This document shows, piece after piece, positions 1 to 64,000 of a stretch of DNA of 64,000 bases (its first letter is position 1; the number at the start of each line of letters is the position of its first letter). This DNA is from Altererythrobacter sp. BO-6 (GTDB lineage Bacteria; Pseudomonadota; Alphaproteobacteria; Sphingomonadales; Sphingomonadaceae): NCBI RefSeq assembly GCF_011047315.1, contig NZ_CP049259.1, positions 2,337,001 to 2,401,000 on the forward strand, read 5' to 3'. Both the position numbers and the translations under genes were made by a program. The notes beneath the pieces were generated by a model. The model searched no databases and had not been told where the DNA came from. It saw nothing but the letters and a program-made list of their open reading frames with translations.

Positions 1-1503
1 GACACGCTCGACTTTGGTTCGTCCGAAGGAGGGGCCTGCTCGAGCAAGGACACCATGCGCGAAGCGGCGCGCAAGGCGGGCAATAGCGACGTGCTGGATC
101 GCTATGCCGCCGATTATCCGGTCGATCCCGCGCGCGGGCCGCACGACCAGCCGCAATCGATGTGCCCGGCCTTCGGGTCGCTCCGGGTGGGCCTTCGCAT
201 GCAGCGCACTGCGACGGTGCTCTCAGGTTCGGCCTGCTGTGTTTATGGCCTGACCTTCACTTCGCATTTCTACGGCGCGCGCCGCACGGTCGGCTACGTC
301 CCGTTCAATTCAGAATCGCTTGTGACCGGCAAGCTGTTCGAGGACATCAAGGAAGCGGTCGAACAGCTCGCCGATCCTGCAAACTACGACACGATTGTCG
401 TCACCAATCTGTGCGTTCCCACTGCCAGCGGCGTGCCCTTGCGGCTGCTGCCCAAGGCGATCAACGGAGTGCGCATTATCGGGATCGACGTACCTGGCTT
501 CGGCATTCCAACCCATGCCGAAGCCAAGGACGTACTCGCTGGCGCTATGCTGCAATATGCGCGCAGTGAGGCCGAGCAGGGTCCTGTCGCCGCTCCGAAA
601 CAGCGCTCGGATCGACCGACAGTGACTCTGCTCGGAGAGATGTTCCCGGCCGATCCGGTTGGGCTTGCCCAATTGCTGGCACCACTTGGGCTGGCCGCGG
701 GGCCAGTCGTGCCGACGCGCGAATGGCGTGAGCTTTACGGCGCGCTCGATTGTGCCGCGGTCGCCGCGATCCATCCCTTCTACACCGCCAGCGTGCGCGA
801 ATTCGAAGCGGCGGGCCGCAGTGTGGTCGGTTCCGCCCCGGTCGGGCGCGAAGGTACCGCTGCCTGGCTTGACGCCATTGGTGCCGCTTGCGGTGTGTCT
901 CAGAAGCAGATCGACGCCGCGAAGAACGGCGCACTCCCGGCAATCGAAGCGGCATTGGCCGCAGCTCCGATCAAGGGGCGGGTGACTGTCTCGGGCTATG
1001 AAGGCTCCGAACTGCTGGTCGCGCGGCTGCTGATCGAAAGCGGGGCGGATGTCCCCTACGTCGGCACCGCCTGCCCGAAGACGCGCTGGTCCGATTCCGA
1101 TCGCGAATGGCTCGAGGCACGCGGCGTGCGGGTGCAATATCGCGCTAGCCTGGAACAGGATATCGCTGCGGTCGACGAATACCGACCCGATCTGGCGGTC
1201 GGCACCACCCCGGTAGTGCAGCATGCAAAGCAGGCAGGCCTGCCCGCAATGTACTTCACCAACCTCATCTCGGCTCGTCCGCTGATGGGCGTAGCGGGTG
1301 CTGGCAGCCTGGCGCAGGTGATCAACGCTGCGATCGGCAACAAGGAACGGTTCGCCCGGATGACCGCCTTTTTCGAAGGGGTGGGCAAGGACATGAGCGC
1401 AGGCGTGTGGGAAGACGTCCCGCAGGATCGCCCGCTGTTCAAGAAAAAGTTTGCAGCGCAGAACATTGCGGCCCGCAAGGCGGCCGAGGCGGTGGGCGAA
1501 TGA
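1..1503 (+). CDS. bchY: Chlorophyllide a reductase subunit Y (5' partial)
   Basis: Subunit of the nitrogenase-like chlorophyllide a reductase (BchX/Y/Z), which reduces ring B of chlorophyllide a to bacteriochlorophyllide. The frame is open to the first base of the window and family members start further upstream, so the true start is probably just outside; the first in-frame ATG is at 55 but precedes a conserved stretch only after residues ACSSKDT, which also look coding. Conserved sections include [11 protein letters not shown] and [18 protein letters not shown] with the cluster-region Cys, followed by [20 protein letters not shown]. Its TGA overlaps the bchZ ATG by four bases (ATGA), as expected for subunits made together. 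Confidence 0.96.
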
Positions 1504-2945
1504 GCCTGATCCTCGATCATGACCGGGCCGGTGGCTATTGGGGCGCGGTCTACGCCTTCACCGCAATCAAGGGATTGCAAGTGGTGATTGACGGGCCGGT
1601 CGGCTGCGAGAACCTGCCGGTTACCTCTGTCCTGCATTACACTGACGGGTTGCCGCCGCATGAGTTGCCGATCGTGGTGACCGGGCTGGGCGAAGAAGAG
1701 CTGGGCAAGACCGGCACCGAAGGCGCGATGAAGCGCGCCTGGCAAACGCTCGATCCCGATCTGCCTTCGGTGGTGGTGACCGGGTCGATCGCCGAAATGA
1801 TCGGCGGCGGGGTGACGCCTGAAGGCACGACGATCAAGCGCTTCCTGCCGCGCACGATTGACGAGGATCAGTGGGAAAGCGCGGACCGTGCGCTCAGCTG
1901 GCTGTGGACCGAATTCGGGCCAAAGAAGATGCCCGCACGGCGCGAGCGCAAGGAAGGCGAAAAGCCCAAGGTCAACATCATCGGCCCGTCATACGGCATG
2001 TTCAACATGGCGTCCGACCTCGCCGAGATCCGCCGGCTAGTTGAAGGGATCGGCGCCGAGGTGAACATGGTGTTCCCGCTCGGCAGCCATCTGGCCGACA
2101 TCAAAAAGCTTGGCATGGCGGATGCCAATATCTGCCTGTACCGAGAGTTCGGACGGAACCTGTGCGAATTGCTTGAGCGGCCCTATTTCCAGGCGCCGAT
2201 CGGGCTCGACAGCACCACGAAGTTCCTGGAGGCGCTCGGCGCCGAACTGGGCCTTGATCCCGCGTCGTTCATCGAGCGTGAGAAGCACACCACGATCAAG
2301 CCGCTGTGGGACCTGTGGCGCTCGGTTACGCAGGACTTCTTCGGCACTGCCAGCTTCGGCATCGTCGCCAACGAAACCTACGCCCGCGGTATCCGGAATT
2401 TCCTGGAAGGCGACATGGGCCTGCCCTGCAGCTTCGCCTTTGGCCGATCTGCCGGGGTCAAGCCGGATAACCAGGCGGTGCGCGCGGCGATCCATGCCAA
2501 TCCTCCGCTGGTGGTGTTCGGCAGCTATAACGAACGGATGTACATGGCGGAGTGCGGCGCGCGGGGAATCTACATCCCGGCAAGTTTCCCCGGCGCGGCG
2601 ATCCGTCGGCATACCGGCACCCCCTTCATGGGCTATTCGGGTGCGACCTATCTCGTGCAGGAAGTGTGCAATGCGTTGTTCGACGCGCTGTTCCATATCT
2701 TGCCGCTCTCGACGCAGATGGATGCAGGCGAAGCGACACCCGCGCGCGACTATCGCGAGCTCGAGTGGGACGATGACGCCAAGGCCAAGCTCGATGAGCT
2801 GGTCGAGGCGCAGCCGGTGCTGATCCGCATTTCCGCCGCCAAGCGGCTGCGTGACGCCGCCGAGCGCGCTTCAAGGCGCGCAGGCGAGACCCGCGTCACC
2901 GCCGACCGGCTGGCCGACGCATTACTTGAAGGACACGGCGCATGA
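1500..2945 (+). CDS. bchZ: Chlorophyllide a reductase subunit Z
   Basis: Catalytic-component partner of BchY (NifK-like) in chlorophyllide a reductase. The product is 481 residues, normal for the family. The start at 1500 ([20 protein letters not shown]) overlaps the bchY stop; an open frame extends upstream but lies inside bchY and is not needed. Family features seen are the early [20 protein letters not shown] stretch, [14 protein letters not shown] and [18 protein letters not shown], and the [16 protein letters not shown] region. The C-terminal part (from about residue 400, [20 protein letters not shown]) is the light-independent reductase tail. Its TGA overlaps the ATG of the next small ORF. 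Confidence 0.97.
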
Positions 2946-3070
2946 GCGCGCTGAACCAGATCGCTCGCAGCGATGCGAGCCCAGCAATCCTCGCGGGGCA
3001 ACCCGTGTGGATACCGAAGGAGGCAATACCGCCTCTCGCACAACAACCAGAACTGGAGAGCACGTTATGA
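2942..3070 (+). CDS. 42-residue ORF linking bchZ and pufB
   Basis: A small open frame starts at ATG 2942, overlapping the bchZ stop by four bases, and ends at TGA 3068-3070, overlapping the pufB ATG (3067) by four bases. It begins [20 protein letters not shown] and has no hydrophobic segment, so it is not PufQ, which occupies this place in Rhodobacter and has a membrane span. The double ATGA coupling is what supports translation. The pufB ribosome binding site (GGAG, around 3055) lies inside it. It may be a real peptide, or a translational relay that carries ribosomes from bchZ to pufB. No family is recognised. Confidence 0.45.
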
Positions 3071-3222
3071 GCGATTCTGACGATCGCTTCGGCATGAGCA
3101 CTTACCTCACGCCAGAAGAGGCCAAGGAATTCCACAAACTGTTCATGACCACATTCATGGGTTTCACGGCGATTGCCGTCGTGGCGCACCTGTTGGTGTG
3201 GGCATGGCGTCCGTGGCTCTGA
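3067..3222 (+). CDS. pufB: LH1 light-harvesting beta chain
   Basis: Beta polypeptide of the core antenna (LH1) surrounding the reaction centre. The product is 51 residues. The N-terminal cytoplasmic part ([20 protein letters not shown]) precedes one membrane helix with the bacteriochlorophyll-ligating His in [15 protein letters not shown]; the terminal WRPWL is typical. The start is set by GGAG about nine bases upstream and by the family N-terminus; the open frame upstream of it is not coding for this protein. First gene of pufBALMC. Confidence 0.97.
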
Positions 3223-3291
3223 CTACGGTCTAGCGCAGGGGCCTTTACGGGCCGCTGATAACTTTCAGCAAATTGCACAAGGATACATACC

Positions 3292-3456
3292 ATGTGGAGA
3301 TCTTGGCTAATTTTTGAACCGCGCAGGGCGCTGGTTGGACTTCATGTCTTCCTGGCCGTGCTGGCGTTCACCATCCACTTCATCCTGCTGAGCACAGACA
3401 CCTACAACTGGCTTGACGGTCCGAATGCGGCCGCCACTGCCCAGCTTGGGGGCTGA
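3292..3456 (+). CDS. pufA: LH1 light-harvesting alpha chain
   Basis: Alpha polypeptide of LH1, 54 residues. It starts [20 protein letters not shown], a classic alpha N-terminus, followed by one membrane helix with the bacteriochlorophyll-binding His in [12 protein letters not shown] and the C-terminal YNWLDG. It pairs with PufB; the 69-base spacer after pufB contains an AAGGA ribosome site before the start. A strong RNA hairpin follows the gene, as in other puf operons. Confidence 0.97.
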
Positions 3457-3492
3457 CCGCTCACAGCGAAGGGATAGACCATTCGACTGTGC

Positions 3493-3526
3493 GAGGGGCG
3501 TGGGTCGGCCAGGCCGGCCCCGCCTC
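3493..3526 (+). promoter_or_regulatory. pufA-pufL intercistronic hairpin
   Basis: The transcript can form a GC-rich stem: GGGTCGG pairs with CCGGCCC around a CCAGG loop (one G-U pair), extended imperfectly by GAGG/GCCTC outside. In Rhodobacter, hairpins at this place protect the pufBA message from 3' decay, giving more LH1 than reaction centre. The same role is inferred here from position and fold. Confidence 0.7.
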
Positions 3527-3587
3527 ACCGGGTCGGATAGCTGAACAACATTGATCCTGCCCGTTAAGGGTGGGGGAGGATTGGGCT

Positions 3588-4412
3588 ATGGCGCTCCTCA
3601 GTTTTGAGCGAAAATATCGCGTGCGTGGCGGCACGCTGATCGGCGGAGACCTGTTCGACTTCTGGGTCGGTCCGTTTTATGTGGGCTTCTTCGGGGTCGT
3701 CACCGCGATCTTTGCAACCTTGGGGACGGCGTTGATATTCTACGCCGCGTCGCAAGGCCCGACCTGGAACCCGTGGCTGATTTCGATCGCGCCGCCTGAC
3801 CTTAAATACGGCCTGTCGCTGGCCCCGCTGAAAGAAGGGGGCTTCTGGCAGGTGATCACCGTCTGCGCGATCATCTCCTTCGTCTCATGGGCGCTGCGAG
3901 AGGTCGAGATCTGCCGCAAGCTGGGCATGGGATATCACGTACCGATCGCATTCGGTTTCGCGATCTTCGCCTATGTCACGCTGGTGGTGATCCGCCCGGT
4001 GCTGATGGGAGGCTGGCACTTCGGCTTCCCGTACGGAATATTCAGCCACTTGGACTGGGTATCGAACACCGGGTACCAATACCTGCACTTCCACTACAAC
4101 CCGGCGCATATGATCGCGGTGAGCTTCTTCTTCACCACGACACTGGCCCTGGCCATGCACGGCGCGCTGGTCCTTTCGGCGGTCAATCCGGCCAAGGGAC
4201 AGGAAGTGAAGACGCCTGAATATGAAGACACCTTCTTCCGCGACCTGATCGGCTACTCGGTCGGCACGCTGGGGATCCACCGCGTCGGCTTGCTGCTGGC
4301 GCTCAATGCCGGCTTCTGGAGCGCGGTTTGCATCGTGATCAGCGGCCCATTGTGGACCCGTGGCTGGCCCGAATGGTGGACCTGGTGGCTCAACCTGCCG
4401 ATCTGGGCATGA
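3588..4412 (+). CDS. pufL: Photosynthetic reaction centre L subunit
   Basis: Membrane subunit holding the active cofactor branch of the type II reaction centre. The product is 274 residues with five membrane helices. The start [20 protein letters not shown] is the family start and follows GGGGGAGGA at about 3572; an in-frame upstream start is rejected. Ligand regions are visible: [11 protein letters not shown] (His ligands to the special pair and to iron) and TLGIHRVGL (iron His). Followed by pufM after a 14-base gap. Confidence 0.98.
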
Positions 4413-4426
4413 TGGAGAACTGAGCC

Positions 4427-5395
4427 ATGGCAACCTATCAGAACATATTCACTCAGGTTCAGCTCAACCACCCGCCGGAGGAAGGCATTGCGCTTCCCCC
4501 CGGTGACGAGGAGCGGATCAAGGCGAATTTCATCAACCGCTGGATGGGCATGATCGGCCATGCGCAGATCGGCCAATTCTACCTTGGCTGGACCGGCATG
4601 GCCTCGCTCGCCTTCGGCCTGTTCGCCATCTTCATCATGGGCATGAACATGTGGGCCTCGGTCGGCTGGGACCCGGTGCAGTTCGTCCGAATGCTGCCGT
4701 GGCTCTCGCTTGAGCCGCCTGGCCCCGAATACGGCTTCACGCCATTCGTGCCGCTGGCCAAGGGCGGCTGGTGGATCCTTGCCGGCGCATTCCTGACCGT
4801 GTCGATCCTGCTGTGGTGGGTGCGAACCTATCGCCGGGCGCGCGCGCTGGGCATGGGTACGCATGTGGCCTGGGCTTTCCTGTCGGCGATCTGGCTGTTC
4901 CTGGTGCTTGGCTTCATCCGCCCGATGTTCATGGGCAGCTGGGCCGAGGCGGTGCCATTCGGCATCTTCCCGCACCTAGACTGGACCGCGGCGTTCTCGA
5001 TCCGGTACGGAAACCTCTTCTACAATCCGTTCCACGCACTTTCGATCGCCTTCCTGTATGGATCGACCCTGCTCTTCGCGATGCACGGCGCAACCATCCT
5101 GGCGGTGGGCCGATATGGCGGCGAGCGCGAGATCGAACAGATCACCGATCGTGGTACGGCCTCTGAGCGTGCGGCGCTGTTCTGGCGCTGGACCATGGGC
5201 TTCAACGCCACAATGGAATCGATCCACCGCTGGGCCTGGTGGTTTGCGGTGCTGACCACGCTGACCGGCGGGATCGGCATCCTCTTGACCGGCACGGTGG
5301 TCGACAACTGGTACCTGTGGGCGCAGCAACACGGCTTCGCCCCGGCCTATCCCGACACCGGGACGATCGATCCCACTACACTTGGGAGTGAGTAG
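4427..5395 (+). CDS. pufM: Photosynthetic reaction centre M subunit
   Basis: Partner of PufL in the reaction-centre core, 322 residues with five membrane helices. [20 protein letters not shown] carries the special-pair His, MHGATIL the first iron His and [10 protein letters not shown] the second. The N-terminal YQNIFTQVQ and the C-terminal extension ([15 protein letters not shown]) are typical of M chains that dock a PufC cytochrome. Its TAG is one base before the pufC ATG. Confidence 0.98.
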
Positions 5396-5396
5396 C

Positions 5397-6458
5397 ATGA
5401 CGCAGACGATCAAATGGATTGCGCTTGCCAGCTTTCCGCTGGCGCTGACCGCCTGCGAGCTCGCCCCCAAGGTGTCGGAGCAGAACGGCTATCGAGGCAC
5501 TGGCATGAACCAGGTCCGGCTGGCTTCGATCGCGGAGGCTGAATATGACGTGCCGCCGCCGCCTTATGAGCTTCCGGCTTCGGGCGGGCCCACTGCGGGC
5601 GAGGTCTACGAAAACGTCCAGGTGCTGAACAATGTTTCGGCGGACGAGTTCAACTACCTGATGGCGGCGATCACCGAATGGGTCGCCCCGGAGGCTGGCT
5701 GCAATTACTGCCACAACCCGGCCAACATGGCTTCGGACGAGGTTTATACCAAGGTCGTTGCCCGCAGGATGATTCAGATGAACCAGAATCTGAATGCGAA
5801 CTGGAAGACCCATGTCGCCGAGACGGGAGTGACCTGTTGGACTTGCCACCGTGGTAATGCGGTACCGGAAAACATCTGGACCATGCCGGATCCGGGCAAG
5901 GACGGTTCGGTCAAGATCACCCGCAAGGGCCAGAACAGTCCGGTGCCGGCAACCGCCTATTCCTCGCTGCCGGTCAATGCCGTGGCGATGTATTTCAAGG
6001 ATGAGGAAAGCGCAGCCAATATCCGCGTTGCCTCCACGGGGATGCATCCGAGCGCGGACAATACACTCAGCACCATGGCGACCGAGAACACCTATTCGCT
6101 GATGATGCATCTCTCGGATTCGCTCGGGGTGAATTGCACCTTCTGCCACAACACGCAGAGCTTCGGTGCCTGGAACCTCAGCCCGGCGCCGCGTGCAACC
6201 GCATGGCACGGCATCCGGATGGTTCGCGACATCAACGGCGGTTACATCACGCCGCTGACGTCGGTGTTCCCGGAGAACCGGCTGGGGACGCAGGGTGATC
6301 CCTACAAGGTCAACTGCACCACCTGCCACCAGGGCGTGAACAAGCCGATGGGCGGGGCACAAATGGCCAAGGACTATCCGGCTTTGCGGGCAGCTCCTGC
6401 AGCTGCGCCGGCACCTGAACCGGCTGCTGAAGCCGAGCCAGCGGAGACGACGACCTGA
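5397..6458 (+). CDS. pufC: Reaction centre tetrahaem cytochrome c subunit
   Basis: Periplasmic cytochrome that re-reduces the photooxidised special pair. The product is 353 residues. The N-terminus is a lipoprotein signal with lipobox LTAC (Cys 20), so it is anchored by lipid at the membrane. Four haem-binding motifs are visible in order: CNYCH, CWTCH, CTFCH and CTTCH, with distal Met residues in the preceding helices. The tail after the last haem is Ala/Pro/Glu-rich. The ATG at 5397 was preferred over an upstream TTG. Last gene of the puf operon; a hairpin follows. Confidence 0.97.
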   Translation: MTQTIKWIALASFPLALTACELAPKVSEQNGYRGTGMNQVRLASIAEAEYDVPPPPYELPASGGPTAGEVYENVQVLNNVSADEFNYLMAAITEWVAPEAGCNYCHNPANMASDEVYTKVVARRMIQMNQNLNANWKTHVAETGVTCWTCHRGNAVPENIWTMPDPGKDGSVKITRKGQNSPVPATAYSSLPVNAVAMYFKDEESAANIRVASTGMHPSADNTLSTMATENTYSLMMHLSDSLGVNCTFCHNTQSFGAWNLSPAPRATAWHGIRMVRDINGGYITPLTSVFPENRLGTQGDPYKVNCTTCHQGVNKPMGGAQMAKDYPALRAAPAAAPAPEPAAEAEPAETTT

Positions 6459-6490
6459 TACGGCTTTCCTGTTAGCAGGGGGCTTTGCAG

Positions 6491-6519
6491 CGGCCCGGTC
6501 GCAATCTGCGATCGGGCCG
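6491..6519 (+). terminator. Hairpin terminator after pufC
   Basis: A 13-bp stem (CGGCCCGGTCGCA with TGCGATCGGGCCG, one G-U pair, 3-base loop) lies 32 bases after pufC and before the convergent minus-strand genes. It lacks a long U run, so it may act as a 3' stabiliser or a weak bidirectional terminator. Confidence 0.6.
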
Positions 6520-6534
6520 TTCGCTATTGGTGCG

Positions 6535-6780
6535 CTAGCGTTTGCGGCGCGCAAGATCGGCAAGGTGCGCGGGAAAGGCAAGCGCCAGCGGCAGCGCGAT
6601 CCATGGCCAGTCTGCCCCTACCAATGCCGCGCGCAAGGCAAGGACAATCAACGCCGCGGGCGCGAGCAGCAGCATTGCGTCAGCCGGCTGCCAGCCGCGC
6701 CGCCACAGGATCACGAACTCGATCACCAGTACCGCCAGCACCACATCGGCTGCCAGCCCGCTCGCGAAGAATTCCTGCAC
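6535..6780 (-). CDS. Small three-helix membrane protein
   Basis: An 81-residue product starting at GTG 6780, 13 bases after tspO and in the same direction. Most of its length is hydrophobic, with about three membrane segments (DVVLAVLVIEFVILW, AMLLLAPAALIVLALRA, WIALPLALAFPAHLADL) and a basic end (RRKR). The family is not recognised. Its position as the last gene of the bchG-pucC-bchP-tspO operon suggests a membrane role linked to pigment or envelope, but no function can be given. Confidence 0.6.
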   Translation of the reverse strand: MQEFFASGLAADVVLAVLVIEFVILWRRGWQPADAMLLLAPAALIVLALRAALVGADWPWIALPLALAFPAHLADLARRKR

Positions 6781-6793
6781 CGCGCGGTGCCTC

Positions 6794-7276
6794 TCAGCCG
6801 AACGGGCCGTTGAGTTCGACCACCTGCCAATTGAGCGCGGCCGCCACGCTGACCCAAGCCAGATAGGGCAGCAGCAGCAGCCCCGCGAGCCGTGAGATCC
6901 GTCCGCAATAGACGATCAGCAGCAGGATCGAGAGCCACAGCAGCAGCACTTCGGCAAAAGCCCAGTCGGGCCGCTGCATGCGGAAAAACAGCAGGCTCCA
7001 CAGCACGTTGAGGAAAGCGTTGAGCGCGAACAGGCTGATCACCCAATCGCGCGCCGCGCGTGAGGGGGCAGACCGCCAGGTCGTGACCGCTGCCATGGCG
7101 GCGAGGGCGAAAATCGTGGTCCAAGCAATCGGGAAAACCGGGCCCGGCGGCGTCCAGGAAGGCTTGTCGAGCGAACGGTACCACGGGCCGAGATCGGTGA
7201 TCGTCGCCCCCAGCATCGCCACCCCCATCGCCGCGATTACAGCGATCGATACCGGTATCACCCAGCTCTTGCTCAT
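6794..7276 (-). CDS. tspO: TspO/MBR family tryptophan-rich sensory protein
   Basis: Outer-membrane or membrane tetrapyrrole-binding protein that in Rhodobacter dampens photosynthesis gene expression in response to oxygen and porphyrin. The product is 160 residues with five helices. Family motifs are WYRSLDKPSWTPPGPVFPIAW, LNVLWSLLFF and PYLAWVSVAAALN. The start MSKSWVIPV at 7276 overlaps the bchP stop by four bases (ATGA); longer upstream frames lie inside bchP. Also called crtK in older photosynthesis clusters. Confidence 0.93.
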   Translation of the reverse strand: MSKSWVIPVSIAVIAAMGVAMLGATITDLGPWYRSLDKPSWTPPGPVFPIAWTTIFALAAMAAVTTWRSAPSRAARDWVISLFALNAFLNVLWSLLFFRMQRPDWAFAEVLLLWLSILLLIVYCGRISRLAGLLLLPYLAWVSVAAALNWQVVELNGPFG

Positions 7277-8466
7277 CCGGTCATCGGCCTCAGTCCCAAC
7301 AGATGGGCGCAATCCTTCAGGAAAATCTTCACATGCGCAAGCGGCTTTGCCCGCACCAGCCGCTTGTTCATATAGGCCTGCCAGGTCAGTTGCTGGACAT
7401 CGCGGTCGGCGCACATGTCCACAAAGCGCTCGCGCCGCTTGTCGCTCGAATACCAGAAATGCTGCATGATCCCCAGGATCCAGAACACCCGACCATGCTC
7501 GCGCATGAAGTGCTTGCGCGCCTGCCTCAGCGCTGCCGGCTGGCCGCTCAGGACGAATTCATTGGCCGCTTCGGCGACGATCCGGCCGCAGGTCATGGCG
7601 TAATAGATGCCTTCGCCGGAAGCCGGGGCGACGACTCCCGCCGCATCGCCAGCCACGATCACATCGCGCCCGTTGTCCCAGCGCTTCAGCGGCTTCAGCG
7701 GGATCGGCGCGCCTTCCTTGCGGATGGTCGTGCAGTCATCCAGCCCGAGCTCGTCACGCATCTCGCTCACCGTCTCGCGCAGCGGAAACCCCTTGTTCGC
7801 GCTGCCCAGGCCAATGCTGGAGGTGTGGCCGTGCGGGAAGATCCAGGCGTAGAAATCGGGCGAGAGCTTGCCCTGATAGAAGACGTCGCAGCGCGCCGGA
7901 TCGAACCCCTTGTCGTTCGCCGCCGGGCTTTCGATCACCTCGTGATAAGCGAAGACGCATTTCATGTTTTCCGCGCCTTCGATGTTCTGGCGGGCGACTG
8001 CCGAACGGGCGCCGTCGGCGCCGATCACCAGCTTCGTGCGTACCCGTTCGAGCTCGCTACCGCGTTGTGCGCGATAACAGACCACCGTGCCCGCCTCGTC
8101 GCGCTCGATATGGTCGAACATGCCCGTGCGGCGCTCGGCACCGTCGCTGGCGGCGCGCTGGCGCAGCCATTCGTCGAACACGTCGCGGTCGACCATGCCG
8201 ACATAGCCGATCTCACCCACCGGCATGTCGACCTTGCGCCCGGACGGTGCGATCATCCGTGCGGACCGCGCCTTGGCGACCAGCAGCGATTGCGGCACGT
8301 CGAAATCCTCGAGCAGGCGCGGCGGAACGGCTCCGCCGCAGGGCTTGATCCGCCCGTCGCGGTCGAGCAGCAGGACTTTGCGGCCTAGCCGCGCGAGCGT
8401 GCTGGCGGCGGTTGCTCCGGACGGCCCGCCACCTACCACCACGACGTCATAGTGCTGCTCGGTCAT
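7273..8466 (-). CDS. bchP: Geranylgeranyl diphosphate/bacteriochlorophyll reductase
   Basis: Flavoprotein that saturates three double bonds of the geranylgeranyl tail to give the phytyl tail of bacteriochlorophyll a. The product is 397 residues. The N-terminal FAD-binding motif VVVGGGPSGATAASTLA and the RIKPCGGAVPPRLLEDF signature are characteristic; a second flavin motif GRDVIVAGDAAGVVAPASGEG lies near residue 275. It overlaps the transporter gene upstream and tspO downstream by four bases each. Confidence 0.96.
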   Translation of the reverse strand: MTEQHYDVVVVGGGPSGATAASTLARLGRKVLLLDRDGRIKPCGGAVPPRLLEDFDVPQSLLVAKARSARMIAPSGRKVDMPVGEIGYVGMVDRDVFDEWLRQRAASDGAERRTGMFDHIERDEAGTVVCYRAQRGSELERVRTKLVIGADGARSAVARQNIEGAENMKCVFAYHEVIESPAANDKGFDPARCDVFYQGKLSPDFYAWIFPHGHTSSIGLGSANKGFPLRETVSEMRDELGLDDCTTIRKEGAPIPLKPLKRWDNGRDVIVAGDAAGVVAPASGEGIYYAMTCGRIVAEAANEFVLSGQPAALRQARKHFMREHGRVFWILGIMQHFWYSSDKRRERFVDMCADRDVQQLTWQAYMNKRLVRAKPLAHVKIFLKDCAHLLGLRPMTG

Positions 8467-9779
8467 GTGCTGGCCATCCTTTGTGAGAGTGCGGGCACGC
8501 GCCGGGTGGCGCGCATGGCAAGAAATGCTGCGAGCACAAAGGCGCCCGCTTCGATAGCGAAGATCAGCTGGAAGGCGGCGGCATCATTGCCGCCCGAGCG
8601 GCGCGCAAAGTCGACTCCGAGTGCGCCGAGCAGGCCGCCCATACCGAAGGCGATCGCTTGCGCCGCACCCCACACGCCCATGCGCACGCCCTCGCGGGTG
8701 CGTTCGCCTGAGCCGGCAAGGCCCATCATCGCGCCGATCGCAGCGACCGCAAAGGCGCCGTTGCAAAAGCCGAGAGCAAAGACATTGGCCTGCAAGGGCC
8801 AGCCTGCGCCAACACGTGCGCCGGTCGCCAGGCCCACCAGCGCCAGTGCTGACCCGACACAGCCGGTCACGATCCACACCCGCAGCTCTACCGGCATCCG
8901 CCCGGCAAAGGCGCTGCCACCGATGCCCGCTGCGATCATGCCGGCCAATACACCGCCGTGCTGGATCCCTGCCAGCGAAGTCGATTGCCCCGGCGTCATC
9001 CCGAACACGAGCCCGGCAAAGGGTTCGAGGATCAGGTCCTGCATGCTGTAAGCCAGCATCGAGACGAAGATGAACAGGGTAAACCGGCGCGCTGCCTGCT
9101 CTTTCAGGATTTCGCGGATTGCTTCGGCAAAGTCAGGCGGCGGCCCTGCGCGATCGGTTTCGGCTTCCACCAGCGCCTGCTGTTCCAGCCGGAATGTCAC
9201 TGCGCAGGTCAGCAGAAAGGCGCACAGGACCACGCCTGTCGCAACCATCACCAGCCGCTGTTCGGAGAATGGATCGAGCAGGGCGCCAGCGGTGGCTGCG
9301 GAAATCACGATCCCGGCCACCATCATGATCCACGTAACGGCAGCGGCTGCCGCGCGGCGTTCTCGCGCGACGCCCGAAGCGAGCAGGGCCAGCAGCGACG
9401 TCCCCGAAGCACCCACGCCCGCGCCGATCAAGGTGAAGGCCAGCGCGGCCATCACGCCGCCCAGGATCGGACTTTCGTTGATGATCACCGTTGCATTCAC
9501 GGCCATCAGCGCGCCAAGCGCCAATATGCCCAGGCCACCGATGATCCAGGGGGTGCGGCGGCGCCCCTTGTCTGAGCCGTGGCCCCAGATCGGGCGGGAT
9601 AATTGCACAGCATAGTGCCAGGCGACCAGGCCGGCCGGAATGGCGGCGATCAAGCCATATTCGACCACCATCACCCGGTTGAGCAGCGAGGTGGCGAGCA
9701 TCACAATCGCCCCGATCGAGGCCTGGACTGCGCCGAGCCGAACGATCGCGAGCCATCCAAAGCCCTTCGCGTTCGCCAT
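8463..9779 (-). CDS. PucC-like (BCH family) membrane transporter
   Basis: Major-facilitator-type protein of the BCH/PucC family, thought to deliver bacteriochlorophyll to, or assemble, light-harvesting complexes. The product is 438 residues with about 12 membrane helices. The start MANAKGFGWLAIVRLGAVQA at 9779 was chosen because the family begins there and it abuts the bchG stop (TGATG). The position between bchG and bchP matches the ORF428-type gene of Rhodobacter. Paralogous to lhaA in this window; the shared motif FSMQD/YSMQD LLEPF is visible in both (here YSMQDLILEPFAG). Confidence 0.9.
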   Translation of the reverse strand: MANAKGFGWLAIVRLGAVQASIGAIVMLATSLLNRVMVVEYGLIAAIPAGLVAWHYAVQLSRPIWGHGSDKGRRRTPWIIGGLGILALGALMAVNATVIINESPILGGVMAALAFTLIGAGVGASGTSLLALLASGVARERRAAAAAVTWIMMVAGIVISAATAGALLDPFSEQRLVMVATGVVLCAFLLTCAVTFRLEQQALVEAETDRAGPPPDFAEAIREILKEQAARRFTLFIFVSMLAYSMQDLILEPFAGLVFGMTPGQSTSLAGIQHGGVLAGMIAAGIGGSAFAGRMPVELRVWIVTGCVGSALALVGLATGARVGAGWPLQANVFALGFCNGAFAVAAIGAMMGLAGSGERTREGVRMGVWGAAQAIAFGMGGLLGALGVDFARRSGGNDAAAFQLIFAIEAGAFVLAAFLAMRATRRVPALSQRMAST

Positions 9780-10681
9780 CAGAGATACCCTCCCAGCCCG
9801 AGCGCCGAACCAAGCATGCCCAACACGTAGAGCGTCACGCCGGTGGCGCTGTACCATGGTGCGTTGGCCTTTGGATCGCGTAGCAGGCGCGGCATTAGTG
9901 CCAGCTGCGCCAGCAGCACTGCGATGACGATGGCGGCGGACCATTGATGGCCCCAGCTCAGCAGCAGGGCGATCACCGCAACTTGCGGCAATGCCATGGT
10001 GGCGCATGCAAGCCGTGCGGCGTTGCTGACGCCCAGAGTGACCGGCAGCGAGCGTAGGCCGGTCGCCCGGTCTCCCTCGACCGCTTTGAAATCATTGAGC
10101 GTCATGATGCCATGCGCACCCAGGCTGTAGAGGCCGAGCGTAACCAGGATTTCGGTGCGGGGAAGGGCGCCCGCCATTACGCTCGCACCGGTGAACCAGG
10201 CCAGCCCCTCATAGGTCAGCGCGACCACTGCCGGGCCAAGCCAGCCGCTGGTCTTGAAGCGGAACGGCGGCGCGCTGTAACCCCAGGCGCAGATGAGGCC
10301 GAAAATCGTCGCGACCAGCACCCATGGCCCGGTTACCCAGGCAATGATCAGCGACAGGACAGTTCCGATTATCGCGATCCGCAGGCCCCAGTTTCCGGCG
10401 ATGCGGCCGGACGGGATCGGGCGGTGCGGTTCGTTGATCGCGTCGACATGCCGATCGAACCAGTCGTTCACCGCCTGGCTGGTACCGCAAACAAGCGGAC
10501 CCGTTAGCGCGATCCCCGCAATCAGGAACAGCCAACGACCATCGAACCCCGCGCCCGACGACACGACCCCGCACATGAAGGCCCACATCGGGGGAAACCA
10601 GGTGATCGGCTTCAAAAGCTCCAGCACATCGCGCGCCGCCGGAGGCGGAGCGGGCGGAGTCGTGACAGCCGGATGAGCCAT
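9779..10681 (-). CDS. bchG: Bacteriochlorophyll synthase (prenyltransferase)
   Basis: UbiA-type membrane prenyltransferase that joins geranylgeranyl diphosphate to bacteriochlorophyllide a. The product is 300 residues with about eight to nine helices. The first Asp-rich motif is NDWFDRHVDAINEPHRPIPSGR; the second is in LNDFKAVEGDRATGLRSLPV. First gene of the minus-strand operon. No Shine-Dalgarno sequence precedes the ATG, and a putative -10 element lies only seven bases upstream, so the message may be leaderless. Confidence 0.96.
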   Translation of the reverse strand: MAHPAVTTPPAPPPAARDVLELLKPITWFPPMWAFMCGVVSSGAGFDGRWLFLIAGIALTGPLVCGTSQAVNDWFDRHVDAINEPHRPIPSGRIAGNWGLRIAIIGTVLSLIIAWVTGPWVLVATIFGLICAWGYSAPPFRFKTSGWLGPAVVALTYEGLAWFTGASVMAGALPRTEILVTLGLYSLGAHGIMTLNDFKAVEGDRATGLRSLPVTLGVSNAARLACATMALPQVAVIALLLSWGHQWSAAIVIAVLLAQLALMPRLLRDPKANAPWYSATGVTLYVLGMLGSALGLGGYL

Positions 10682-10684
10682 AGG

Positions 10685-10740
10685 GTCAGGCTATGCCTGA
10701 CAGCATCATGCGTCAAACTGTTTTGACACTCATGGTGTCA
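10685..10740 (-). promoter_or_regulatory. bchG operon promoter with stacked inverted repeats
   Basis: The 68-base gap between ppsR and bchG holds three inverted repeats: GTCAGGC-TAT-GCCTGAC (10685-10701), a PpsR/CrtJ-type CGT-N12-ACA site with arms GTCAAA/TTTGAC (10711-10728), and TGACAC-TCATG-GTGTCA (10724-10740). On the minus strand a TTGACG (-35, 10711-10716) and TAGCCT (-10, 10688-10693) are 17 bases apart. The PpsR-like site overlaps the -35 and the first repeat overlaps the -10. Assignment to PpsR rests on the known TGT-N12-ACA consensus. Confidence 0.6.
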
Positions 10741-10749
10741 GGTGCGACA

Positions 10750-12168
10750 TCACTCGGGCTCGGTGGCCAGGTTGCCCAGGCCATAACGGTGAAGTTTCGA
10801 ATAGAGGCTTTGGCGGCTCAGGCCGAGAATTTCCGCGGCCGAAGCGCGGTTGTCCGAAGTATAGGCCAGCGCGGCCTCAATGCAGAGGCGCTCGATCAAA
10901 TCGGTGCTTTCGCGCACGATGTCTTTCAGCGACATCCGGCCGACCAGTTCAGTGAGCTGCTCGACCGAGCGCGGCATTTCCTGCGGCATAGGCGGTAGAT
11001 CGCGCAGGCGCCGCGCGATCGGGCGAATCACCACGCCGATATGCGGCTCGTCTTCGCCTGTGCGCACGGCAGACAATTCGATCGGCTCGCCTTCCAGTGA
11101 GTCGCTGGCGCCGATCACGCTGTTTACATTCCGGGCATAGCCCTGCTTCTGCAGCTGCCCCTGGATCAGCTCCAGATCGATGCCGGGGCGGCCTACGAAT
11201 TCGCCAAGCAGGCGGCCACGGACCTGGTCGATACTGGCCGCGCCGATAAGTTCGGCAAAAGCGAGATTGGCCGCGACGATGCGCCAGTCGGCATCGGTCA
11301 GCACGAAGGCATCGGGCATGCTTTCGAGCGTGCTCAGCATCGCGCTGGCTTCCGTCGAGTCGCTGCGTTCACCGGTATCGATCCGGATCAGCACGAACAG
11401 CTTGCCGCGCTGCCGGAAGCCTGTCGCGGTCAGCGTCAGGGAAGCATTTTGGTCTGCAAGCCTTGCTTCGACCGGCGATACCGAGCTTGAGGTCAGCGCT
11501 GCGCCAAGAAACGCGATCAAGGCCTCTCTCTCATTGCGGTCAAACAGGGCCAGGAACTTGCTGCCAACCAGCGTACCGGGCTTCGCCATCAGCAAAGTGT
11601 GCGCCACCGGATTGGCCTCGACGATCCGGCGGTTTTCGCTGTCGATTATAAGCACTGGCTCGCCCGACATTTCGAACAGCAGCCGATAGCGCGTTTCCAG
11701 CTGGCGCAAGCGAAGGTAGTCGCGCTCCAGCGATTGCTGAGCCTGGAGCAGGCGTTGTTGCAGTACAGCAGCGTCGCGCATGTCGCGCCCCAGGGCTAGC
11801 CGGCGCTTGCCGTCACCCAGTCTCATCATGCGGTAACTGACCGGAATTTCCCCGCTGTCGCCCTTTTGGTTGAGGTGCCGGGCGGAGGGCTCTAGTCCAT
11901 TGCTCTGTTCCTGCAGCAATTCATCGACTTTGCCGATGCATTCGCTGGTCACCGTGTCGCGCCAATTCTGGCCGATCCAGTCGGGCAAATCGGGAAAAGC
12001 GCTGAGGTTCGCTGAGCCGTCTACAATCTGCCCCGCGTCATCGATAATCAGCACGATGTCGCCTGCGTTCATCGCCAGATGAAGCGCATCGTCGCTGCCG
12101 ATCTCTCTTTTTATAGCAGCCGCATCATCGAAAACGCGATGATTTGCGCTGCTGCGCTTGGGGGGCAT
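10750..12168 (-). CDS. ppsR: PpsR/CrtJ-type redox repressor of photosynthesis genes
   Basis: Aerobic repressor of bch, crt and antenna genes. The product is 472 residues. PAS-type regions are seen near residues 30-130, 150-270 and 280-380, then a linker and a Fis-type helix-turn-helix at the C-terminus (ASAAEILGLSRQSLYSKLHRYGL). Only two Cys are present, one in the first PAS region and one just before the helix-turn-helix (ERLCIEAAL), the latter matching the redox Cys of CrtJ; the second, central redox Cys of Rhodobacter is not seen. It follows ppaA by 12 bases. Confidence 0.94.
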   Translation of the reverse strand: MPPKRSSANHRVFDDAAAIKREIGSDDALHLAMNAGDIVLIIDDAGQIVDGSANLSAFPDLPDWIGQNWRDTVTSECIGKVDELLQEQSNGLEPSARHLNQKGDSGEIPVSYRMMRLGDGKRRLALGRDMRDAAVLQQRLLQAQQSLERDYLRLRQLETRYRLLFEMSGEPVLIIDSENRRIVEANPVAHTLLMAKPGTLVGSKFLALFDRNEREALIAFLGAALTSSSVSPVEARLADQNASLTLTATGFRQRGKLFVLIRIDTGERSDSTEASAMLSTLESMPDAFVLTDADWRIVAANLAFAELIGAASIDQVRGRLLGEFVGRPGIDLELIQGQLQKQGYARNVNSVIGASDSLEGEPIELSAVRTGEDEPHIGVVIRPIARRLRDLPPMPQEMPRSVEQLTELVGRMSLKDIVRESTDLIERLCIEAALAYTSDNRASAAEILGLSRQSLYSKLHRYGLGNLATEPE

Positions 12169-12180
12169 GCGCTGCTCCGG

Positions 12181-13081
12181 TTAGGGCACGGACGAAATGA
12201 CAGGCTGCGATCCTGCTACAAGTCTCTCCGCCAGTGCCAGGGCTGAGCGCGCATCCTCGGCAGTACCATCCGCACCTACCCCCAGCGCCAGGGAAGGTTC
12301 GGCATTGATCCTGGGACCACCGATAAGGACACGCACTTTAGAATTTTTTGACACGCTTCGAATTGCTGTAATCAGGTCAGTCAGGATCGCGCTAGGGCAA
12401 TTGCAACTGACGGTCAATCCGACCAGGTCAAACGGCCTTTCGGCCAACAGATGGATCAGTTCGTGACGTTGCGGCTCCAGCAAAACCTCGGTCTGCCAGC
12501 CGGCATTGGCGAACACTTCTTCGACCATCAAGGTCCCAAAATTATGCTGCTCGCCCGGCATCGGCGAAAACAGCGCCGAGTGGTTCTTGCCTGGTATATC
12601 GATTTCAACCCCGCTGTTGAGGCCGCATTCGCGCATCACCTCATGCAGGCGCCATAAGCCGACGGTTACATCGACGAAGTCACACCGATCCGCTTCCCAT
12701 AATTCGCCAAGTGCGCGGGCGGAAGGTGCGAGCAAGTCCACGAAGATCGACCTCGGTGCTGACTCCGGCGGCCTGAAGCGCCCTGACCTCTGCCATCAAT
12801 TCATCCGTCTCGAACTCGATCGGCAGCGCCGCGAAGCGCTTTGCTTCGCTTGGCTTGACCCGTCGGCCATCGAAGAAGGTGGGTATCTTTCGCTCCGACG
12901 AATGAACCAGCAGCAATCGCGGAATGATCTCCTCTTCGATGAGGCTGCTGAGTGATTTTCCTTCGCCTGCCTGGTTCGCGACTTGCGATCCTGGGCGATT
13001 GTCGTTTGCCTGATCGGACGCACTGAGGCCCGGGGCCTTGCGTCGGGGGCCGGAAATGCCAGCACCGTTCACCAAATCCAT
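12181..13081 (-). pseudogene. ppaA: ppaA/aerR cobalamin-type antirepressor, frameshifted
   Basis: PpaA/AerR modulates PpsR/CrtJ and can bind cobalamin. The N-terminal part (133 codons from ATG 13081, up to AEVRALQAAGVSTEV) and the C-terminal part (from about 12747, IFVDLLAPSARALGELWEAD onward to 12181) lie in different frames. Removing one base near 12748 would join them into the normal family sequence GVSTEV-IFVDLLAPSAR. The C-terminal part keeps the SCHIC/B12-like region (GEQHNFGTLMVEEVF, LIGGPRIN). A separate start at Met 12741 could make the C-terminal domain alone. Whether this is a true mutation or a sequencing error cannot be told here. Confidence 0.8.
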
Positions 13082-13217
13082 CCAGACCTCCCCAGTCTGT
13101 GGTTGGCGCGGATCGCGTCAAGGGCGGAGTTTGTCCAAGACACCTCGACTCGCGTCAGAGTGTCAAGCCTACGCCCATTGAAGGTGTAAAGCAAACGAAG
13201 CTGTCAATAATTCTTGT

Positions 13218-13259
13218 CGTCAAGACAGATTGACACTTGGGTGCGTCAAGGCGTAGTCT
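13218..13259 (+). promoter_or_regulatory. bchF promoter with PpsR-type operator
   Basis: A TTGACA box (13230-13235) and TAGTCT box (13254-13259) are 18 bases apart. An 18-base CGT-N12-ACA site with arms GTCAA/TTGAC (13218-13235) covers the -35. The arrangement mirrors the bchG promoter. The 13.08-13.36 kb gap also serves the divergent ppaA gene and contains further TGTCA half sites near 13160 and 13202. Confidence 0.6.
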
Positions 13260-13298
13260 CCCTTCTGATCCAGCAGAGGCAGAAGACTTTGCACGTAA

Positions 13299-15104
<1,806 letters not shown>

Positions 15105-15106
15105 CG

Positions 15107-16654
15107 GTGCAGCTAGCCGTCTGGACATACGAAGGCCCGCCCCATGTGGGGGCGATGCGGGTGGCGACCGCGATGAAGGGCATGCACTATGTGCTGCACG
15201 CGCCGCAGGGCGATACCTATGCCGATCTGCTGTTCACGATGATCGAACGGCGCGGCGCGCGCCCGCCAGTCACCTACACCACCTTCCAGGCGCGGGACCT
15301 CGGCACCGACACCGCCAATCTGTTCCAGCAGGCGGCGCGCGATGCGATCGAACGGTTCAAGCCGCAGGCGCTGATGGTGGGGGCTAGCTGCACGGCAGAG
15401 TTGATCCAGGACGATCCGGCTGGCCTCGCCGATGCGATGCGGCTCGATTGCCCGGTGATCCCGCTTGAACTGCCCAGCTACCAGCGCAAGGAGAACTGGG
15501 GCGCGGCGGAAAGCTTCTACCAGATCGTGCGCAAGCTGGCTGATCCAGCAACGAAACCGGCGCCGCGCGAAGGCCGCCGCCCATGCGCGAACCTGCTCGG
15601 CCCGACCGCGCTGGGTTTTCGCCATCGTGACGATGTGGTGGAGATCCGCAAGCTGCTCGATACGATGGGGATCGATGTGCATATGGTCGCGCCGCTCGGC
15701 GCTGCACCGGACGATATTCGCACTATCGGAGCGGCAGATTTCAATATCGTGCTCTATCCCGAGATCGGCGAGGAAGCGGCCCGCTGGCTCGAGCGCAATT
15801 TCGGCCAGAAAGCGGTCCGCACTGTGCCGATCGGAGTGGGCGCGACCCGCGATTTCATCCGTGAGGTGGCAGAGCTGGCCGGGGTCGATCCCGAACCGGC
15901 GCTGGCGGACACCAATTCGCGCATGCCGTGGTGGAGCCGCTCGGTCGATTCGACCTATCTGACCGGCAAACGCGTGTTCATCTTCGGCGATGCCACCCAT
16001 GCCGTCGCCGCGGCGCGTATCGCGGCGGAAGAGCTGGGCTTCGAGGTGTGCGGCCTGGGCTGCTACAACCGCGAGTTTGCGCGCGATATTCGTGCCGCTG
16101 CGGCCAAATATGGCGTCGAACCACTGATCACCGACGATCACCTGGCAGTTGACGATGCGATTGCCGCGGCTGCGCCCGAACTGGTGCTGGGTACGCAGAT
16201 GGAACGGCACATCGCCAAGCGGCTGGGCCTGCCCTGCGCAGTGATTTCCGCCCCGGTCCATGTGCAGGATTTCCCGGCACGCCATTCGCCCCAGATGGGC
16301 TTCGAAGGCGCCAATGTGATCTTCGACACCTGGGTCCATCCGCTGGTGATGGGCCTGGAAGAACATTTGCTCACAATGTTCCGCGACGATTTCGAGTTTT
16401 CGGACGAAGCCGGGCCTTCGCATCACGCGGCGCATGCGCCCAAATCGCAGGTCCCAACTTCTGCGCCCGAAGAAACTCCGGTTGCAGCAAACGAGGCGAA
16501 CTGGACCGTCGAAGCCGAGCGCGAGCTGAAGAAAATACCGTTCTTCGTGCGCGGCAAGGCGCGCCGCAACACCGAACTGTTCGCCGCCGAGCAAGGCCGG
16601 GCCGAGATCGACCTCGAAACGCTTTACGATGCGAAGGCGCATTATGCACGGTAG
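15107..16654 (+). CDS. bchB: Protochlorophyllide reductase (dark-operative) subunit B
   Basis: NifK-like partner of BchN, 515 residues, GTG start. Asp 36 ([13 protein letters not shown]) is the unusual non-Cys ligand of the [4Fe-4S] cluster in this family. The C-terminal domain after an Ala/Pro-rich linker (about residue 440) carries [21 protein letters not shown], typical of BchB/ChlB. Overlaps the start of bchH. Confidence 0.97.
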
Positions 16655-19600
16655 AGCGCGCCCCAAGGTCCGCGTCGCGATCGTGACGCTGGATAACCAC
16701 CTCAAGGGGGCGGTGGAGCGTGCCGGCGCCGAGTTGGCGCGCGACAATGTCGTGCTGAGCCTGCATGCCGCGTCCGACTGGGAGCGCGAGGACGGCGCCT
16801 ATGAGCGCACGCTCGAAGCGATTGAGCAGGCTGACATCATCATCGCCACCATGCTGTTCCTCGATGACCATATCCGTATGGTGCTGCCCGCGCTGGAGGC
16901 GCGGCGCGAGAATTGCGACGCCATTCTGGGGCTGATGTCGGCGGGCGAGGTCGTGCGGCTGACACGGATGGGCGGCTATGACATGAACAAGCCGGCCAAG
17001 GGCATGCTCGCCATGCTCAAGAAGCTGCGCGGTTCGAAAAAGGCCGGGGCAAGTTCGGGCGCGGGGCAGATGAAGATCCTGCGCCGCTTGCCCAAGATCC
17101 TGCGTTTCATCCCCGGCACCGCGCAGGATGTGCGGGCCTATTTCCTCACCCTGCAATACTGGCTGGCGGGTTCGGACGAGAACGTTGCGGCGATGGTGCG
17201 CGGTTTGATCGATCGCTACGCCTCGGGTGACCGGCTGACCCGGCGCGGAATGACGCCGGCCGAGGCGCCGCTCGAATATCCCGAAGTTGGGGTTTATCAC
17301 CCGCGAACCCAGCAGCGCATTTCCGAAAGCCTGCGGCTGCTGCCGCGCAAGCCCGGCAAGCAAGGCACGGTTGGCCTGCTGATGCTGCGCTCCTACCTTC
17401 TCGGCCGCGATGCCGGTCATTATGACGCGGCGATCGAAGCCTTCGAGGCAGCCGGGCTCAGGGTGATCCCCGCTTTTGCCAGCGGGCTCGATGCTCGCCC
17501 CGCAATCGAGAAGTTCTTCGTTGATCGAGACGGACGCCCGAGCGTCGATGCGGTGGTCAACCTCACCGGCTTCTCGCTGGTCGGGGGGCCGGCCTATAAT
17601 GACGCCGACGCAGCGATCGAGCTGCTGTCGCGGCTCGACCTGCCGTATGTTGCGGCGCATGCCCTGGAATTCCAGAGCGTCGAGGAATGGCGCGGTCGGC
17701 ACCAGGGGCTGATGCCGCTGGAAGCGACCATGATGGTGGCGATCCCCGAGCTCGACGGAGCGATCATACCGAGCGTCTATGGCGGGCGTTCGGGCGCGGG
17801 CGGGGAGACTTGCACCGGTTGCGAGCGCCATTGCCACAAGCCCGAAGCGGGCGCGCTGCAAGCGATGCAGGGCTGCCCAGAGCGGGCCGAGGCGCTGGCC
17901 GCCAAGGTGGTCAAGCTGATCGAGCTGCGCCGCAGCCAACGCGCCGAACGCAAACTGGCGGTGGTGCTGTTCAACTTTCCGCCCAATGCCGGGGCGACCG
18001 GCACAGCGGCGTTCCTTGCGGTGTTTGAATCGCTGCATGCCACTTTGCAGCGGCTCAGCGAAGAAGGTTATTCGGTTGATGTCCCCGAAAGCGTCGAGGT
18101 GCTGCGCGACGCGATCCTCAAGGGCAATGCCGAGCGGTTCGGCAGCGAGGCCAATGTCGCCGCGCGCATTGCAACCGACGATTACGTCCGGCGCGAACCG
18201 CATCTCGCCGAAATTGAACGCCAATGGGGCCCAGCACCCGGGCGCCAGCAGGCAGACGGCTCGGGCATCCAGGTACTGGGCGCGCAGTTCGGCAACGTCT
18301 TCGTCGGCGTACAACCGGCCTTCGGTTACGAGGGCGATCCGGTCCGCTTGCTGTTCGACGGCACGTTCACCCCCACGCATGCCTTTGCTGCCTTCTATCG
18401 CTGGATCCGGCAGGATTTCGGCGCACACGCCGTGCTGCATTTCGGCACCCATGGTGCGCTCGAATTCATGCCCGGCAAGCAGGTGGGCCTGTCGGGCGAA
18501 TGCTGGCCCGAGCGGCTGATTGGGGACTTGCCCAATTTCTATCTCTATGCGGCCAACAACCCGTCAGAAGGGATCCTCGCCAAGCGACGTTCCGGCGCAA
18601 CACTGGTGAGCTATCTCACCCCGCCACTGGCCAAGGCCGGGCTTTACAAGGGGCTGGGCGAACTGAAGGCGAGCCATGACCGCTGGCGGGCGATGGAAGA
18701 GGGTGAGGAACGCCGCGCGCTGGCCGCGCTGCTGGCCGAGCAGGCCGAGGATGTCGGACTGGATGGCGTGCCGCTCGAGGAACTTGCTGAGCGGCTCTAT
18801 GAGCTTGAAAGCGCACTTATTCCCAATGGCTTGCACGTGCTGGGGCAGCGGCCATCGGAGATCGAGCGGAGCGATTGGCAGGCCTCGCTGGCCGAAGTCG
18901 ATCCCGCAGCAGACACTGAAACATTTGCAATCCGCATCGATGCTTGCGACGAATTGGGGGGGCTGATCCACGCGCTTGACGCGGGCTATGTTCCACCAGC
19001 GCCCGGCGGCGATATCCTCGTCAACCCCGAGGTATTGCCGACCGGGCGCAACATTCACGGCTTCGACCCTTTCCGCATTCCCAGCCGCTTTGCCTGCGAA
19101 CAGGGCGCGGCGCAGGCCGAACGGCTGCTCGCGCAGCATATCGAAAGCGGCGAGCCGTTCCCTGAAAGCCTGGCCATGGTTCTGTGGGGAACAGACAACC
19201 TCAAAAGCGAGGGTGTGCAAATCGGTCAGGCGCTGCGGCTGATCGGCGCGCGCCCGCGGCTGGATGGCTATGGCAAGCTGGCCGGGGCCGAACTGATCCC
19301 GCTCGAGGAACTGGGCCGGCCGCGGGTGGATGTGGTGATGACACTGTCAGGCATCTTCCGCGACCTGCTGCCGCTGCAAACGCGGATGCTGGCCGAAGCG
19401 GCACTGCTTGCGTCGCAAGCGGACGAGCCGCTGGAAATGAATTTCGTGCGCAAGCACAGCCTGGCACACCAGCAAGCACACCAGTGCGATTTCGAGGTCG
19501 CGTCGCTGCGTGTTTTCTCCAATGCCGAAGGCAGCTATGGCGCCAATGTCAACCAGCTGGTCGATGGCGGGGTGTGGACCGACCCGGACGAATTGGCCAA

Positions 19601-20231
19601 CGCCTTCGAGACGCAGAAGGGCTATGCCTATGGCGTCAAGGGCGCGCCGGTGGCGCAGCGTGAAATCCTGCGCAGCGCGCTGGCCGAAGTCGAATTCTCC
19701 TATCAGAATCTCGAAAGCGTCGAAGTCGGCATCACCGACCTCGACCAGTATTTCGACGGGCTCGGCGGCATCAACCGTTCGATCACCCGCGCGCGGGGGA
19801 GCGAAGCGCCGGTCTATATCCTCGACGCGACCCATGGCCGGACCAAGGTGCGCACGCTGGCTGAGCAGATCGGCCATGAAACGCAGACCCGCACTCTCAA
19901 TCCCAAATGGTTCGAAGGCATGCTCAAGCATGGCTATGAAGGCGTGCGCTCGATCGAAGGCCATGTGACCAACACGATGGGCTGGTCCGCGACCACCGGC
20001 CAGGTTGCGCCGTGGGTCTACCAGAAGATCAGCGAGACCTTCGTGCTCGACAAGGAGATGCGCGAGCGTCTCTCCAAACTCAACCCCAAGAGCTCTGCAC
20101 GCGTTGCCAGCCGGCTGATCGAAGCCTGCGAACGGCAGCTGTGGGAACCCGACGATGCAACGCTCGCCGCGCTGCGCGAAGCCAGCAACGATCTTGAAGA
20201 CCGGCTCGAAGGCGTGATCGCCGCCGAATGA
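16644..20231 (+). CDS. bchH: Magnesium chelatase subunit H
   Basis: Large porphyrin-binding subunit of Mg-chelatase; with BchI and BchD (not in the window) it inserts Mg into protoporphyrin IX, the first committed step. The product is 1195 residues, normal for BchH. The start at 16644 has AAGG six bases upstream; an alternative ATG at 16629 adds five residues. CobN-type regions are seen, for example [12 protein letters not shown] near residue 395, [20 protein letters not shown] near 610 and [18 protein letters not shown] near 1115. It overlaps bchB by 11 bases. Confidence 0.97.
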
Positions 20232-20240
20232 GGATGATAA

Positions 20241-21837
<1,597 letters not shown>

Positions 21838-21838
<1 letters not shown>

Positions 21839-23307
21839 TGCGGAACGGCCAAACCCTTCTGGTGAACTGGAGCCGGGTGGCAGTCACCTGGCTGCCGTTT
21901 GCCGATGCGGCGAGCGCCGAACTTCCCTTGCCTCGCCTGCTGCGGCTGGCGCTGTTCCAGGTCAGCGTGGGTATGGCCACAGTGCTGCTCAATGGCACGC
22001 TCAACCGGGTGATGATCGTCGAGCTGGGTATTCCGGCCTGGCTGGTCGCGCTGCTGATTGCACTGCCGCTGCTGGTCGCGCCGATGCGGGTGCTGATGGG
22101 GCACCGTTCCGATACGCACCGCTCGGTGCTGGGATGGCGGCGTGTGCCCTACATCTGGATCGGCACTTTGATGCAGTTCGGCGGGCTGGCAATCATGCCT
22201 TTCGCCCTGCTGCTGATGAGCCGGCCCGACGATTTCACGCTTGGCCTAGGCGCCAGCATAGTGGCGTTCCTGTTGACCGGGGCGGGGCTGCACACCACGC
22301 AGACTGCAGGGCTGGCGCTGGCGACCGATCTGGCCCCGGCGGACAAGCGCCCGCGCGCGGTGGCGCTGCTTTACGTCATGCTGCTGGTCGGCATGATGCT
22401 TGCCGCGCTGTCGATGGGCGCGATCCTGCACGATTTCACGCCGACGCGGCTGGTCCAGGTGATCCAGGGCGCGGCGGTGCTCACCTTCCTCCTCAACCTT
22501 GTTGCACTGTGGAAACAGGAAGGTCGCAGCGAGGCGGTGATTTCCGCCACGACCGAACGCCCGCCGTTCGCGGAAATGTGGCGCGAATTCGTGGCGCGGC
22601 CCAACACCGCGCGGTTGCTGCTGGCGATCGGGCTGGGCACGGCTGCGTTCTCCATGCAGGACGCTCTGCTGGAGCCGTTCGGCGGCGAGATCCTGCACAT
22701 GTCGGTTGGGGCGACGACCAGCCTGACCGGCGGCTGGGCCTTTGGCGCGCTGCTGGGCTTCATGCTGGCTGCGCGTGTGCTGGGGCGCGGCAGCAATCCG
22801 TTGCGGATGGCAGGCTTCGGCGCGGTGGCAGGAATCTCAGCCTTTGCGATGGTGATGTTCGCTGCCCCGCTCAATGCGCCGGGGCTGCTTTACACCGGCG
22901 CAATCGCGATCGGACTGGGCGTCGGGCTCTTTTCCGTTGGCACCATGGTCGCAGCGATGGCGCTCGCCCGCGAAGGCGCGGCCGGGCTGGCGCTGGGGGC
23001 CTGGGGCGCAGTGCAAGCAAGCTGCGCAGGGCTGGGCATCGCGCTTGGCGGGCTGATCCGCGATTTCACCACCGCCATTGCCCTGGCTGACGGGCTGGGC
23101 GCGACCCTGGCTGACCGTTCGACCGGCTACGGCCTGGTCTACGCCATCGAGATTCTCCTCCTGCTGGGCACGCTGGTCGTGCTCGGGCCGCTGGTCGGGC
23201 GCGACCGGTCAGGGGGAGTTAAGCGGCCATTCCGGCCGGTTCGGACTGCAAGAGTTTCCGACATGACAGCGCGCGAAAGGAAGTTGAGATGTTTCAAGGT
23301 GATATAG
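21838..23307 (+). CDS. lhaA: LH1 assembly protein LhaA (PucC family)
   Basis: BCH-family membrane protein needed for LH1 assembly around the reaction centre. The product is 489 residues with about 12 helices. The start MRNGQTLLVNWSRVAVTWLP overlaps the bchM stop. Family signatures include HRSDTHRSVLGWRRVPYIWI and FSMQDALLEPFGGEIL. The C-terminus (RKLRCFKVI) runs 19 bases into puhA. A paralogue is at 8463-9779. Confidence 0.94.
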
Positions 23308-24059
23308 TGGGATCGATCGATGTCGCCCAAGTGGCGCTCTATCTGTTCTTCCTGTTCTTCCTGGGGTTGATATTCTGGCTGAGGCGGGAGGATCGGCGAG
23401 AGGGCTATCCGCTCGAAGACGAGATGACCGGTGCGGTCGAAACGCCCGGCGGCCCGCTTCACACGGCACCGACCAAGAGCTTCAAGCTCCCCTTCGGCAA
23501 GGGCACGGTAACGGCACCGACCAAGGGCCGCGAACCGGTGAAAATCGCCGCCAAGCGGTTCGAGAATTTCGGCGGCTCGCCCTATGTGCCGACTGGCAAT
23601 CCCCTGAAGGACGGGGTTGGCCCGGCAGCCTATGCCGAACGTTCCAACTGGCCCGATCAGGATGCCCACGGCAATCCGCGGATCGTGCCGATGAAGAGCG
23701 CAGCGGGCTTTTCGGTCGCTTCCTTCATGTTCAGCCGCGATCCGGTTGGGATGAAGGTCACCGGCGCTGACGGCAAGGTTGCCGGCACCGTGTCCGACCT
23801 GTGGGTCGATCGTGCCGAAAGCATGGCCCGCTATCTCGAAATCGACACCGGCAGCGGAACAGTGCTCGCGCCGATGGCGATGGCCGTGGTTCACAAGAGC
23901 CATGTCGAGATCGATGCAATCAACGCAGCCGATTTCGCCGATGCACCTAAGGTGGCGACACCCGGCCAGGTCACCCGGCTCGAGGAAGACAAGATCTGCG
24001 GCTATTTCGGCGGCGGATACCTTTACGCCAATCGTGACCGGCAGGAGCCGATCATATGA
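23289..24059 (+). CDS. puhA: Photosynthetic reaction centre H subunit
   Basis: H subunit caps the cytoplasmic side of the reaction centre and shapes proton delivery to QB. The product is 256 residues, with one N-terminal helix (ALYLFFLFFLGLIFWLRRED) and a beta-rich PRC-barrel domain. The RREDRREGYPLE stretch after the helix and NPRIVPMKSAAGFSV are typical. It overlaps lhaA by 19 bases and puhB by four. Confidence 0.97.
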   Translation: MFQGDIVGSIDVAQVALYLFFLFFLGLIFWLRREDRREGYPLEDEMTGAVETPGGPLHTAPTKSFKLPFGKGTVTAPTKGREPVKIAAKRFENFGGSPYVPTGNPLKDGVGPAAYAERSNWPDQDAHGNPRIVPMKSAAGFSVASFMFSRDPVGMKVTGADGKVAGTVSDLWVDRAESMARYLEIDTGSGTVLAPMAMAVVHKSHVEIDAINAADFADAPKVATPGQVTRLEEDKICGYFGGGYLYANRDRQEPII

Positions 24060-24664
24060 TGGAATACGAATCGGAGCCGATCCGCGGGCTGCCGGGCAAT
24101 CTGCCCGAAGGCGAGCGGATCCTGTGGCAGGGCGCGCCTGACTGGCGCGTGTTTGTCCGCAGCGCGCTCTATGGGCGATGGATCGCAGGCTACTTCGCGC
24201 TGTTAGCCTTGTGGTCCATCGCCAATGGCGGTTTCGGCGGGGCGCTGGCAAGCGTGATCGCGGGTTTCGTGACCTATGGCCTTCTGGCGCTGTTCGCGAA
24301 GCTGGTGGCAAAGACGACGGTCTATACCATCACCAACCGCCGCGTGGTGCTGCGCATCGGCGTGGCGCTGAACAAATGCATCAACCTGCCCTTGAAGCTG
24401 GTCGGCAGTGCCGACTTGCGCGTGTTGGGCGGCGATCATGGGGACATCGCGCTGTGCCCCACGACGCCGCATGGCCTGGGTTATCTGATGCTGTGGCCGC
24501 ATGCCCGCCCGTTCAAGTTCGGATTGCCGCAACCGATGCTTCGGGCGGTGCCCGATGCCGCGGGGGTGGCGCAAATCCTGGCCGATGCCTGCTCCGCCCT
24601 TGTACGGACCGAAGCTGGCGAACGCACACCGGCACGGGCCACGATGAAGGAAGCGACCGCATGA
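24056..24664 (+). CDS. puhB: Photosynthetic complex assembly protein PuhB
   Basis: Assembly factor for the reaction centre and LH1. The product is 202 residues: cytoplasmic N-terminus (LPEGERILWQGAPDW), two to three helices, then a bacterial PH-like domain beginning TVYTITNRRVVLRIG. The end GYLMLWPHARPFKFGLPQPMLR is family-typical. Four-base overlaps on both sides. Confidence 0.94.
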   Translation: MMEYESEPIRGLPGNLPEGERILWQGAPDWRVFVRSALYGRWIAGYFALLALWSIANGGFGGALASVIAGFVTYGLLALFAKLVAKTTVYTITNRRVVLRIGVALNKCINLPLKLVGSADLRVLGGDHGDIALCPTTPHGLGYLMLWPHARPFKFGLPQPMLRAVPDAAGVAQILADACSALVRTEAGERTPARATMKEATA

Positions 24665-25167
24665 ACCACGCCCATGCCCATAGCCATTCGCACGCCCACA
24701 GTCATGAAAACACAGTGCCGCGCCCGGCACTGGTCATGGCGGGGGCATTGGTTGGCCTTTCGCTCGTGCTGACCGGTGCGGTAAGCCAGGGCTTGCTCGA
24801 TCGCGAAGCGGTGCCCGGTGTGGAACGGGCAGCAGCGGCGGTCGCGCCGGCGAAGTCGCGTGACTTGCGGTTCGCAGACGGGGCCGATGGCACGGTGCGG
24901 ATCACCGACGCAGCCACAGGCGAACTGGTCAAGCTGGTTGAGCAGGAGACGCAGAGCGGCGGCTTTATCCGCGGTGTGCTGCGCGGGCTCGCGCGCGATC
25001 GCAAGATGCGCGGGGTCGGGGCCGAGCCACCTTTCACGCTGACTCTGTGGCAGGACGGATCGCTCTCGCTCAGTGACAGCGTCACCGGCCGCGAAGTCGA
25101 ACTGGGCGGGTTTGGCGGTGACAACCGCGCGGTGTTCGTTGCGCTGCTTGACGGGGAGGGCGCATGA
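24661..25167 (+). CDS. puhC: Photosynthetic complex assembly protein PuhC
   Basis: Membrane protein that helps LH1/reaction-centre organisation. The product is 168 residues. It has a His-rich N-terminus (MNHAHAHSHSHAHSHEN), then one membrane helix (ALVMAGALVGLSLVLTGAV) and a beta-rich periplasmic domain ending [10 protein letters not shown]. The start is set by the four-base overlap with puhB; longer frames lie within puhB. The His-rich leader could bind a metal, but this is only inferred. Confidence 0.92.
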   Translation: MNHAHAHSHSHAHSHENTVPRPALVMAGALVGLSLVLTGAVSQGLLDREAVPGVERAAAAVAPAKSRDLRFADGADGTVRITDAATGELVKLVEQETQSGGFIRGVLRGLARDRKMRGVGAEPPFTLTLWQDGSLSLSDSVTGREVELGGFGGDNRAVFVALLDGEGA

Positions 25168-25451
25168 TGGCGCGCAGCTTTGACATTCCCTGCCGGATCG
25201 CGGTCGAGCAAAGCGAAAACCACTTCCACGCGCATGTCGAACTTGCCGACGGCATCGAAATGGAACCGGGCGACAAGGTGCGCGTACATGGCGATCCCAT
25301 TTCCATTCCATTCGGCCGGCGCGAGGTGTTCCACCGCACCGCGACCGTTACCAGAGCCGGGCCGCTCGAGCGCGCGCTAACGCGCCTCGCGGCCTATTTC
25401 GACCTCAAGGAACTTTACGAAGTCAGCTTCAACCCAGGGAGGATCAAATGA
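25164..25451 (+). CDS. Conserved small protein of the puh operon
   Basis: A 95-residue soluble-looking protein between puhC and acsF, with four-base overlaps on both sides (start ATGATGG, stop inside the acsF ATG). It has a beta-rich middle ([20 protein letters not shown]) and ends [16 protein letters not shown]. Similar-sized unknown genes sit here in other phototrophic proteobacteria. The position next to acsF suggests a role in complex assembly or in the cyclase step; no catalytic motif is visible. Confidence 0.8.
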
Positions 25452-26536
25452 ACGCGCCTGCCAAAATCGACGCTGCCCGGCACAATGGCATGATGACCAG
25501 CGAAGAAGCGATGGCCCTCGCCACGCAGGACACCGTGCTGACGCCGCGCTTCTACACCACCGATTTCGATGCGCTGGATGCGATCGATGTTTCGCTGGTG
25601 CGCGAGGAATGGGACCAGTTGATGGCGGACATGGTGAGCGATCCCAACAAGACGCACTTTCGCCACAAGAACGATTTTGCCGGCATCATCGAAGGGCTGG
25701 AGCCGGAACTGCGGGCGGAGTTCACCGATTTCCTGGTCAGCTCGATGACGTCGGAGTTTTCCGGCTGCGTACTCTATGCAGAGATTGCCCGTCGCACCAA
25801 GAACCCGGACGTAAAGCTGCTGTTCAAGCTACTCGCGCGCGACGAAAGCCGCCATGCCGGCTTCATCAACGAAAGCCTAAAGGATGCCGGGATCGGGGTC
25901 GATCTGGGTTTTCTGACCAAGACCAAGAAGTATACCCATTTCAAGCCGAAGTTCATCTTCTACGCTGTCTATCTGTCGGAGAAGATCGGCTATTCGCGTT
26001 ATATTGCGATCTATCGGCATTTGGCTGCGAACCCGCAGAACAAGTTCCACCCGATCTTCGACTGGTTCGAGGAATGGTGCAACGACGAGTTCCGCCACGG
26101 CGAGGCCTTCGCGATGCTCATGCGGGCCGATCCCAAACTGCTGAAAGGCCACAACAAGCTGTGGATCCGCTTCTTCCTGCTTTCGGTCTACGCCACCATG
26201 TATGTGCGCGATCACAATCGGCCGGCCTTCCACAAGGCGCTGGGCGTCGATCCGACCGAATATGATTACCGGGTGTTTTCGATCTGCAATCAGATCTGTC
26301 GGCAGGTCTATCCGGTCGAGCTTGATATCGACAGCCCGAAATTCCGTGCTGCAATGGAGGCACTGCGTCAGGCAGCTCTGCGGATCGAGCAAGGCAAGGC
26401 GGAAGGCGGAATTGGCGGCTTTGCCAAGCGCGTGAGCGGAATGGCCGGTGCGGGGTTCAACTTTGCGCGGCTCTATTTCCATCGTGCCAAACCAAACACC
26501 CTGCCGCAATCGATCAGGCTGCAACCCGCGTGGTAA
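25448..26536 (+). CDS. acsF: Mg-protoporphyrin IX monomethyl ester oxidative cyclase
   Basis: Oxygen-dependent diiron enzyme that forms the fifth (isocyclic) ring. The product is 362 residues. Two diiron-site stretches are visible: [17 protein letters not shown] followed by [12 protein letters not shown], and [19 protein letters not shown]. Its presence means bacteriochlorophyll can be made under oxygen, in keeping with an aerobic lifestyle; the anaerobic bchE is not in this window. It overlaps puhE by seven bases. Confidence 0.97.
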
Positions 26537-27348
26537 GCTGGCAGGGCCATATCCTGCCGGTACTTGTGACTGTGGCGATCTGGTTCCTGGCGACCGGGCT
26601 GATTGCCTGGCTCGACAACCGCCAACGCGAGACTTTCCCGCGCAGCCTGATGCTGGGTGCCGGGATCGGGCTGGCGGGGCTGGCGGCGATCCTCGCCGCG
26701 CTGCACTGGGTTTCGATCTGGGCGGTCTATCTCAGCTTCCTGGGCGCACTGATGGTATGGTCATGGCATGAGATCGCCTTCCTGACCGGTGCGGCTGCCG
26801 GCCCGCGGCGCGAGCCCTGCCCACCAGGCCTGCAAGGCTGGGCGCGCTTTTCGCACGCAAGCGCCACGGTTATTTATCATGAGATTGCGCTGGCGCTGAC
26901 CGCGCTGATGCTGATCTCGCTCAGCTGGATGGCGCCCAACCAGATCGGTGCGATGACCTTTGCGCTGCTCTATGTGCTGCGGCTGTCGGCCAAGCTCAAC
27001 ATCTTTGCCGGTGTGCCCAATTCGGCGACCGATATACTTCCGGCGCACCTTTCATACCTGAAGAGCTACTATGGTCCCAAGCGGCTGGGGGCCGGCCTAC
27101 TGATATCGATCGGCACCATCGCCGCATTTGCCGCCTGGCTCGGCACACTGGCAATGGCCGCGCCCGCGGGCAGCGCTGAGGCGGTAGGGGCCAGCCTGCT
27201 GTTCGCGCTCGCAGCGCTTGGCGCGCTTGAGCACATGTTTCTCGCCTTGCCGTTTCGTGACGGCGCCTTGTGGGGCTGGGCCCTACCAAAAACACGCGCT
27301 TCTGCAATTGCCGCAGCGCCCAAACTGATGTTGGAAGAGGAAAGTTAA
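26530..27348 (+). CDS. puhE: Photosynthetic complex assembly protein PuhE
   Basis: Membrane protein of 272 residues with about seven helices; in Rhodobacter loss of PuhE alters reaction-centre and bacteriochlorophyll levels. The GTG start at 26530 overlaps the end of acsF. Family signatures are [23 protein letters not shown] and [20 protein letters not shown]. hemA follows after three bases. Confidence 0.92.
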
Positions 27349-27351
27349 GCC

Positions 27352-28572
27352 ATGGATTTCGATGCCTTTTTCAAGGAGCAGCTTGATGAAATCCGGGAGG
27401 ACGGGCGCTACCGCGTGTTCACCGATATCAAGCGCCACCGTGGCTCATTCCCGCACGCCACGCGCTTCATTGAAGACGAGACACAGCAAGTCACCGTGTG
27501 GTGCTCCAACGATTATCTCGGCATGGGCCAGCACCCGGTGGTGCTGGAGGCCATGCATGAAGTGCTCGACGAATGCGGCGCCGGCGCTGGCGGCACGCGC
27601 AATATCTCTGGCACCAATCATCACCATGTCCTGCTGGAGCGCGAACTTGCCGATCTGCATGGCAAGGAATCCGCACTGCTGTTCACCTCGGGCTATGTCT
27701 CGAACTGGGCGGGGCTCGGCACGCTGGCGTCGAAGATTCCGGGCTGCGTCGTGTTCTCGGACGCACTCAACCACGCCTCTATGATCGAGGGCATTCGGCA
27801 CAGTCGGGCCGAATACAAGATCTGGAGGCATAACGATCCCGAAGATCTCGATCGGCATTTGTCAGCTTTCGGGCCGGACGTGCCCAAGCTGGTTGCCTTT
27901 GAAAGCGTCTATTCGATGGACGGCGACATTGCCCCGATCGCGGAGATCCTCGACGTATGCGAGGCGCATGGCGCGATGAGCTATATCGACGAGGTGCATG
28001 CGGTTGGTCTCTATGGCCCGCGGGGCGGCGGCGTTGCCGAACGCGAAGGGCTGATGGACCGGATTACCGTGATCGAGGGCACACTGGGCAAGGCCTTCGG
28101 CGTGATGGGCGGCTATATCGCTGCTTCGACCGATCTCGTCGATTTCGTGCGCAGCTTCGCCAGCGGCTTCATCTTCTCGACGGCGCTGCCACCGGCAGTC
28201 GCGGCGGGCGCGGCGGCCAGCATCCGGCACCTGAAGGAGAGCGAGGTCGAACGCGAGATGCAACGCGACCGCGTGGCGACCGTGCGTCGCCAGCTCGACA
28301 TGCTGGGCATCCCGCACCTGCCCAATCCCAGCCATATCATCCCGGTGATGGTGGGCGATGCCAAGAAGTGCAAGATGATCAGCGACTGGCTGATGGACAA
28401 CCACGGCATCTATGTGCAGCCGATCAACTATCCCACGGTGCCGGTTGGCACCGAACGTTTGCGGCTAACCCCGTCGCCGGTCCATTCGGACGGGGATATC
28501 GACCGTCTGATCAAAGCGCTGAGCGACATCTGGTCGCAATGTGAACTGGCGCGCGGATCGATGGCCGCCTGA
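27352..28572 (+). CDS. hemA: 5-aminolevulinate synthase
   Basis: PLP enzyme that condenses glycine and succinyl-CoA to 5-aminolevulinate, the first tetrapyrrole precursor. The product is 406 residues. Motifs include [47 protein letters not shown] and the PLP lysine in [14 protein letters not shown]. As the last gene of the bch-puh operon it ties precursor supply to pigment synthesis. A terminator-like stem lies 24 bases downstream. Confidence 0.98.
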
Positions 28573-28583
28573 TCCTGAAGTGC

Positions 28584-28618
28584 CAAAAAAGAAAAGGCGC
28601 GCCCGCGAGGACGCGCCC
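28584..28618 (-). terminator. Rho-independent terminator of cycA
   Basis: Read on the minus strand, the stem GGCGCG/CGCGCC with a 10-base loop is followed by TTTTCTTTTTT, a good intrinsic terminator for the cytochrome gene. It also lies between converging hemA and cycA, so it may insulate both. Confidence 0.8.
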
Positions 28619-28641
28619 ATTCTGGTTTGTCACGCGCTTGC

Positions 28642-29145
28642 TTATTTGGTTTGCAGATAAGCAATCACGTTCGCGCGGTCCTGGCCGTTCTTCAGGCCAG
28701 CAAAGGCCATACGGGTGCCAGGGATCACGCGCTGCGGGTTTTCCAGATACTGGAACATTTTTTCTGGCGTCCAGGTGATGCCGCTGTTCTTGTTGGCGTC
28801 GGTATAGTTGAAGCCTTCGACAGTGCCAGCTGCGCGGCCGATGATACCTGCCAGCGACGGACCAACGCGGTTCACGCCCGGCTCGACGACGTGGCATGAA
28901 GCGCACTGCATGAACACCTTCTCGCCAGCGGCAGCGTCACCGGTGAAATCAGCCAGTGTAGTACCGTCAACGGTTGCAACATCGTCGGCAGCGGGGGCTG
29001 CCGGTGCTGCTTCTTCGGTTGCCGGAGCAGCCTCTGCTGCCGGCTCGGTTGTTTCGGTTGCTGCAGGCTCGCTCTCACCACCGCCGCAGGCTGCGACCAG
29101 TAGGGATGCGGCGACTACGCCGAGACCATAATTTGTCTTCCGCAC
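28642..29145 (-). CDS. cycA: Membrane-anchored class I cytochrome c
   Basis: Single-haem electron carrier, 167 residues from GTG 29145 (GGGAG nine bases upstream). The N-terminus is a lipoprotein signal with lipobox LVAAC followed by a long Ala/Pro/Glu/Thr linker (about residues 23-62), then a cytochrome c domain: haem motif CASCH, GPSLAGIIGRAAG, and the Met ligand in PGTRMAFAGL. It is probably a tethered donor to PufC or to the oxidase. The position beside hemA matches cycA in related photosynthesis clusters, although classic cycA is soluble. Confidence 0.9.
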   Translation of the reverse strand: MRKTNYGLGVVAASLLVAACGGGESEPAATETTEPAAEAAPATEEAAPAAPAADDVATVDGTTLADFTGDAAAGEKVFMQCASCHVVEPGVNRVGPSLAGIIGRAAGTVEGFNYTDANKNSGITWTPEKMFQYLENPQRVIPGTRMAFAGLKNGQDRANVIAYLQTK

Positions 29146-29199
29146 GATACTCCCTTTCCTTCTATCTCTGTCAGGGCAGTTCCGCCCTAAACCGCCCAA

Positions 29200-29674
29200 C
29201 GCGCAAGGTCTACAATTGTGCCATGCCTGCGCAAAATAGTTTTTGCTGGCTGGGTGGCGATTTCGAAGTGGGGATGGTGGGCGACGCAGTTCTGCGCGAA
29301 CGCGTCTCAGTCGTTCATTTTCGCGTTTTAACGGGAATCTAACGGGAATTTTGCCTGTTTTTACCGGTTCTCTGGCAATCTACCGGGCCCAACCCCGCGC
29401 AGTTCTGCGGTTTTACAGGCCCAATTCCCGTGTCTCGCTTAACGGGAATGACGCGGTAGCTTTCGCGAACCCTAGAAGCGTTTGAGCCAGCGTGACTGGA
29501 ACCGCACTCAGGCCAGCGGTCCCGAAGCCGACAAATTCATCTTTCAATTGCCAACCACGACTGAGCAGCCAGCTTTGCTTTCTATGAGAACGGCCTCTTC
29601 AAAACCGCGAGATATCTGAAGTCGCATAAGACTGCAGCCTGTCACTTTCGTACGATTAGCATGCATATCAGAAC
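29200..29674. other. Intergenic region with short repeats
   Basis: No gene is supported between cycA and the LysR gene. The left half holds AACGGGAAT copies (29330, 29341, 29441) and one inverted copy (around 29424), plus two copies of CGCAGTTCTGCG (29286, 29399). The right half (29470-29674) shows nothing recognisable. Confidence 0.5.
29330..29449. repeat. AACGGGAAT short repeat cluster
   Basis: Three direct copies of AACGGGAAT at 29330-29338, 29341-29349 and 29441-29449, and an inverted ATTCCCGT at 29424-29431. Spacing is irregular, so it is not a CRISPR array. Possible protein binding sites or the remains of a mobile repeat. Confidence 0.5.
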
Positions 29675-30574
29675 CTAATCGACTGGACTGAGTTGCTCTC
29701 TGCCATCCAGCACTGACTGCAGCAGCCATTCCTTTCCGGCCTTCACCTTGGCAAGGTTTTGCGTGTCGCGATGAGTGACAATCCAGAAGGTGCGCTCGAT
29801 CGCCATTTCCGGGCAAACAGCTTCGAGGCCAAGCGACTTCTCGGCGATGAAGCACGGCAGGACCCCTATGCCTGCACCCTCTTCAACCAGACGAACCTGT
29901 GCATTTATGCTCGAAGAACGGATCTGCGCCTTCAGACCGGCCTCGAAATCGTCGAGGTAATTCAATTCAGGTGCGTAGAGCAGATCGGGGACATAGCTGA
30001 TCAAAGTGTGGCCATGCTGCAGGTCGGCCGGCGCTCGTGGCCTCTGGTATTTTGCGAGGTAGGATTTGCTCGCATACAACTTCAGGCGATAATCTGACAG
30101 CTTGCGGCAGAGGACCGGGCCGGCTTTCGGGCGGGAGAGCATTACCGAGATATCCGCTTCGCGGCGAGACGGGCTCAGAAAACCGCTATTGGCCACCAGT
30201 TCGATAGTCAGCGCCGGATGGGCACCGGCAAATTTCCCGAGATAGGACGTGAGGAATTGGCTCCCGAAGCCTTCTGAAACGCTAATTCGCAAAGTGCCGC
30301 TCAAACCAGAGTGGGACACTGCGGTATCGTCGATGAGCCTTGCGAGTTCCGCCATCCCCTCTGCCTTGGTCAGCAACAATTCCCCGGCCTCGGTCAGTAC
30401 CTGCCCCTCTCGCGTGCGTTCAAACAAAGTAACTTCAAGCCGTTGCTCGAGGCGTTTGAGACGCCGGCCCAGGGTTGTCGGATCGAGTTTCATTGTTTGC
30501 GCTGCACGGCCGATCTGCCCCGCATGAGCGACTGCAAGGAATACTCTGACATCGTTCCAGTTAAGATCATGCAT
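29675..30574 (-). CDS. LysR-family transcriptional regulator
   Basis: Regulator of 299 residues, divergent from mmsA. The N-terminal winged helix-turn-helix (NWNDVRVFLAVAHAGQIGRA, then LGRRLKRLEQRLEVTLFERT) is followed by a substrate-binding domain with LRISVSEGFGSQ near residue 95. It likely controls the mmsA operon next to it, as LysR genes often act on the divergent neighbour. The effector is unknown; a branched-acid intermediate would be a reasonable guess. Confidence 0.9.
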   Translation of the reverse strand: MHDLNWNDVRVFLAVAHAGQIGRAAQTMKLDPTTLGRRLKRLEQRLEVTLFERTREGQVLTEAGELLLTKAEGMAELARLIDDTAVSHSGLSGTLRISVSEGFGSQFLTSYLGKFAGAHPALTIELVANSGFLSPSRREADISVMLSRPKAGPVLCRKLSDYRLKLYASKSYLAKYQRPRAPADLQHGHTLISYVPDLLYAPELNYLDDFEAGLKAQIRSSSINAQVRLVEEGAGIGVLPCFIAEKSLGLEAVCPEMAIERTFWIVTHRDTQNLAKVKAGKEWLLQSVLDGREQLSPVD

Positions 30575-30578
30575 AATT

Positions 30579-30630
30579 GCAGCTCATAGCTGCATTCTTC
30601 TCTCTTGTCTGCATTTGTGCTTCTCTGCAT
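30579..30630. promoter_or_regulatory. LysR-mmsA intergenic operator region
   Basis: The dyad GCAGCT-CAT-AGCTGC (30579-30593) lies just upstream of the LysR start. CTGCAT recurs at 30590, 30609 and 30625. This divergent 92-base gap is the natural site for LysR binding and for both promoters. Confidence 0.45.
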
Positions 30631-30666
30631 CAAACTGCCAGATTGCAATCATTCAAGGACATTCCG

Positions 30667-32163
<1,497 letters not shown>

Positions 32164-32169
32164 GAAATC

Positions 32170-32877
32170 ATGCAAAAGCTTTACCCCGATGCCGCCGCCG
32201 CGCTTGACGGCCTGCTGCGCGACGACATGCTGATTGCCAGCGGCGGTTTTGGCCTGTGCGGCATCCCTGAGCGGCTGCTGGTTGCGATCCGCGACAGCGG
32301 GGTGAAGGGCCTGACCTTCGCCAGCAACAATGCTGGGATCGACAACGAGGGGATCGGCATGTTGCTGCGCACGCGGCAGGTGAAGAAGATGATCTCCTCC
32401 TATGTCGGCGAGAACAAGGAATTCGAGCGGCAATTCCTGTCGGGCGAGCTGGAGGTCGAGTTCTGCCCGCAAGGCACGCTCGCCGAACGCATGCGTGCTG
32501 GCGGCGCGGGCATTCCCGGCTTCTACACCAAGACCGGTGTCGGCACCCAGGTCGCCGAAGGCAAGGAAGTGAAGCAGTTCAACGGCGAGGATTATATCCT
32601 CGAGCACGGCATCTTCGCCGATTTGTCGATCGTGAAGGCGTGGAAGGCGGACGAAACCGGCAATGTCGTGTTCCGCAAGACAGCGCGTAATTTCAACGTG
32701 CCGGCTGCCACTTGCGGCAAGGTCTGTGTGGTCGAGGTGGAGGAAGTGGTGCCCGCCGGATCGCTCGATCCCGACTGTATTCACCTGCCCGGCGTTTATG
32801 TGAACCGGATGATCGTGGGTGCGCCGTACGACAAGAAGATCGAGTTCAGAACGGTCCGTGAAAGGGAGATCGCATAA
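32170..32877 (+). CDS. scoA: 3-oxoacid CoA-transferase subunit A
   Basis: Alpha subunit of a succinyl-CoA:3-oxoacid-type CoA-transferase, 235 residues. [18 protein letters not shown] and the [12 protein letters not shown] motif are typical. With subunit B it moves CoA between acids and is active as a heterotetramer. One-base overlap with the next gene (TAATG) supports co-translation. Confidence 0.92.
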
Positions 32878-33512
32878 TGCCCTGGGATCGCAACCAGATG
32901 GCCGCGCGCGCGGCGCAGGAACTGCAGGACGGCTATTACGTCAACCTGGGCATCGGCATTCCCACGCTGGTCGCCAACCATATCCCGGCCGGCATGCAGG
33001 TGACGCTGCAGAGCGAGAACGGCATGCTGGGGATCGGGCCATTCCCCTATGACGACGAGGTTGATCCCGACCTGATCAATGCTGGCAAGCAAACCATCAG
33101 CGAGCTGCCGCACAGCGCCTATTTCGACAGCGCGCAAAGCTTTGCGATGATCCGCGGCGGGCATATCGACCTGACCGTGCTGGGCGCGATGGAAGTGGCC
33201 GAGAACGGCGACATCGCCAACTGGATGATCCCGGGCAAGATGATCAAGGGAATGGGCGGTGCGATGGACCTCGTCGCGGGAGTCAAGAAGATCATCGTGG
33301 TGATGGACCACAACGCCAAGGACGGCAGCCCCAAGTTCATCCCCGAATGCACCCTGCCGCTGACGGGGAAGAACGTGGTCGACATGATCGTGACTGACCT
33401 CGGCGTGTTCCACCGCCCCGACCATTCCAGCCCGTTCCGCCTGATCGAACTGGCACCCGGCGTAACCGCCGAGGAAATCGCCGCCAAGACGACGGCGCAC
33501 TTTACGCCATGA
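32877..33512 (+). CDS. scoB: 3-oxoacid CoA-transferase subunit B
   Basis: Beta subunit, 211 residues, carrying the catalytic Glu in [12 protein letters not shown], where the glutamyl-CoA intermediate forms. [15 protein letters not shown] and [18 protein letters not shown] are family signatures. It overlaps the acyl-CoA dehydrogenase start by four bases. Confidence 0.93.
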
Positions 33513-34657
33513 CTGACCAGTTCCAGCTTACCGACGATCAGCTCGCCATCCAGGAGATGGCGCAGCGCTTCACCGCCGACAACATCACGCCTTATGCTGC
33601 TGAATGGGACGAGAAGCACCATTTCCCGCGCGACGTGATCAGGCAGACCGCCGAGCTCGGTTTTGGCGCGATCTACGTGTCCGAGGAATCGGGCGGGATC
33701 GGCCTGGGCCGGCTCGAAGCCGCGCTGATCATGGAAGCGATGGCCTATGGCTGCCCCGCCACCAGCGCCTTCATCTCGATCCACAACATGGCCGCGTGGA
33801 TGATCGACTGCTTCGGCGGGGCAGAGGTGAAGGCGAAGTACCTGCCCGATCTCATCACCATGGATAAGATCGCCAGCTATTGCCTGACTGAACCCGGTTC
33901 CGGTTCGGACGCGGCCGCACTCAAAACAACGGCCCGGCTGGATGGCGACCATTACGTGCTCAATGGCACCAAGCAGTTCATCTCCGGCGGCGGCGTGAAT
34001 GACGTCTATGTCACCATGGTGCGCACCGGCGATCACAAGTCCAAGGGCATAACCTGCCTTGTCGTGGACAAGGACACGCCAGGGGTCAGCTTCGGCGCGC
34101 CCGAGAAGAAGCTCGGCTGGAACGCCAGCCCCACAGCGCAGGTGATCTTCGAGGATGCGCGGGTACCGGTGGAGAACCGCGTCGGCGCCGAGGGGGAAGG
34201 TTTCCGCTTCGCCATGGCCGGGCTCGACGGCGGTCGCCTCAACATCGGGGCCTGTTCACTGGGCGGGGCGCAGCGTTGCCTCGACGAAGCGATCAAATAC
34301 ACCAAGGAACGCCAGCAGTTCGGCCAGCCGATCGCCGATTTCCAGAACACCCAGTTCATGCTGGCCGATATGGCGACCGAGCTTGAGGCGGCGCGCGCGC
34401 TGCTTTACCTCGCGGCGTGCAAGGTCACGGCCAACGCGCCGGACAAGTCGCGCTTTTCCGCCATGGCCAAGCGCCTTGCGACTGACAGCGGATCGAACGT
34501 GGTCAACAACGCGCTGCAGCTGTTCGGCGGCTATGGCTATCTCAGGGATTACCCGATCGAACGCTTCTGGCGCGATTTGCGCGTGCATTCGATCCTCGAA
34601 GGCACCAATCAGGTGATGCGGATGATCGTGGGACGGGACCTGTTGCGGCAGGGTTGA
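33509..34657 (+). CDS. Acyl-CoA dehydrogenase (isobutyryl-CoA type)
   Basis: FAD enzyme of 382 residues that introduces the alpha-beta double bond in short branched acyl-CoA. Motifs: [30 protein letters not shown], and the catalytic Glu in [17 protein letters not shown]. Placement between mmsA and mmsB makes isobutyryl-CoA (valine route) the likely substrate. Electrons would go to the EtfAB encoded just downstream. Confidence 0.92.
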
Positions 34658-34679
34658 GGGTAATGAAAAAGGATCATTC

Positions 34680-35546
34680 ATGAAGATCGCCTTTATCGGC
34701 CTCGGCAATATGGGCGGCGGGATGGCCGCGAACCTGGTGAAGGTGGGGCACACGGTGCGCGCGTTCGATCTGTCCGAGGATGCGCTGGCGCGCGCCAGGG
34801 AAGCCGGGTGCGAGACTTTCTCCAACATCCGCGATGCGGTGCGAGACGTGGAAGCGGTCGTCACCATGCTTCCCAACGGCGCCATCGTGAAGAGCGTCTA
34901 CACCAATGACGTGATCGGCCACACACCGCATGCCGCAACCCTGATCGATTGTTCGACCATTGACGTCGCGACCGCGCGCGAAGTGGCCGATGCCGCGCAC
35001 GCAGAGGGCTACAAGATGGTCGATGCGCCGGTTTCGGGCGGGATTGCCGCAGCCAATGCCGGCACGCTGACCTTTATGGTTGGCGGCGAAATCCACGCCT
35101 TTGAGGCGGCGGAGCCGATCCTGCAGGCGATGGGCAAGGCGGTGATCCACGCAGGGGGCATCGGTAACGGGCAGGCCGCCAAGATCTGCAACAACATGCT
35201 GCTGGCGATCCACATGATCGGCACCTGCGAGGCGTTCCAGATGGCGCAGAAGCTGGGGCTCAATGCGCAGACATTCTATGACATTTCCTCGGTCAGCTCG
35301 GGCCAGAACTGGTCGATGACCAGCTATTGCCCCGTGCCCGGGGTCGGGCCGACCACGCCGGCCGACAACGGCTACCAAGGCGGCTTTGCCACTGCGCTGA
35401 TGCTGAAGGACCTCAAGCTGGCGATGGAAGCGGCCCAGGCATCGGGCGCTTCGACCCCGCTCGGGCGCCATGCGGAAGAGCTTTACGACGCCTTCGCCAA
35501 GGAAAACGGCGCGCTGGATTTCTCCGCGATCATCAAGACGCTGTGA
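34680..35546 (+). CDS. mmsB: 3-hydroxyisobutyrate dehydrogenase
   Basis: NAD enzyme that oxidises 3-hydroxyisobutyrate to methylmalonate semialdehyde, the substrate of MmsA. The product is 288 residues. The dinucleotide motif is IAFIGLGNMGGGMAANL, the substrate loop VDAPVSGGIAAANAGTLTFM and the catalytic Lys GNGQAAKICNNMLLA. Enoyl-CoA hydratase and hydroxyisobutyryl-CoA hydrolase, the other valine steps, are not in this cluster. Confidence 0.95.
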   Translation: MKIAFIGLGNMGGGMAANLVKVGHTVRAFDLSEDALARAREAGCETFSNIRDAVRDVEAVVTMLPNGAIVKSVYTNDVIGHTPHAATLIDCSTIDVATAREVADAAHAEGYKMVDAPVSGGIAAANAGTLTFMVGGEIHAFEAAEPILQAMGKAVIHAGGIGNGQAAKICNNMLLAIHMIGTCEAFQMAQKLGLNAQTFYDISSVSSGQNWSMTSYCPVPGVGPTTPADNGYQGGFATALMLKDLKLAMEAAQASGASTPLGRHAEELYDAFAKENGALDFSAIIKTL

Positions 35547-35650
35547 CAGGCCAACGCATCTTTTGGGCCAAAGAGCTTTCCGCAAGAACCGCAACGTGAG
35601 GGCGATTTTCCCTGTTGCATAAGTCAGCGAGTCACGTAAAAGGTAAAGCA

Positions 35651-35668
35651 GTTTACTATAGGGTGTCA
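35651..35668 (+). promoter_or_regulatory. Putative etfB promoter element
   Basis: GTTTACTATAG followed by GGTGTCA ends two bases before the etfB ATG. TACTAT could be a -10 box, which would make the message nearly leaderless. The 13-mer CTATAGGGTGTCA recurs upstream of the TonB receptor gene (minus strand, 41645-41657). Confidence 0.35.
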
Positions 35669-35670
35669 GC

Positions 35671-36423
35671 ATGAAGATCCTCGTGCCCGTCAAGCGGGTG
35701 ATCGACTACAACGTCAAGCCGCGGGTGAAGGCGGATGGTTCGGGTGTGGACCTGGCCAACGTCAAGATGAGCATGAACCCGTTTGACGAGATCGCGGTGG
35801 AAGAAGCGATCCGCATCAAGGAAGCGGGCAAGGCGAGCGAGATCGTCGCGGTGTCGATCGGCCCGGCGAAAGCCCAGGAAACGCTGCGCACTGCGCTCGC
35901 CATGGGCGCCGACCGCGCGATCCTGGTGCAGGTCGATGACGACGTCGATGTCGAACCGCTCGCTGTTGCCAAGATCCTCAAGGCGATTGCCGACGAGGAA
36001 CAGCCGGGCATCGTGATGCTGGGTAAGCAGTCGATCAGTGACGACTCCAACCAGACCGGACAGATGCTCGCTGCGCTGATGGGCCGCCCGCAGGGTACCT
36101 TCGCCAATACCGTCGAAGTCGAAGGCGACAGCGTGACCGTGAAGCGCGAGATTGACGGCGGGCTTGAAACCGTGAAGCTTTCGCTCCCCGCGATCATCAC
36201 CACCGATTTGCGCCTGAACGAGCCGCGCTATGCTTCATTGCCCAACATCATGAAGGCGAAGAAGAAGCCGCTCGATACCAAGTCGCCCGCCGATTACGGC
36301 GTCGACATCACGCCGCGCCTCACCACCACCAAGGTATCCGAACCGCCGGTTCGCCAGGCTGGCGAAAAGGTGGCCGACGTCGATGCGCTGGTCGCCAAGA
36401 TCAAGGCTCTCGGGATCGCGTAA
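35671..36423 (+). CDS. etfB: Electron transfer flavoprotein beta subunit
   Basis: AMP-binding subunit of ETF, 250 residues. ETF takes electrons from acyl-CoA dehydrogenases and passes them to ETF:ubiquinone oxidoreductase. Start [19 protein letters not shown] is typical; the recognition loop region ([19 protein letters not shown]) that docks dehydrogenases is clear. etfA follows after 27 bases. Confidence 0.97.
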
Positions 36424-36450
36424 GCGCCAAGCCAGAAAAGGATTTCAGAC

Positions 36451-37380
36451 ATGAAAACTCTCGTTTGGGTCGAACATGACAACGCATCGGTGAAGGATGC
36501 CACGCTGGCGGCCGTCACTGCCGCTTCGCAGTTGGGCGAAGTGCATCTGCTGGTTGCTGGCAAGGGCTGCGCCGCAGTGGCCGAAGAAGCCGCAAAGATC
36601 GCCGGGGTGGGCAAGGTTCACCTGGCAGACGATGCCGCTTACGAACACGCGCTGGCTGAAAACGTCGCACCGCTGGTCGCAGGCCTGATGGACAGCCACG
36701 ATGCTTTCGTCTGCCCCGCCACCACCACCGGCAAGAACATCGCGCCGCGCGTCGCCGCGCTGCTCGACGTGATGCAGATCTCCGACATTCTCTCGGTCGA
36801 AGGGCCCAAGACCTTCACTCGCCCGATCTATGCCGGCAACGCGATTGCAACGGTCGAAAGCTCGGATCCGAAGCTGGTCATCACCGTACGCGGCACGGCC
36901 TTTGAAAAGGCCGCGACCGAGGGCGGCAGCGGCACGGTCGAAGCGGTTTCGGGCACGGGCGATGCAGGCATCTCCAGCTTCGTCGGTTCGGAAATCGCCA
37001 AGAGCGAACGTCCCGAACTCACCAGCGCCAAGGTGATCGTATCGGGTGGCCGCGCGCTGAAGGATGCGGAATCCTTCGAACAGGTAATCACCCCGCTGGC
37101 AGACAAGCTGGGCGCAGGGATCGGCGCATCGCGCGCCGCTGTCGACGCAGGCTATGTGCCCAACGATTACCAGGTCGGCCAGACCGGCAAGATCGTGGCA
37201 CCGGAAGTCTATATCGCGGTCGGCATCTCAGGCGCGATCCAGCACCTTGCCGGCATGAAGGATTCCAAGACCATCATCGCCATCAACAAGGACGAAGACG
37301 CGCCGATCTTCCAGGTGGCCGACATCGGACTCGTCGCCGACCTGTTCAAGGCCGTGCCGGAACTGACCGAGAAGCTCTAA
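36451..37380 (+). CDS. etfA: Electron transfer flavoprotein alpha subunit
   Basis: FAD-binding subunit of ETF, 309 residues. The FAD domain motifs are [55 protein letters not shown] in two adjoining stretches, and the end [13 protein letters not shown] section ([19 protein letters not shown]). It serves the dehydrogenases upstream and at 60.3 kb. A clear intrinsic terminator follows. Confidence 0.97.
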
Positions 37381-37407
37381 CCTACAGAATTTCTCAAGCT
37401 TTATCAT

Positions 37408-37450
37408 GACCTCCGGCGGGCTAACGTGCCTGCCGGAGGTCTTATTTTAT
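37408..37450 (+). terminator. Rho-independent terminator of etfBA
   Basis: Perfect 10-bp stem GACCTCCGGC / GCCGGAGGTC (37408-37417 and 37432-37441) followed by TTATTTTAT, 28 bases after the etfA stop. Confidence 0.88.
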
Positions 37451-37502
37451 GGGTCGCCAAAGCCTCTGACCGTGGACTTGGGATGTGGAAGTTGGATCTG
37501 CC

Positions 37503-38127
37503 TTAGGCGGCCTCATCCTTTGCAAAACATGGCGGCGAACGAAAAATTGTGCTGGCGCTCTGGTCCAGTCGCAAGAGCCCAATTTCAGCCTCCAGATTGT
37601 TCCCTCGACGTAACAAGGCCTCTGCCTTGACCCACAGGCCAAATGCCGCCGCATGTGCCCTGCCCACATTGTCGGCGAAATGTGGAATTTGCTTTAAGAC
37701 CCGAAAAGCCCCACCCTTCGAGCTCCCTCAGGTAACGCACAAGCGGGCGCAGGCTCGGGTCGCGGGTTGCTAGCAGGCAAGTTTGTCCGGTCAGGCGGGC
37801 GAATCCGATGTAGAAGCCAGCCGGCTGTTCGTCGGTTCCGGGTTTGAGCAGGCCATTCAAGGTTTTCAGCCATTCCGCCAAGCTGGCTGGCGGGGGTGAA
37901 GCTGGAATGTCCATGTCGAATTGGCTGGGTATCCCATTGACCAGCGCGTGCCAGATGGCCTGAGTACGGAAGTTTTCCATGTCCTCGAAATGGTAGGCAA
38001 TCACCGAAGGAGATGTGCCAGCCGCCTTGGCAAAGCCGCGTTGCTTCAAACTCTCGATCCCGGATTGCGAGATGATGCGTGCCGCCTCTTTCAGAAGGTG
38101 CGTAGCGATCGGAGAGTCACTAGCCAT
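37503..38127 (-). pseudogene. TetR-family regulator, C-terminal frameshift
   Basis: The N-terminal half from Met 38127 reads as a TetR-type DNA-binding domain (LLKEAARIISQSGIESLKQR, then GTSPSVIAYHFEDMENFRTQ). After LRPLVRYLRELEG the frame turns to nonsense-like sequence, while the neighbouring frame reads on plausibly (GAFRVLKQIPHFADNVGRAH ... AEALLRRGNNLEAE) to a stop at 37503. A one-base change in the G-rich stretch near 37708-37718 explains both. It may still make a truncated protein. It could once have controlled the palindromic operators further right, but that is only inferred. Confidence 0.65.
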
Positions 38128-38178
38128 GGTGGGCTGTCGGATGGAGAAAGGCTGCGTGTCCAGAATGCTGCTGATGGT

Positions 38179-38586
38179 ATGAACTCTCTGCCTGAGCACT
38201 TAGAGGGGATCATCTACGCAACAGGCGCAGTGTCAGCACTCAACCGGGTCGAAATTCATCCCTCGTTCCAGCACGCAGGTTTGCGCGAGGTGTACCGAAG
38301 GCTTGGCCTTTGCACGCAGGCATCGAGCCCGCTTGGCAGAGGGAAGGACCCAACCGATCCGCGCCTCGCTTCAAGCGACGACAGCCCCGAGGCATCTGCG
38401 GCGAAGGTTATTCTGGCGTGACTGGCGAAACAAGGAGTTTTGCCGGTAGTGAAGTGGAGCCGTGCAGAGCGCATGCGCGAGAATTTGGCTATGCTCGACA
38501 TCGAGCTTTTGCCGGAGGATTTGGAACTTTTGGGCCAGCTAGAGCGCAACGAGAGTTGCTTCGGCGTGGATCCTCGAACTTTCGTA
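38179..38586 (+). pseudogene. Aldo/keto reductase remnant with in-frame stop
   Basis: One frame reads as the C-terminal two-thirds of an aldo/keto reductase: GAVSALNRVEIHPSFQHAGL, QASSPLGRGKDPTD, AAKVILA, then LAKQGVLPVVKWSRAERMRE and LELLGQLERNESCFG. A TGA at 38419-38421 replaces the Trp expected in VILAW. The N-terminal part with the catalytic Asp, Tyr and Lys is missing, so the gene is dead. It abuts the broken TetR gene in the opposite direction. Confidence 0.7.
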
Positions 38587-38622
38587 GGGTCTTATATAAA
38601 ATCAGGCTCGGTCCTCGGCATC

Positions 38623-38835
38623 TTACTCGCCGACGATAAGATTGAGGTCCCTCGCCGCAACCTTCACTCGGGGAGCAGCTTTCTCGCCCAGATCTGCATC
38701 GGTCCAGTCTTGTAGAAGCGTCATCTCGATCTTTATCGGAATCTGCTCCGATGAAATTGTTGCACCATCTTCAATCGCGCAAACGGAACGCTCGGGAAAC
38801 GCACTCGCAACATGGATGTTGATTATCGGGCAATG
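38623..38835 (-). pseudogene. Unidentified C-terminal gene remnant
   Basis: A 70-codon minus-strand frame without a usable start reads as protein-like (IHVASAFPERSVCAIEDG, IEMTLLQDWTDADLGEKA, VKVAARDLNLIVGE, stop at 38623). It is probably the tail of a lost gene. No family is recognised. The rest of 38587-39016 shows no gene. Confidence 0.3.
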
Positions 38836-38952
38836 TTAAGCCGGCCGCGCATAAACCTCGATAGATTCAGTTATATCAGTAGACCGAAAAGCCTTCGATT
38901 TTCTCATCGATGAGCACAGTTGTCAGGCTGCGTGGTCTGTCTATGAGAAGGT

Positions 38953-38979
38953 GGAGGAGGTGGTATCGCCCCCTCCTCC
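38953..38979 (-). terminator. Possible terminator of the TonB receptor gene
   Basis: GGAGGAGG (38953-38960) can pair with CCTCCTCC (38972-38979) about 40 bases past the receptor stop. No U run follows on the minus strand, so it may be only a stabilising hairpin. Confidence 0.4.
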
Positions 38980-39016
38980 GCCTCTGGTATCAGTCTGCGA
39001 CTGTCCGCAATGCACG

Positions 39017-41566
39017 CTAAAACTTGTAACGCGCCTCGACCATGAAGGTCCGGGGCTCGCCCGGAACGGCCGTGTTCACCTGGAAGAGCTGGCCAAGCGG
39101 AACGCCGCCGACGTAGTACAATTCCTTGAACGCATTACGCAGCACACCTGCGATTGACCAGCCTGCCGCGTCGTTTTCAATCCCCACGCGGAAGTTGACC
39201 AAGGTGTAACTCGGCAGAGTTGTGATCGGATCGCGAGGACCTTTTGCCGCCGTCGACACCTGGGTTTGGTGATAGACGTCGCTCCTAAAAGAAAAGTCGA
39301 GAGTGTCGGTCAAAGGGAATTTGACGTCGGCAAAGACGGATCCGGACCAATCGGGGGTATCGGGATAGTTCCCGAACAAAACCGGTGCGGATCCGCCCAC
39401 CGAAACAAGGCCGTCCGTAAACTTGGCATCGGTGTAATTGACCTGCCCGCCCAATTTCAGCCAGTCCGCGGGTGACAGATCCGCGTCAAACTCAAACCCG
39501 CGAACCTCCGCACCCGGCACGTTCACGGTGATAGCTACCGGCGCGCCGCCGCGCAGTGTGTAAGCGACCCGCTGTGCGTTGTCGATCCAGCTCTGATAAA
39601 GAGCGAGGTTGAAGCGATAAGGGATGCCGATATAGCCCTGTTTTTTCAGACCCAGCTCAACATCGGTAACCTTTTCGGTACGGAACGCATTGCCGCCGTC
39701 TTCCCCAAAGCCCGGAACAGGTTTCTGGAAGTAGTTAAAGCCTCCGTGCCGGGTACTGCGGCGAGTGGCCGCGTAAATAAGCGTATCCGGATCGATTTGA
39801 TACTGGAGACCCAAGGTCCAGCTCCACGAACCGAATTTCCGTGTCTGATCGGGATCGTATGTCGCCTGCAAAGCTGGCGGATCCGAGAATGAAAGATCAC
39901 GCGGTAGGTACCGGATATTGACCTTCTCGTCAGTGTATCTCGCGCCAGCGGTGAAGCTGAGTCCCTCGACGCCCGAGATCTCACTTAGGTCAAGCGTACC
40001 CTGTGCGAAGCCAGCATAGGTTTTGTTCGACGTCACCGCCGCATTGATCTGGATCGTGCGGATGATCGGGAAATCGAAAAAGTCGCTTCCGGTTATTGCG
40101 GTGAACTCCTCGTCGGAGAAGAAGATGCCCGCGACATAATCCAGTTGGCCGTTGAAACCCTCACCCAGGATTTGCAGTTCGTTGGAGATAGCCTTGAACT
40201 TGTCGATGCGGCCGTAAGGTTCACCTGCCGCATTGGTTGGGAAGAAGCCATTGTTGTCGATACCGAATGGGACGGCATCGACATCGTTAAAGATAACGCT
40301 CGTCGTATCGATGTAACCAAATACGTTCTTGATCTGAGCGCCTCCGCCAACGTCGATTGTCGTGACGTTTGACACCAGCCAGTTTTCCGCGTCGTAATCC
40401 TGCGGTCCGTCAAGATCGATCGTGTATGGCCCGCGCTCCTGCTGGATGGGGAGGAACTCTGCCAATCCGCCATCGGGCAAGTGCGGGGTGAGCGAACGAT
40501 AGAGCGCGGCGGTCCCGGCGCCCGCATTCGGTGGGCCACCGGCGCCCTCCACGAAGCCGCTGATGATTGCCTCGAAAATCGGTGCGCCGCTTGGAGTGAC
40601 GTCAGTAAGCGCGATCAGAGGGATCGCTCCAGTCGGATCAAGGCTATAGAGGACAGCAGAGGTGGATGAACCGCCTGACTTCAGGTAATCGACCACTAGG
40701 GTGTTTTCGATCCCATCGGTTGGCTGGATCGCCAAGGTCGCTCTTGCGCCGGTGCGATCAACATCGCCAACCCGACATCCCTTCGCTGGTGGAGGCGTTA
40801 CCGGCCCCACGACTGGATCGGATGGAATCGGGAATAAGGGACGCGGCGAGGCACAGAAAGGATGGACGTTTCGCTGGAAACCGTCCCGCTCGTGATGGAC
40901 ACCCGCGAACCGTAACTGGATCGTATCCGCGATGGGCAGGTTAATCGCACCCTCGATATAACGCAGGTCGTAATTGCCGAGTCGGCCCAGCACATAACCG
41001 CCGAAGTCCGAATTTGGCTTTGCGGTAGTCAGAAGTACCGCACCGCCTGTCGCGTTGCGGCCGAACAGTGTTCCCTGCGGCCCCTTCAATACCTGGATCG
41101 AGGCAAGATCATAGAATGCCGACGAACCGCCGATGCCCCCTGCGATGGGCACTTCGTTAAAATAAGGTAGAACGCCAGGACGGATATTGCTGAACACATC
41201 CAGCGATTGACCGCGAATCGAATAGTTGAGGTTGTTCGAGTTCTGCGAGGCGCGGACGGTCACACCGGGCAGCGCTACCTGTATATCGGATTCCGAGACA
41301 ATTGCACGCTCGGCAAGAGTGTCTGATGTAAGCACGCCTACCGAAACGGGGGTGCGCTGGAGCGACTCTTCGCGCCGCCGGGCGGTGACGAGAATATCGC
41401 CCGCCGCGTAGTCAGAGGAACTCACCTTGTCCGGTTCCTCGAGCGACATTTCGGTCGCGTCAACTACCGGCCCATCGACGACAGTGTCGTTCGAATCCTG
41501 CGCCCATGCTGGAGTTGCAGCCACGATCGCCGTAGCTCCGGCGAGAAGTACAAAGCGCTTATTCAT
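39017..41566 (-). CDS. TonB-dependent outer-membrane receptor
   Basis: 849-residue outer-membrane transporter. Signal peptide MNKRFVLLAGATAIVAATPAWAQ, then plug domain: TonB-box-like DILVTARRREESLQRTPVSV, VQVLKGPQGTLFGRNATGGA-type motif (here SIQVLKGPQGTLFGRNATGG), followed by a beta-barrel ending in PRTFMVEARYKF, with the terminal Phe used by the BAM machinery. The start at 41566 follows GGAGGA; upstream in-frame starts lack this. Sphingomonads use such receptors for bulky organic nutrients. Same strand as the SnoaL, dehalogenase-like and DUF2834 genes. Confidence 0.93.
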   Translation of the reverse strand: MNKRFVLLAGATAIVAATPAWAQDSNDTVVDGPVVDATEMSLEEPDKVSSSDYAAGDILVTARRREESLQRTPVSVGVLTSDTLAERAIVSESDIQVALPGVTVRASQNSNNLNYSIRGQSLDVFSNIRPGVLPYFNEVPIAGGIGGSSAFYDLASIQVLKGPQGTLFGRNATGGAVLLTTAKPNSDFGGYVLGRLGNYDLRYIEGAINLPIADTIQLRFAGVHHERDGFQRNVHPFCASPRPLFPIPSDPVVGPVTPPPAKGCRVGDVDRTGARATLAIQPTDGIENTLVVDYLKSGGSSTSAVLYSLDPTGAIPLIALTDVTPSGAPIFEAIISGFVEGAGGPPNAGAGTAALYRSLTPHLPDGGLAEFLPIQQERGPYTIDLDGPQDYDAENWLVSNVTTIDVGGGAQIKNVFGYIDTTSVIFNDVDAVPFGIDNNGFFPTNAAGEPYGRIDKFKAISNELQILGEGFNGQLDYVAGIFFSDEEFTAITGSDFFDFPIIRTIQINAAVTSNKTYAGFAQGTLDLSEISGVEGLSFTAGARYTDEKVNIRYLPRDLSFSDPPALQATYDPDQTRKFGSWSWTLGLQYQIDPDTLIYAATRRSTRHGGFNYFQKPVPGFGEDGGNAFRTEKVTDVELGLKKQGYIGIPYRFNLALYQSWIDNAQRVAYTLRGGAPVAITVNVPGAEVRGFEFDADLSPADWLKLGGQVNYTDAKFTDGLVSVGGSAPVLFGNYPDTPDWSGSVFADVKFPLTDTLDFSFRSDVYHQTQVSTAAKGPRDPITTLPSYTLVNFRVGIENDAAGWSIAGVLRNAFKELYYVGGVPLGQLFQVNTAVPGEPRTFMVEARYKF

Positions 41567-41643
41567 TTGAAATCCTCCACCCATTTCCGACCACCGAACC
41601 GGCGCGGAACCTCCGTTTTCAGCCCGGTCACAAGGGGGGCACA

Positions 41644-41708
41644 TTGACACCCTATAGCCCGGCGTGAGGAATATGCTAAACTAGTTTATCAAGTAGTCAA
41701 CTGGTTTA
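41644..41708 (-). promoter_or_regulatory. TonB receptor promoter with palindromic operators
   Basis: On the minus strand TTGACT (41695-41700) and AGCATA (41672-41677) are 17 bases apart. The perfect palindrome TAAACTAGTTTA (41677-41688) lies between them. A related TCAACTGGTTTA (41697-41708) is exactly 20 bases away, overlapping the -35. Downstream is CTATAGGGTGTCA (41645-41657), shared with etfB. The geometry suits a TetR-type repressor. Confidence 0.5.
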
Positions 41709-41729
41709 TTTTTATGTGGCGCTGTGGGC

Positions 41730-42188
41730 TTATCTCCCGAAAGCCGGATCTTCCCAAAAATGCGCGATTTCAACTGGATACCCGAGTTGCTGGACTACAT
41801 GAATCTGGTCACTGTGCACGATTTCCCGCGCGATTTTGCCATTGCGGTAGATGTGATAGGTCATGCCATTGGTCACGATCTCGCGGTCGTCCTTGACCGG
41901 CAGGCCGAAGAACGTGCCGCAGTGCGTCGCCTTCCAGCTGAACAGAATAAGACCCGCGTCTTTATTGCCGATGTACTCGTCGACAGAGAACTCGTGAATT
42001 CCGAAGCCGCTCGACGGGTCCTGGTTGGCAAATGGTAGGAATGCCCGGCGCAGAGCGGCCTTGTCATTCCTTATGAACTGCTCGAGCGGATAATCGGCGA
42101 AGTCGAAATCTTCCGCGTAATACGATACGGCCTCGTCCGCACTCCGGCTGAACGATTTGATCCAACGGGTCACATGCTCAAGGTTCAT
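41730..42188 (-). CDS. SnoaL/NTF2-like protein
   Basis: 152-residue protein of the cone-shaped NTF2-like fold. Such proteins are often isomerases, hydratases or dehalogenases acting on ring compounds. The pattern SFSRSADEAVSYYAEDFDFADYP at the start and THCGTFFGLPVKDDREIVTN in the second half is family-like. The start at 42188 follows GGAGAG; an earlier in-frame start is less likely. It lies between the receptor and the dehalogenase-like gene. The reaction is not deducible. Confidence 0.75.
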   Translation of the reverse strand: MNLEHVTRWIKSFSRSADEAVSYYAEDFDFADYPLEQFIRNDKAALRRAFLPFANQDPSSGFGIHEFSVDEYIGNKDAGLILFSWKATHCGTFFGLPVKDDREIVTNGMTYHIYRNGKIAREIVHSDQIHVVQQLGYPVEIAHFWEDPAFGR

Positions 42189-42264
42189 TTCAATCTCTCC
42201 GATCGGGGGCGGCGCCATATGCCGGGCTTGGAATGAGTGGACGGCGTAGGCTGTCCTCTCTGAG

Positions 42265-43002
42265 TCAGGGATATGCCCCTGCCGCGAAGTTGATGTACTG
42301 GGCTGTCAGCGGCATGGCCTTCTGGCTCGCGAGGAGGGCAATAAGCGCACCCAATTCATCGGGTCGTCCGAGACGGCGCAACGGAACCTCGTTATCGAGT
42401 TTTGGCTTGAAGCCAGGCATCAATTCTTCCCAGCCATCGGGAAAATAGGTCGGGTTCTTCATCCAGTTGGGTCCGACGACGTTCACCTGGATGTTTTCTG
42501 GCCCGACCGCTTGGCCCAGTGAAATCGCATAGCCGGTGGCTGCGGCGCGCGCGGCCCCATAAATTCCGACCTGAGCCATAGGAAACCGCGCTGTCGTCGA
42601 CGTCACGAAGATAATGGCGCCGGAACCTCGCTCACGCATGTGGGGCAGTACTGCCTGACTCAACTCGAACGGATATACAACGCCTTGTTCCAGCACCTCC
42701 CGCAGCTCCGACGCGCTTGAGCCGTCAATCGGCCGGATCGGATCGGGGACGATGTCGTTGGAGATCAGAGCGTCTATCCTGCCGAACCGCTTGAGCACCG
42801 CTGCCACCAGCGCAAGCGGGTCCGTTTCGTAGAATGTGTGAAGGTCGGCACGCCCGGCGACGAAAGAGGCCGCCTCGTTCGGGTCAACGAACGAGGGGTC
42901 AGCGGCGGCGACAATCCACTTATCCTCATGCAGCCCCATGGTCGCGCCGGGCCCCGCATAACCCGTCGCGTTGGTAACCAAGCTTACCTTTTGGTACATC
43001 AT
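42265..43002 (-). CDS. Halohydrin dehalogenase-like SDR protein
   Basis: 245 residues, short-chain-dehydrogenase fold but with the two sequence signatures of halohydrin dehalogenases. T10-X4-Y15-X-G17 (VTNATGYAG) stands where NAD-dependent members have their glycine-rich motif. S135-X12-Y148-X3-R152 (Ser-Tyr-Arg triad) has Arg in place of the usual Lys. SNDI at 81-84 and VVGPNWMKNPTYFP near 175-188 also resemble HheC. Such enzymes release halide from vicinal halohydrins to form epoxides, without NAD(P)H, and can open epoxides with azide, cyanide or nitrite. A second ATG at 42999 is better spaced from GGAGG. Activity is inferred, not shown. Confidence 0.8.
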   Translation of the reverse strand: MMYQKVSLVTNATGYAGPGATMGLHEDKWIVAAADPSFVDPNEAASFVAGRADLHTFYETDPLALVAAVLKRFGRIDALISNDIVPDPIRPIDGSSASELREVLEQGVVYPFELSQAVLPHMRERGSGAIIFVTSTTARFPMAQVGIYGAARAAATGYAISLGQAVGPENIQVNVVGPNWMKNPTYFPDGWEELMPGFKPKLDNEVPLRRLGRPDELGALIALLASQKAMPLTAQYINFAAGAYP

Positions 43003-43064
43003 TTTTCCTCCATGCCACCGTCCTGGCGCCGCTCTACAAACGCATTGGCGTCGGGACCAACCGC

Positions 43065-43418
43065 TCAGACCGAAGACTGGTCGCGACGATCAATGAATCT
43101 TTCGCGCACAACCAAATACACCGGGAATGCCAGCGACACCCCGACATAGGAAAAGAATACAAAGAAGATGCCCCACCTGTATCCCAGCCCAATCCTGCCG
43201 GCGTCCACAACGACCCAGATCATAAATGTGACCCACATGAAGAGGATGTCGAGGCTCAGAAATGCAGCAGTTCCCCCGTGAACGACGGCGTCGCCGAAGA
43301 AGTCTAACGGGTTAAGAATATTTCCACCATCGCGCATCCAGTCGATCGCATGCGGCCAGGTCAGGAAAAACGCTGCGACGCCCAACGCGAGGTAGACCGC
43401 GTGCCTGAAGTCATCCAA
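43065..43418 (-). CDS. DUF2834-like four-helix membrane protein
   Basis: 117 residues with about three to four membrane segments (AVYLALGVAAFFLTWPHAID, AAFLSLDILFMWVTFMIWVV, WGIFFVFFSYVGVSLAFPVY). The NPLDFFGDA stretch and the end AFPVYLVVRERF match the DUF2834 pattern. Function unknown. First gene of the minus-strand set; 62 bases separate it from the dehalogenase-like gene. Confidence 0.7.
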   Translation of the reverse strand: MDDFRHAVYLALGVAAFFLTWPHAIDWMRDGGNILNPLDFFGDAVVHGGTAAFLSLDILFMWVTFMIWVVVDAGRIGLGYRWGIFFVFFSYVGVSLAFPVYLVVRERFIDRRDQSSV

Positions 43419-43767
43419 TTTTTCTCTCCCACCGTGACTCGCGCACCCCTATCCGGCCTACGCGATGGCTTCCTGACTTTAGTCTCGGAATACAGCAGAC
43501 CTTAAATTCGTCAACCTCTTTATCATTTCGCCCAGTCGGAGAGACGCGCTAACAGGCCACATTCTTGGCCTTTTCACCCAATGCGCGAGGCCGACGGCCC
43601 GAGACCCCTCCGGGTACCGCATTAGCTTTATCGCCAAGGTAGATAACTAGTTTATATTTATGGAGTCGGCATGGTGATGGCAGTTCTTCGAGAAAAGGTG
43701 GCCGGCGGTTAGTGCGCAGCGCCGACACCTTGCGCTCGCCGGCGGTCGGTGTCTTAGGAGGCTCTTC
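43419..43767. other. Non-coding stretch with one operator-like site
   Basis: About 350 bases between the DUF2834 gene and the next small ORF. It holds ATAACTAGTTTA (43643-43654) and GCCGGCGGT repeated near 43700 and 43737. It probably includes the promoter of the minus-strand set, but no clear -35/-10 pair was found. Confidence 0.4.
43643..43654. promoter_or_regulatory. Operator-like palindrome
   Basis: ATAACTAGTTTA matches the TonB-promoter palindrome TAAACTAGTTTA at 10 of 12 positions, with a perfect AACTAGTT core. Confidence 0.4.
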
Positions 43768-43893
43768 ATGGCCGTTGTCCGATTACGCGCCGTCCAATTG
43801 CTGTTCGTTCTCGATGTGAAAAGCCGGGTAGAGCAGCCTTCGGTCCTTCAGGAACGAATACGCCATCTGGCCCCCAATCTCGGGTGCTCCTAA
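43768..43893 (+). CDS. 41-residue small ORF with strong ribosome site
   Basis: ATG 43768 has AGGAGG (43756-43761) six bases upstream, the best ribosome binding site in this stretch. The product begins MAVVRLRAVQLLFVLDVKSR. No family is recognised. It may be the broken start of the decayed acyltransferase region that follows. An overlapping 68-codon minus-strand frame (43783-43989) is equally unassigned. Confidence 0.25.
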   Translation: MAVVRLRAVQLLFVLDVKSRVEQPSVLQERIRHLAPNLGCS

Positions 43894-44040
43894 ACGGAAG
43901 TGAAAGGGAAGGCCCGAAAGTATTGCCGAGGGCTTATCCCCTGTCCGACGCGGTTCATGATCGATCTGCGCGCGGTTTGATCGCTTCATAATGAGGTTGG
44001 GTTACCAAGGCCTGCGCCAAGACGGATCGGACGTGGCGCG

Positions 44041-44745
44041 ATGCGCGAAACCTTCCGTCGCTTTCCCACGATCGTGCTGTTCATGCATCAGACCTTTGTC
44101 GACGGCACGGCGCCGACGCTCTATTTCTATCACAACGATCTGCCGATGCCGCACACCATCGGCGGCATCAACATGGCCTTCTTTGGACTTGGGTTCCCTT
44201 GTCGCCGTTCAGGTTCGATCTTCAATCGTTGGGCGTTCCAGAATAACCCGGTCTATAAACTCGTTCTTTGCCGGCACCTTGCCTATCTTCTCGAGAATCG
44301 TTTTCCGATGTCTTGGGCGTTCTAGGGCAGGCGCTCACGCCCTGGAAAGCTGATGCCGCCCCCTTAGGGATTGCTCAAGTACGTGCTGGAAGCCGCGCAC
44401 TATTGAGGGATCGAAAACCTCCAGATTGCCTCCTTCGTCACCAGCATGGACCCGATCCACGATGTCGACGAATATGTGCTTGAGCAGCGCGGGCGGCTGA
44501 AGAAGCCTAAGTCGGCAATCTGGTTGCTCGGATACCTAGGCAGCTTGCGTCGGCCGACGGGACAAATGCGAGTCGATCTCGGGCAGCCAGTAGTGCTGAG
44601 TAAAGCACCCGAGCCAAGCGACCGGATGCCGCTCGCGAGAGTCGCCTTTCAGATCGCGATCGAGGCCAACCGGACTACCCCGCTTACTGTCTCGGGCCTG
44701 ACCTACCTGAGCCTGCTTGGCTCGGCGCAACCCGGCGTGACCTAG
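44041..44745 (+). pseudogene. PlsB-like glycerol-3-phosphate acyltransferase remnant
   Basis: One continuous frame of 235 codons reads as an acyltransferase broken by three stops. Motif I is FMHQTFVDG (H-X4-D), then GGINMAFFGLG, RRSGSIFNRWAFQNNPVYKL, and SWAF-stop-GRRSRPGKLMPPP, where TAG (44323-44325) stands for the Glu of the EGGRSR motif. Further stops follow MPPP and HY. The end DVDEYVLEQRGRLKKPKSAI, RRPTGQMRVDLGQPV is typical of the PlsB C-terminus. All stops are in one frame and of different kinds, so decay rather than recoding is likely. Confidence 0.7.
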
Positions 44746-44753
44746 CGGCGGTC

Positions 44754-45357
44754 ATGGCTCTGCTGATTGGGATGATGGGCGATCTCCTTACCTTGGTGCG
44801 CGCGGCTCGTTCGGAAAATCCACGAGTGCCGCTAGGCCTATTCGAACACTCGATGGGCTCGGTGATTGTTCAGGCTTTCCTCCTCGATTACCCGCATCTT
44901 GTCGACGCGCTGGTGCTTTCGGGCTCCGCCGCAGTCGATGTGGTGGCGGCCAAGGGCGCGGAAACGCCTGACCGATTTGGTGCGATGAACACTCCGTTTG
45001 AGCCCGGCCCTACTGAGTTCGATTGTTTGAGCCGCAACCAGGCCGAGGTGGAACGCTAAGCTGCCGACCCGCTGCGCGGCTTTTCGATTCAGTCGGGATC
45101 GATGGAGGAACTGTTCGGGCAGGGCGAGACGCTTGCCGATGCCGTACGGATCGCCGCCTTGCCGAAAGATCCGCCGATCTGGATAGCGTCGGGCGATGCC
45201 GATCCCCTGCTCCAAATGCTCGGCGCGCTGCAGCCGCTGATCGAACGATATCGTGCGGCCGGTCTTGCAATCGAGAGCCGAATCTACCTGCGCGTGCCAC
45301 GACATTCTCAACGAGGCCAACAGAGAAGATGTAGTCGCCGATCACTGCGGCGTACGC
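44754..45357 (+). pseudogene. Monoacylglycerol lipase-like hydrolase remnant
   Basis: The frame from 44754 reads as an alpha/beta hydrolase lacking its N-terminus: LLTLVRAARSENPRVPLGLF, then EHSMGSVIVQAFLLDYP, where the nucleophile elbow GHSMG has become EHSMG. TAA at 45057-45059 interrupts before AADPLRGFSIQSGSMEELFG. PPIWIASGDADPL holds the acid residue. The catalytic His region (HDILNEANREDVVAD) is in another frame near 45300. Several lesions make it inactive. It follows the acyltransferase remnant and may have worked with it on lipids. Confidence 0.65.
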
Positions 45358-45446
45358 AGGCATAGTTCGATGACATCAGGATCATCGCCCGACAGCGGCA
45401 GAGCCAACGAGGGCGGCTTGCTGCTGCCGAGATCTCGGAAAATAGC

Positions 45447-45475
45447 TTGCCAAACTAATAAACTTGTTTATTATA
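45447..45475 (+). promoter_or_regulatory. Calycin operon promoter with palindromic operator
   Basis: TTGCCA (45447-45452) and ATTATA (45470-45475) are 17 bases apart. Between and partly over them sits TAATAAAC-TT-GTTTATTA (45456-45473), an 8-bp-arm palindrome whose core TAAACTTGTTTA matches the TonB operator at 11 of 12 positions. It is about 120 bases before the first gene of the operon. Confidence 0.55.
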
Positions 45476-45594
45476 TTGCTTGCGCATATCGGTTGGGTGC
45501 GTCCGGCTGGATGTGATCGGAGAGGACGGATGATCGAAAAACCAACGATTGGCTGGTGCAGCATTCGGGCTGGCGATTCTCGGGGAGCAACCCG

Positions 45595-46566
45595 ATGATC
45601 ACCGCAGAGGATTATCGTTTCCACGAACGCGATCCAGGCGACGATACTTGGACCGAGACCATCTTCCAGATCTTCTCGGTGCCCGAAGCGGCGATCAGCG
45701 GCAATCTTTACGTGCTATCGCGCCCCAATCTCGGCGTGACCCACTGCTCGGTCGAGATCCATCAAGGCTTGTGCCTCCATCCCTGGCAACTCCATCACAA
45801 CGACGCCCAGATGCATCTGCGTTGTCCGGACGACTATTCGGATTTCACGCTTTCCAATGGCCTGAGCTTCAAGGCGCACAACGAACGCGAGCACGAGTGG
45901 CGTTATGAATCGCGCGACGGAGTCTGTGCGCTCGAACTTGATTACACTGCGATCTGCGAACCGACCGACGCGCGTGACCCTGCGCAGGTGCCGCAAGCCG
46001 GTGACAGCAAGGTCCAAGGATACAGTGGGTGGAACAACGGCCATTTGGAAGGCAAGGGCATGGTCAAGGGAACGCTGCGCTTGCGCGACAAGACCTATCG
46101 GGTCAATTGCGTGGAAGGGGTCAACAAGAGTTGGGGCCCGCGCAACGATTGGGGCAACAAGGGCGCGACCTGGGTACATGTCGACCTTGGCGAAGGGATG
46201 CGCGCCTTCATGGTGTTGGACATCGACTTCAAGGACCGCGCAATGGTCTATGGGGGACTTCGCTACGGTTACGTCCTAGTGAATGGTGAACGCCGACCGC
46301 TGCTGTCCGGCGAACTGATCGCCAAACGCTACGCGATGCTGGTTACGAGCGCCAACGCCCGGTTCGAGGACGATCGGGGCGAAGTCTACTCCGCGCGAGG
46401 CACAACAATCGCCGCAGGTCCGTGGTATAATTTCAATCCTTCGAGCTGTGGTTATCAAGTGCTCCTGCGCTGGGAAGGAAAGCAGGGCGTGGGGCACGGT
46501 CACATTGCCGATTTCGTCGGGATGTATGCACTTTCCCAGGCGATGGCCGACGAACTCTATGAATGA
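45595..46566 (+). CDS. AttH/CrtC-like calycin-fold protein, copy 1
   Basis: 323 residues. Starts MITAEDYRFHERDPGDDTWT with GGGGAG seven bases upstream. The motif NKSWGPRNDWG (about residue 180) matches the D-x-S-W-G-x-R signature of AttH/hydroxyneurosporene-synthase-type calycins, and ETIFQIFSVPEAAISGNLYV is shared with copy 2. Members of this superfamily bind or hydrate isoprenoid-like molecules; the reaction here is unknown. First gene of a plus-strand operon of six. Two paralogues lie downstream. Confidence 0.75.
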   Translation: MITAEDYRFHERDPGDDTWTETIFQIFSVPEAAISGNLYVLSRPNLGVTHCSVEIHQGLCLHPWQLHHNDAQMHLRCPDDYSDFTLSNGLSFKAHNEREHEWRYESRDGVCALELDYTAICEPTDARDPAQVPQAGDSKVQGYSGWNNGHLEGKGMVKGTLRLRDKTYRVNCVEGVNKSWGPRNDWGNKGATWVHVDLGEGMRAFMVLDIDFKDRAMVYGGLRYGYVLVNGERRPLLSGELIAKRYAMLVTSANARFEDDRGEVYSARGTTIAAGPWYNFNPSSCGYQVLLRWEGKQGVGHGHIADFVGMYALSQAMADELYE

Positions 46567-46576
46567 GGAGCGGGGA

Positions 46577-47812
46577 GTGAGCCAAGCTGGCGAATATCAA
46601 ATCGTCACGGAGAAACAGCGGCGCTTGCCCGACGAGGAAACGATCGCGAGCATTCGCGCTCGATACCCTGTCGAAGCCGAACACGACGCTGTCTATTCGC
46701 GTAAGATGAGGCGTCGGCATGGGCCAGGCTATCAGGGCGTGACTCTCGACCTTCTCGTAGAAGGGAGCAAAGCGCTTATAGAATCTGAGGTCGGCGGCGC
46801 GGTCTCGATCGAGAATGCCCGTTGGTTATCGGGCGGCGCGTCAAAGCTGCAGGTTCTGTTCGAGCTCGTCTGGCGCGGCGAAAACGGGGCCGGCGAGCGG
46901 CGTGACACGATGGTCCTGCGCATGGAGCCGGCGGCATCGGTGACCGAATCGAGTCGCAACCGCGAGTTCGAGGTGTTGCGCGCGGTAGAAGGGATCATCC
47001 CTGCGCCAAAGCCTTACTGGGTCGACGCCGATGCCAAGTATCTTCCCTACCCGGCGATGATCTACGACTTCGTCACCGGCGCCGCCAAGCCATCTTATGA
47101 CTCAGGCAAGGTATCGGGTCTTGGACAAAACTTCGGACCAGAGTTGCGGACAAAGCTGGCACCTGATTTCGTCCGGATGCTCGCTGCCCTTCACACCATC
47201 GACGTTTCCAGTCTGGATGGGCTCGAGCATTTCGAGCGGCCCGAAGTCGGATCCAACGCATCGGTGATCCGCCAGGTCAACGCCTACCGCAGGGTGTGGG
47301 AGGAAGATCGGGTGGAAGAGGAGCCGTTGCTCGAAGTGGTGTATCGCTGGTTGGTCCAGAACGCACCGCCGCTCGATCATGTCTCGATCGTGCATGGTGA
47401 CTATCGGAGTGGTAACTTCCTCTTCGACGAAGATGCCGGGCGGATCACCGCTTGGCTGGATTGGGAGGGCGCAACCCTAGGGGACCGCCACCAGGATCTG
47501 ACTTATGCCGGCATGCCGTCATTCTCACATTTCGCCGAAGACGACAGCACCTTGCTCGCCTCGGGAATGATGTCAGAACCTGATCTCTATGCCGCGTATG
47601 AAAAGGCATCGGGATTGCCCGTCGACCCCGCGCGGCTGGCATACTATCAGATCTTCAATCGCTATCTGCTATGCGTGCTTACACTGGCCGCCTCGGCGCG
47701 GGCTTCGCGGATCGGCGGCACCCACCAAGACGTGCTGGTGAACTACGTGGTGGGGGTCGGATACGTAGGCCTCGCCGATCTGCACGAGGCCTTTCTGGAG
47801 GAGGTACGATGA
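46577..47812 (+). CDS. APH-family phosphotransferase
   Basis: 411 residues with a protein-kinase-like fold of the aminoglycoside phosphotransferase type. The catalytic loop is IVHGDYRSGNFLFDEDAGRI (His-Gly-Asp, Asn) followed by AWLDWEGATLGDRHQDL (the Mg-binding Asp). Such kinases in catabolic operons phosphorylate small hydroxylated molecules, often hydrophobic alcohols. The GTG at 46577 has AGGAG six bases upstream; ATG 46559, overlapping the previous gene, is an alternative. It overlaps the next gene by four bases. Confidence 0.85.
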   Translation: MSQAGEYQIVTEKQRRLPDEETIASIRARYPVEAEHDAVYSRKMRRRHGPGYQGVTLDLLVEGSKALIESEVGGAVSIENARWLSGGASKLQVLFELVWRGENGAGERRDTMVLRMEPAASVTESSRNREFEVLRAVEGIIPAPKPYWVDADAKYLPYPAMIYDFVTGAAKPSYDSGKVSGLGQNFGPELRTKLAPDFVRMLAALHTIDVSSLDGLEHFERPEVGSNASVIRQVNAYRRVWEEDRVEEEPLLEVVYRWLVQNAPPLDHVSIVHGDYRSGNFLFDEDAGRITAWLDWEGATLGDRHQDLTYAGMPSFSHFAEDDSTLLASGMMSEPDLYAAYEKASGLPVDPARLAYYQIFNRYLLCVLTLAASARASRIGGTHQDVLVNYVVGVGYVGLADLHEAFLEEVR

Positions 47813-48303
47813 ACCTCGATTTTGACGTCCAGCTCCAGGTTGCGTTGCGTGCGCTCACCGATGTCGTTGCGCCGGCGCTTGGCGAGGGGGCCGAAAAACA
47901 CGTTGTCGAGCAGCTCCACCTTGCGGTGGCCACGATCTCCTTCGTCAAGACCCGGCTGCCAGAAGCGCGCCGCTATTATCGAATGGAGCTTCGCCATTTC
48001 ATCGACCTCGCGGAGGCAGCGGCTCGGATGACTGGCGAGGATGCCGCACTCGATGCGGCGGTCCGCGACGGAGAGGCTGCGCTTCGCGATGCGGAGGCCG
48101 ACATCGGCAACTATATCGAGATCACTCGCCGCCTACGGGAAGAGGTGGCCGCGCTCGCCAGCCGGACGGAGGGCGAAGATCGTGCCGCCCTGGACCGGCT
48201 CGTGCTCGACACGAGCGGCGAATTGTTGGCGCAGTACCGCCAATGGGCGTTACCTTTCGGACTAGAGCCCAAGCCAGAGGAATTGCCAGCGCCCGCGTGG
48301 TGA
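47809..48303 (+). CDS. Unassigned helical protein coupled to the kinase
   Basis: 164 residues, predicted almost all helical, with charged heptad-like runs (ALRDAEADIGNYIEITRRLR). Starts at ATG 47809, overlapping the kinase stop. No family is recognised. Small helical partners next to APH-type kinases are known in other catabolic operons, so it may be an accessory subunit; no catalytic residues are evident. Confidence 0.7.
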   Translation: MNLDFDVQLQVALRALTDVVAPALGEGAEKHVVEQLHLAVATISFVKTRLPEARRYYRMELRHFIDLAEAAARMTGEDAALDAAVRDGEAALRDAEADIGNYIEITRRLREEVAALASRTEGEDRAALDRLVLDTSGELLAQYRQWALPFGLEPKPEELPAPAW

Positions 48304-48316
48304 TGGCGGAGACGGC

Positions 48317-49330
48317 ATGATCACCGATCGAGATCTTGAATTCCATCACGCGGATTCACCTGCATTCGACCATGCGGAAACGCTATTCCTGATCTTCAGC
48401 GTTCCGGAAGCGCGGATAAGCGGCAATGCCTATGTGCTGTGCCGCCCCAACGCCGGAGTGTGCCTGTCATCCATCTACGTTCACCAGGGCTTCCATGCCA
48501 ATGCCTGGACGGCAGACTATTCCGACGCGCCCATGCATGTGAAATGCCCGGAAACGATGGCCGATTTTACCTTGTCTAATGGTCTGTTCGTGCGCGGCAG
48601 CAACAATGCTCGTGACTACTACATGCGGTATGAAGGGCGCGATGACATTTGCCGGTTCGAACTCGATTTCAAGGGCCTGATGGATCCGTTCGATCCGCTC
48701 GACCCCGCGCAGAACCCCATGCTTCAGGTTTTCGACAATGATCCCGAAGCATCGACCGGCGCAGGCGATTCCTGGACAAAGGGGCATTACGATCTTGTCG
48801 GCCGGATCACCGGAGAGATTTCGCTCTACGGCCAGACTTTCGCCATCGATTGCGTGGACGGGCTTGACCGCAGCTGGGGGCCGCGCGCCGAATGGAACAG
48901 TGCGCCGGTTTCGTGGATGCACATGACCTTCGGTGACGATCTGGCGTTCCACCTTGTGGTGAGCCTAGACATAGTCGGTGGGCAACAGGTCTATACCACT
49001 TTCCGCTTCGGTTATGCCGTGGTGGATGGTCAATCCTGTGCCATCGTGGCCGCCGAAGTGGAGGCAGAGAGTCTTGGCATGCTGGGGATACATCGTGTCA
49101 TCAGGCTGACTGACGAGCACGGTCGGAAATGGGAAATGACGGGTGCTGCCATTGCCGCCGCACCGTGGCATTCGGCCTATCCCAGCTTCATTTCCTTCCA
49201 GAGCCTCTACCGCTGGACCATGGGCAAGCGCGTCGGCTTCAGCAACGTTACCGATGTGATCGGCGTGACGACACTATCGCGCAAACTCTCGCGCCTTGCA
49301 CAGGCTTCACCTGACACAGGACAACAATGA
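48317..49330 (+). CDS. AttH/CrtC-like calycin-fold protein, copy 2
   Basis: 337 residues, clearly paralogous to copy 1: ETLFLIFSVPEARISGNAYV near the start, VHQGFHANAW, DFTLSNGLFV and the signature DRSWGPRAEW (about residue 195). The last third (AAPWHSAYPSFISFQSLYRW) matches AGPWYNFNPSSCGYQVLLRW of copy 1. The start at ATG 48317 follows GGCGGAG. The two may form a pair acting on one substrate. Overlaps copy 3 by four bases. Confidence 0.75.
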   Translation: MITDRDLEFHHADSPAFDHAETLFLIFSVPEARISGNAYVLCRPNAGVCLSSIYVHQGFHANAWTADYSDAPMHVKCPETMADFTLSNGLFVRGSNNARDYYMRYEGRDDICRFELDFKGLMDPFDPLDPAQNPMLQVFDNDPEASTGAGDSWTKGHYDLVGRITGEISLYGQTFAIDCVDGLDRSWGPRAEWNSAPVSWMHMTFGDDLAFHLVVSLDIVGGQQVYTTFRFGYAVVDGQSCAIVAAEVEAESLGMLGIHRVIRLTDEHGRKWEMTGAAIAAAPWHSAYPSFISFQSLYRWTMGKRVGFSNVTDVIGVTTLSRKLSRLAQASPDTGQQ

Positions 49331-50301
49331 TGGTTTTCGAATCGATCAAATCCACGATCCCTGCGTTCGATATTGCGCATGACAACCGTCACAAATTGCG
49401 TTCGGAGCCGCACTCTCGTGAAGCGATTGCGCTCATGCTGCAATTGCCCGAGCGCGGGATCGCCGGATTCATCTATCCCTGGATCAATGCCGATGGCACG
49501 GCTGGAGCATCGATCAGCCTCTTCGGCCCGGGTCTTCCAGAAGCGATCGAGGAGCGCTTCGAAGCGGAGCCGGTTCCGGCCGAGATGGATTTCTATGACT
49601 GGCAAGTGGCTGGCCTTACCTACAGGATCGATGAGCCCCACCGCAGCGCCGATTACAGATTTGAAGGCGAACGGGTGAAGATCGCCTGCCGTTTCGAAGC
49701 CTTCCATCCGGTCTTTCCCTTCAGCGCCCACCCTGACGGTTGTCCACAATACTATGCTGACGATCGCACTGAACAGCATGGCTGGATCCGCGGGCAGATG
49801 GAAATCGATGGCGAGGCGTTCGATTTCGAAACGCTGGGCCAGCGCGACCATGCCTGGGGCAACCGGATCTGGGGGCTGAACCAGCACTATAAGTGGTTTC
49901 ATGCTACCACGCCGACGCAGGCGGTGCATTTTTTCGAGCTGCACTCGTTCGGGGCGGTGCATCTGCGCGGCTTCGTGTTCCGCGATGGTGCCATGGCGCA
50001 GGTAACCCGCGTCAGTCACGAATTCCACTATGATGAAGAGATGCACCACGATGTCATCAATGCCACCGTGCATGACGACCTGGGTCGTTCGACGCTGATC
50101 GAATGCGAACGCTTCGCCAAGTTCGAATTTCGCGCCGATCCGATGATCGCGCTCAAGGAATCGGCAATCCGCGTACGGATGGGCGAAGAAGAGGGAACTG
50201 GCTGGTGCGAGTTCTGCTGGAACCGGAACTATCTTGACTTTGCGCGGCAGCACCTGGCCCAGTTCCAACCCTATCCGCAATGCAGTAGCTATCGCGAGTG
50301 A
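49327..50301 (+). CDS. AttH/CrtC-like calycin-fold protein, copy 3
   Basis: 324 residues, more distant from copies 1 and 2 but with the same signature in QRDHAWGNRIWGLNQH (about residue 178) and a similar two-lobe layout. It contains HPDGCPQYYADDRTEQHGWI and ends NYLDFARQHLAQFQPYPQCS. It may have a different substrate or supply a subunit. It overlaps the SMR gene by four bases. Confidence 0.72.
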   Translation: MMVFESIKSTIPAFDIAHDNRHKLRSEPHSREAIALMLQLPERGIAGFIYPWINADGTAGASISLFGPGLPEAIEERFEAEPVPAEMDFYDWQVAGLTYRIDEPHRSADYRFEGERVKIACRFEAFHPVFPFSAHPDGCPQYYADDRTEQHGWIRGQMEIDGEAFDFETLGQRDHAWGNRIWGLNQHYKWFHATTPTQAVHFFELHSFGAVHLRGFVFRDGAMAQVTRVSHEFHYDEEMHHDVINATVHDDLGRSTLIECERFAKFEFRADPMIALKESAIRVRMGEEEGTGWCEFCWNRNYLDFARQHLAQFQPYPQCSSYRE

Positions 50302-50615
50302 GTGCTGGCTGGATCTACCTGAGCATCGCGATCCTGTTTGAGGTCGCCGCCACATCTGCGCTGAAAGCTAGCGACGGGATGTCGCGGCTGACTCCCACCA
50401 TCCTAGCGCTCGTAGGCTATGGCATCGCCTTTTTTTGCCTTGCCCGCGCGATGCGCGAGGTACCATTGGGCGTCGCCTATGCGGTTTGGTCGGGCGTAGG
50501 GATCGTCGCGCTCGTGGTGATAGACTATCTATTCTACAGCAAAGGCTTCGACATACGCGAAACGATCGGCATCGCGATGGTACTGGCCGGGGTATTGGTC
50601 ATCTATTCGGCTTGA
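50298..50615 (+). CDS. SMR-family small multidrug/compound exporter
   Basis: 105 residues, four membrane helices, GTG start. The conserved Glu that couples protons to substrate is in LFEVAATSALKAS (about residue 14). The end SKGFDIRETIGIAMVLAGVL is typical of EmrE/QacE/SugE types. As last gene of the calycin operon it may export a toxic intermediate. Its end overlaps the convergent phosphatase gene by 17 bases. Confidence 0.88.
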   Translation: MSAGWIYLSIAILFEVAATSALKASDGMSRLTPTILALVGYGIAFFCLARAMREVPLGVAYAVWSGVGIVALVVIDYLFYSKGFDIRETIGIAMVLAGVLVIYSA

Positions 50616-51375
50616 GCGCATGCGGGACGAGATAGGCTCGGCGCAATCGGGTAATGAGATCTTCGTCGATCCCGGCATGGCGACGCAGGTAATCCGCTGT
50701 CCCGTCAGACTGGGTGGAGATGACAGCTAAGGCCGCCTCGAGGTACTCCTCTCGCACGCCGCACATCTCAGTTATAACGTCCTGCGGAAGTGTCGACATC
50801 GCCGCATGCCCTGATAGCGCCGACAGGAGATATTCGATCCGGGCTTGCCCGCCCGCATTTGTGAGCAAGTATTCGCGCTTGATCGCCTCTGGTTCAACCT
50901 CCAGGAGCGACTGAAACAGCGCCACCGCCAGCCCGGTACGGTCCTTGCCGGCAACGCAATGCACCAGGGTTGGGCCGTCCGCGTCGGCGAGGGAATGGAG
51001 ATAGCTGCCGGTCATCCGAAGGAAGTGCGGCGCGCAAATCAGCTCGCGATACACCTCCCTCATGGCCGCCCGCGCCTCTGATGCCCGGGTCAGGCCAAGG
51101 AACCGCTCCATGGCGTGCGGGACAACACCCTGATCGTCGTGAGCTGCGATGCGAAGGCCGGAGAAAGGCGGCTGCGACGTTGGTGTTGCGGGGACTTCGT
51201 GTCGGTTGCGGAAGTCGATAATCCTGCGAAGGCCTAGCCCCTCCACTCCGGCCAGCGCATCATTCTCCGCGCGGTCGAGTTCCGCCGAACGGTAGAGGCG
51301 ACCGGTCATAATTTGCGCGCCGTTTACGGCCGAATAGCCGCCGTAATCGCGCAGGTTTAAACGCTCCGACAGCAT
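50599..51375 (-). CDS. Tyrosine phosphatase-like protein
   Basis: 258 residues of the bacterial Tyr/Ser phosphatase family (DUF-type PTP). The P-loop HCVAGKDRTG (C-X5-R) is intact and preceded by GLRRIIDFRNRHEV, typical of this group. The start at 51375 follows AGGAAAG; a GTG at 51411 is in frame but lacks a site. The partner or substrate is unknown; some members act on phospholipid or small-molecule phosphates, which would be interesting beside the APH-type kinase. Confidence 0.85.
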   Translation of the reverse strand: MLSERLNLRDYGGYSAVNGAQIMTGRLYRSAELDRAENDALAGVEGLGLRRIIDFRNRHEVPATPTSQPPFSGLRIAAHDDQGVVPHAMERFLGLTRASEARAAMREVYRELICAPHFLRMTGSYLHSLADADGPTLVHCVAGKDRTGLAVALFQSLLEVEPEAIKREYLLTNAGGQARIEYLLSALSGHAAMSTLPQDVITEMCGVREEYLEAALAVISTQSDGTADYLRRHAGIDEDLITRLRRAYLVPHALKPNR

Positions 51376-51415
51376 GGCTGCTTTCCTGTTTGGTCTATCC
51401 TGCAAGGACACCGGA

Positions 51416-52855
51416 TCAGGCCATTACGTATAGGGATTTGGTGTTTTGATATGCGCCGATCGCTTCAGGCCCGAATTCGCGCCCCAGGCCGCTTGCCTTG
51501 ATGCCGCCGAAGGGTGCGCCAAGCGAGGGCATATAACCGTTGATACCCACCGTGCCACTGGCAACGCGGCGCGCTACGGAGAGCGCGTGCTCACTATCCG
51601 TGCTGAAGACCGATCCGCCAAGGCCATAGCAGCTGTCATTGGCAATGCGGATCGCTTCATCTTCGCCATCATAGGGGATGACCGCCAGTACCGGCCCGAA
51701 AATCTCCTCGCGGGCGATCACGGCATCGTTGCTGGCATCGGCGAAGATGGTCGGTTCGACAAAGAAGCCGCGGTTGAGGCTGGCGGGCACGCCTCCACCT
51801 GCGACCAGCTTTGCCTCGCCTTTGCCCTTCTCGATATAGCCGAGCACTCGGTCCCGATGCTCGCGTGAGGCCATTGGCCCGACATGCGTGTTCGGATCGA
51901 GAGCGTCACCGATCGTCAACGAGTTAACGAAACCGGCCAAACCCTCAACTACTTCATCATATCGAGACTGGGGAGCAAGGATACGGGTGCCGTTGTAGCA
52001 GGCCTGGCCGTTGTTGAGCATGGAGGCAAAAGGAACCGCCTGGAGAAAGGCTCCCAGATCGGCATCTTCCAGCAGAATCGCGGCCGACTTGCCGCCTAGT
52101 TCCAGCGTGACCGGGCGCAGCAATTCACCGCAGGCTGCAGCAATCCTGCGCCCAGCCCCGGTCGAGCCGGTGAAAGCCACCTTGTCTACATCCGGGTGGG
52201 AGACGAGATAGGCACCTGCCTCGCGATCGGCTGCCACCCAGTTCAGCACGCCAGGCGGAACGCCCGCTTCGTCCGCCGCCTCGGCCAACAAATAGCTGTC
52301 GAGTATGGTTCCGGGAGACGGCTTGATCACTACCGTGCACCCGGCTGCCATGGCCGGAGCAATCTTGTTCATCGCCAATGTTACAGGGAAATTCCACGGC
52401 ACGATCGCAGCCACCACCCCCAAAGGCGTGCGCTCGACCAGCGTCTGCTTTCCCATCTGTGATGGCCGTATGTCGGGCTCTGCCGGCGCCTTCGCGAGTT
52501 CGGTGTAGTATTGGAGCACGCCGGCCGCGAACTGGCCTTCCAATTGCGCACTGATCCCGATCGGCATGCCGTTTTGTATACTTACCGCCCTGGCGATCTG
52601 CTCTTCCCGGCTGGCAACGGAGCTCAGAAATTGCTCCATTATCTGCGCCCTTTCAGCCCGCGCCATGTGAGGCCAGATGCCCCCGTCAAAAGCGGAGCGC
52701 GCTGCGGCAACAGCAGCATCGATATCATCATTCTTGCCTTCAGGTACCGTCCCAATCACCTCCTCGGTTGAGGGGTTCACCAACTCGAATACGTCGGTGC
52801 TGCTTGGCTCCACCCATTCCCCGCCGATGTAAAAACTGTCCCGCGAGTGCTGCAT
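51416..52855 (-). CDS. Aldehyde dehydrogenase
   Basis: NAD(P)-dependent enzyme of 479 residues. Catalytic Glu in VTLELGGKSAAIL, NAD motif FTGSTGAGRRIA, catalytic Cys in NNGQACYNGTR. The start MQHSRDSFYIGGEW at 52855 follows AGAGGAAG; longer frames are less supported. It is divergent from an alcohol dehydrogenase, and the pair could take an alcohol to an acid, which the CoA ligase downstream would then activate. The substrate is not evident. Confidence 0.92.
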   Translation of the reverse strand: MQHSRDSFYIGGEWVEPSSTDVFELVNPSTEEVIGTVPEGKNDDIDAAVAAARSAFDGGIWPHMARAERAQIMEQFLSSVASREEQIARAVSIQNGMPIGISAQLEGQFAAGVLQYYTELAKAPAEPDIRPSQMGKQTLVERTPLGVVAAIVPWNFPVTLAMNKIAPAMAAGCTVVIKPSPGTILDSYLLAEAADEAGVPPGVLNWVAADREAGAYLVSHPDVDKVAFTGSTGAGRRIAAACGELLRPVTLELGGKSAAILLEDADLGAFLQAVPFASMLNNGQACYNGTRILAPQSRYDEVVEGLAGFVNSLTIGDALDPNTHVGPMASREHRDRVLGYIEKGKGEAKLVAGGGVPASLNRGFFVEPTIFADASNDAVIAREEIFGPVLAVIPYDGEDEAIRIANDSCYGLGGSVFSTDSEHALSVARRVASGTVGINGYMPSLGAPFGGIKASGLGREFGPEAIGAYQNTKSLYVMA

Positions 52856-52912
52856 TATCGACTTCCTCTTTTTAGGCATTCTGTGCGCTCCGCCGCTTGC
52901 CATACGCAGCGG

Positions 52913-52960
52913 CTAAAACATTTTAGTAAATAGGTTGACCTTTTTTTTGGAATGGGTCAA
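52913..52960. promoter_or_regulatory. Divergent promoter region of aldehyde and alcohol dehydrogenases
   Basis: CTAAAA-CA-TTTTAG (52913-52926) and TTGACC-N14-GGTCAA (52935-52960) are inverted repeats in the 155-base gap between the two genes. The first weakly resembles the AAAC-N2-GTTT operators elsewhere. Which regulator binds is unknown. Confidence 0.4.
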
Positions 52961-53010
52961 TCTCAAACTCGGGAAAGCGCTTAAACCGCTTTGAAAGGAG
53001 AGGATTCGGC

Positions 53011-54111
53011 ATGAAGGCCATCGCCGCAACACTGAACCAGCCTAATGGGCCGTTCGAGATCGAAGAGGTTGAGATCGCCGCCCCGCGCGCAGGGGAAATT
53101 CGCGTCGCCATCAAGGCGGTAGGCATCTGCCATACGGATCTGGTGGTTGCGTCAGGTGCGATGGGCCTCCAGTTTCCCGCTGTTCTGGGCCACGAGGGCG
53201 CCGGGGTGGTAGAGGAGATTGGTGAAGGCGTGGCGAGCGTGCGCCCCGGCGACAAGGTGCTGCTGACCTTCAATTCCTGTGGCCACTGCGACTATTGCGA
53301 CCGCAACGAGCCAGCCTACTGCGCGCACTTCATGGAAAAGAACATGCTGTGCGTGCGCGAGGACGGATCAAGCCGCCTCAGCCGAGATGGCACCATGGTG
53401 CACGATAACTTCTTCGGCCAATCCTCATTCGCCAGCTACGCGATCGCCAACGAACGCAATGTCATAAAGCTGGATGACGAAGCGGATCTAGCCGTGCTCG
53501 CACCGCTCGGCTGCGGAGTGCAGACCGGCGCGGGCGCCGTGCTCCTTTCGCTTGGCGCAAAGGCAGGTGAATCGCTGGTCGTTATCGGAGCTGGCGCAGT
53601 CGGACAAAGCGCAGTGATGGCGGGCAAGATCGCCGACTGCTCCACCATCATCGCGGTCGAGCCGCAGGAAGCGCGCCGCCGCCTCGCCAGCGAACTTGGG
53701 GCAACCCATACGCTAGACGGTCAAGGCGACGTTGCAACGCAGGTTCGGGAGATCCTGCCGGGCGGGGCCGATATGGTGGTGGACACCAGCGGCTTCATGC
53801 CGGTGGTCGGCCAGACCATTGCCATGATCGCCAATCGCGGCCGTATCGGGCTGGTGGGCCTGCCCGGTTCACTGGACGCGGCCCTCTCTGTACCGATGAT
53901 CCCCTTGCTGACACTGGGCGGAACCATCCGTGGCATCGTGGAAGGGGATTCGCTGCCCGAACAATTCATACCCGAGTTGATCGCGCACCACCGGGCGGGC
54001 CGCCTGCCAGTGGAAAAGCTGTGTCGCACCTATCCGGCGACCAACATCAATCAGGCACTCCACGATATGCATGAGGGTGAGACGGTGAAAGCCGTTCTCT
54101 TGTTTGACTGA
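53011..54111 (+). CDS. Zinc-dependent alcohol dehydrogenase (aryl/allyl alcohol type)
   Basis: 366 residues, class III-like medium-chain dehydrogenase. Catalytic zinc ligands in GICHTDL, GHEGAG and GCGVQTG; structural zinc Cys in CGHCDYCDRNEPAYC. The NAD motif is VIGAGAVGQSAVMAG. The layout resembles benzyl alcohol and geraniol dehydrogenases, so an aromatic or terpenoid alcohol is plausible. GGAGAGGA precedes the start. The crotonase gene follows by two bases. Confidence 0.9.
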   Translation: MKAIAATLNQPNGPFEIEEVEIAAPRAGEIRVAIKAVGICHTDLVVASGAMGLQFPAVLGHEGAGVVEEIGEGVASVRPGDKVLLTFNSCGHCDYCDRNEPAYCAHFMEKNMLCVREDGSSRLSRDGTMVHDNFFGQSSFASYAIANERNVIKLDDEADLAVLAPLGCGVQTGAGAVLLSLGAKAGESLVVIGAGAVGQSAVMAGKIADCSTIIAVEPQEARRRLASELGATHTLDGQGDVATQVREILPGGADMVVDTSGFMPVVGQTIAMIANRGRIGLVGLPGSLDAALSVPMIPLLTLGGTIRGIVEGDSLPEQFIPELIAHHRAGRLPVEKLCRTYPATNINQALHDMHEGETVKAVLLFD

Positions 54112-54113
54112 CC

Positions 54114-54911
54114 ATGCCAATAGAAACCTTCAAATCCATCCGGCTGACGCAGGAAAACGGCGTCGCCCAGCTGTTGTTGTGCCAGGGCCAGCGAGGAAAT
54201 CCGGTCGATGCAGAGATGTGTGCCGAGCTTTGCGAGGTGGCCACCTTGCTGGCCCACGATCCTGGCGTGCGGGCGGTGCTTCTCACTGCGGAAGGCCCGA
54301 ATTTCTCCGTGGGCGGCGATGTTTCCATGTTCGTGGAATATCTCGACACCCTACCCAGCCAGATAGCGCGGTGGACCGCCGACCTGCATGTGGGTCTGGC
54401 GCGGCTCCAGCGCATGGATGCCCCAATCGTGGTTGCTGTCCAGGGAATGTGCGTGGGCGGCATGGTGGGGATCGCGGCGGGAGCGGACATCGTAATCGCA
54501 AACTCGGAGGCGCGCTTTGTCGCGGCCTATCCGAAGATCGGCTTTTGCTGCGATGCCGGCACTTCTGTGATGCTGTCGAGGCGAATGGGACTAAGCAAGG
54601 CACGCAAGTTCCTGCTCCTCAACGAAACCCTGCAGGCTGATGCAGCTGCCTCTGCAGGTCTGGTCGATGAAGTGGTCGATCCGCTACGACTAAACGAGCG
54701 GGCAGCGCATGTCGCCGCCCAGCTTGCGGAAGGGCCAACCCGCGCCTTCGGCGAAATCCGGCGGCTGATGCTGAGTGCCGCAACCGAGCCGCTTGAGACC
54801 CAGCTCGAGCTGGAAGCACAAGGCCTTTCGCGAATTGCTGCTACGCATGATGCGCGCGAAGGGTTGTCAGCGTTTGCGGAGAAGCGTTCCGCGAAATTCG
54901 AGGGGAGATGA
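54114..54911 (+). CDS. Enoyl-CoA hydratase/isomerase family protein
   Basis: 265 residues, crotonase fold. The oxyanion-hole motifs are NFSVGGDVSMFV and VQGMCVGGMVGIAAGADIVI. The first hydratase Glu (usually in GGGxE) is not seen, and the later position reads CDAGTS with Asp, a pattern found more in isomerases than in hydratases. It is therefore better called a crotonase-family isomerase-like enzyme. Four bases separate it from the CoA ligase. Confidence 0.85.
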   Translation: MPIETFKSIRLTQENGVAQLLLCQGQRGNPVDAEMCAELCEVATLLAHDPGVRAVLLTAEGPNFSVGGDVSMFVEYLDTLPSQIARWTADLHVGLARLQRMDAPIVVAVQGMCVGGMVGIAAGADIVIANSEARFVAAYPKIGFCCDAGTSVMLSRRMGLSKARKFLLLNETLQADAAASAGLVDEVVDPLRLNERAAHVAAQLAEGPTRAFGEIRRLMLSAATEPLETQLELEAQGLSRIAATHDAREGLSAFAEKRSAKFEGR

Positions 54912-54915
54912 ACCG

Positions 54916-56475
54916 ATGTGGCTTTACCCTGAAGTCAGGACTCTGGGTGACTTCATCACCTACCACGCGCGGCACACGCCGACGAAACGCGCCCTGGTTT
55001 ACGGTAGCCGAACCATATCTTTCAGCGAATACGATGCCCTGTCGAACAGGGTCGCTCAACTACTGGCCCAAGGTGGTGTCGGTTCTGGCGACCGGGTTGG
55101 TTTCCTCGGCCTCAACAGCCCGGATTTCTATTTCGCGCTAATTGGCACGGTCAAAACGGGAGCGGCATTCACCGTTTACAACTGGCGCCTTGCAGCGCCT
55201 GAACTGGCCACGATCATCGCCGACAGCGATGCCAAGGCGGTTATCGTGGAACGGTCGCTGGCCTCGCTGTGGGAAGCGGCCGCCACGCAGGCTGGATATA
55301 CCGGGAAAGTTATCTGGATCGATGCGGATGAGACGCTCGAAGCACGCAGCGCCGACCTGCCAGAGACACCTGTGCGAGCTACGATCAGCGAGGATGATAC
55401 CGCGATCCAGCTCTACACCTCCGGGACGACCGGGATCCCCAAAGGCGTGATGCTGACCCACGGCGGCTTCAACCACATGCGCTTGTGCGAACATCTGGAA
55501 CCGGCCTTCGACTGGCATGAAGGCGACATCTTCATCAATCCCCTGCCCAATTTCCATCTTTTGTCGATCGGGATCGGCTACCAGTGCCTCTACAATGGGG
55601 TGGCGATCTCGATCATCCGCCAATTCGATCCAGGGGCGATCTGCGAAGCGATCGAGCGCGACCGGCCAACCTTGCTCACGCTAACGCCTACCATGTTGCA
55701 GATGGTTCTCGACCATCCCAATGCGGCGAGTACCGATTTCTCCTCGATCAGGCTAACGCTCTACGCAGGTTCCGCGATCTCGCTTGGCTTGATCAAGCGG
55801 GCAATCAAGCAGATGCCGGGCAAGTTCATGCAATTCTACGGTTCGACAGAGGCAGGCGGGGCTTTCTCGATCCTGCGACCGGACGAGCATGACCTTACCA
55901 ATGAGGCCAAACTTCAAAGCTGTGGCCGACCCCTGCCACTGATCGAATTCCGTATTCTGGATGCCGCAGGCAAGGAAGTGCCAGTGGGCGAGCCCGGGGA
56001 ACTGGTCGTGCGTTCACCCGCCATAACCAAAGGCTATTGGCGCCAGCAGGAGACCACGGCGAGTGTTCTCTCCCATGGCTGGTACAAGACTGGCGACGTG
56101 GCGCGGCGTGACGAAGAGGGGCTATATTACATCGTCGACCGGGTTAAGGACATGATCATCTCCGGCGGTGAAAACATCTATTCCGCCGAGATCGAAAACG
56201 CACTCTCAACCCATGAGGAGATCGCCGCAGTGGCCGCGATCGGCGTACCGGACGAACGATGGGGTGAGGCGGTGAAGGCCTGCGTGATCCTCAAGCCGGG
56301 CTCAACTCTGGAAGAAGCGGCTGTGATTGCTTTCGCCCGTACGAAGCTGGCCGGTTACAAAGTACCCAAGAGCGTAGATTTCGTGACTGAATTTCCGCTC
56401 GTCCCCAGCGGCAAGGTCTCAAAGAAGGACCTGCGAGCGCCTTACTGGCAGGATCATGATCGCAACGTAAGCTAA
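54916..56475 (+). CDS. AMP-forming acyl-CoA ligase
   Basis: 519 residues of the acyl/aryl-CoA synthetase family. The AMP motif is YTSGTTGIPKGVM, then FYGSTEAGG, the hinge GWYKTGDVARRDEEG, and the C-terminal Lys PSGKVSKKDLR. It makes an acyl-CoA from the acid presumably produced by the two dehydrogenases upstream. The start MWLYPEVRTLGDFI at 54916 has AGGGGAG upstream. Converges on the minus-strand reductase with a 37-base gap. Confidence 0.9.
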   Translation: MWLYPEVRTLGDFITYHARHTPTKRALVYGSRTISFSEYDALSNRVAQLLAQGGVGSGDRVGFLGLNSPDFYFALIGTVKTGAAFTVYNWRLAAPELATIIADSDAKAVIVERSLASLWEAAATQAGYTGKVIWIDADETLEARSADLPETPVRATISEDDTAIQLYTSGTTGIPKGVMLTHGGFNHMRLCEHLEPAFDWHEGDIFINPLPNFHLLSIGIGYQCLYNGVAISIIRQFDPGAICEAIERDRPTLLTLTPTMLQMVLDHPNAASTDFSSIRLTLYAGSAISLGLIKRAIKQMPGKFMQFYGSTEAGGAFSILRPDEHDLTNEAKLQSCGRPLPLIEFRILDAAGKEVPVGEPGELVVRSPAITKGYWRQQETTASVLSHGWYKTGDVARRDEEGLYYIVDRVKDMIISGGENIYSAEIENALSTHEEIAAVAAIGVPDERWGEAVKACVILKPGSTLEEAAVIAFARTKLAGYKVPKSVDFVTEFPLVPSGKVSKKDLRAPYWQDHDRNVS

Positions 56476-56512
56476 TCGCCAGGCGCTTGCCTTCTTGGCT
56501 CGATCTGGGCGA

Positions 56513-57529
56513 TCAGGCGCAGGCGAGCCGGATGACGCGCTTCCCCATGTTCTCGCCGCGGTAGAGCCCAGCCAAAGCGTCGGGGCAGGCCTCGATGCCC
56601 TCGAGCACATCCTCCCGGTAAGTCAACCGCCCGTCACGAATCCACGCCGACAGCTGCGCGACAGCTGCATCCCAGCGATCCATATGATCGAAGATCACGA
56701 AGCCCTGCATACGCGCGCGCTTCACCAGCAAGTGACGCTCGATCCGCGGGCCTTGAGGCCAGGGATCCCACTGCGCGATGGCCGCAGTGCCGCAGACAAC
56801 CACTCGTGCACCAATGGCCAACTGTGGGTAGACGGCATCGCTGATCGCGCCTGCAGTATTGTCGTAATAGACATTCACGCCGTCCGGACACGCTTCCGCA
56901 ATGGCCTCGGCCAAGCCTTCGGCTCGATAGTCGATTGCCGCATCATAACCGAATTCGTCAATACATTGCCGCACCTTGGCAGGACCGCCGGTAATGCCGA
57001 CTGTGCGAGCGCCAAGGATACTGGCAACCTGTCCGGCTGCCGAACCGACGGAGCCCGCCGCCGTCGAAACCACTACCGTTTCGCCCGGTTTCGGCTCACC
57101 AATCCCAGTCATCGCAAGATAAGCAGTGACGCCGTTAATGCCCAGCACCCCCAATGCAAGAGAGGGAGAGAGGTCGTTTTCAGGCACCTTGCGGATCACC
57201 TTGTCGACCGCCACGGTGGCGCGCTCCTGCCAACCGAACCAGCCGCAAACCAGATCTCCTTCCGCATGGTCGCTAGAACCGCTGGCGAGCACTCGCCCGA
57301 CAGCCAGCGCACGCATGACCTGGCCAATTCCAACCGGATCGGAGTAATTCCCCGCGTCGGCGATCCACCCACGCATCGCCGGTTCGACCGAGAGGTACAG
57401 GTTTTCGACCAGCAGCTCACCCGCACCCGGAGCGCGGTCCTCCCTTTCGACGATGGCGAAGTTCTCCGCCTGCGCTACACCTTGCGGCCGCGACGTAAGG
57501 ATGACCTTGCGAGAGTGCGAAGCAACCAT
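56513..57529 (-). CDS. Zinc-independent medium-chain NADP-dependent reductase
   Basis: 338 residues, like 2-alkenal/prostaglandin reductases (quinone-oxidoreductase-type, no zinc ligands). N-terminal ILTSRPQGVAQAENF and LSVEPAMRGWI are typical; the NADPH motif is VVSTAAGSVGSAAGQVA. It likely saturates an alpha-beta double bond of an enone or enal. Last gene of the minus-strand beta-oxidation operon, two bases after the flavin enzyme. Confidence 0.88.
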   Translation of the reverse strand: MVASHSRKVILTSRPQGVAQAENFAIVEREDRAPGAGELLVENLYLSVEPAMRGWIADAGNYSDPVGIGQVMRALAVGRVLASGSSDHAEGDLVCGWFGWQERATVAVDKVIRKVPENDLSPSLALGVLGINGVTAYLAMTGIGEPKPGETVVVSTAAGSVGSAAGQVASILGARTVGITGGPAKVRQCIDEFGYDAAIDYRAEGLAEAIAEACPDGVNVYYDNTAGAISDAVYPQLAIGARVVVCGTAAIAQWDPWPQGPRIERHLLVKRARMQGFVIFDHMDRWDAAVAQLSAWIRDGRLTYREDVLEGIEACPDALAGLYRGENMGKRVIRLACA

Positions 57530-57531
57530 GC

Positions 57532-58491
57532 TCAGGCGTTCTCCCGTTCGAATGCCGCCATTCCCATGGCCTTCCGGGCGGCTTCATAGTCTGCAGCCAG
57601 CCAGTCGATGTAGTCGGTGGCAGGTTCAGCGCGCTTTACCGCGCCAATGCCCTGGCCCGCGCTCCAGATTTCCTTCCACGCCTTGGCATTGTCTCCCCCG
57701 CCGTCAATGTTGATCCCGCCGCCGGCACGCTGCTGCAGGTTGTCGGGATCGAGGCCGTGCTCAAGCAGTGAAGGCCGCAGGAAATTGGCGTTAACCCCGG
57801 TGAAGCAGTTAGTGGTAACGACATCTTTCGACGATCCTTCGACCACCATGCGCTTGAAACCAGGCTGGGTGTTAGCCTCGGTTGAAGCGAGAAAGGGCGA
57901 ACCGATATAGGCGAGGTCCGCACCCAGCACTTCAGCAGCCAGCACAGCGCGGCCGGTGGCGATGCAGCCGGACAAGATGAGCAGGCCATCCCACCACTCC
58001 CGGATTTCCGCCAACAGGGCGAAGGGGGAAAGATCGCCGGTATGTCCGCCTGCCCCCGCTCCAACGGCGATGATGCCATCGACGCCCATTTCGGCGCATT
58101 TGCGGGCGTGGCGATCGCGGGCGACGTCCTGAAATACCAGGCTGCCGTTGTCCTGCAGCTGCCGCACCAGATCGGCATTGGCCGCAAGCGCAAGGACGAC
58201 GATCGGAACTTTGTGACGCAGGACCACTTCGAGATCGGCCTCCAGCCGCGAATTGCTTTTGTGCGCGACTAGGTTGATCGCATAAGGCGCATCACCCACT
58301 GCGGCGCGGATGCGGGCGATATCGGCATCCAGCTCGGCAGTAGTTCGGGGGTTGAGCGCCGGCATTGCCCCGATGATCCCGGCGCGGCACTGAGCGATCA
58401 CGAGTTCTGCCGTTGAAGCGATGAACATCGGCCCAGCCATCACCGGCAAGCGCAATTGCGCGCGCAAGGTTTGGGCCAGTTGTCCGCTCAT
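57532..58491 (-). CDS. Nitronate monooxygenase/FabK-like flavoprotein
   Basis: 319 residues, FMN TIM-barrel protein. RLPVMAGPMFIASTAELVIA and GAGAGGHTGD (the catalytic-His stretch) are family hallmarks. Members include nitronate monooxygenases and enoyl reductases, so annotation by name alone is unsafe; in a beta-oxidation operon an enoyl reductase or auxiliary oxidase is also possible. The start at 58491 has GGAGG upstream and overlaps the preceding stop by four bases. Confidence 0.85.
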   Translation of the reverse strand: MSGQLAQTLRAQLRLPVMAGPMFIASTAELVIAQCRAGIIGAMPALNPRTTAELDADIARIRAAVGDAPYAINLVAHKSNSRLEADLEVVLRHKVPIVVLALAANADLVRQLQDNGSLVFQDVARDRHARKCAEMGVDGIIAVGAGAGGHTGDLSPFALLAEIREWWDGLLILSGCIATGRAVLAAEVLGADLAYIGSPFLASTEANTQPGFKRMVVEGSSKDVVTTNCFTGVNANFLRPSLLEHGLDPDNLQQRAGGGINIDGGGDNAKAWKEIWSAGQGIGAVKRAEPATDYIDWLAADYEAARKAMGMAAFERENA

Positions 58492-59339
58492 GAGTTCCTC
58501 CATGCAATCTCTCCACTGTCCAGCACCTTGCGAGTTCCGACGTGGGCAACGAAACGGGCGCCAGCGTCCGCTTCATCCCAGACCTGGAACTCAACTTCGT
58601 TACCCGGCAGGACCACGCCTGAGAACCGGCAGGCGAGCAGCGAAACGGATGCCGGATCGCGGCCAAGCGCGCGCGATACGGCAGCGCCAGCGATACCGTA
58701 GCTTGCCAGCCCGTGAAGGATGGGCCGGGCAAAGCCTGCTCTGGCGGCAACTTCTGGATCAACGTGCAACGGGTTCCAGTCACCCGACAGCCGATAGATC
58801 AGCGCCGCTCGGGGTGAGGTCTTGACCGTATGGACTGCATAGGCAGGACGCGTGGGTATCCAGGCTTCCTCGCGCGGGGTGGGTGGGCCGCCGAAACCGC
58901 CATCGCCGCGTAGCAACAAGGTTTGTTGCAGCCTACAATATAGCACATCCGTGGCGCTGTCCGTGATCCTCCGCTCCAGCACCAGCACCGCGCCGCGGCC
59001 TTCGCCGCGATCGGTCAGCGAAACAACCTGCGCCGTACCGCGCACGGCGGCACCGGCAGGCATCGGCGCGGGAAATTCGGCCCATTGCGCGGAATGGACC
59101 AGCTTGCCGAAGTCGACACCCAGCGCCGGATCGCGGATCCACATGCCGGGAGTGCAGCGCGTGACAGCAAAGCTGGGCAGGACCGCCAGATTCCGCTCGT
59201 CGAGGAACCGCAGGTCGGCAGGATCAAGCGGGTCTGCCCCCAAGCCCAGCCCCAGAGCGTACAGGATCGCGTCCCGGGCGGTATAGGAATCCTGGGGGCG
59301 GCCGAAATCATAGGCCTCGATCGCAGCCGGATCGATCAC
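58488..59339 (-). CDS. MaoC-type hydratase 2 (MFE-2 C-terminal like)
   Basis: 283 residues, two hot-dog folds. The hydratase 2 motif RLSGDWNPLHVDPEVAARAG carries the catalytic Asp and His; RPILHGLASYGIAGAAV follows. Such enzymes hydrate trans-2-enoyl-CoA to the (3R)-hydroxy product. The GTG start at 59339 directly follows the SDR stop. Together with that SDR it reproduces, as separate genes, the two activities of peroxisomal multifunctional enzyme 2. Confidence 0.88.
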   Translation of the reverse strand: MIDPAAIEAYDFGRPQDSYTARDAILYALGLGLGADPLDPADLRFLDERNLAVLPSFAVTRCTPGMWIRDPALGVDFGKLVHSAQWAEFPAPMPAGAAVRGTAQVVSLTDRGEGRGAVLVLERRITDSATDVLYCRLQQTLLLRGDGGFGGPPTPREEAWIPTRPAYAVHTVKTSPRAALIYRLSGDWNPLHVDPEVAARAGFARPILHGLASYGIAGAAVSRALGRDPASVSLLACRFSGVVLPGNEVEFQVWDEADAGARFVAHVGTRKVLDSGEIAWRNS

Positions 59340-59340
59340 G

Positions 59341-60255
59341 TCACACCGGATCCCAGGTGAACCAGTCGCCCGAGCGGTGGAGCGGGTAGAAATCATTGGC
59401 GAACTGCGGAAAGACGCGCTCGCTGATCGTTTCCGGGCTCCAGCCGTCGCTGGTGTGCGCGGTGCGGACCGGACGGGGTTGCGAGAACAGGTAAATCTCG
59501 TTGTTGCGAACGCCGAAAATCTGGCCCGAGACATGGGCAGCCGCATCACTGCACAGCGCCACGCAGAATGGACCGATCTTGTTGGCATCGAGTTTCTTGA
59601 GGCCTTCGACCCGTGCCTTCTGCTCGGGCGTGTCGGTGGGGATCGAATCGATCATGCGCGTCCATGCCCAGGGCGCCACCGCATTCGAACGAACCCCGAA
59701 GCGCTGCATATCCAGCGCGATCGATTTCGACAGGCCGACAACCCCCAGCTTGGCGGCGGCATAATTGGCCTGGCCGTTGTTGCCGATCAGCCCGCTCGAC
59801 GAGGTCATATGCACATAGGCTCCGCTGCCCTGTTCCTTGAAGAACGGCGCGGCGGCGCGGCTGGTATTGAAGCTCCCCATCAGGTGCACGTCGATGACCG
59901 CACGGAAATCTTCCGGCCCCATCTTGTGGAAGAACATGTCGCGCAGGTTGCCCGCGTTGTTCACGACGCCATCGATCCGGCCGAAGTTGTCGACTGCGTC
60001 CTTGACCATCCGCCCGGCCCCGACCCAGTCGGACACGCTATCGTGATTGGCCACGGCCCGCCCGCCCATGGCGCGAATTTCCTCGACCACCTGTTCAGCG
60101 GGTGACGCGCCTTCCTGGCCCTCACCGGTGATCGAAACGCCCAGGTCATTGACCACCACCGCGGCTCCGGCCTCGGCCATCGCGAGAGCGATGCCGCGCC
60201 CGACCCCCCGCCCCGCGCCCGTCACCAGCACGGCCTTGCCTTCCATCATGCCCAT
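59341..60255 (-). CDS. (3R)-hydroxyacyl-CoA dehydrogenase (MFE-2-type SDR)
   Basis: 304 residues. The NAD motif is VTGAGRGVGRGIAL, NNAG follows, and the active site is SSSGLIGNNGQANYAAAK (Ser, Tyr-X3-Lys). VVNDLGVSITGEGQEGASPA after the first strand is characteristic of the dehydrogenase part of multifunctional enzyme 2. The start at 60255 follows GAAGGGA; the long upstream frame overlaps the previous gene and is rejected. Confidence 0.88.
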   Translation of the reverse strand: MGMMEGKAVLVTGAGRGVGRGIALAMAEAGAAVVVNDLGVSITGEGQEGASPAEQVVEEIRAMGGRAVANHDSVSDWVGAGRMVKDAVDNFGRIDGVVNNAGNLRDMFFHKMGPEDFRAVIDVHLMGSFNTSRAAAPFFKEQGSGAYVHMTSSSGLIGNNGQANYAAAKLGVVGLSKSIALDMQRFGVRSNAVAPWAWTRMIDSIPTDTPEQKARVEGLKKLDANKIGPFCVALCSDAAAHVSGQIFGVRNNEIYLFSQPRPVRTAHTSDGWSPETISERVFPQFANDFYPLHRSGDWFTWDPV

Positions 60256-60266
60256 GGCAAATCCCT

Positions 60267-61448
60267 TCAATAGCTCTTCGGGAGATCGAGCACCTTCTCC
60301 GCGATGAAGCTCGAAATCAGTTGTTCGGTGATCGGAGCGAGGCGGGTGAGAGCACTTTCGCGATACAACCGCTCGACATGGTACTCCTTGGCGTAGCCCA
60401 TGCCGCCATGCGTGGCGACGGCTTGCCATGCCGCGTCGTGGCAGGCACGGGCGGCAAGGAACTTGGCGGCGTTCGCCTCCGCCCCGCATGGCTTGCCACT
60501 ATCGTAAAGGCGCGCGGCCTTCTCCACCATCAGCCAGGCGCTTTCCAGATACATCCAGCGCTCTGCCAAGGGGTGCTGGATGCCCTGGTTCTGGCCGATC
60601 GGTCGATCAAACACGATCCGTTCGCGGGCGTATTTCGCGGCGCGGCGCAATGCATCGCGACCGATGCCGATGGCTTCGCTACCAATCAGGATCCGTTCCG
60701 GGTTGAGCGAATGAAGGATATAGCCGAAGCCCTTGCCTTCCTCGCCGATGCGATCCTCTTCGGGAATGAACAGGTCATCGATGTAGATGGCGTTGGAGTC
60801 GACGGCCTTGCGCCCCATTTTGGGGATTAGTTGCACGTCGATCTTCGACCGGTCGAGATCGGTGTAGAAGATGGTGATTCCGTCGGTCGGCTTGGCACAG
60901 TCCTCGAACTTCGTGGTTCGGGTCAGCAGCATGATCTTGTTCGCGACTTGCGCGGTGGAGGTCCAGACTTTCTGGCCATTGACCCGGTAACCACCATCGA
61001 CCTTGGTGGCGAAGGTCTTGATACGCGTTGTGTTCAGCCCTGCATCGGGTTCGGTGAAGCCGAAGCAGACCTGATCCTCTCCTGTAACCAGCCGCGGCAC
61101 CCAGCGGGCCTTCTGCTCTTCGGTTCCCTTCACCACGATCGGATGTGGCCCGAACAGATTGATGTGCAGGGTCGAGGCCGCGGCAAATCCTCCGCCGCAC
61201 TGCGCCACTTCACTCATCATCGTCATCGCCTCGGTAACGCCGAGGCCGGAACCGCCGTATTCCTCAGGCATGGTGATCCCCAGCCAGCCGCCTTCGGCCA
61301 TGGCGCGATGGAATTCGCGCGGGAATTTCCCGTCATCGTCGCGCGCCAGCCAGTATTCGTCGTCGAAGGGCGCGCAGGCTGCGCGCACGCCTTCGCGGAT
61401 GGCGTCGAGATCGTCTTCGGTCGGAAGCTGGCGGGCGTCACTCATCAT
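60267..61448 (-). CDS. Acyl-CoA dehydrogenase
   Basis: 393 residues, FAD enzyme. Motifs are GITMPEEYGGSGLGV, CFGFTEPDAGLNTT and VWTSTAQVANKIML. The C-terminal active-site region reads LAPITEQLISSF, keeping a Glu at the catalytic-base position though not in the usual EGT context. Overlaps the CoA-lyase gene by four bases. Probably feeds electrons to EtfAB at 35.7-37.4 kb. Confidence 0.9.
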   Translation of the reverse strand: MMSDARQLPTEDDLDAIREGVRAACAPFDDEYWLARDDDGKFPREFHRAMAEGGWLGITMPEEYGGSGLGVTEAMTMMSEVAQCGGGFAAASTLHINLFGPHPIVVKGTEEQKARWVPRLVTGEDQVCFGFTEPDAGLNTTRIKTFATKVDGGYRVNGQKVWTSTAQVANKIMLLTRTTKFEDCAKPTDGITIFYTDLDRSKIDVQLIPKMGRKAVDSNAIYIDDLFIPEEDRIGEEGKGFGYILHSLNPERILIGSEAIGIGRDALRRAAKYARERIVFDRPIGQNQGIQHPLAERWMYLESAWLMVEKAARLYDSGKPCGAEANAAKFLAARACHDAAWQAVATHGGMGYAKEYHVERLYRESALTRLAPITEQLISSFIAEKVLDLPKSY

Positions 61449-62320
61449 TTTTCTCCAGCCGCGGCGAGCACTTTGCGCGCGGTTACCAGGTGAGGAATGT
61501 CATACATCTTGCCGTCGATGCCGAGCGTTCCGGCATCAGGATTGGCAGCGAAGGCGGCGGTGATCTTGCGAGCCTCAGCCAGTTCCTCTTCGGACGGGGT
61601 GAAGCAGCGATTGATGGTTTCTACCTGCGCCGGGTGGATGGCGATGCGGCCGGTAAAGCCGTCGCGTCGTGCCTTGCGACAATCGCTTTCAAGCCCAGCG
61701 TCATCAGTGAAATCGGCATATAATGTATCGATCGGCGCGACCTCGGCATTGGCGGCCGCGAACAGACAATGCGCGCGCGCGACCTGAAAAGGGAAAGTCC
61801 AGCTGCCGTCGGCTTCCTTGTTTGACGTGATGCCGATCGCGGCTCCCAGATCCTCTGCGCCCCAAGTCAAACCAAGAAGGCGGGGGTGCGCGGGCGCATA
61901 ACTACCCAGCGCGAACATCGCAGCCGGCGTTTCCGTGGCCACGACGAGTATCTTCACCGTCCCCTCCGTCATGTCGGCGACCCGCTCCAGCGGAGCGATC
62001 AGGTCGCTTATCGTCGTCACGTCCTGTGCCCCATTGGCCTTCGGTAACACAATGCCGGCAAGGCCGGGGCGGACGACCGCCGCCAGGTCCGCCGCAGTCA
62101 ATCCGGTGTCGAGCGGGTTGATGCGTACGAAGAGTGCGGGCGCGATATCGTCGGCTTCGCCGAGCCACTCGCTCACACGAACGCGGGCCGCTTCCTTTTG
62201 CGATGGCGCGACCGCATCCTCGAGGTCGCAGATCAGCACGTCGGCCCCGGATTCACGGCCCTTGGCGAATTTTCGGTCCGAATCTCCGGGTACGAACAGG
62301 AGCGAGCGCAGCCGAGTCAC
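61445..62320 (-). CDS. HpcH/HpaI (CitE-like) CoA-ester lyase
   Basis: 291 residues, TIM-barrel lyase. VTRLRSLLFVPGDSDRKFAK starts the protein and ICDLEDAVAP, VATETPAAMF (metal-binding Glu) and AIHPAQVETIN are family hallmarks. Such enzymes cleave malyl-, citramalyl- or related CoA esters. The GTG start at 62320 has a perfect AGGAGG and overlaps the MaoC stop. With the adjacent small MaoC hydratase it suggests a hydration-cleavage pair for a mesaconyl-type intermediate. Confidence 0.88.
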   Translation of the reverse strand: MTRLRSLLFVPGDSDRKFAKGRESGADVLICDLEDAVAPSQKEAARVRVSEWLGEADDIAPALFVRINPLDTGLTAADLAAVVRPGLAGIVLPKANGAQDVTTISDLIAPLERVADMTEGTVKILVVATETPAAMFALGSYAPAHPRLLGLTWGAEDLGAAIGITSNKEADGSWTFPFQVARAHCLFAAANAEVAPIDTLYADFTDDAGLESDCRKARRDGFTGRIAIHPAQVETINRCFTPSEEELAEARKITAAFAANPDAGTLGIDGKMYDIPHLVTARKVLAAAGEK

Positions 62321-62769
62321 GCTGGCCTCCTCATCATCAACGCGCTCCGTAAGGTGCGGCACACCGTCTCGTCCCGCTGGTTAAGCCCAAGGTGTTCGAA
62401 AGTGACGATTCCCTGCGTGGGGCGACTGGCGCTTTCACGCAGTTCCTTCACCACCGTGCGCGCGCGGATCGTATCGCCCGCGAAAACCGGCTTTGGAAAG
62501 GTCGTCTCACTCATGCCGAGATTGGCCACGGTGGTGCCAAGAGTGGTGTCCTGCACGCTCAGCCCGATTACCAGGCCCAGCGTAAAGATCGAGTTGACCA
62601 GCGGCCTGCCAAACTCCGTTTCTGCGGCATAGGCATGGTCGATATGGATCTGCGCGGGATTATAGGTGAGTGCGGAAAACCACATATTGTCGCTTTCCAG
62701 GATACTGCGCCGGATCTCGTGATCGAACACCTGCCCGATCGAGAATTCCTCAAACCACAAGCCTGCCAT
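62317..62769 (-). CDS. MaoC-like hydratase, short
   Basis: 150 residues, a single hot-dog fold, similar in layout to mesaconyl-CoA hydratase-type and enoyl-CoA hydratases: SALTYNPAQIHIDHAYAAET (the catalytic Asp/His region), then FTLGLVIGLSVQDTT and FAGDTIRARTVV. Followed by the CoA-lyase gene with a four-base overlap, which supports paired function. 14 bases after the thiolase gene. Confidence 0.85.
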   Translation of the reverse strand: MAGLWFEEFSIGQVFDHEIRRSILESDNMWFSALTYNPAQIHIDHAYAAETEFGRPLVNSIFTLGLVIGLSVQDTTLGTTVANLGMSETTFPKPVFAGDTIRARTVVKELRESASRPTQGIVTFEHLGLNQRDETVCRTLRSALMMRRPA

Positions 62770-62783
62770 CTTTCCCTCCCCGT

Positions 62784-63983
62784 TCAGTCAATGCGGCCGA
62801 AGATCGCCACTGCAGCGACGCTGTTGAACGGTGCGCCACCAAGATTATGAGTCAATGCATGGCGGATATTCGGGCGCTGGCGCTCCCCGCCGCGTTCGAG
62901 CAATTGGTTGTAGGCCTCGTAGGCCATGCGCAGGCCCGATGCGCCGACCGGGTGCCCGAAGCATTTCAGGCCGCCATCGAGCTGGCAGGGAATTGCCCCT
63001 TCAGCATCGTAACGGCCATCGAGGATATCTGCCGGTGCACGGCCAGGATCCGAAAGGCCAAGATCCTCCATGATAACCAGTTCGGTAATCGAAAAGCAGT
63101 CATGAACCTCGGTCATGTCGATCTCTCGCTTGGGATCGCCGATCCCGGCCTCGGCATAGGCACGGCGGGCAGCGGCCTGCGTGGTCGGCACTGAAGCACC
63201 GTCCCATGCGCCGTACTGCATTTCCGCCCCGTCGCTGGCCGCAAGCTGGATCGCCTTGATCGTTACCGGGCTGGCAATGCCGAGCGAACGGGCGATCTCC
63301 GGCGTTGTCAGGATCGCGGCCGCAGCTCCGTCCGAAACGCCGCAACAGTCTAACACGCCCAATGGATCTGCAATCAACGGCGCGTTGAGGATGGTGTCCA
63401 GTTCTACCGGCTTTCGCAAATGCGCCTTGGTCGCCTTCGCCCCGTTCTGGTGGCTTTTCCAGGATACGTGCGCCATTGCCCGCTTCAGGTCCTTGGAGTC
63501 GATGCCGTGGCGCGCGCTATAGGCATGGGCAAGCTGCGCGAAGGTGCCGGGCGCGGAGCCATAGGGCATCCACAAGTCATTCTGCACGCCCTTGGTGCGC
63601 AGCGGCAGTCCACCGTAACCTGTGTCCTTGAGCTTTTCGACACCGATTGCCAAGGCGATGTCCACGGCGCCTGAAGCCACCGCATAAGCCGCGCCGCGTA
63701 GCGCCTCAGTGCCGGTAGCGCACATGTTCTCCACCCGGGTGACCGGTATTCGCGCCAGTCGCAGCGCGTGGGCGGCCGGCAATGCGCTGTTGCCGACATT
63801 GATATCGTCCAGCGCATTGCCGACCCAGGCAGCCTCAATCTGCTCGCTGCCCAGCCCGGCATCGGCCAAGGCCTCGGCAAAGGCTTCGACCATCAGGCCG
63901 TCAGCGCCAATATCCCAGCGTTCGCCGAAGCGAGTACAACCCATCCCGACTATGGCGACCTTGTCCCTTATGCCGCTGGCCAT
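62784..63983 (-). CDS. SCP-x type thiolase
   Basis: 399 residues. Catalytic Cys in VENMCATGTEALRGAA and the His in GGLKCFGHPVGASGLRM. The layout is that of SCP-2/SCP-x thiolases, used for branched or sterol side chains, rather than short-chain acetyl-CoA thiolases. It is the first gene of the minus-strand operon visible here; upstream genes may lie beyond the window. Confidence 0.9.
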   Translation of the reverse strand: MASGIRDKVAIVGMGCTRFGERWDIGADGLMVEAFAEALADAGLGSEQIEAAWVGNALDDINVGNSALPAAHALRLARIPVTRVENMCATGTEALRGAAYAVASGAVDIALAIGVEKLKDTGYGGLPLRTKGVQNDLWMPYGSAPGTFAQLAHAYSARHGIDSKDLKRAMAHVSWKSHQNGAKATKAHLRKPVELDTILNAPLIADPLGVLDCCGVSDGAAAAILTTPEIARSLGIASPVTIKAIQLAASDGAEMQYGAWDGASVPTTQAAARRAYAEAGIGDPKREIDMTEVHDCFSITELVIMEDLGLSDPGRAPADILDGRYDAEGAIPCQLDGGLKCFGHPVGASGLRMAYEAYNQLLERGGERQRPNIRHALTHNLGGAPFNSVAAVAIFGRID

Positions 63984-64000
63984 CAGGCGTCTCCCAACTG

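Follow-up and report, generated by a model that had tools for sequence, protein, structure and literature searches.

Halohydrin dehalogenases (HHDHs) are few in number, diverse in sequence and used in biocatalysis. To our knowledge, their natural substrates are largely unknown. The best sequence match among the named enzymes to the protein described here is HheA (PDB 4z9f, 1zmo), an A-type enzyme of the same length, without a C-terminal extension; the gene of the HheA on a Microbacterium plasmid has a four-base overlap with an epoxide hydrolase gene. HheC (PDB 1pwx) carries a C-terminal extension with an active-site Trp, and the G-type enzymes (5o30/6i9v, 8h8y, 7wkq) share the HHDH fold and the second of the two HHDH motifs. 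The usual HHDH test substrates are called probably not natural in one study (PMC11976700), and in another, HheA10 and HheA13-A15 have only 27-42% identity to HHDHs of confirmed activity (PMC4989007).

Here, a gene of Altererythrobacter sp. BO-6 is described whose product is very probably a cofactor-independent HHDH of the SDR superfamily, an assignment that rests on its motifs, its modelled fold, its family placement and a missing nucleotide motif. The gene lies in a stretch of 64,000 nucleotides, analysed as a whole and called the window below.

The gene and its neighbours

The HHDH-like gene occupies 42265-43002 on the minus strand, where an open frame of 245 amino acids runs from an ATG at 43002 to a stop at 42265; the plus-strand frame is interrupted by stops. 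An earlier sequence-only reading had the coordinates right, and its strand is corrected here. GGAGG is located just upstream of two adjacent ATGs, and since most homologues of the clade have 244 amino acids, translation may begin at the second of them. A promoter and terminator scan gave a result close to chance. As had been claimed, the neighbours on the same strand are a TonB-dependent receptor gene downstream (39017-41650), a gene for a SnoaL-like protein (41730-42188; 152 amino acids using the start that fits most homologues) and a gene for a DUF2834 protein (43065-43418). No epoxide hydrolase gene such as that beside the plasmid-borne HheA adjoins the gene here. The label "photosynthetic bacterium" given by the same reading is fair, as the window holds magnesium chelatase and NifH/FrxC-type proteins, which we take to be BchH, BchL and the like, and a PUCC protein.

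No support was found for the SnoaL-like neighbour being a limonene-type epoxide hydrolase: it matches PF07366/PF12680, its best PDB match has an E value of 0.11, and the two matches to the limonene-type family in the genome lie elsewhere. Its nearest NCBIfam model is TIGR02096, with a score under the cut-off of that model. A search of the genome specific to the EHN type of epoxide hydrolase gave no match at E 0.001; other types would escape it.

Motifs and predicted active site

Both motifs by which HHDHs are recognised had been claimed for the protein, and both are found exactly: T10-X4-Y15-X-G17 (T10-N-A-T-G-Y15-A-G17) and S135-X12-Y148-X3-R152, which map to 42952-42975 and 42547-42600 on the minus strand as derived from residue numbers. 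Among 20,000 shuffled versions of the protein, 183 had motif 1 within the first 40 residues, 416 had motif 2 at any place and 5 had both. The glycine-rich nucleotide motif that would speak for an NAD(P)-dependent enzyme was also looked for, and the SDR pattern TGxxxGxG is absent, with N11 and Y15 in place of two of its glycines.

The proposed likeness to HheC around the halide site is borne out, as SNDI and the GPN of the halide loop are present, together with TN at motif 1 and the Ser-Tyr-Arg triad. HheA has the same triad and the same SND and GPN..NPTYFP stretches. Eleven residues are common to the window protein, HheC and HheA (T10, G17, N82, D83, T134, S135, Y148, R152, G177, P178 and N179), each with a number equal to the HheC number plus 3; the HheC letters compared were those of the 9ldq variant. 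The protein is unlike both enzymes at Y15, W180 and M181 and at some positions within 85-89 and 139-142, several of which are pocket-side. In contrast to HheC, it lacks the C-terminal extension, its last residue aligning with HheC residue 244 of 254.

At position 15, HheA and wild-type HheC have Phe, and the Tyr found here corresponds to that of the engineered HheC variant F12Y. In the study on that variant, higher activity with several substrates, higher enantioselectivity and a higher melting temperature are described, as well as lower activity with glycidyl phenyl ether, and a natural Tyr at the Phe12 position is noted for HheB and HheG (PMC11976700).

Placement in the HHDH family

In a PDB sequence search, the ten best matches of the protein were all HHDHs. 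The low identity to known enzymes that had been expected is confirmed, at 31-38% to the eight HHDHs of solved structure in the alignment (6a41 37.9%, HheA 37.8%, HheC 35.0%, 7b73 32.9%, HheB 31.4%, G-type enzymes 31-32%) and 34% to 8xxb. As a classical SDR (P0070) is 34.0% identical to the window protein, identity alone would not decide between an HHDH and an SDR. The confident AlphaFold model, a monomer with pLDDT 94.8, has an SDR Rossmann fold. Its top Foldseek match is 6a41, annotated as a "dehalogenase", and A/C-type HHDH structures precede any reductase; one FabG stands above the HheG chains, which are mixed with reductases from rank 17. In a VIA-align comparison, B-, D- and G-type HHDHs were not in the best 50 rows, which is no evidence against them.

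The tree comprised 73 rows: 46 homologues including the window protein, 15 SDR homologues and one SDR of the window as outgroup, nine references of solved structure, the HheA from the Microbacterium plasmid and a single HHDH from a genome of the host's family. It covers few B-, D- and G-type reference rows and is without HheA3-A15, HheE and HheF, and long branches were flagged by the program (HheB and several SDRs). Placement among NAD(P)-dependent SDRs would have spoken against the HHDH reading; in this tree the HHDHs, including the window protein, split from the 16 SDR rows at 100/99. The clade of the window protein, represented by 22 of its 48 members, has support of 100/100; P0049-P0051 join it at 93/87, these together join HheA and P0052-P0056 at 95/88, and HheC is the next branch outward (93/81). 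The window protein lies outside two further branches, each at 100/100, one of HheB with 7b73, presumably HheD2, and 8xxb, the other of the three G-type references. The 6a41 protein also falls on a separate branch.

In favour of an ordinary NAD(P)-dependent SDR whose Arg is accidental and whose glycine motif is altered are the matches to general SDR profiles (Pfam gives only SDR families, PF13561 and PF00106) and the reductase fold, which is common to both groups. In the structure comparison, FabG-type structures trail by just some 3 Z units. The SDR reading was rejected on the PDB matches, the tree and the Foldseek ranking, and Tyr15 in place of a motif glycine also argues against it, as do the NCBIfam models, which among the matches listed (25 of 176) are all far under their cut-offs (the best at 89.7 bits against 215). 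We regard such an SDR as very improbable.

Membership of the HHDH branch is in itself no proof of activity, because seven relatives inside it (P0057, P0058, P0060, P0061, P0064, P0066 and P0069) are without the catalytic Tyr. By eye, it is replaced by Pro in six and by Ala in P0069; motif 1 is kept in six of the seven, and three are named Paraburkholderia, Burkholderia or Trinickia. These are possible candidates for non-dehalogenating HHDH relatives. Their existence lends some weight to the idea that the window protein is a pseudoenzyme, a non-catalytic relative kept for another role, but motif 2 is intact in all 48 clade members among the matches listed (P0001-P0048), which makes a pseudoenzyme highly unlikely. 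Motif 1 is found in 45 of the 48; P0035 and P0040 are shorter, and P0032 has a different N-terminus. By eye, P0032 begins, over its first 25 residues, like a nitronate monooxygenase and not like an HHDH, through either a fusion or an assembly error.

Extent and distribution of the clade

The homologue search found 178 proteins, and the clade consists of P0002-P0048 (47 proteins) among the matches listed (120 of 178), beside the window protein. Its members are 62-87% identical to the window protein, most of them across the full length, and come from the sources lgn, ena and jgi, except P0029, which is from ncbi; P0028 lies on a 2.5-Mb contig. Conservation within the clade reaches 95% or more at 16 positions, including R90, G107, H121, W191 and E192, whose residues none of the ten references compared has. 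Judged by tree and alignment, the clade is distinct and in the A/C part of the HHDH family; it could be a new subtype, as had been suggested, or part of the loosely drawn A-type already published.

At E 1e-30, matches were obtained in two of 397 genomes of the host's family (host included), namely in the host itself and in G382, whose protein is HheC-like and 35% identical to the window protein; a clade member occurs in the host only. The G382 gene lies near a contig end (L006, contig 9, 52-777), and its product, by eye, differs from the 9ldq variant only at three engineered sites and looks like wild-type HheC. With a broader profile at 1e-40, 16 of 396 genomes of the order match, the host at 417 bits and the 15 others at 140-217 bits; the best of the 15, a partial protein in G416 and the only one compared further, is 35.6% identical. 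One match was found at 1e-20 in 72,556 plasmid records, the Microbacterium HheA (37%). A scan of genome contigs gave one relative at 31% and no clade genome. A description of the clade was not found in the open-access literature searched on HHDHs of Erythrobacter, Sphingomonadales and alphaproteobacteria; a 2019 paper in Catal. Lett. reportedly deals with an HHDH "from an Alphaproteobacterium", perhaps a relative.

Genomic setting

The gene lies in a stretch of lower GC3 with genes for acyl-CoA degradation, from 37585 to 64000 and continuing past the window. Open reading frames picked from 37.6 kb on have GC3 values of 0.64-0.77, against 0.77-0.86 at 30.6-37.4 kb; picking was mechanical, and a few earlier frames in the window are equally low. 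Besides the HHDH gene and its neighbours, the stretch encodes three DUF7064 proteins, an APH-type kinase, aldehyde and alcohol dehydrogenases, an enoyl-CoA hydratase, an acyl-CoA ligase, an acyl-CoA dehydrogenase, MaoC proteins, an HpcH-type lyase and a thiolase. NCBIfam matches over cut-off are to broad models (thiolase, CoA-ligase) that do not name a substrate. Past the window, more such genes are followed by a serine recombinase and a tyrosine integrase (L038).

In three genomes of the same genus, about 18 kb after etfA are mutually collinear and without a match to the later genes of the window. In the host, this collinear stretch adjoins a second etf copy, in which the etfA match is broken into two parts. 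From this arrangement we infer that the window's etf pair appears to be a duplicate and the genes beyond it to have been acquired. The two etfBA copies (window 35671-37458; L039 7721-9513) are 88% identical in DNA, the etfA match being unbroken in the copy beside the island and split in the one in the ancestral neighbourhood. Near both ends of the lower-GC3 stretch lies a 405-base repeat, 82% identical (window 38181-38585; L038 10237-10641); the far copy overlaps an aldo/keto reductase gene and the window copy an apparent fragment of one. At 44446-45059, two short open pieces resemble parts of a glycerol-3-phosphate acyltransferase and an alpha/beta hydrolase and are probably gene remnants.

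Partner genes were compared through contig sizes. Of 232 DUF2834 homologues found, 120 were listed, and among these 11 of the 68 contig sizes of the HHDH homologues P0002-P0069 recur, 10 with the same source label; with jittered sizes, 2000 trials yielded 0.94 coincidences on average and 6 at most. Two of 11 SnoaL homologues also match an HHDH contig in size, and the size 7827 is common to all three. On the basis of equal contig sizes, DUF2834 homologues thus seem to share contigs with the HHDH clade. A strict partnership is weakened by genome G152, of another genus, in which a SnoaL-like gene (56%, one internal stop) adjoins a DUF2834 gene (59%) with no HHDH between them, so that the two also occur without one. 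Beyond that DUF2834 gene lie an open frame of no Pfam family and a TonB-receptor-like frame, and on the other side a frame that by eye resembles a flavin monooxygenase. In the family genomes, host included, the SnoaL-like gene is found in 2 of 199 and the DUF2834 gene in 6 of 199.

Proposed function and implications

If the HHDH family mechanism, as given in PMC4989007, is applied to the window residues, the hydroxyl of a vicinal haloalcohol would be bound by Ser135 and Tyr148, and its proton would be taken by Tyr148, with a pKa lowered by Arg152. The substrate oxygen would then displace the neighbouring halide to form an epoxide, the halide leaving into a predicted pocket of Thr10, Tyr15 and Gly17 and the loop Pro178-Asn179-Trp180-Met181. 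In reverse, the enzyme could open epoxides with small anions. In the cell, the HHDH probably serves the degradative island, and it may be conjectured that the TonB receptor acts in uptake and that the SnoaL-like and DUF2834 proteins provide a further step of the island pathway.

Against the HHDH reading stand the identity to solved HHDHs of at most 38%, with a classical SDR at 34%, the closeness of FabG-type structures to the model, the relatives in the branch that lack the Tyr, the pocket-side differences and the absence of a neighbouring epoxide hydrolase. The last of these, with SnoaL-like and DUF2834 proteins in its place, is also consistent with a native reaction other than dehalogenation, such as epoxide opening or rearrangement or another small-anion elimination, halide activity being incidental. 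The acyl-CoA degradation genes of the stretch are of a general kind, and the haloalkane dehalogenase model NF002938 has 15 matches in the genome, all short of the cut-off, and is also matched in 11 of 14 control genomes. However, in its triad and core pocket residues the protein agrees with halide-releasing enzymes, and we consider this reading of the native role possible but rather doubtful; it is compatible with HHDH activity in the test tube.

It may also be proposed, tentatively and with the odds against it, that the clade is a separate HHDH subtype with a native role of its own, borne on islands with DUF2834 and in some cases a SnoaL-like protein and acting on a natural halohydrin or epoxide. 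If true, this role would contrast with the pollutant-degrading pair of HHDH and epoxide hydrolase known for the family. A likely partner gene offers a genetic handle on the natural role of such enzymes, and a clade with intact catalytic residues and a natural Tyr at the HheC F12 position provides new enzymes for testing. As far as comparison of sequences and models can tell, the window protein would add a member to a little-described branch of the known HHDH family, on apparently acquired DNA.
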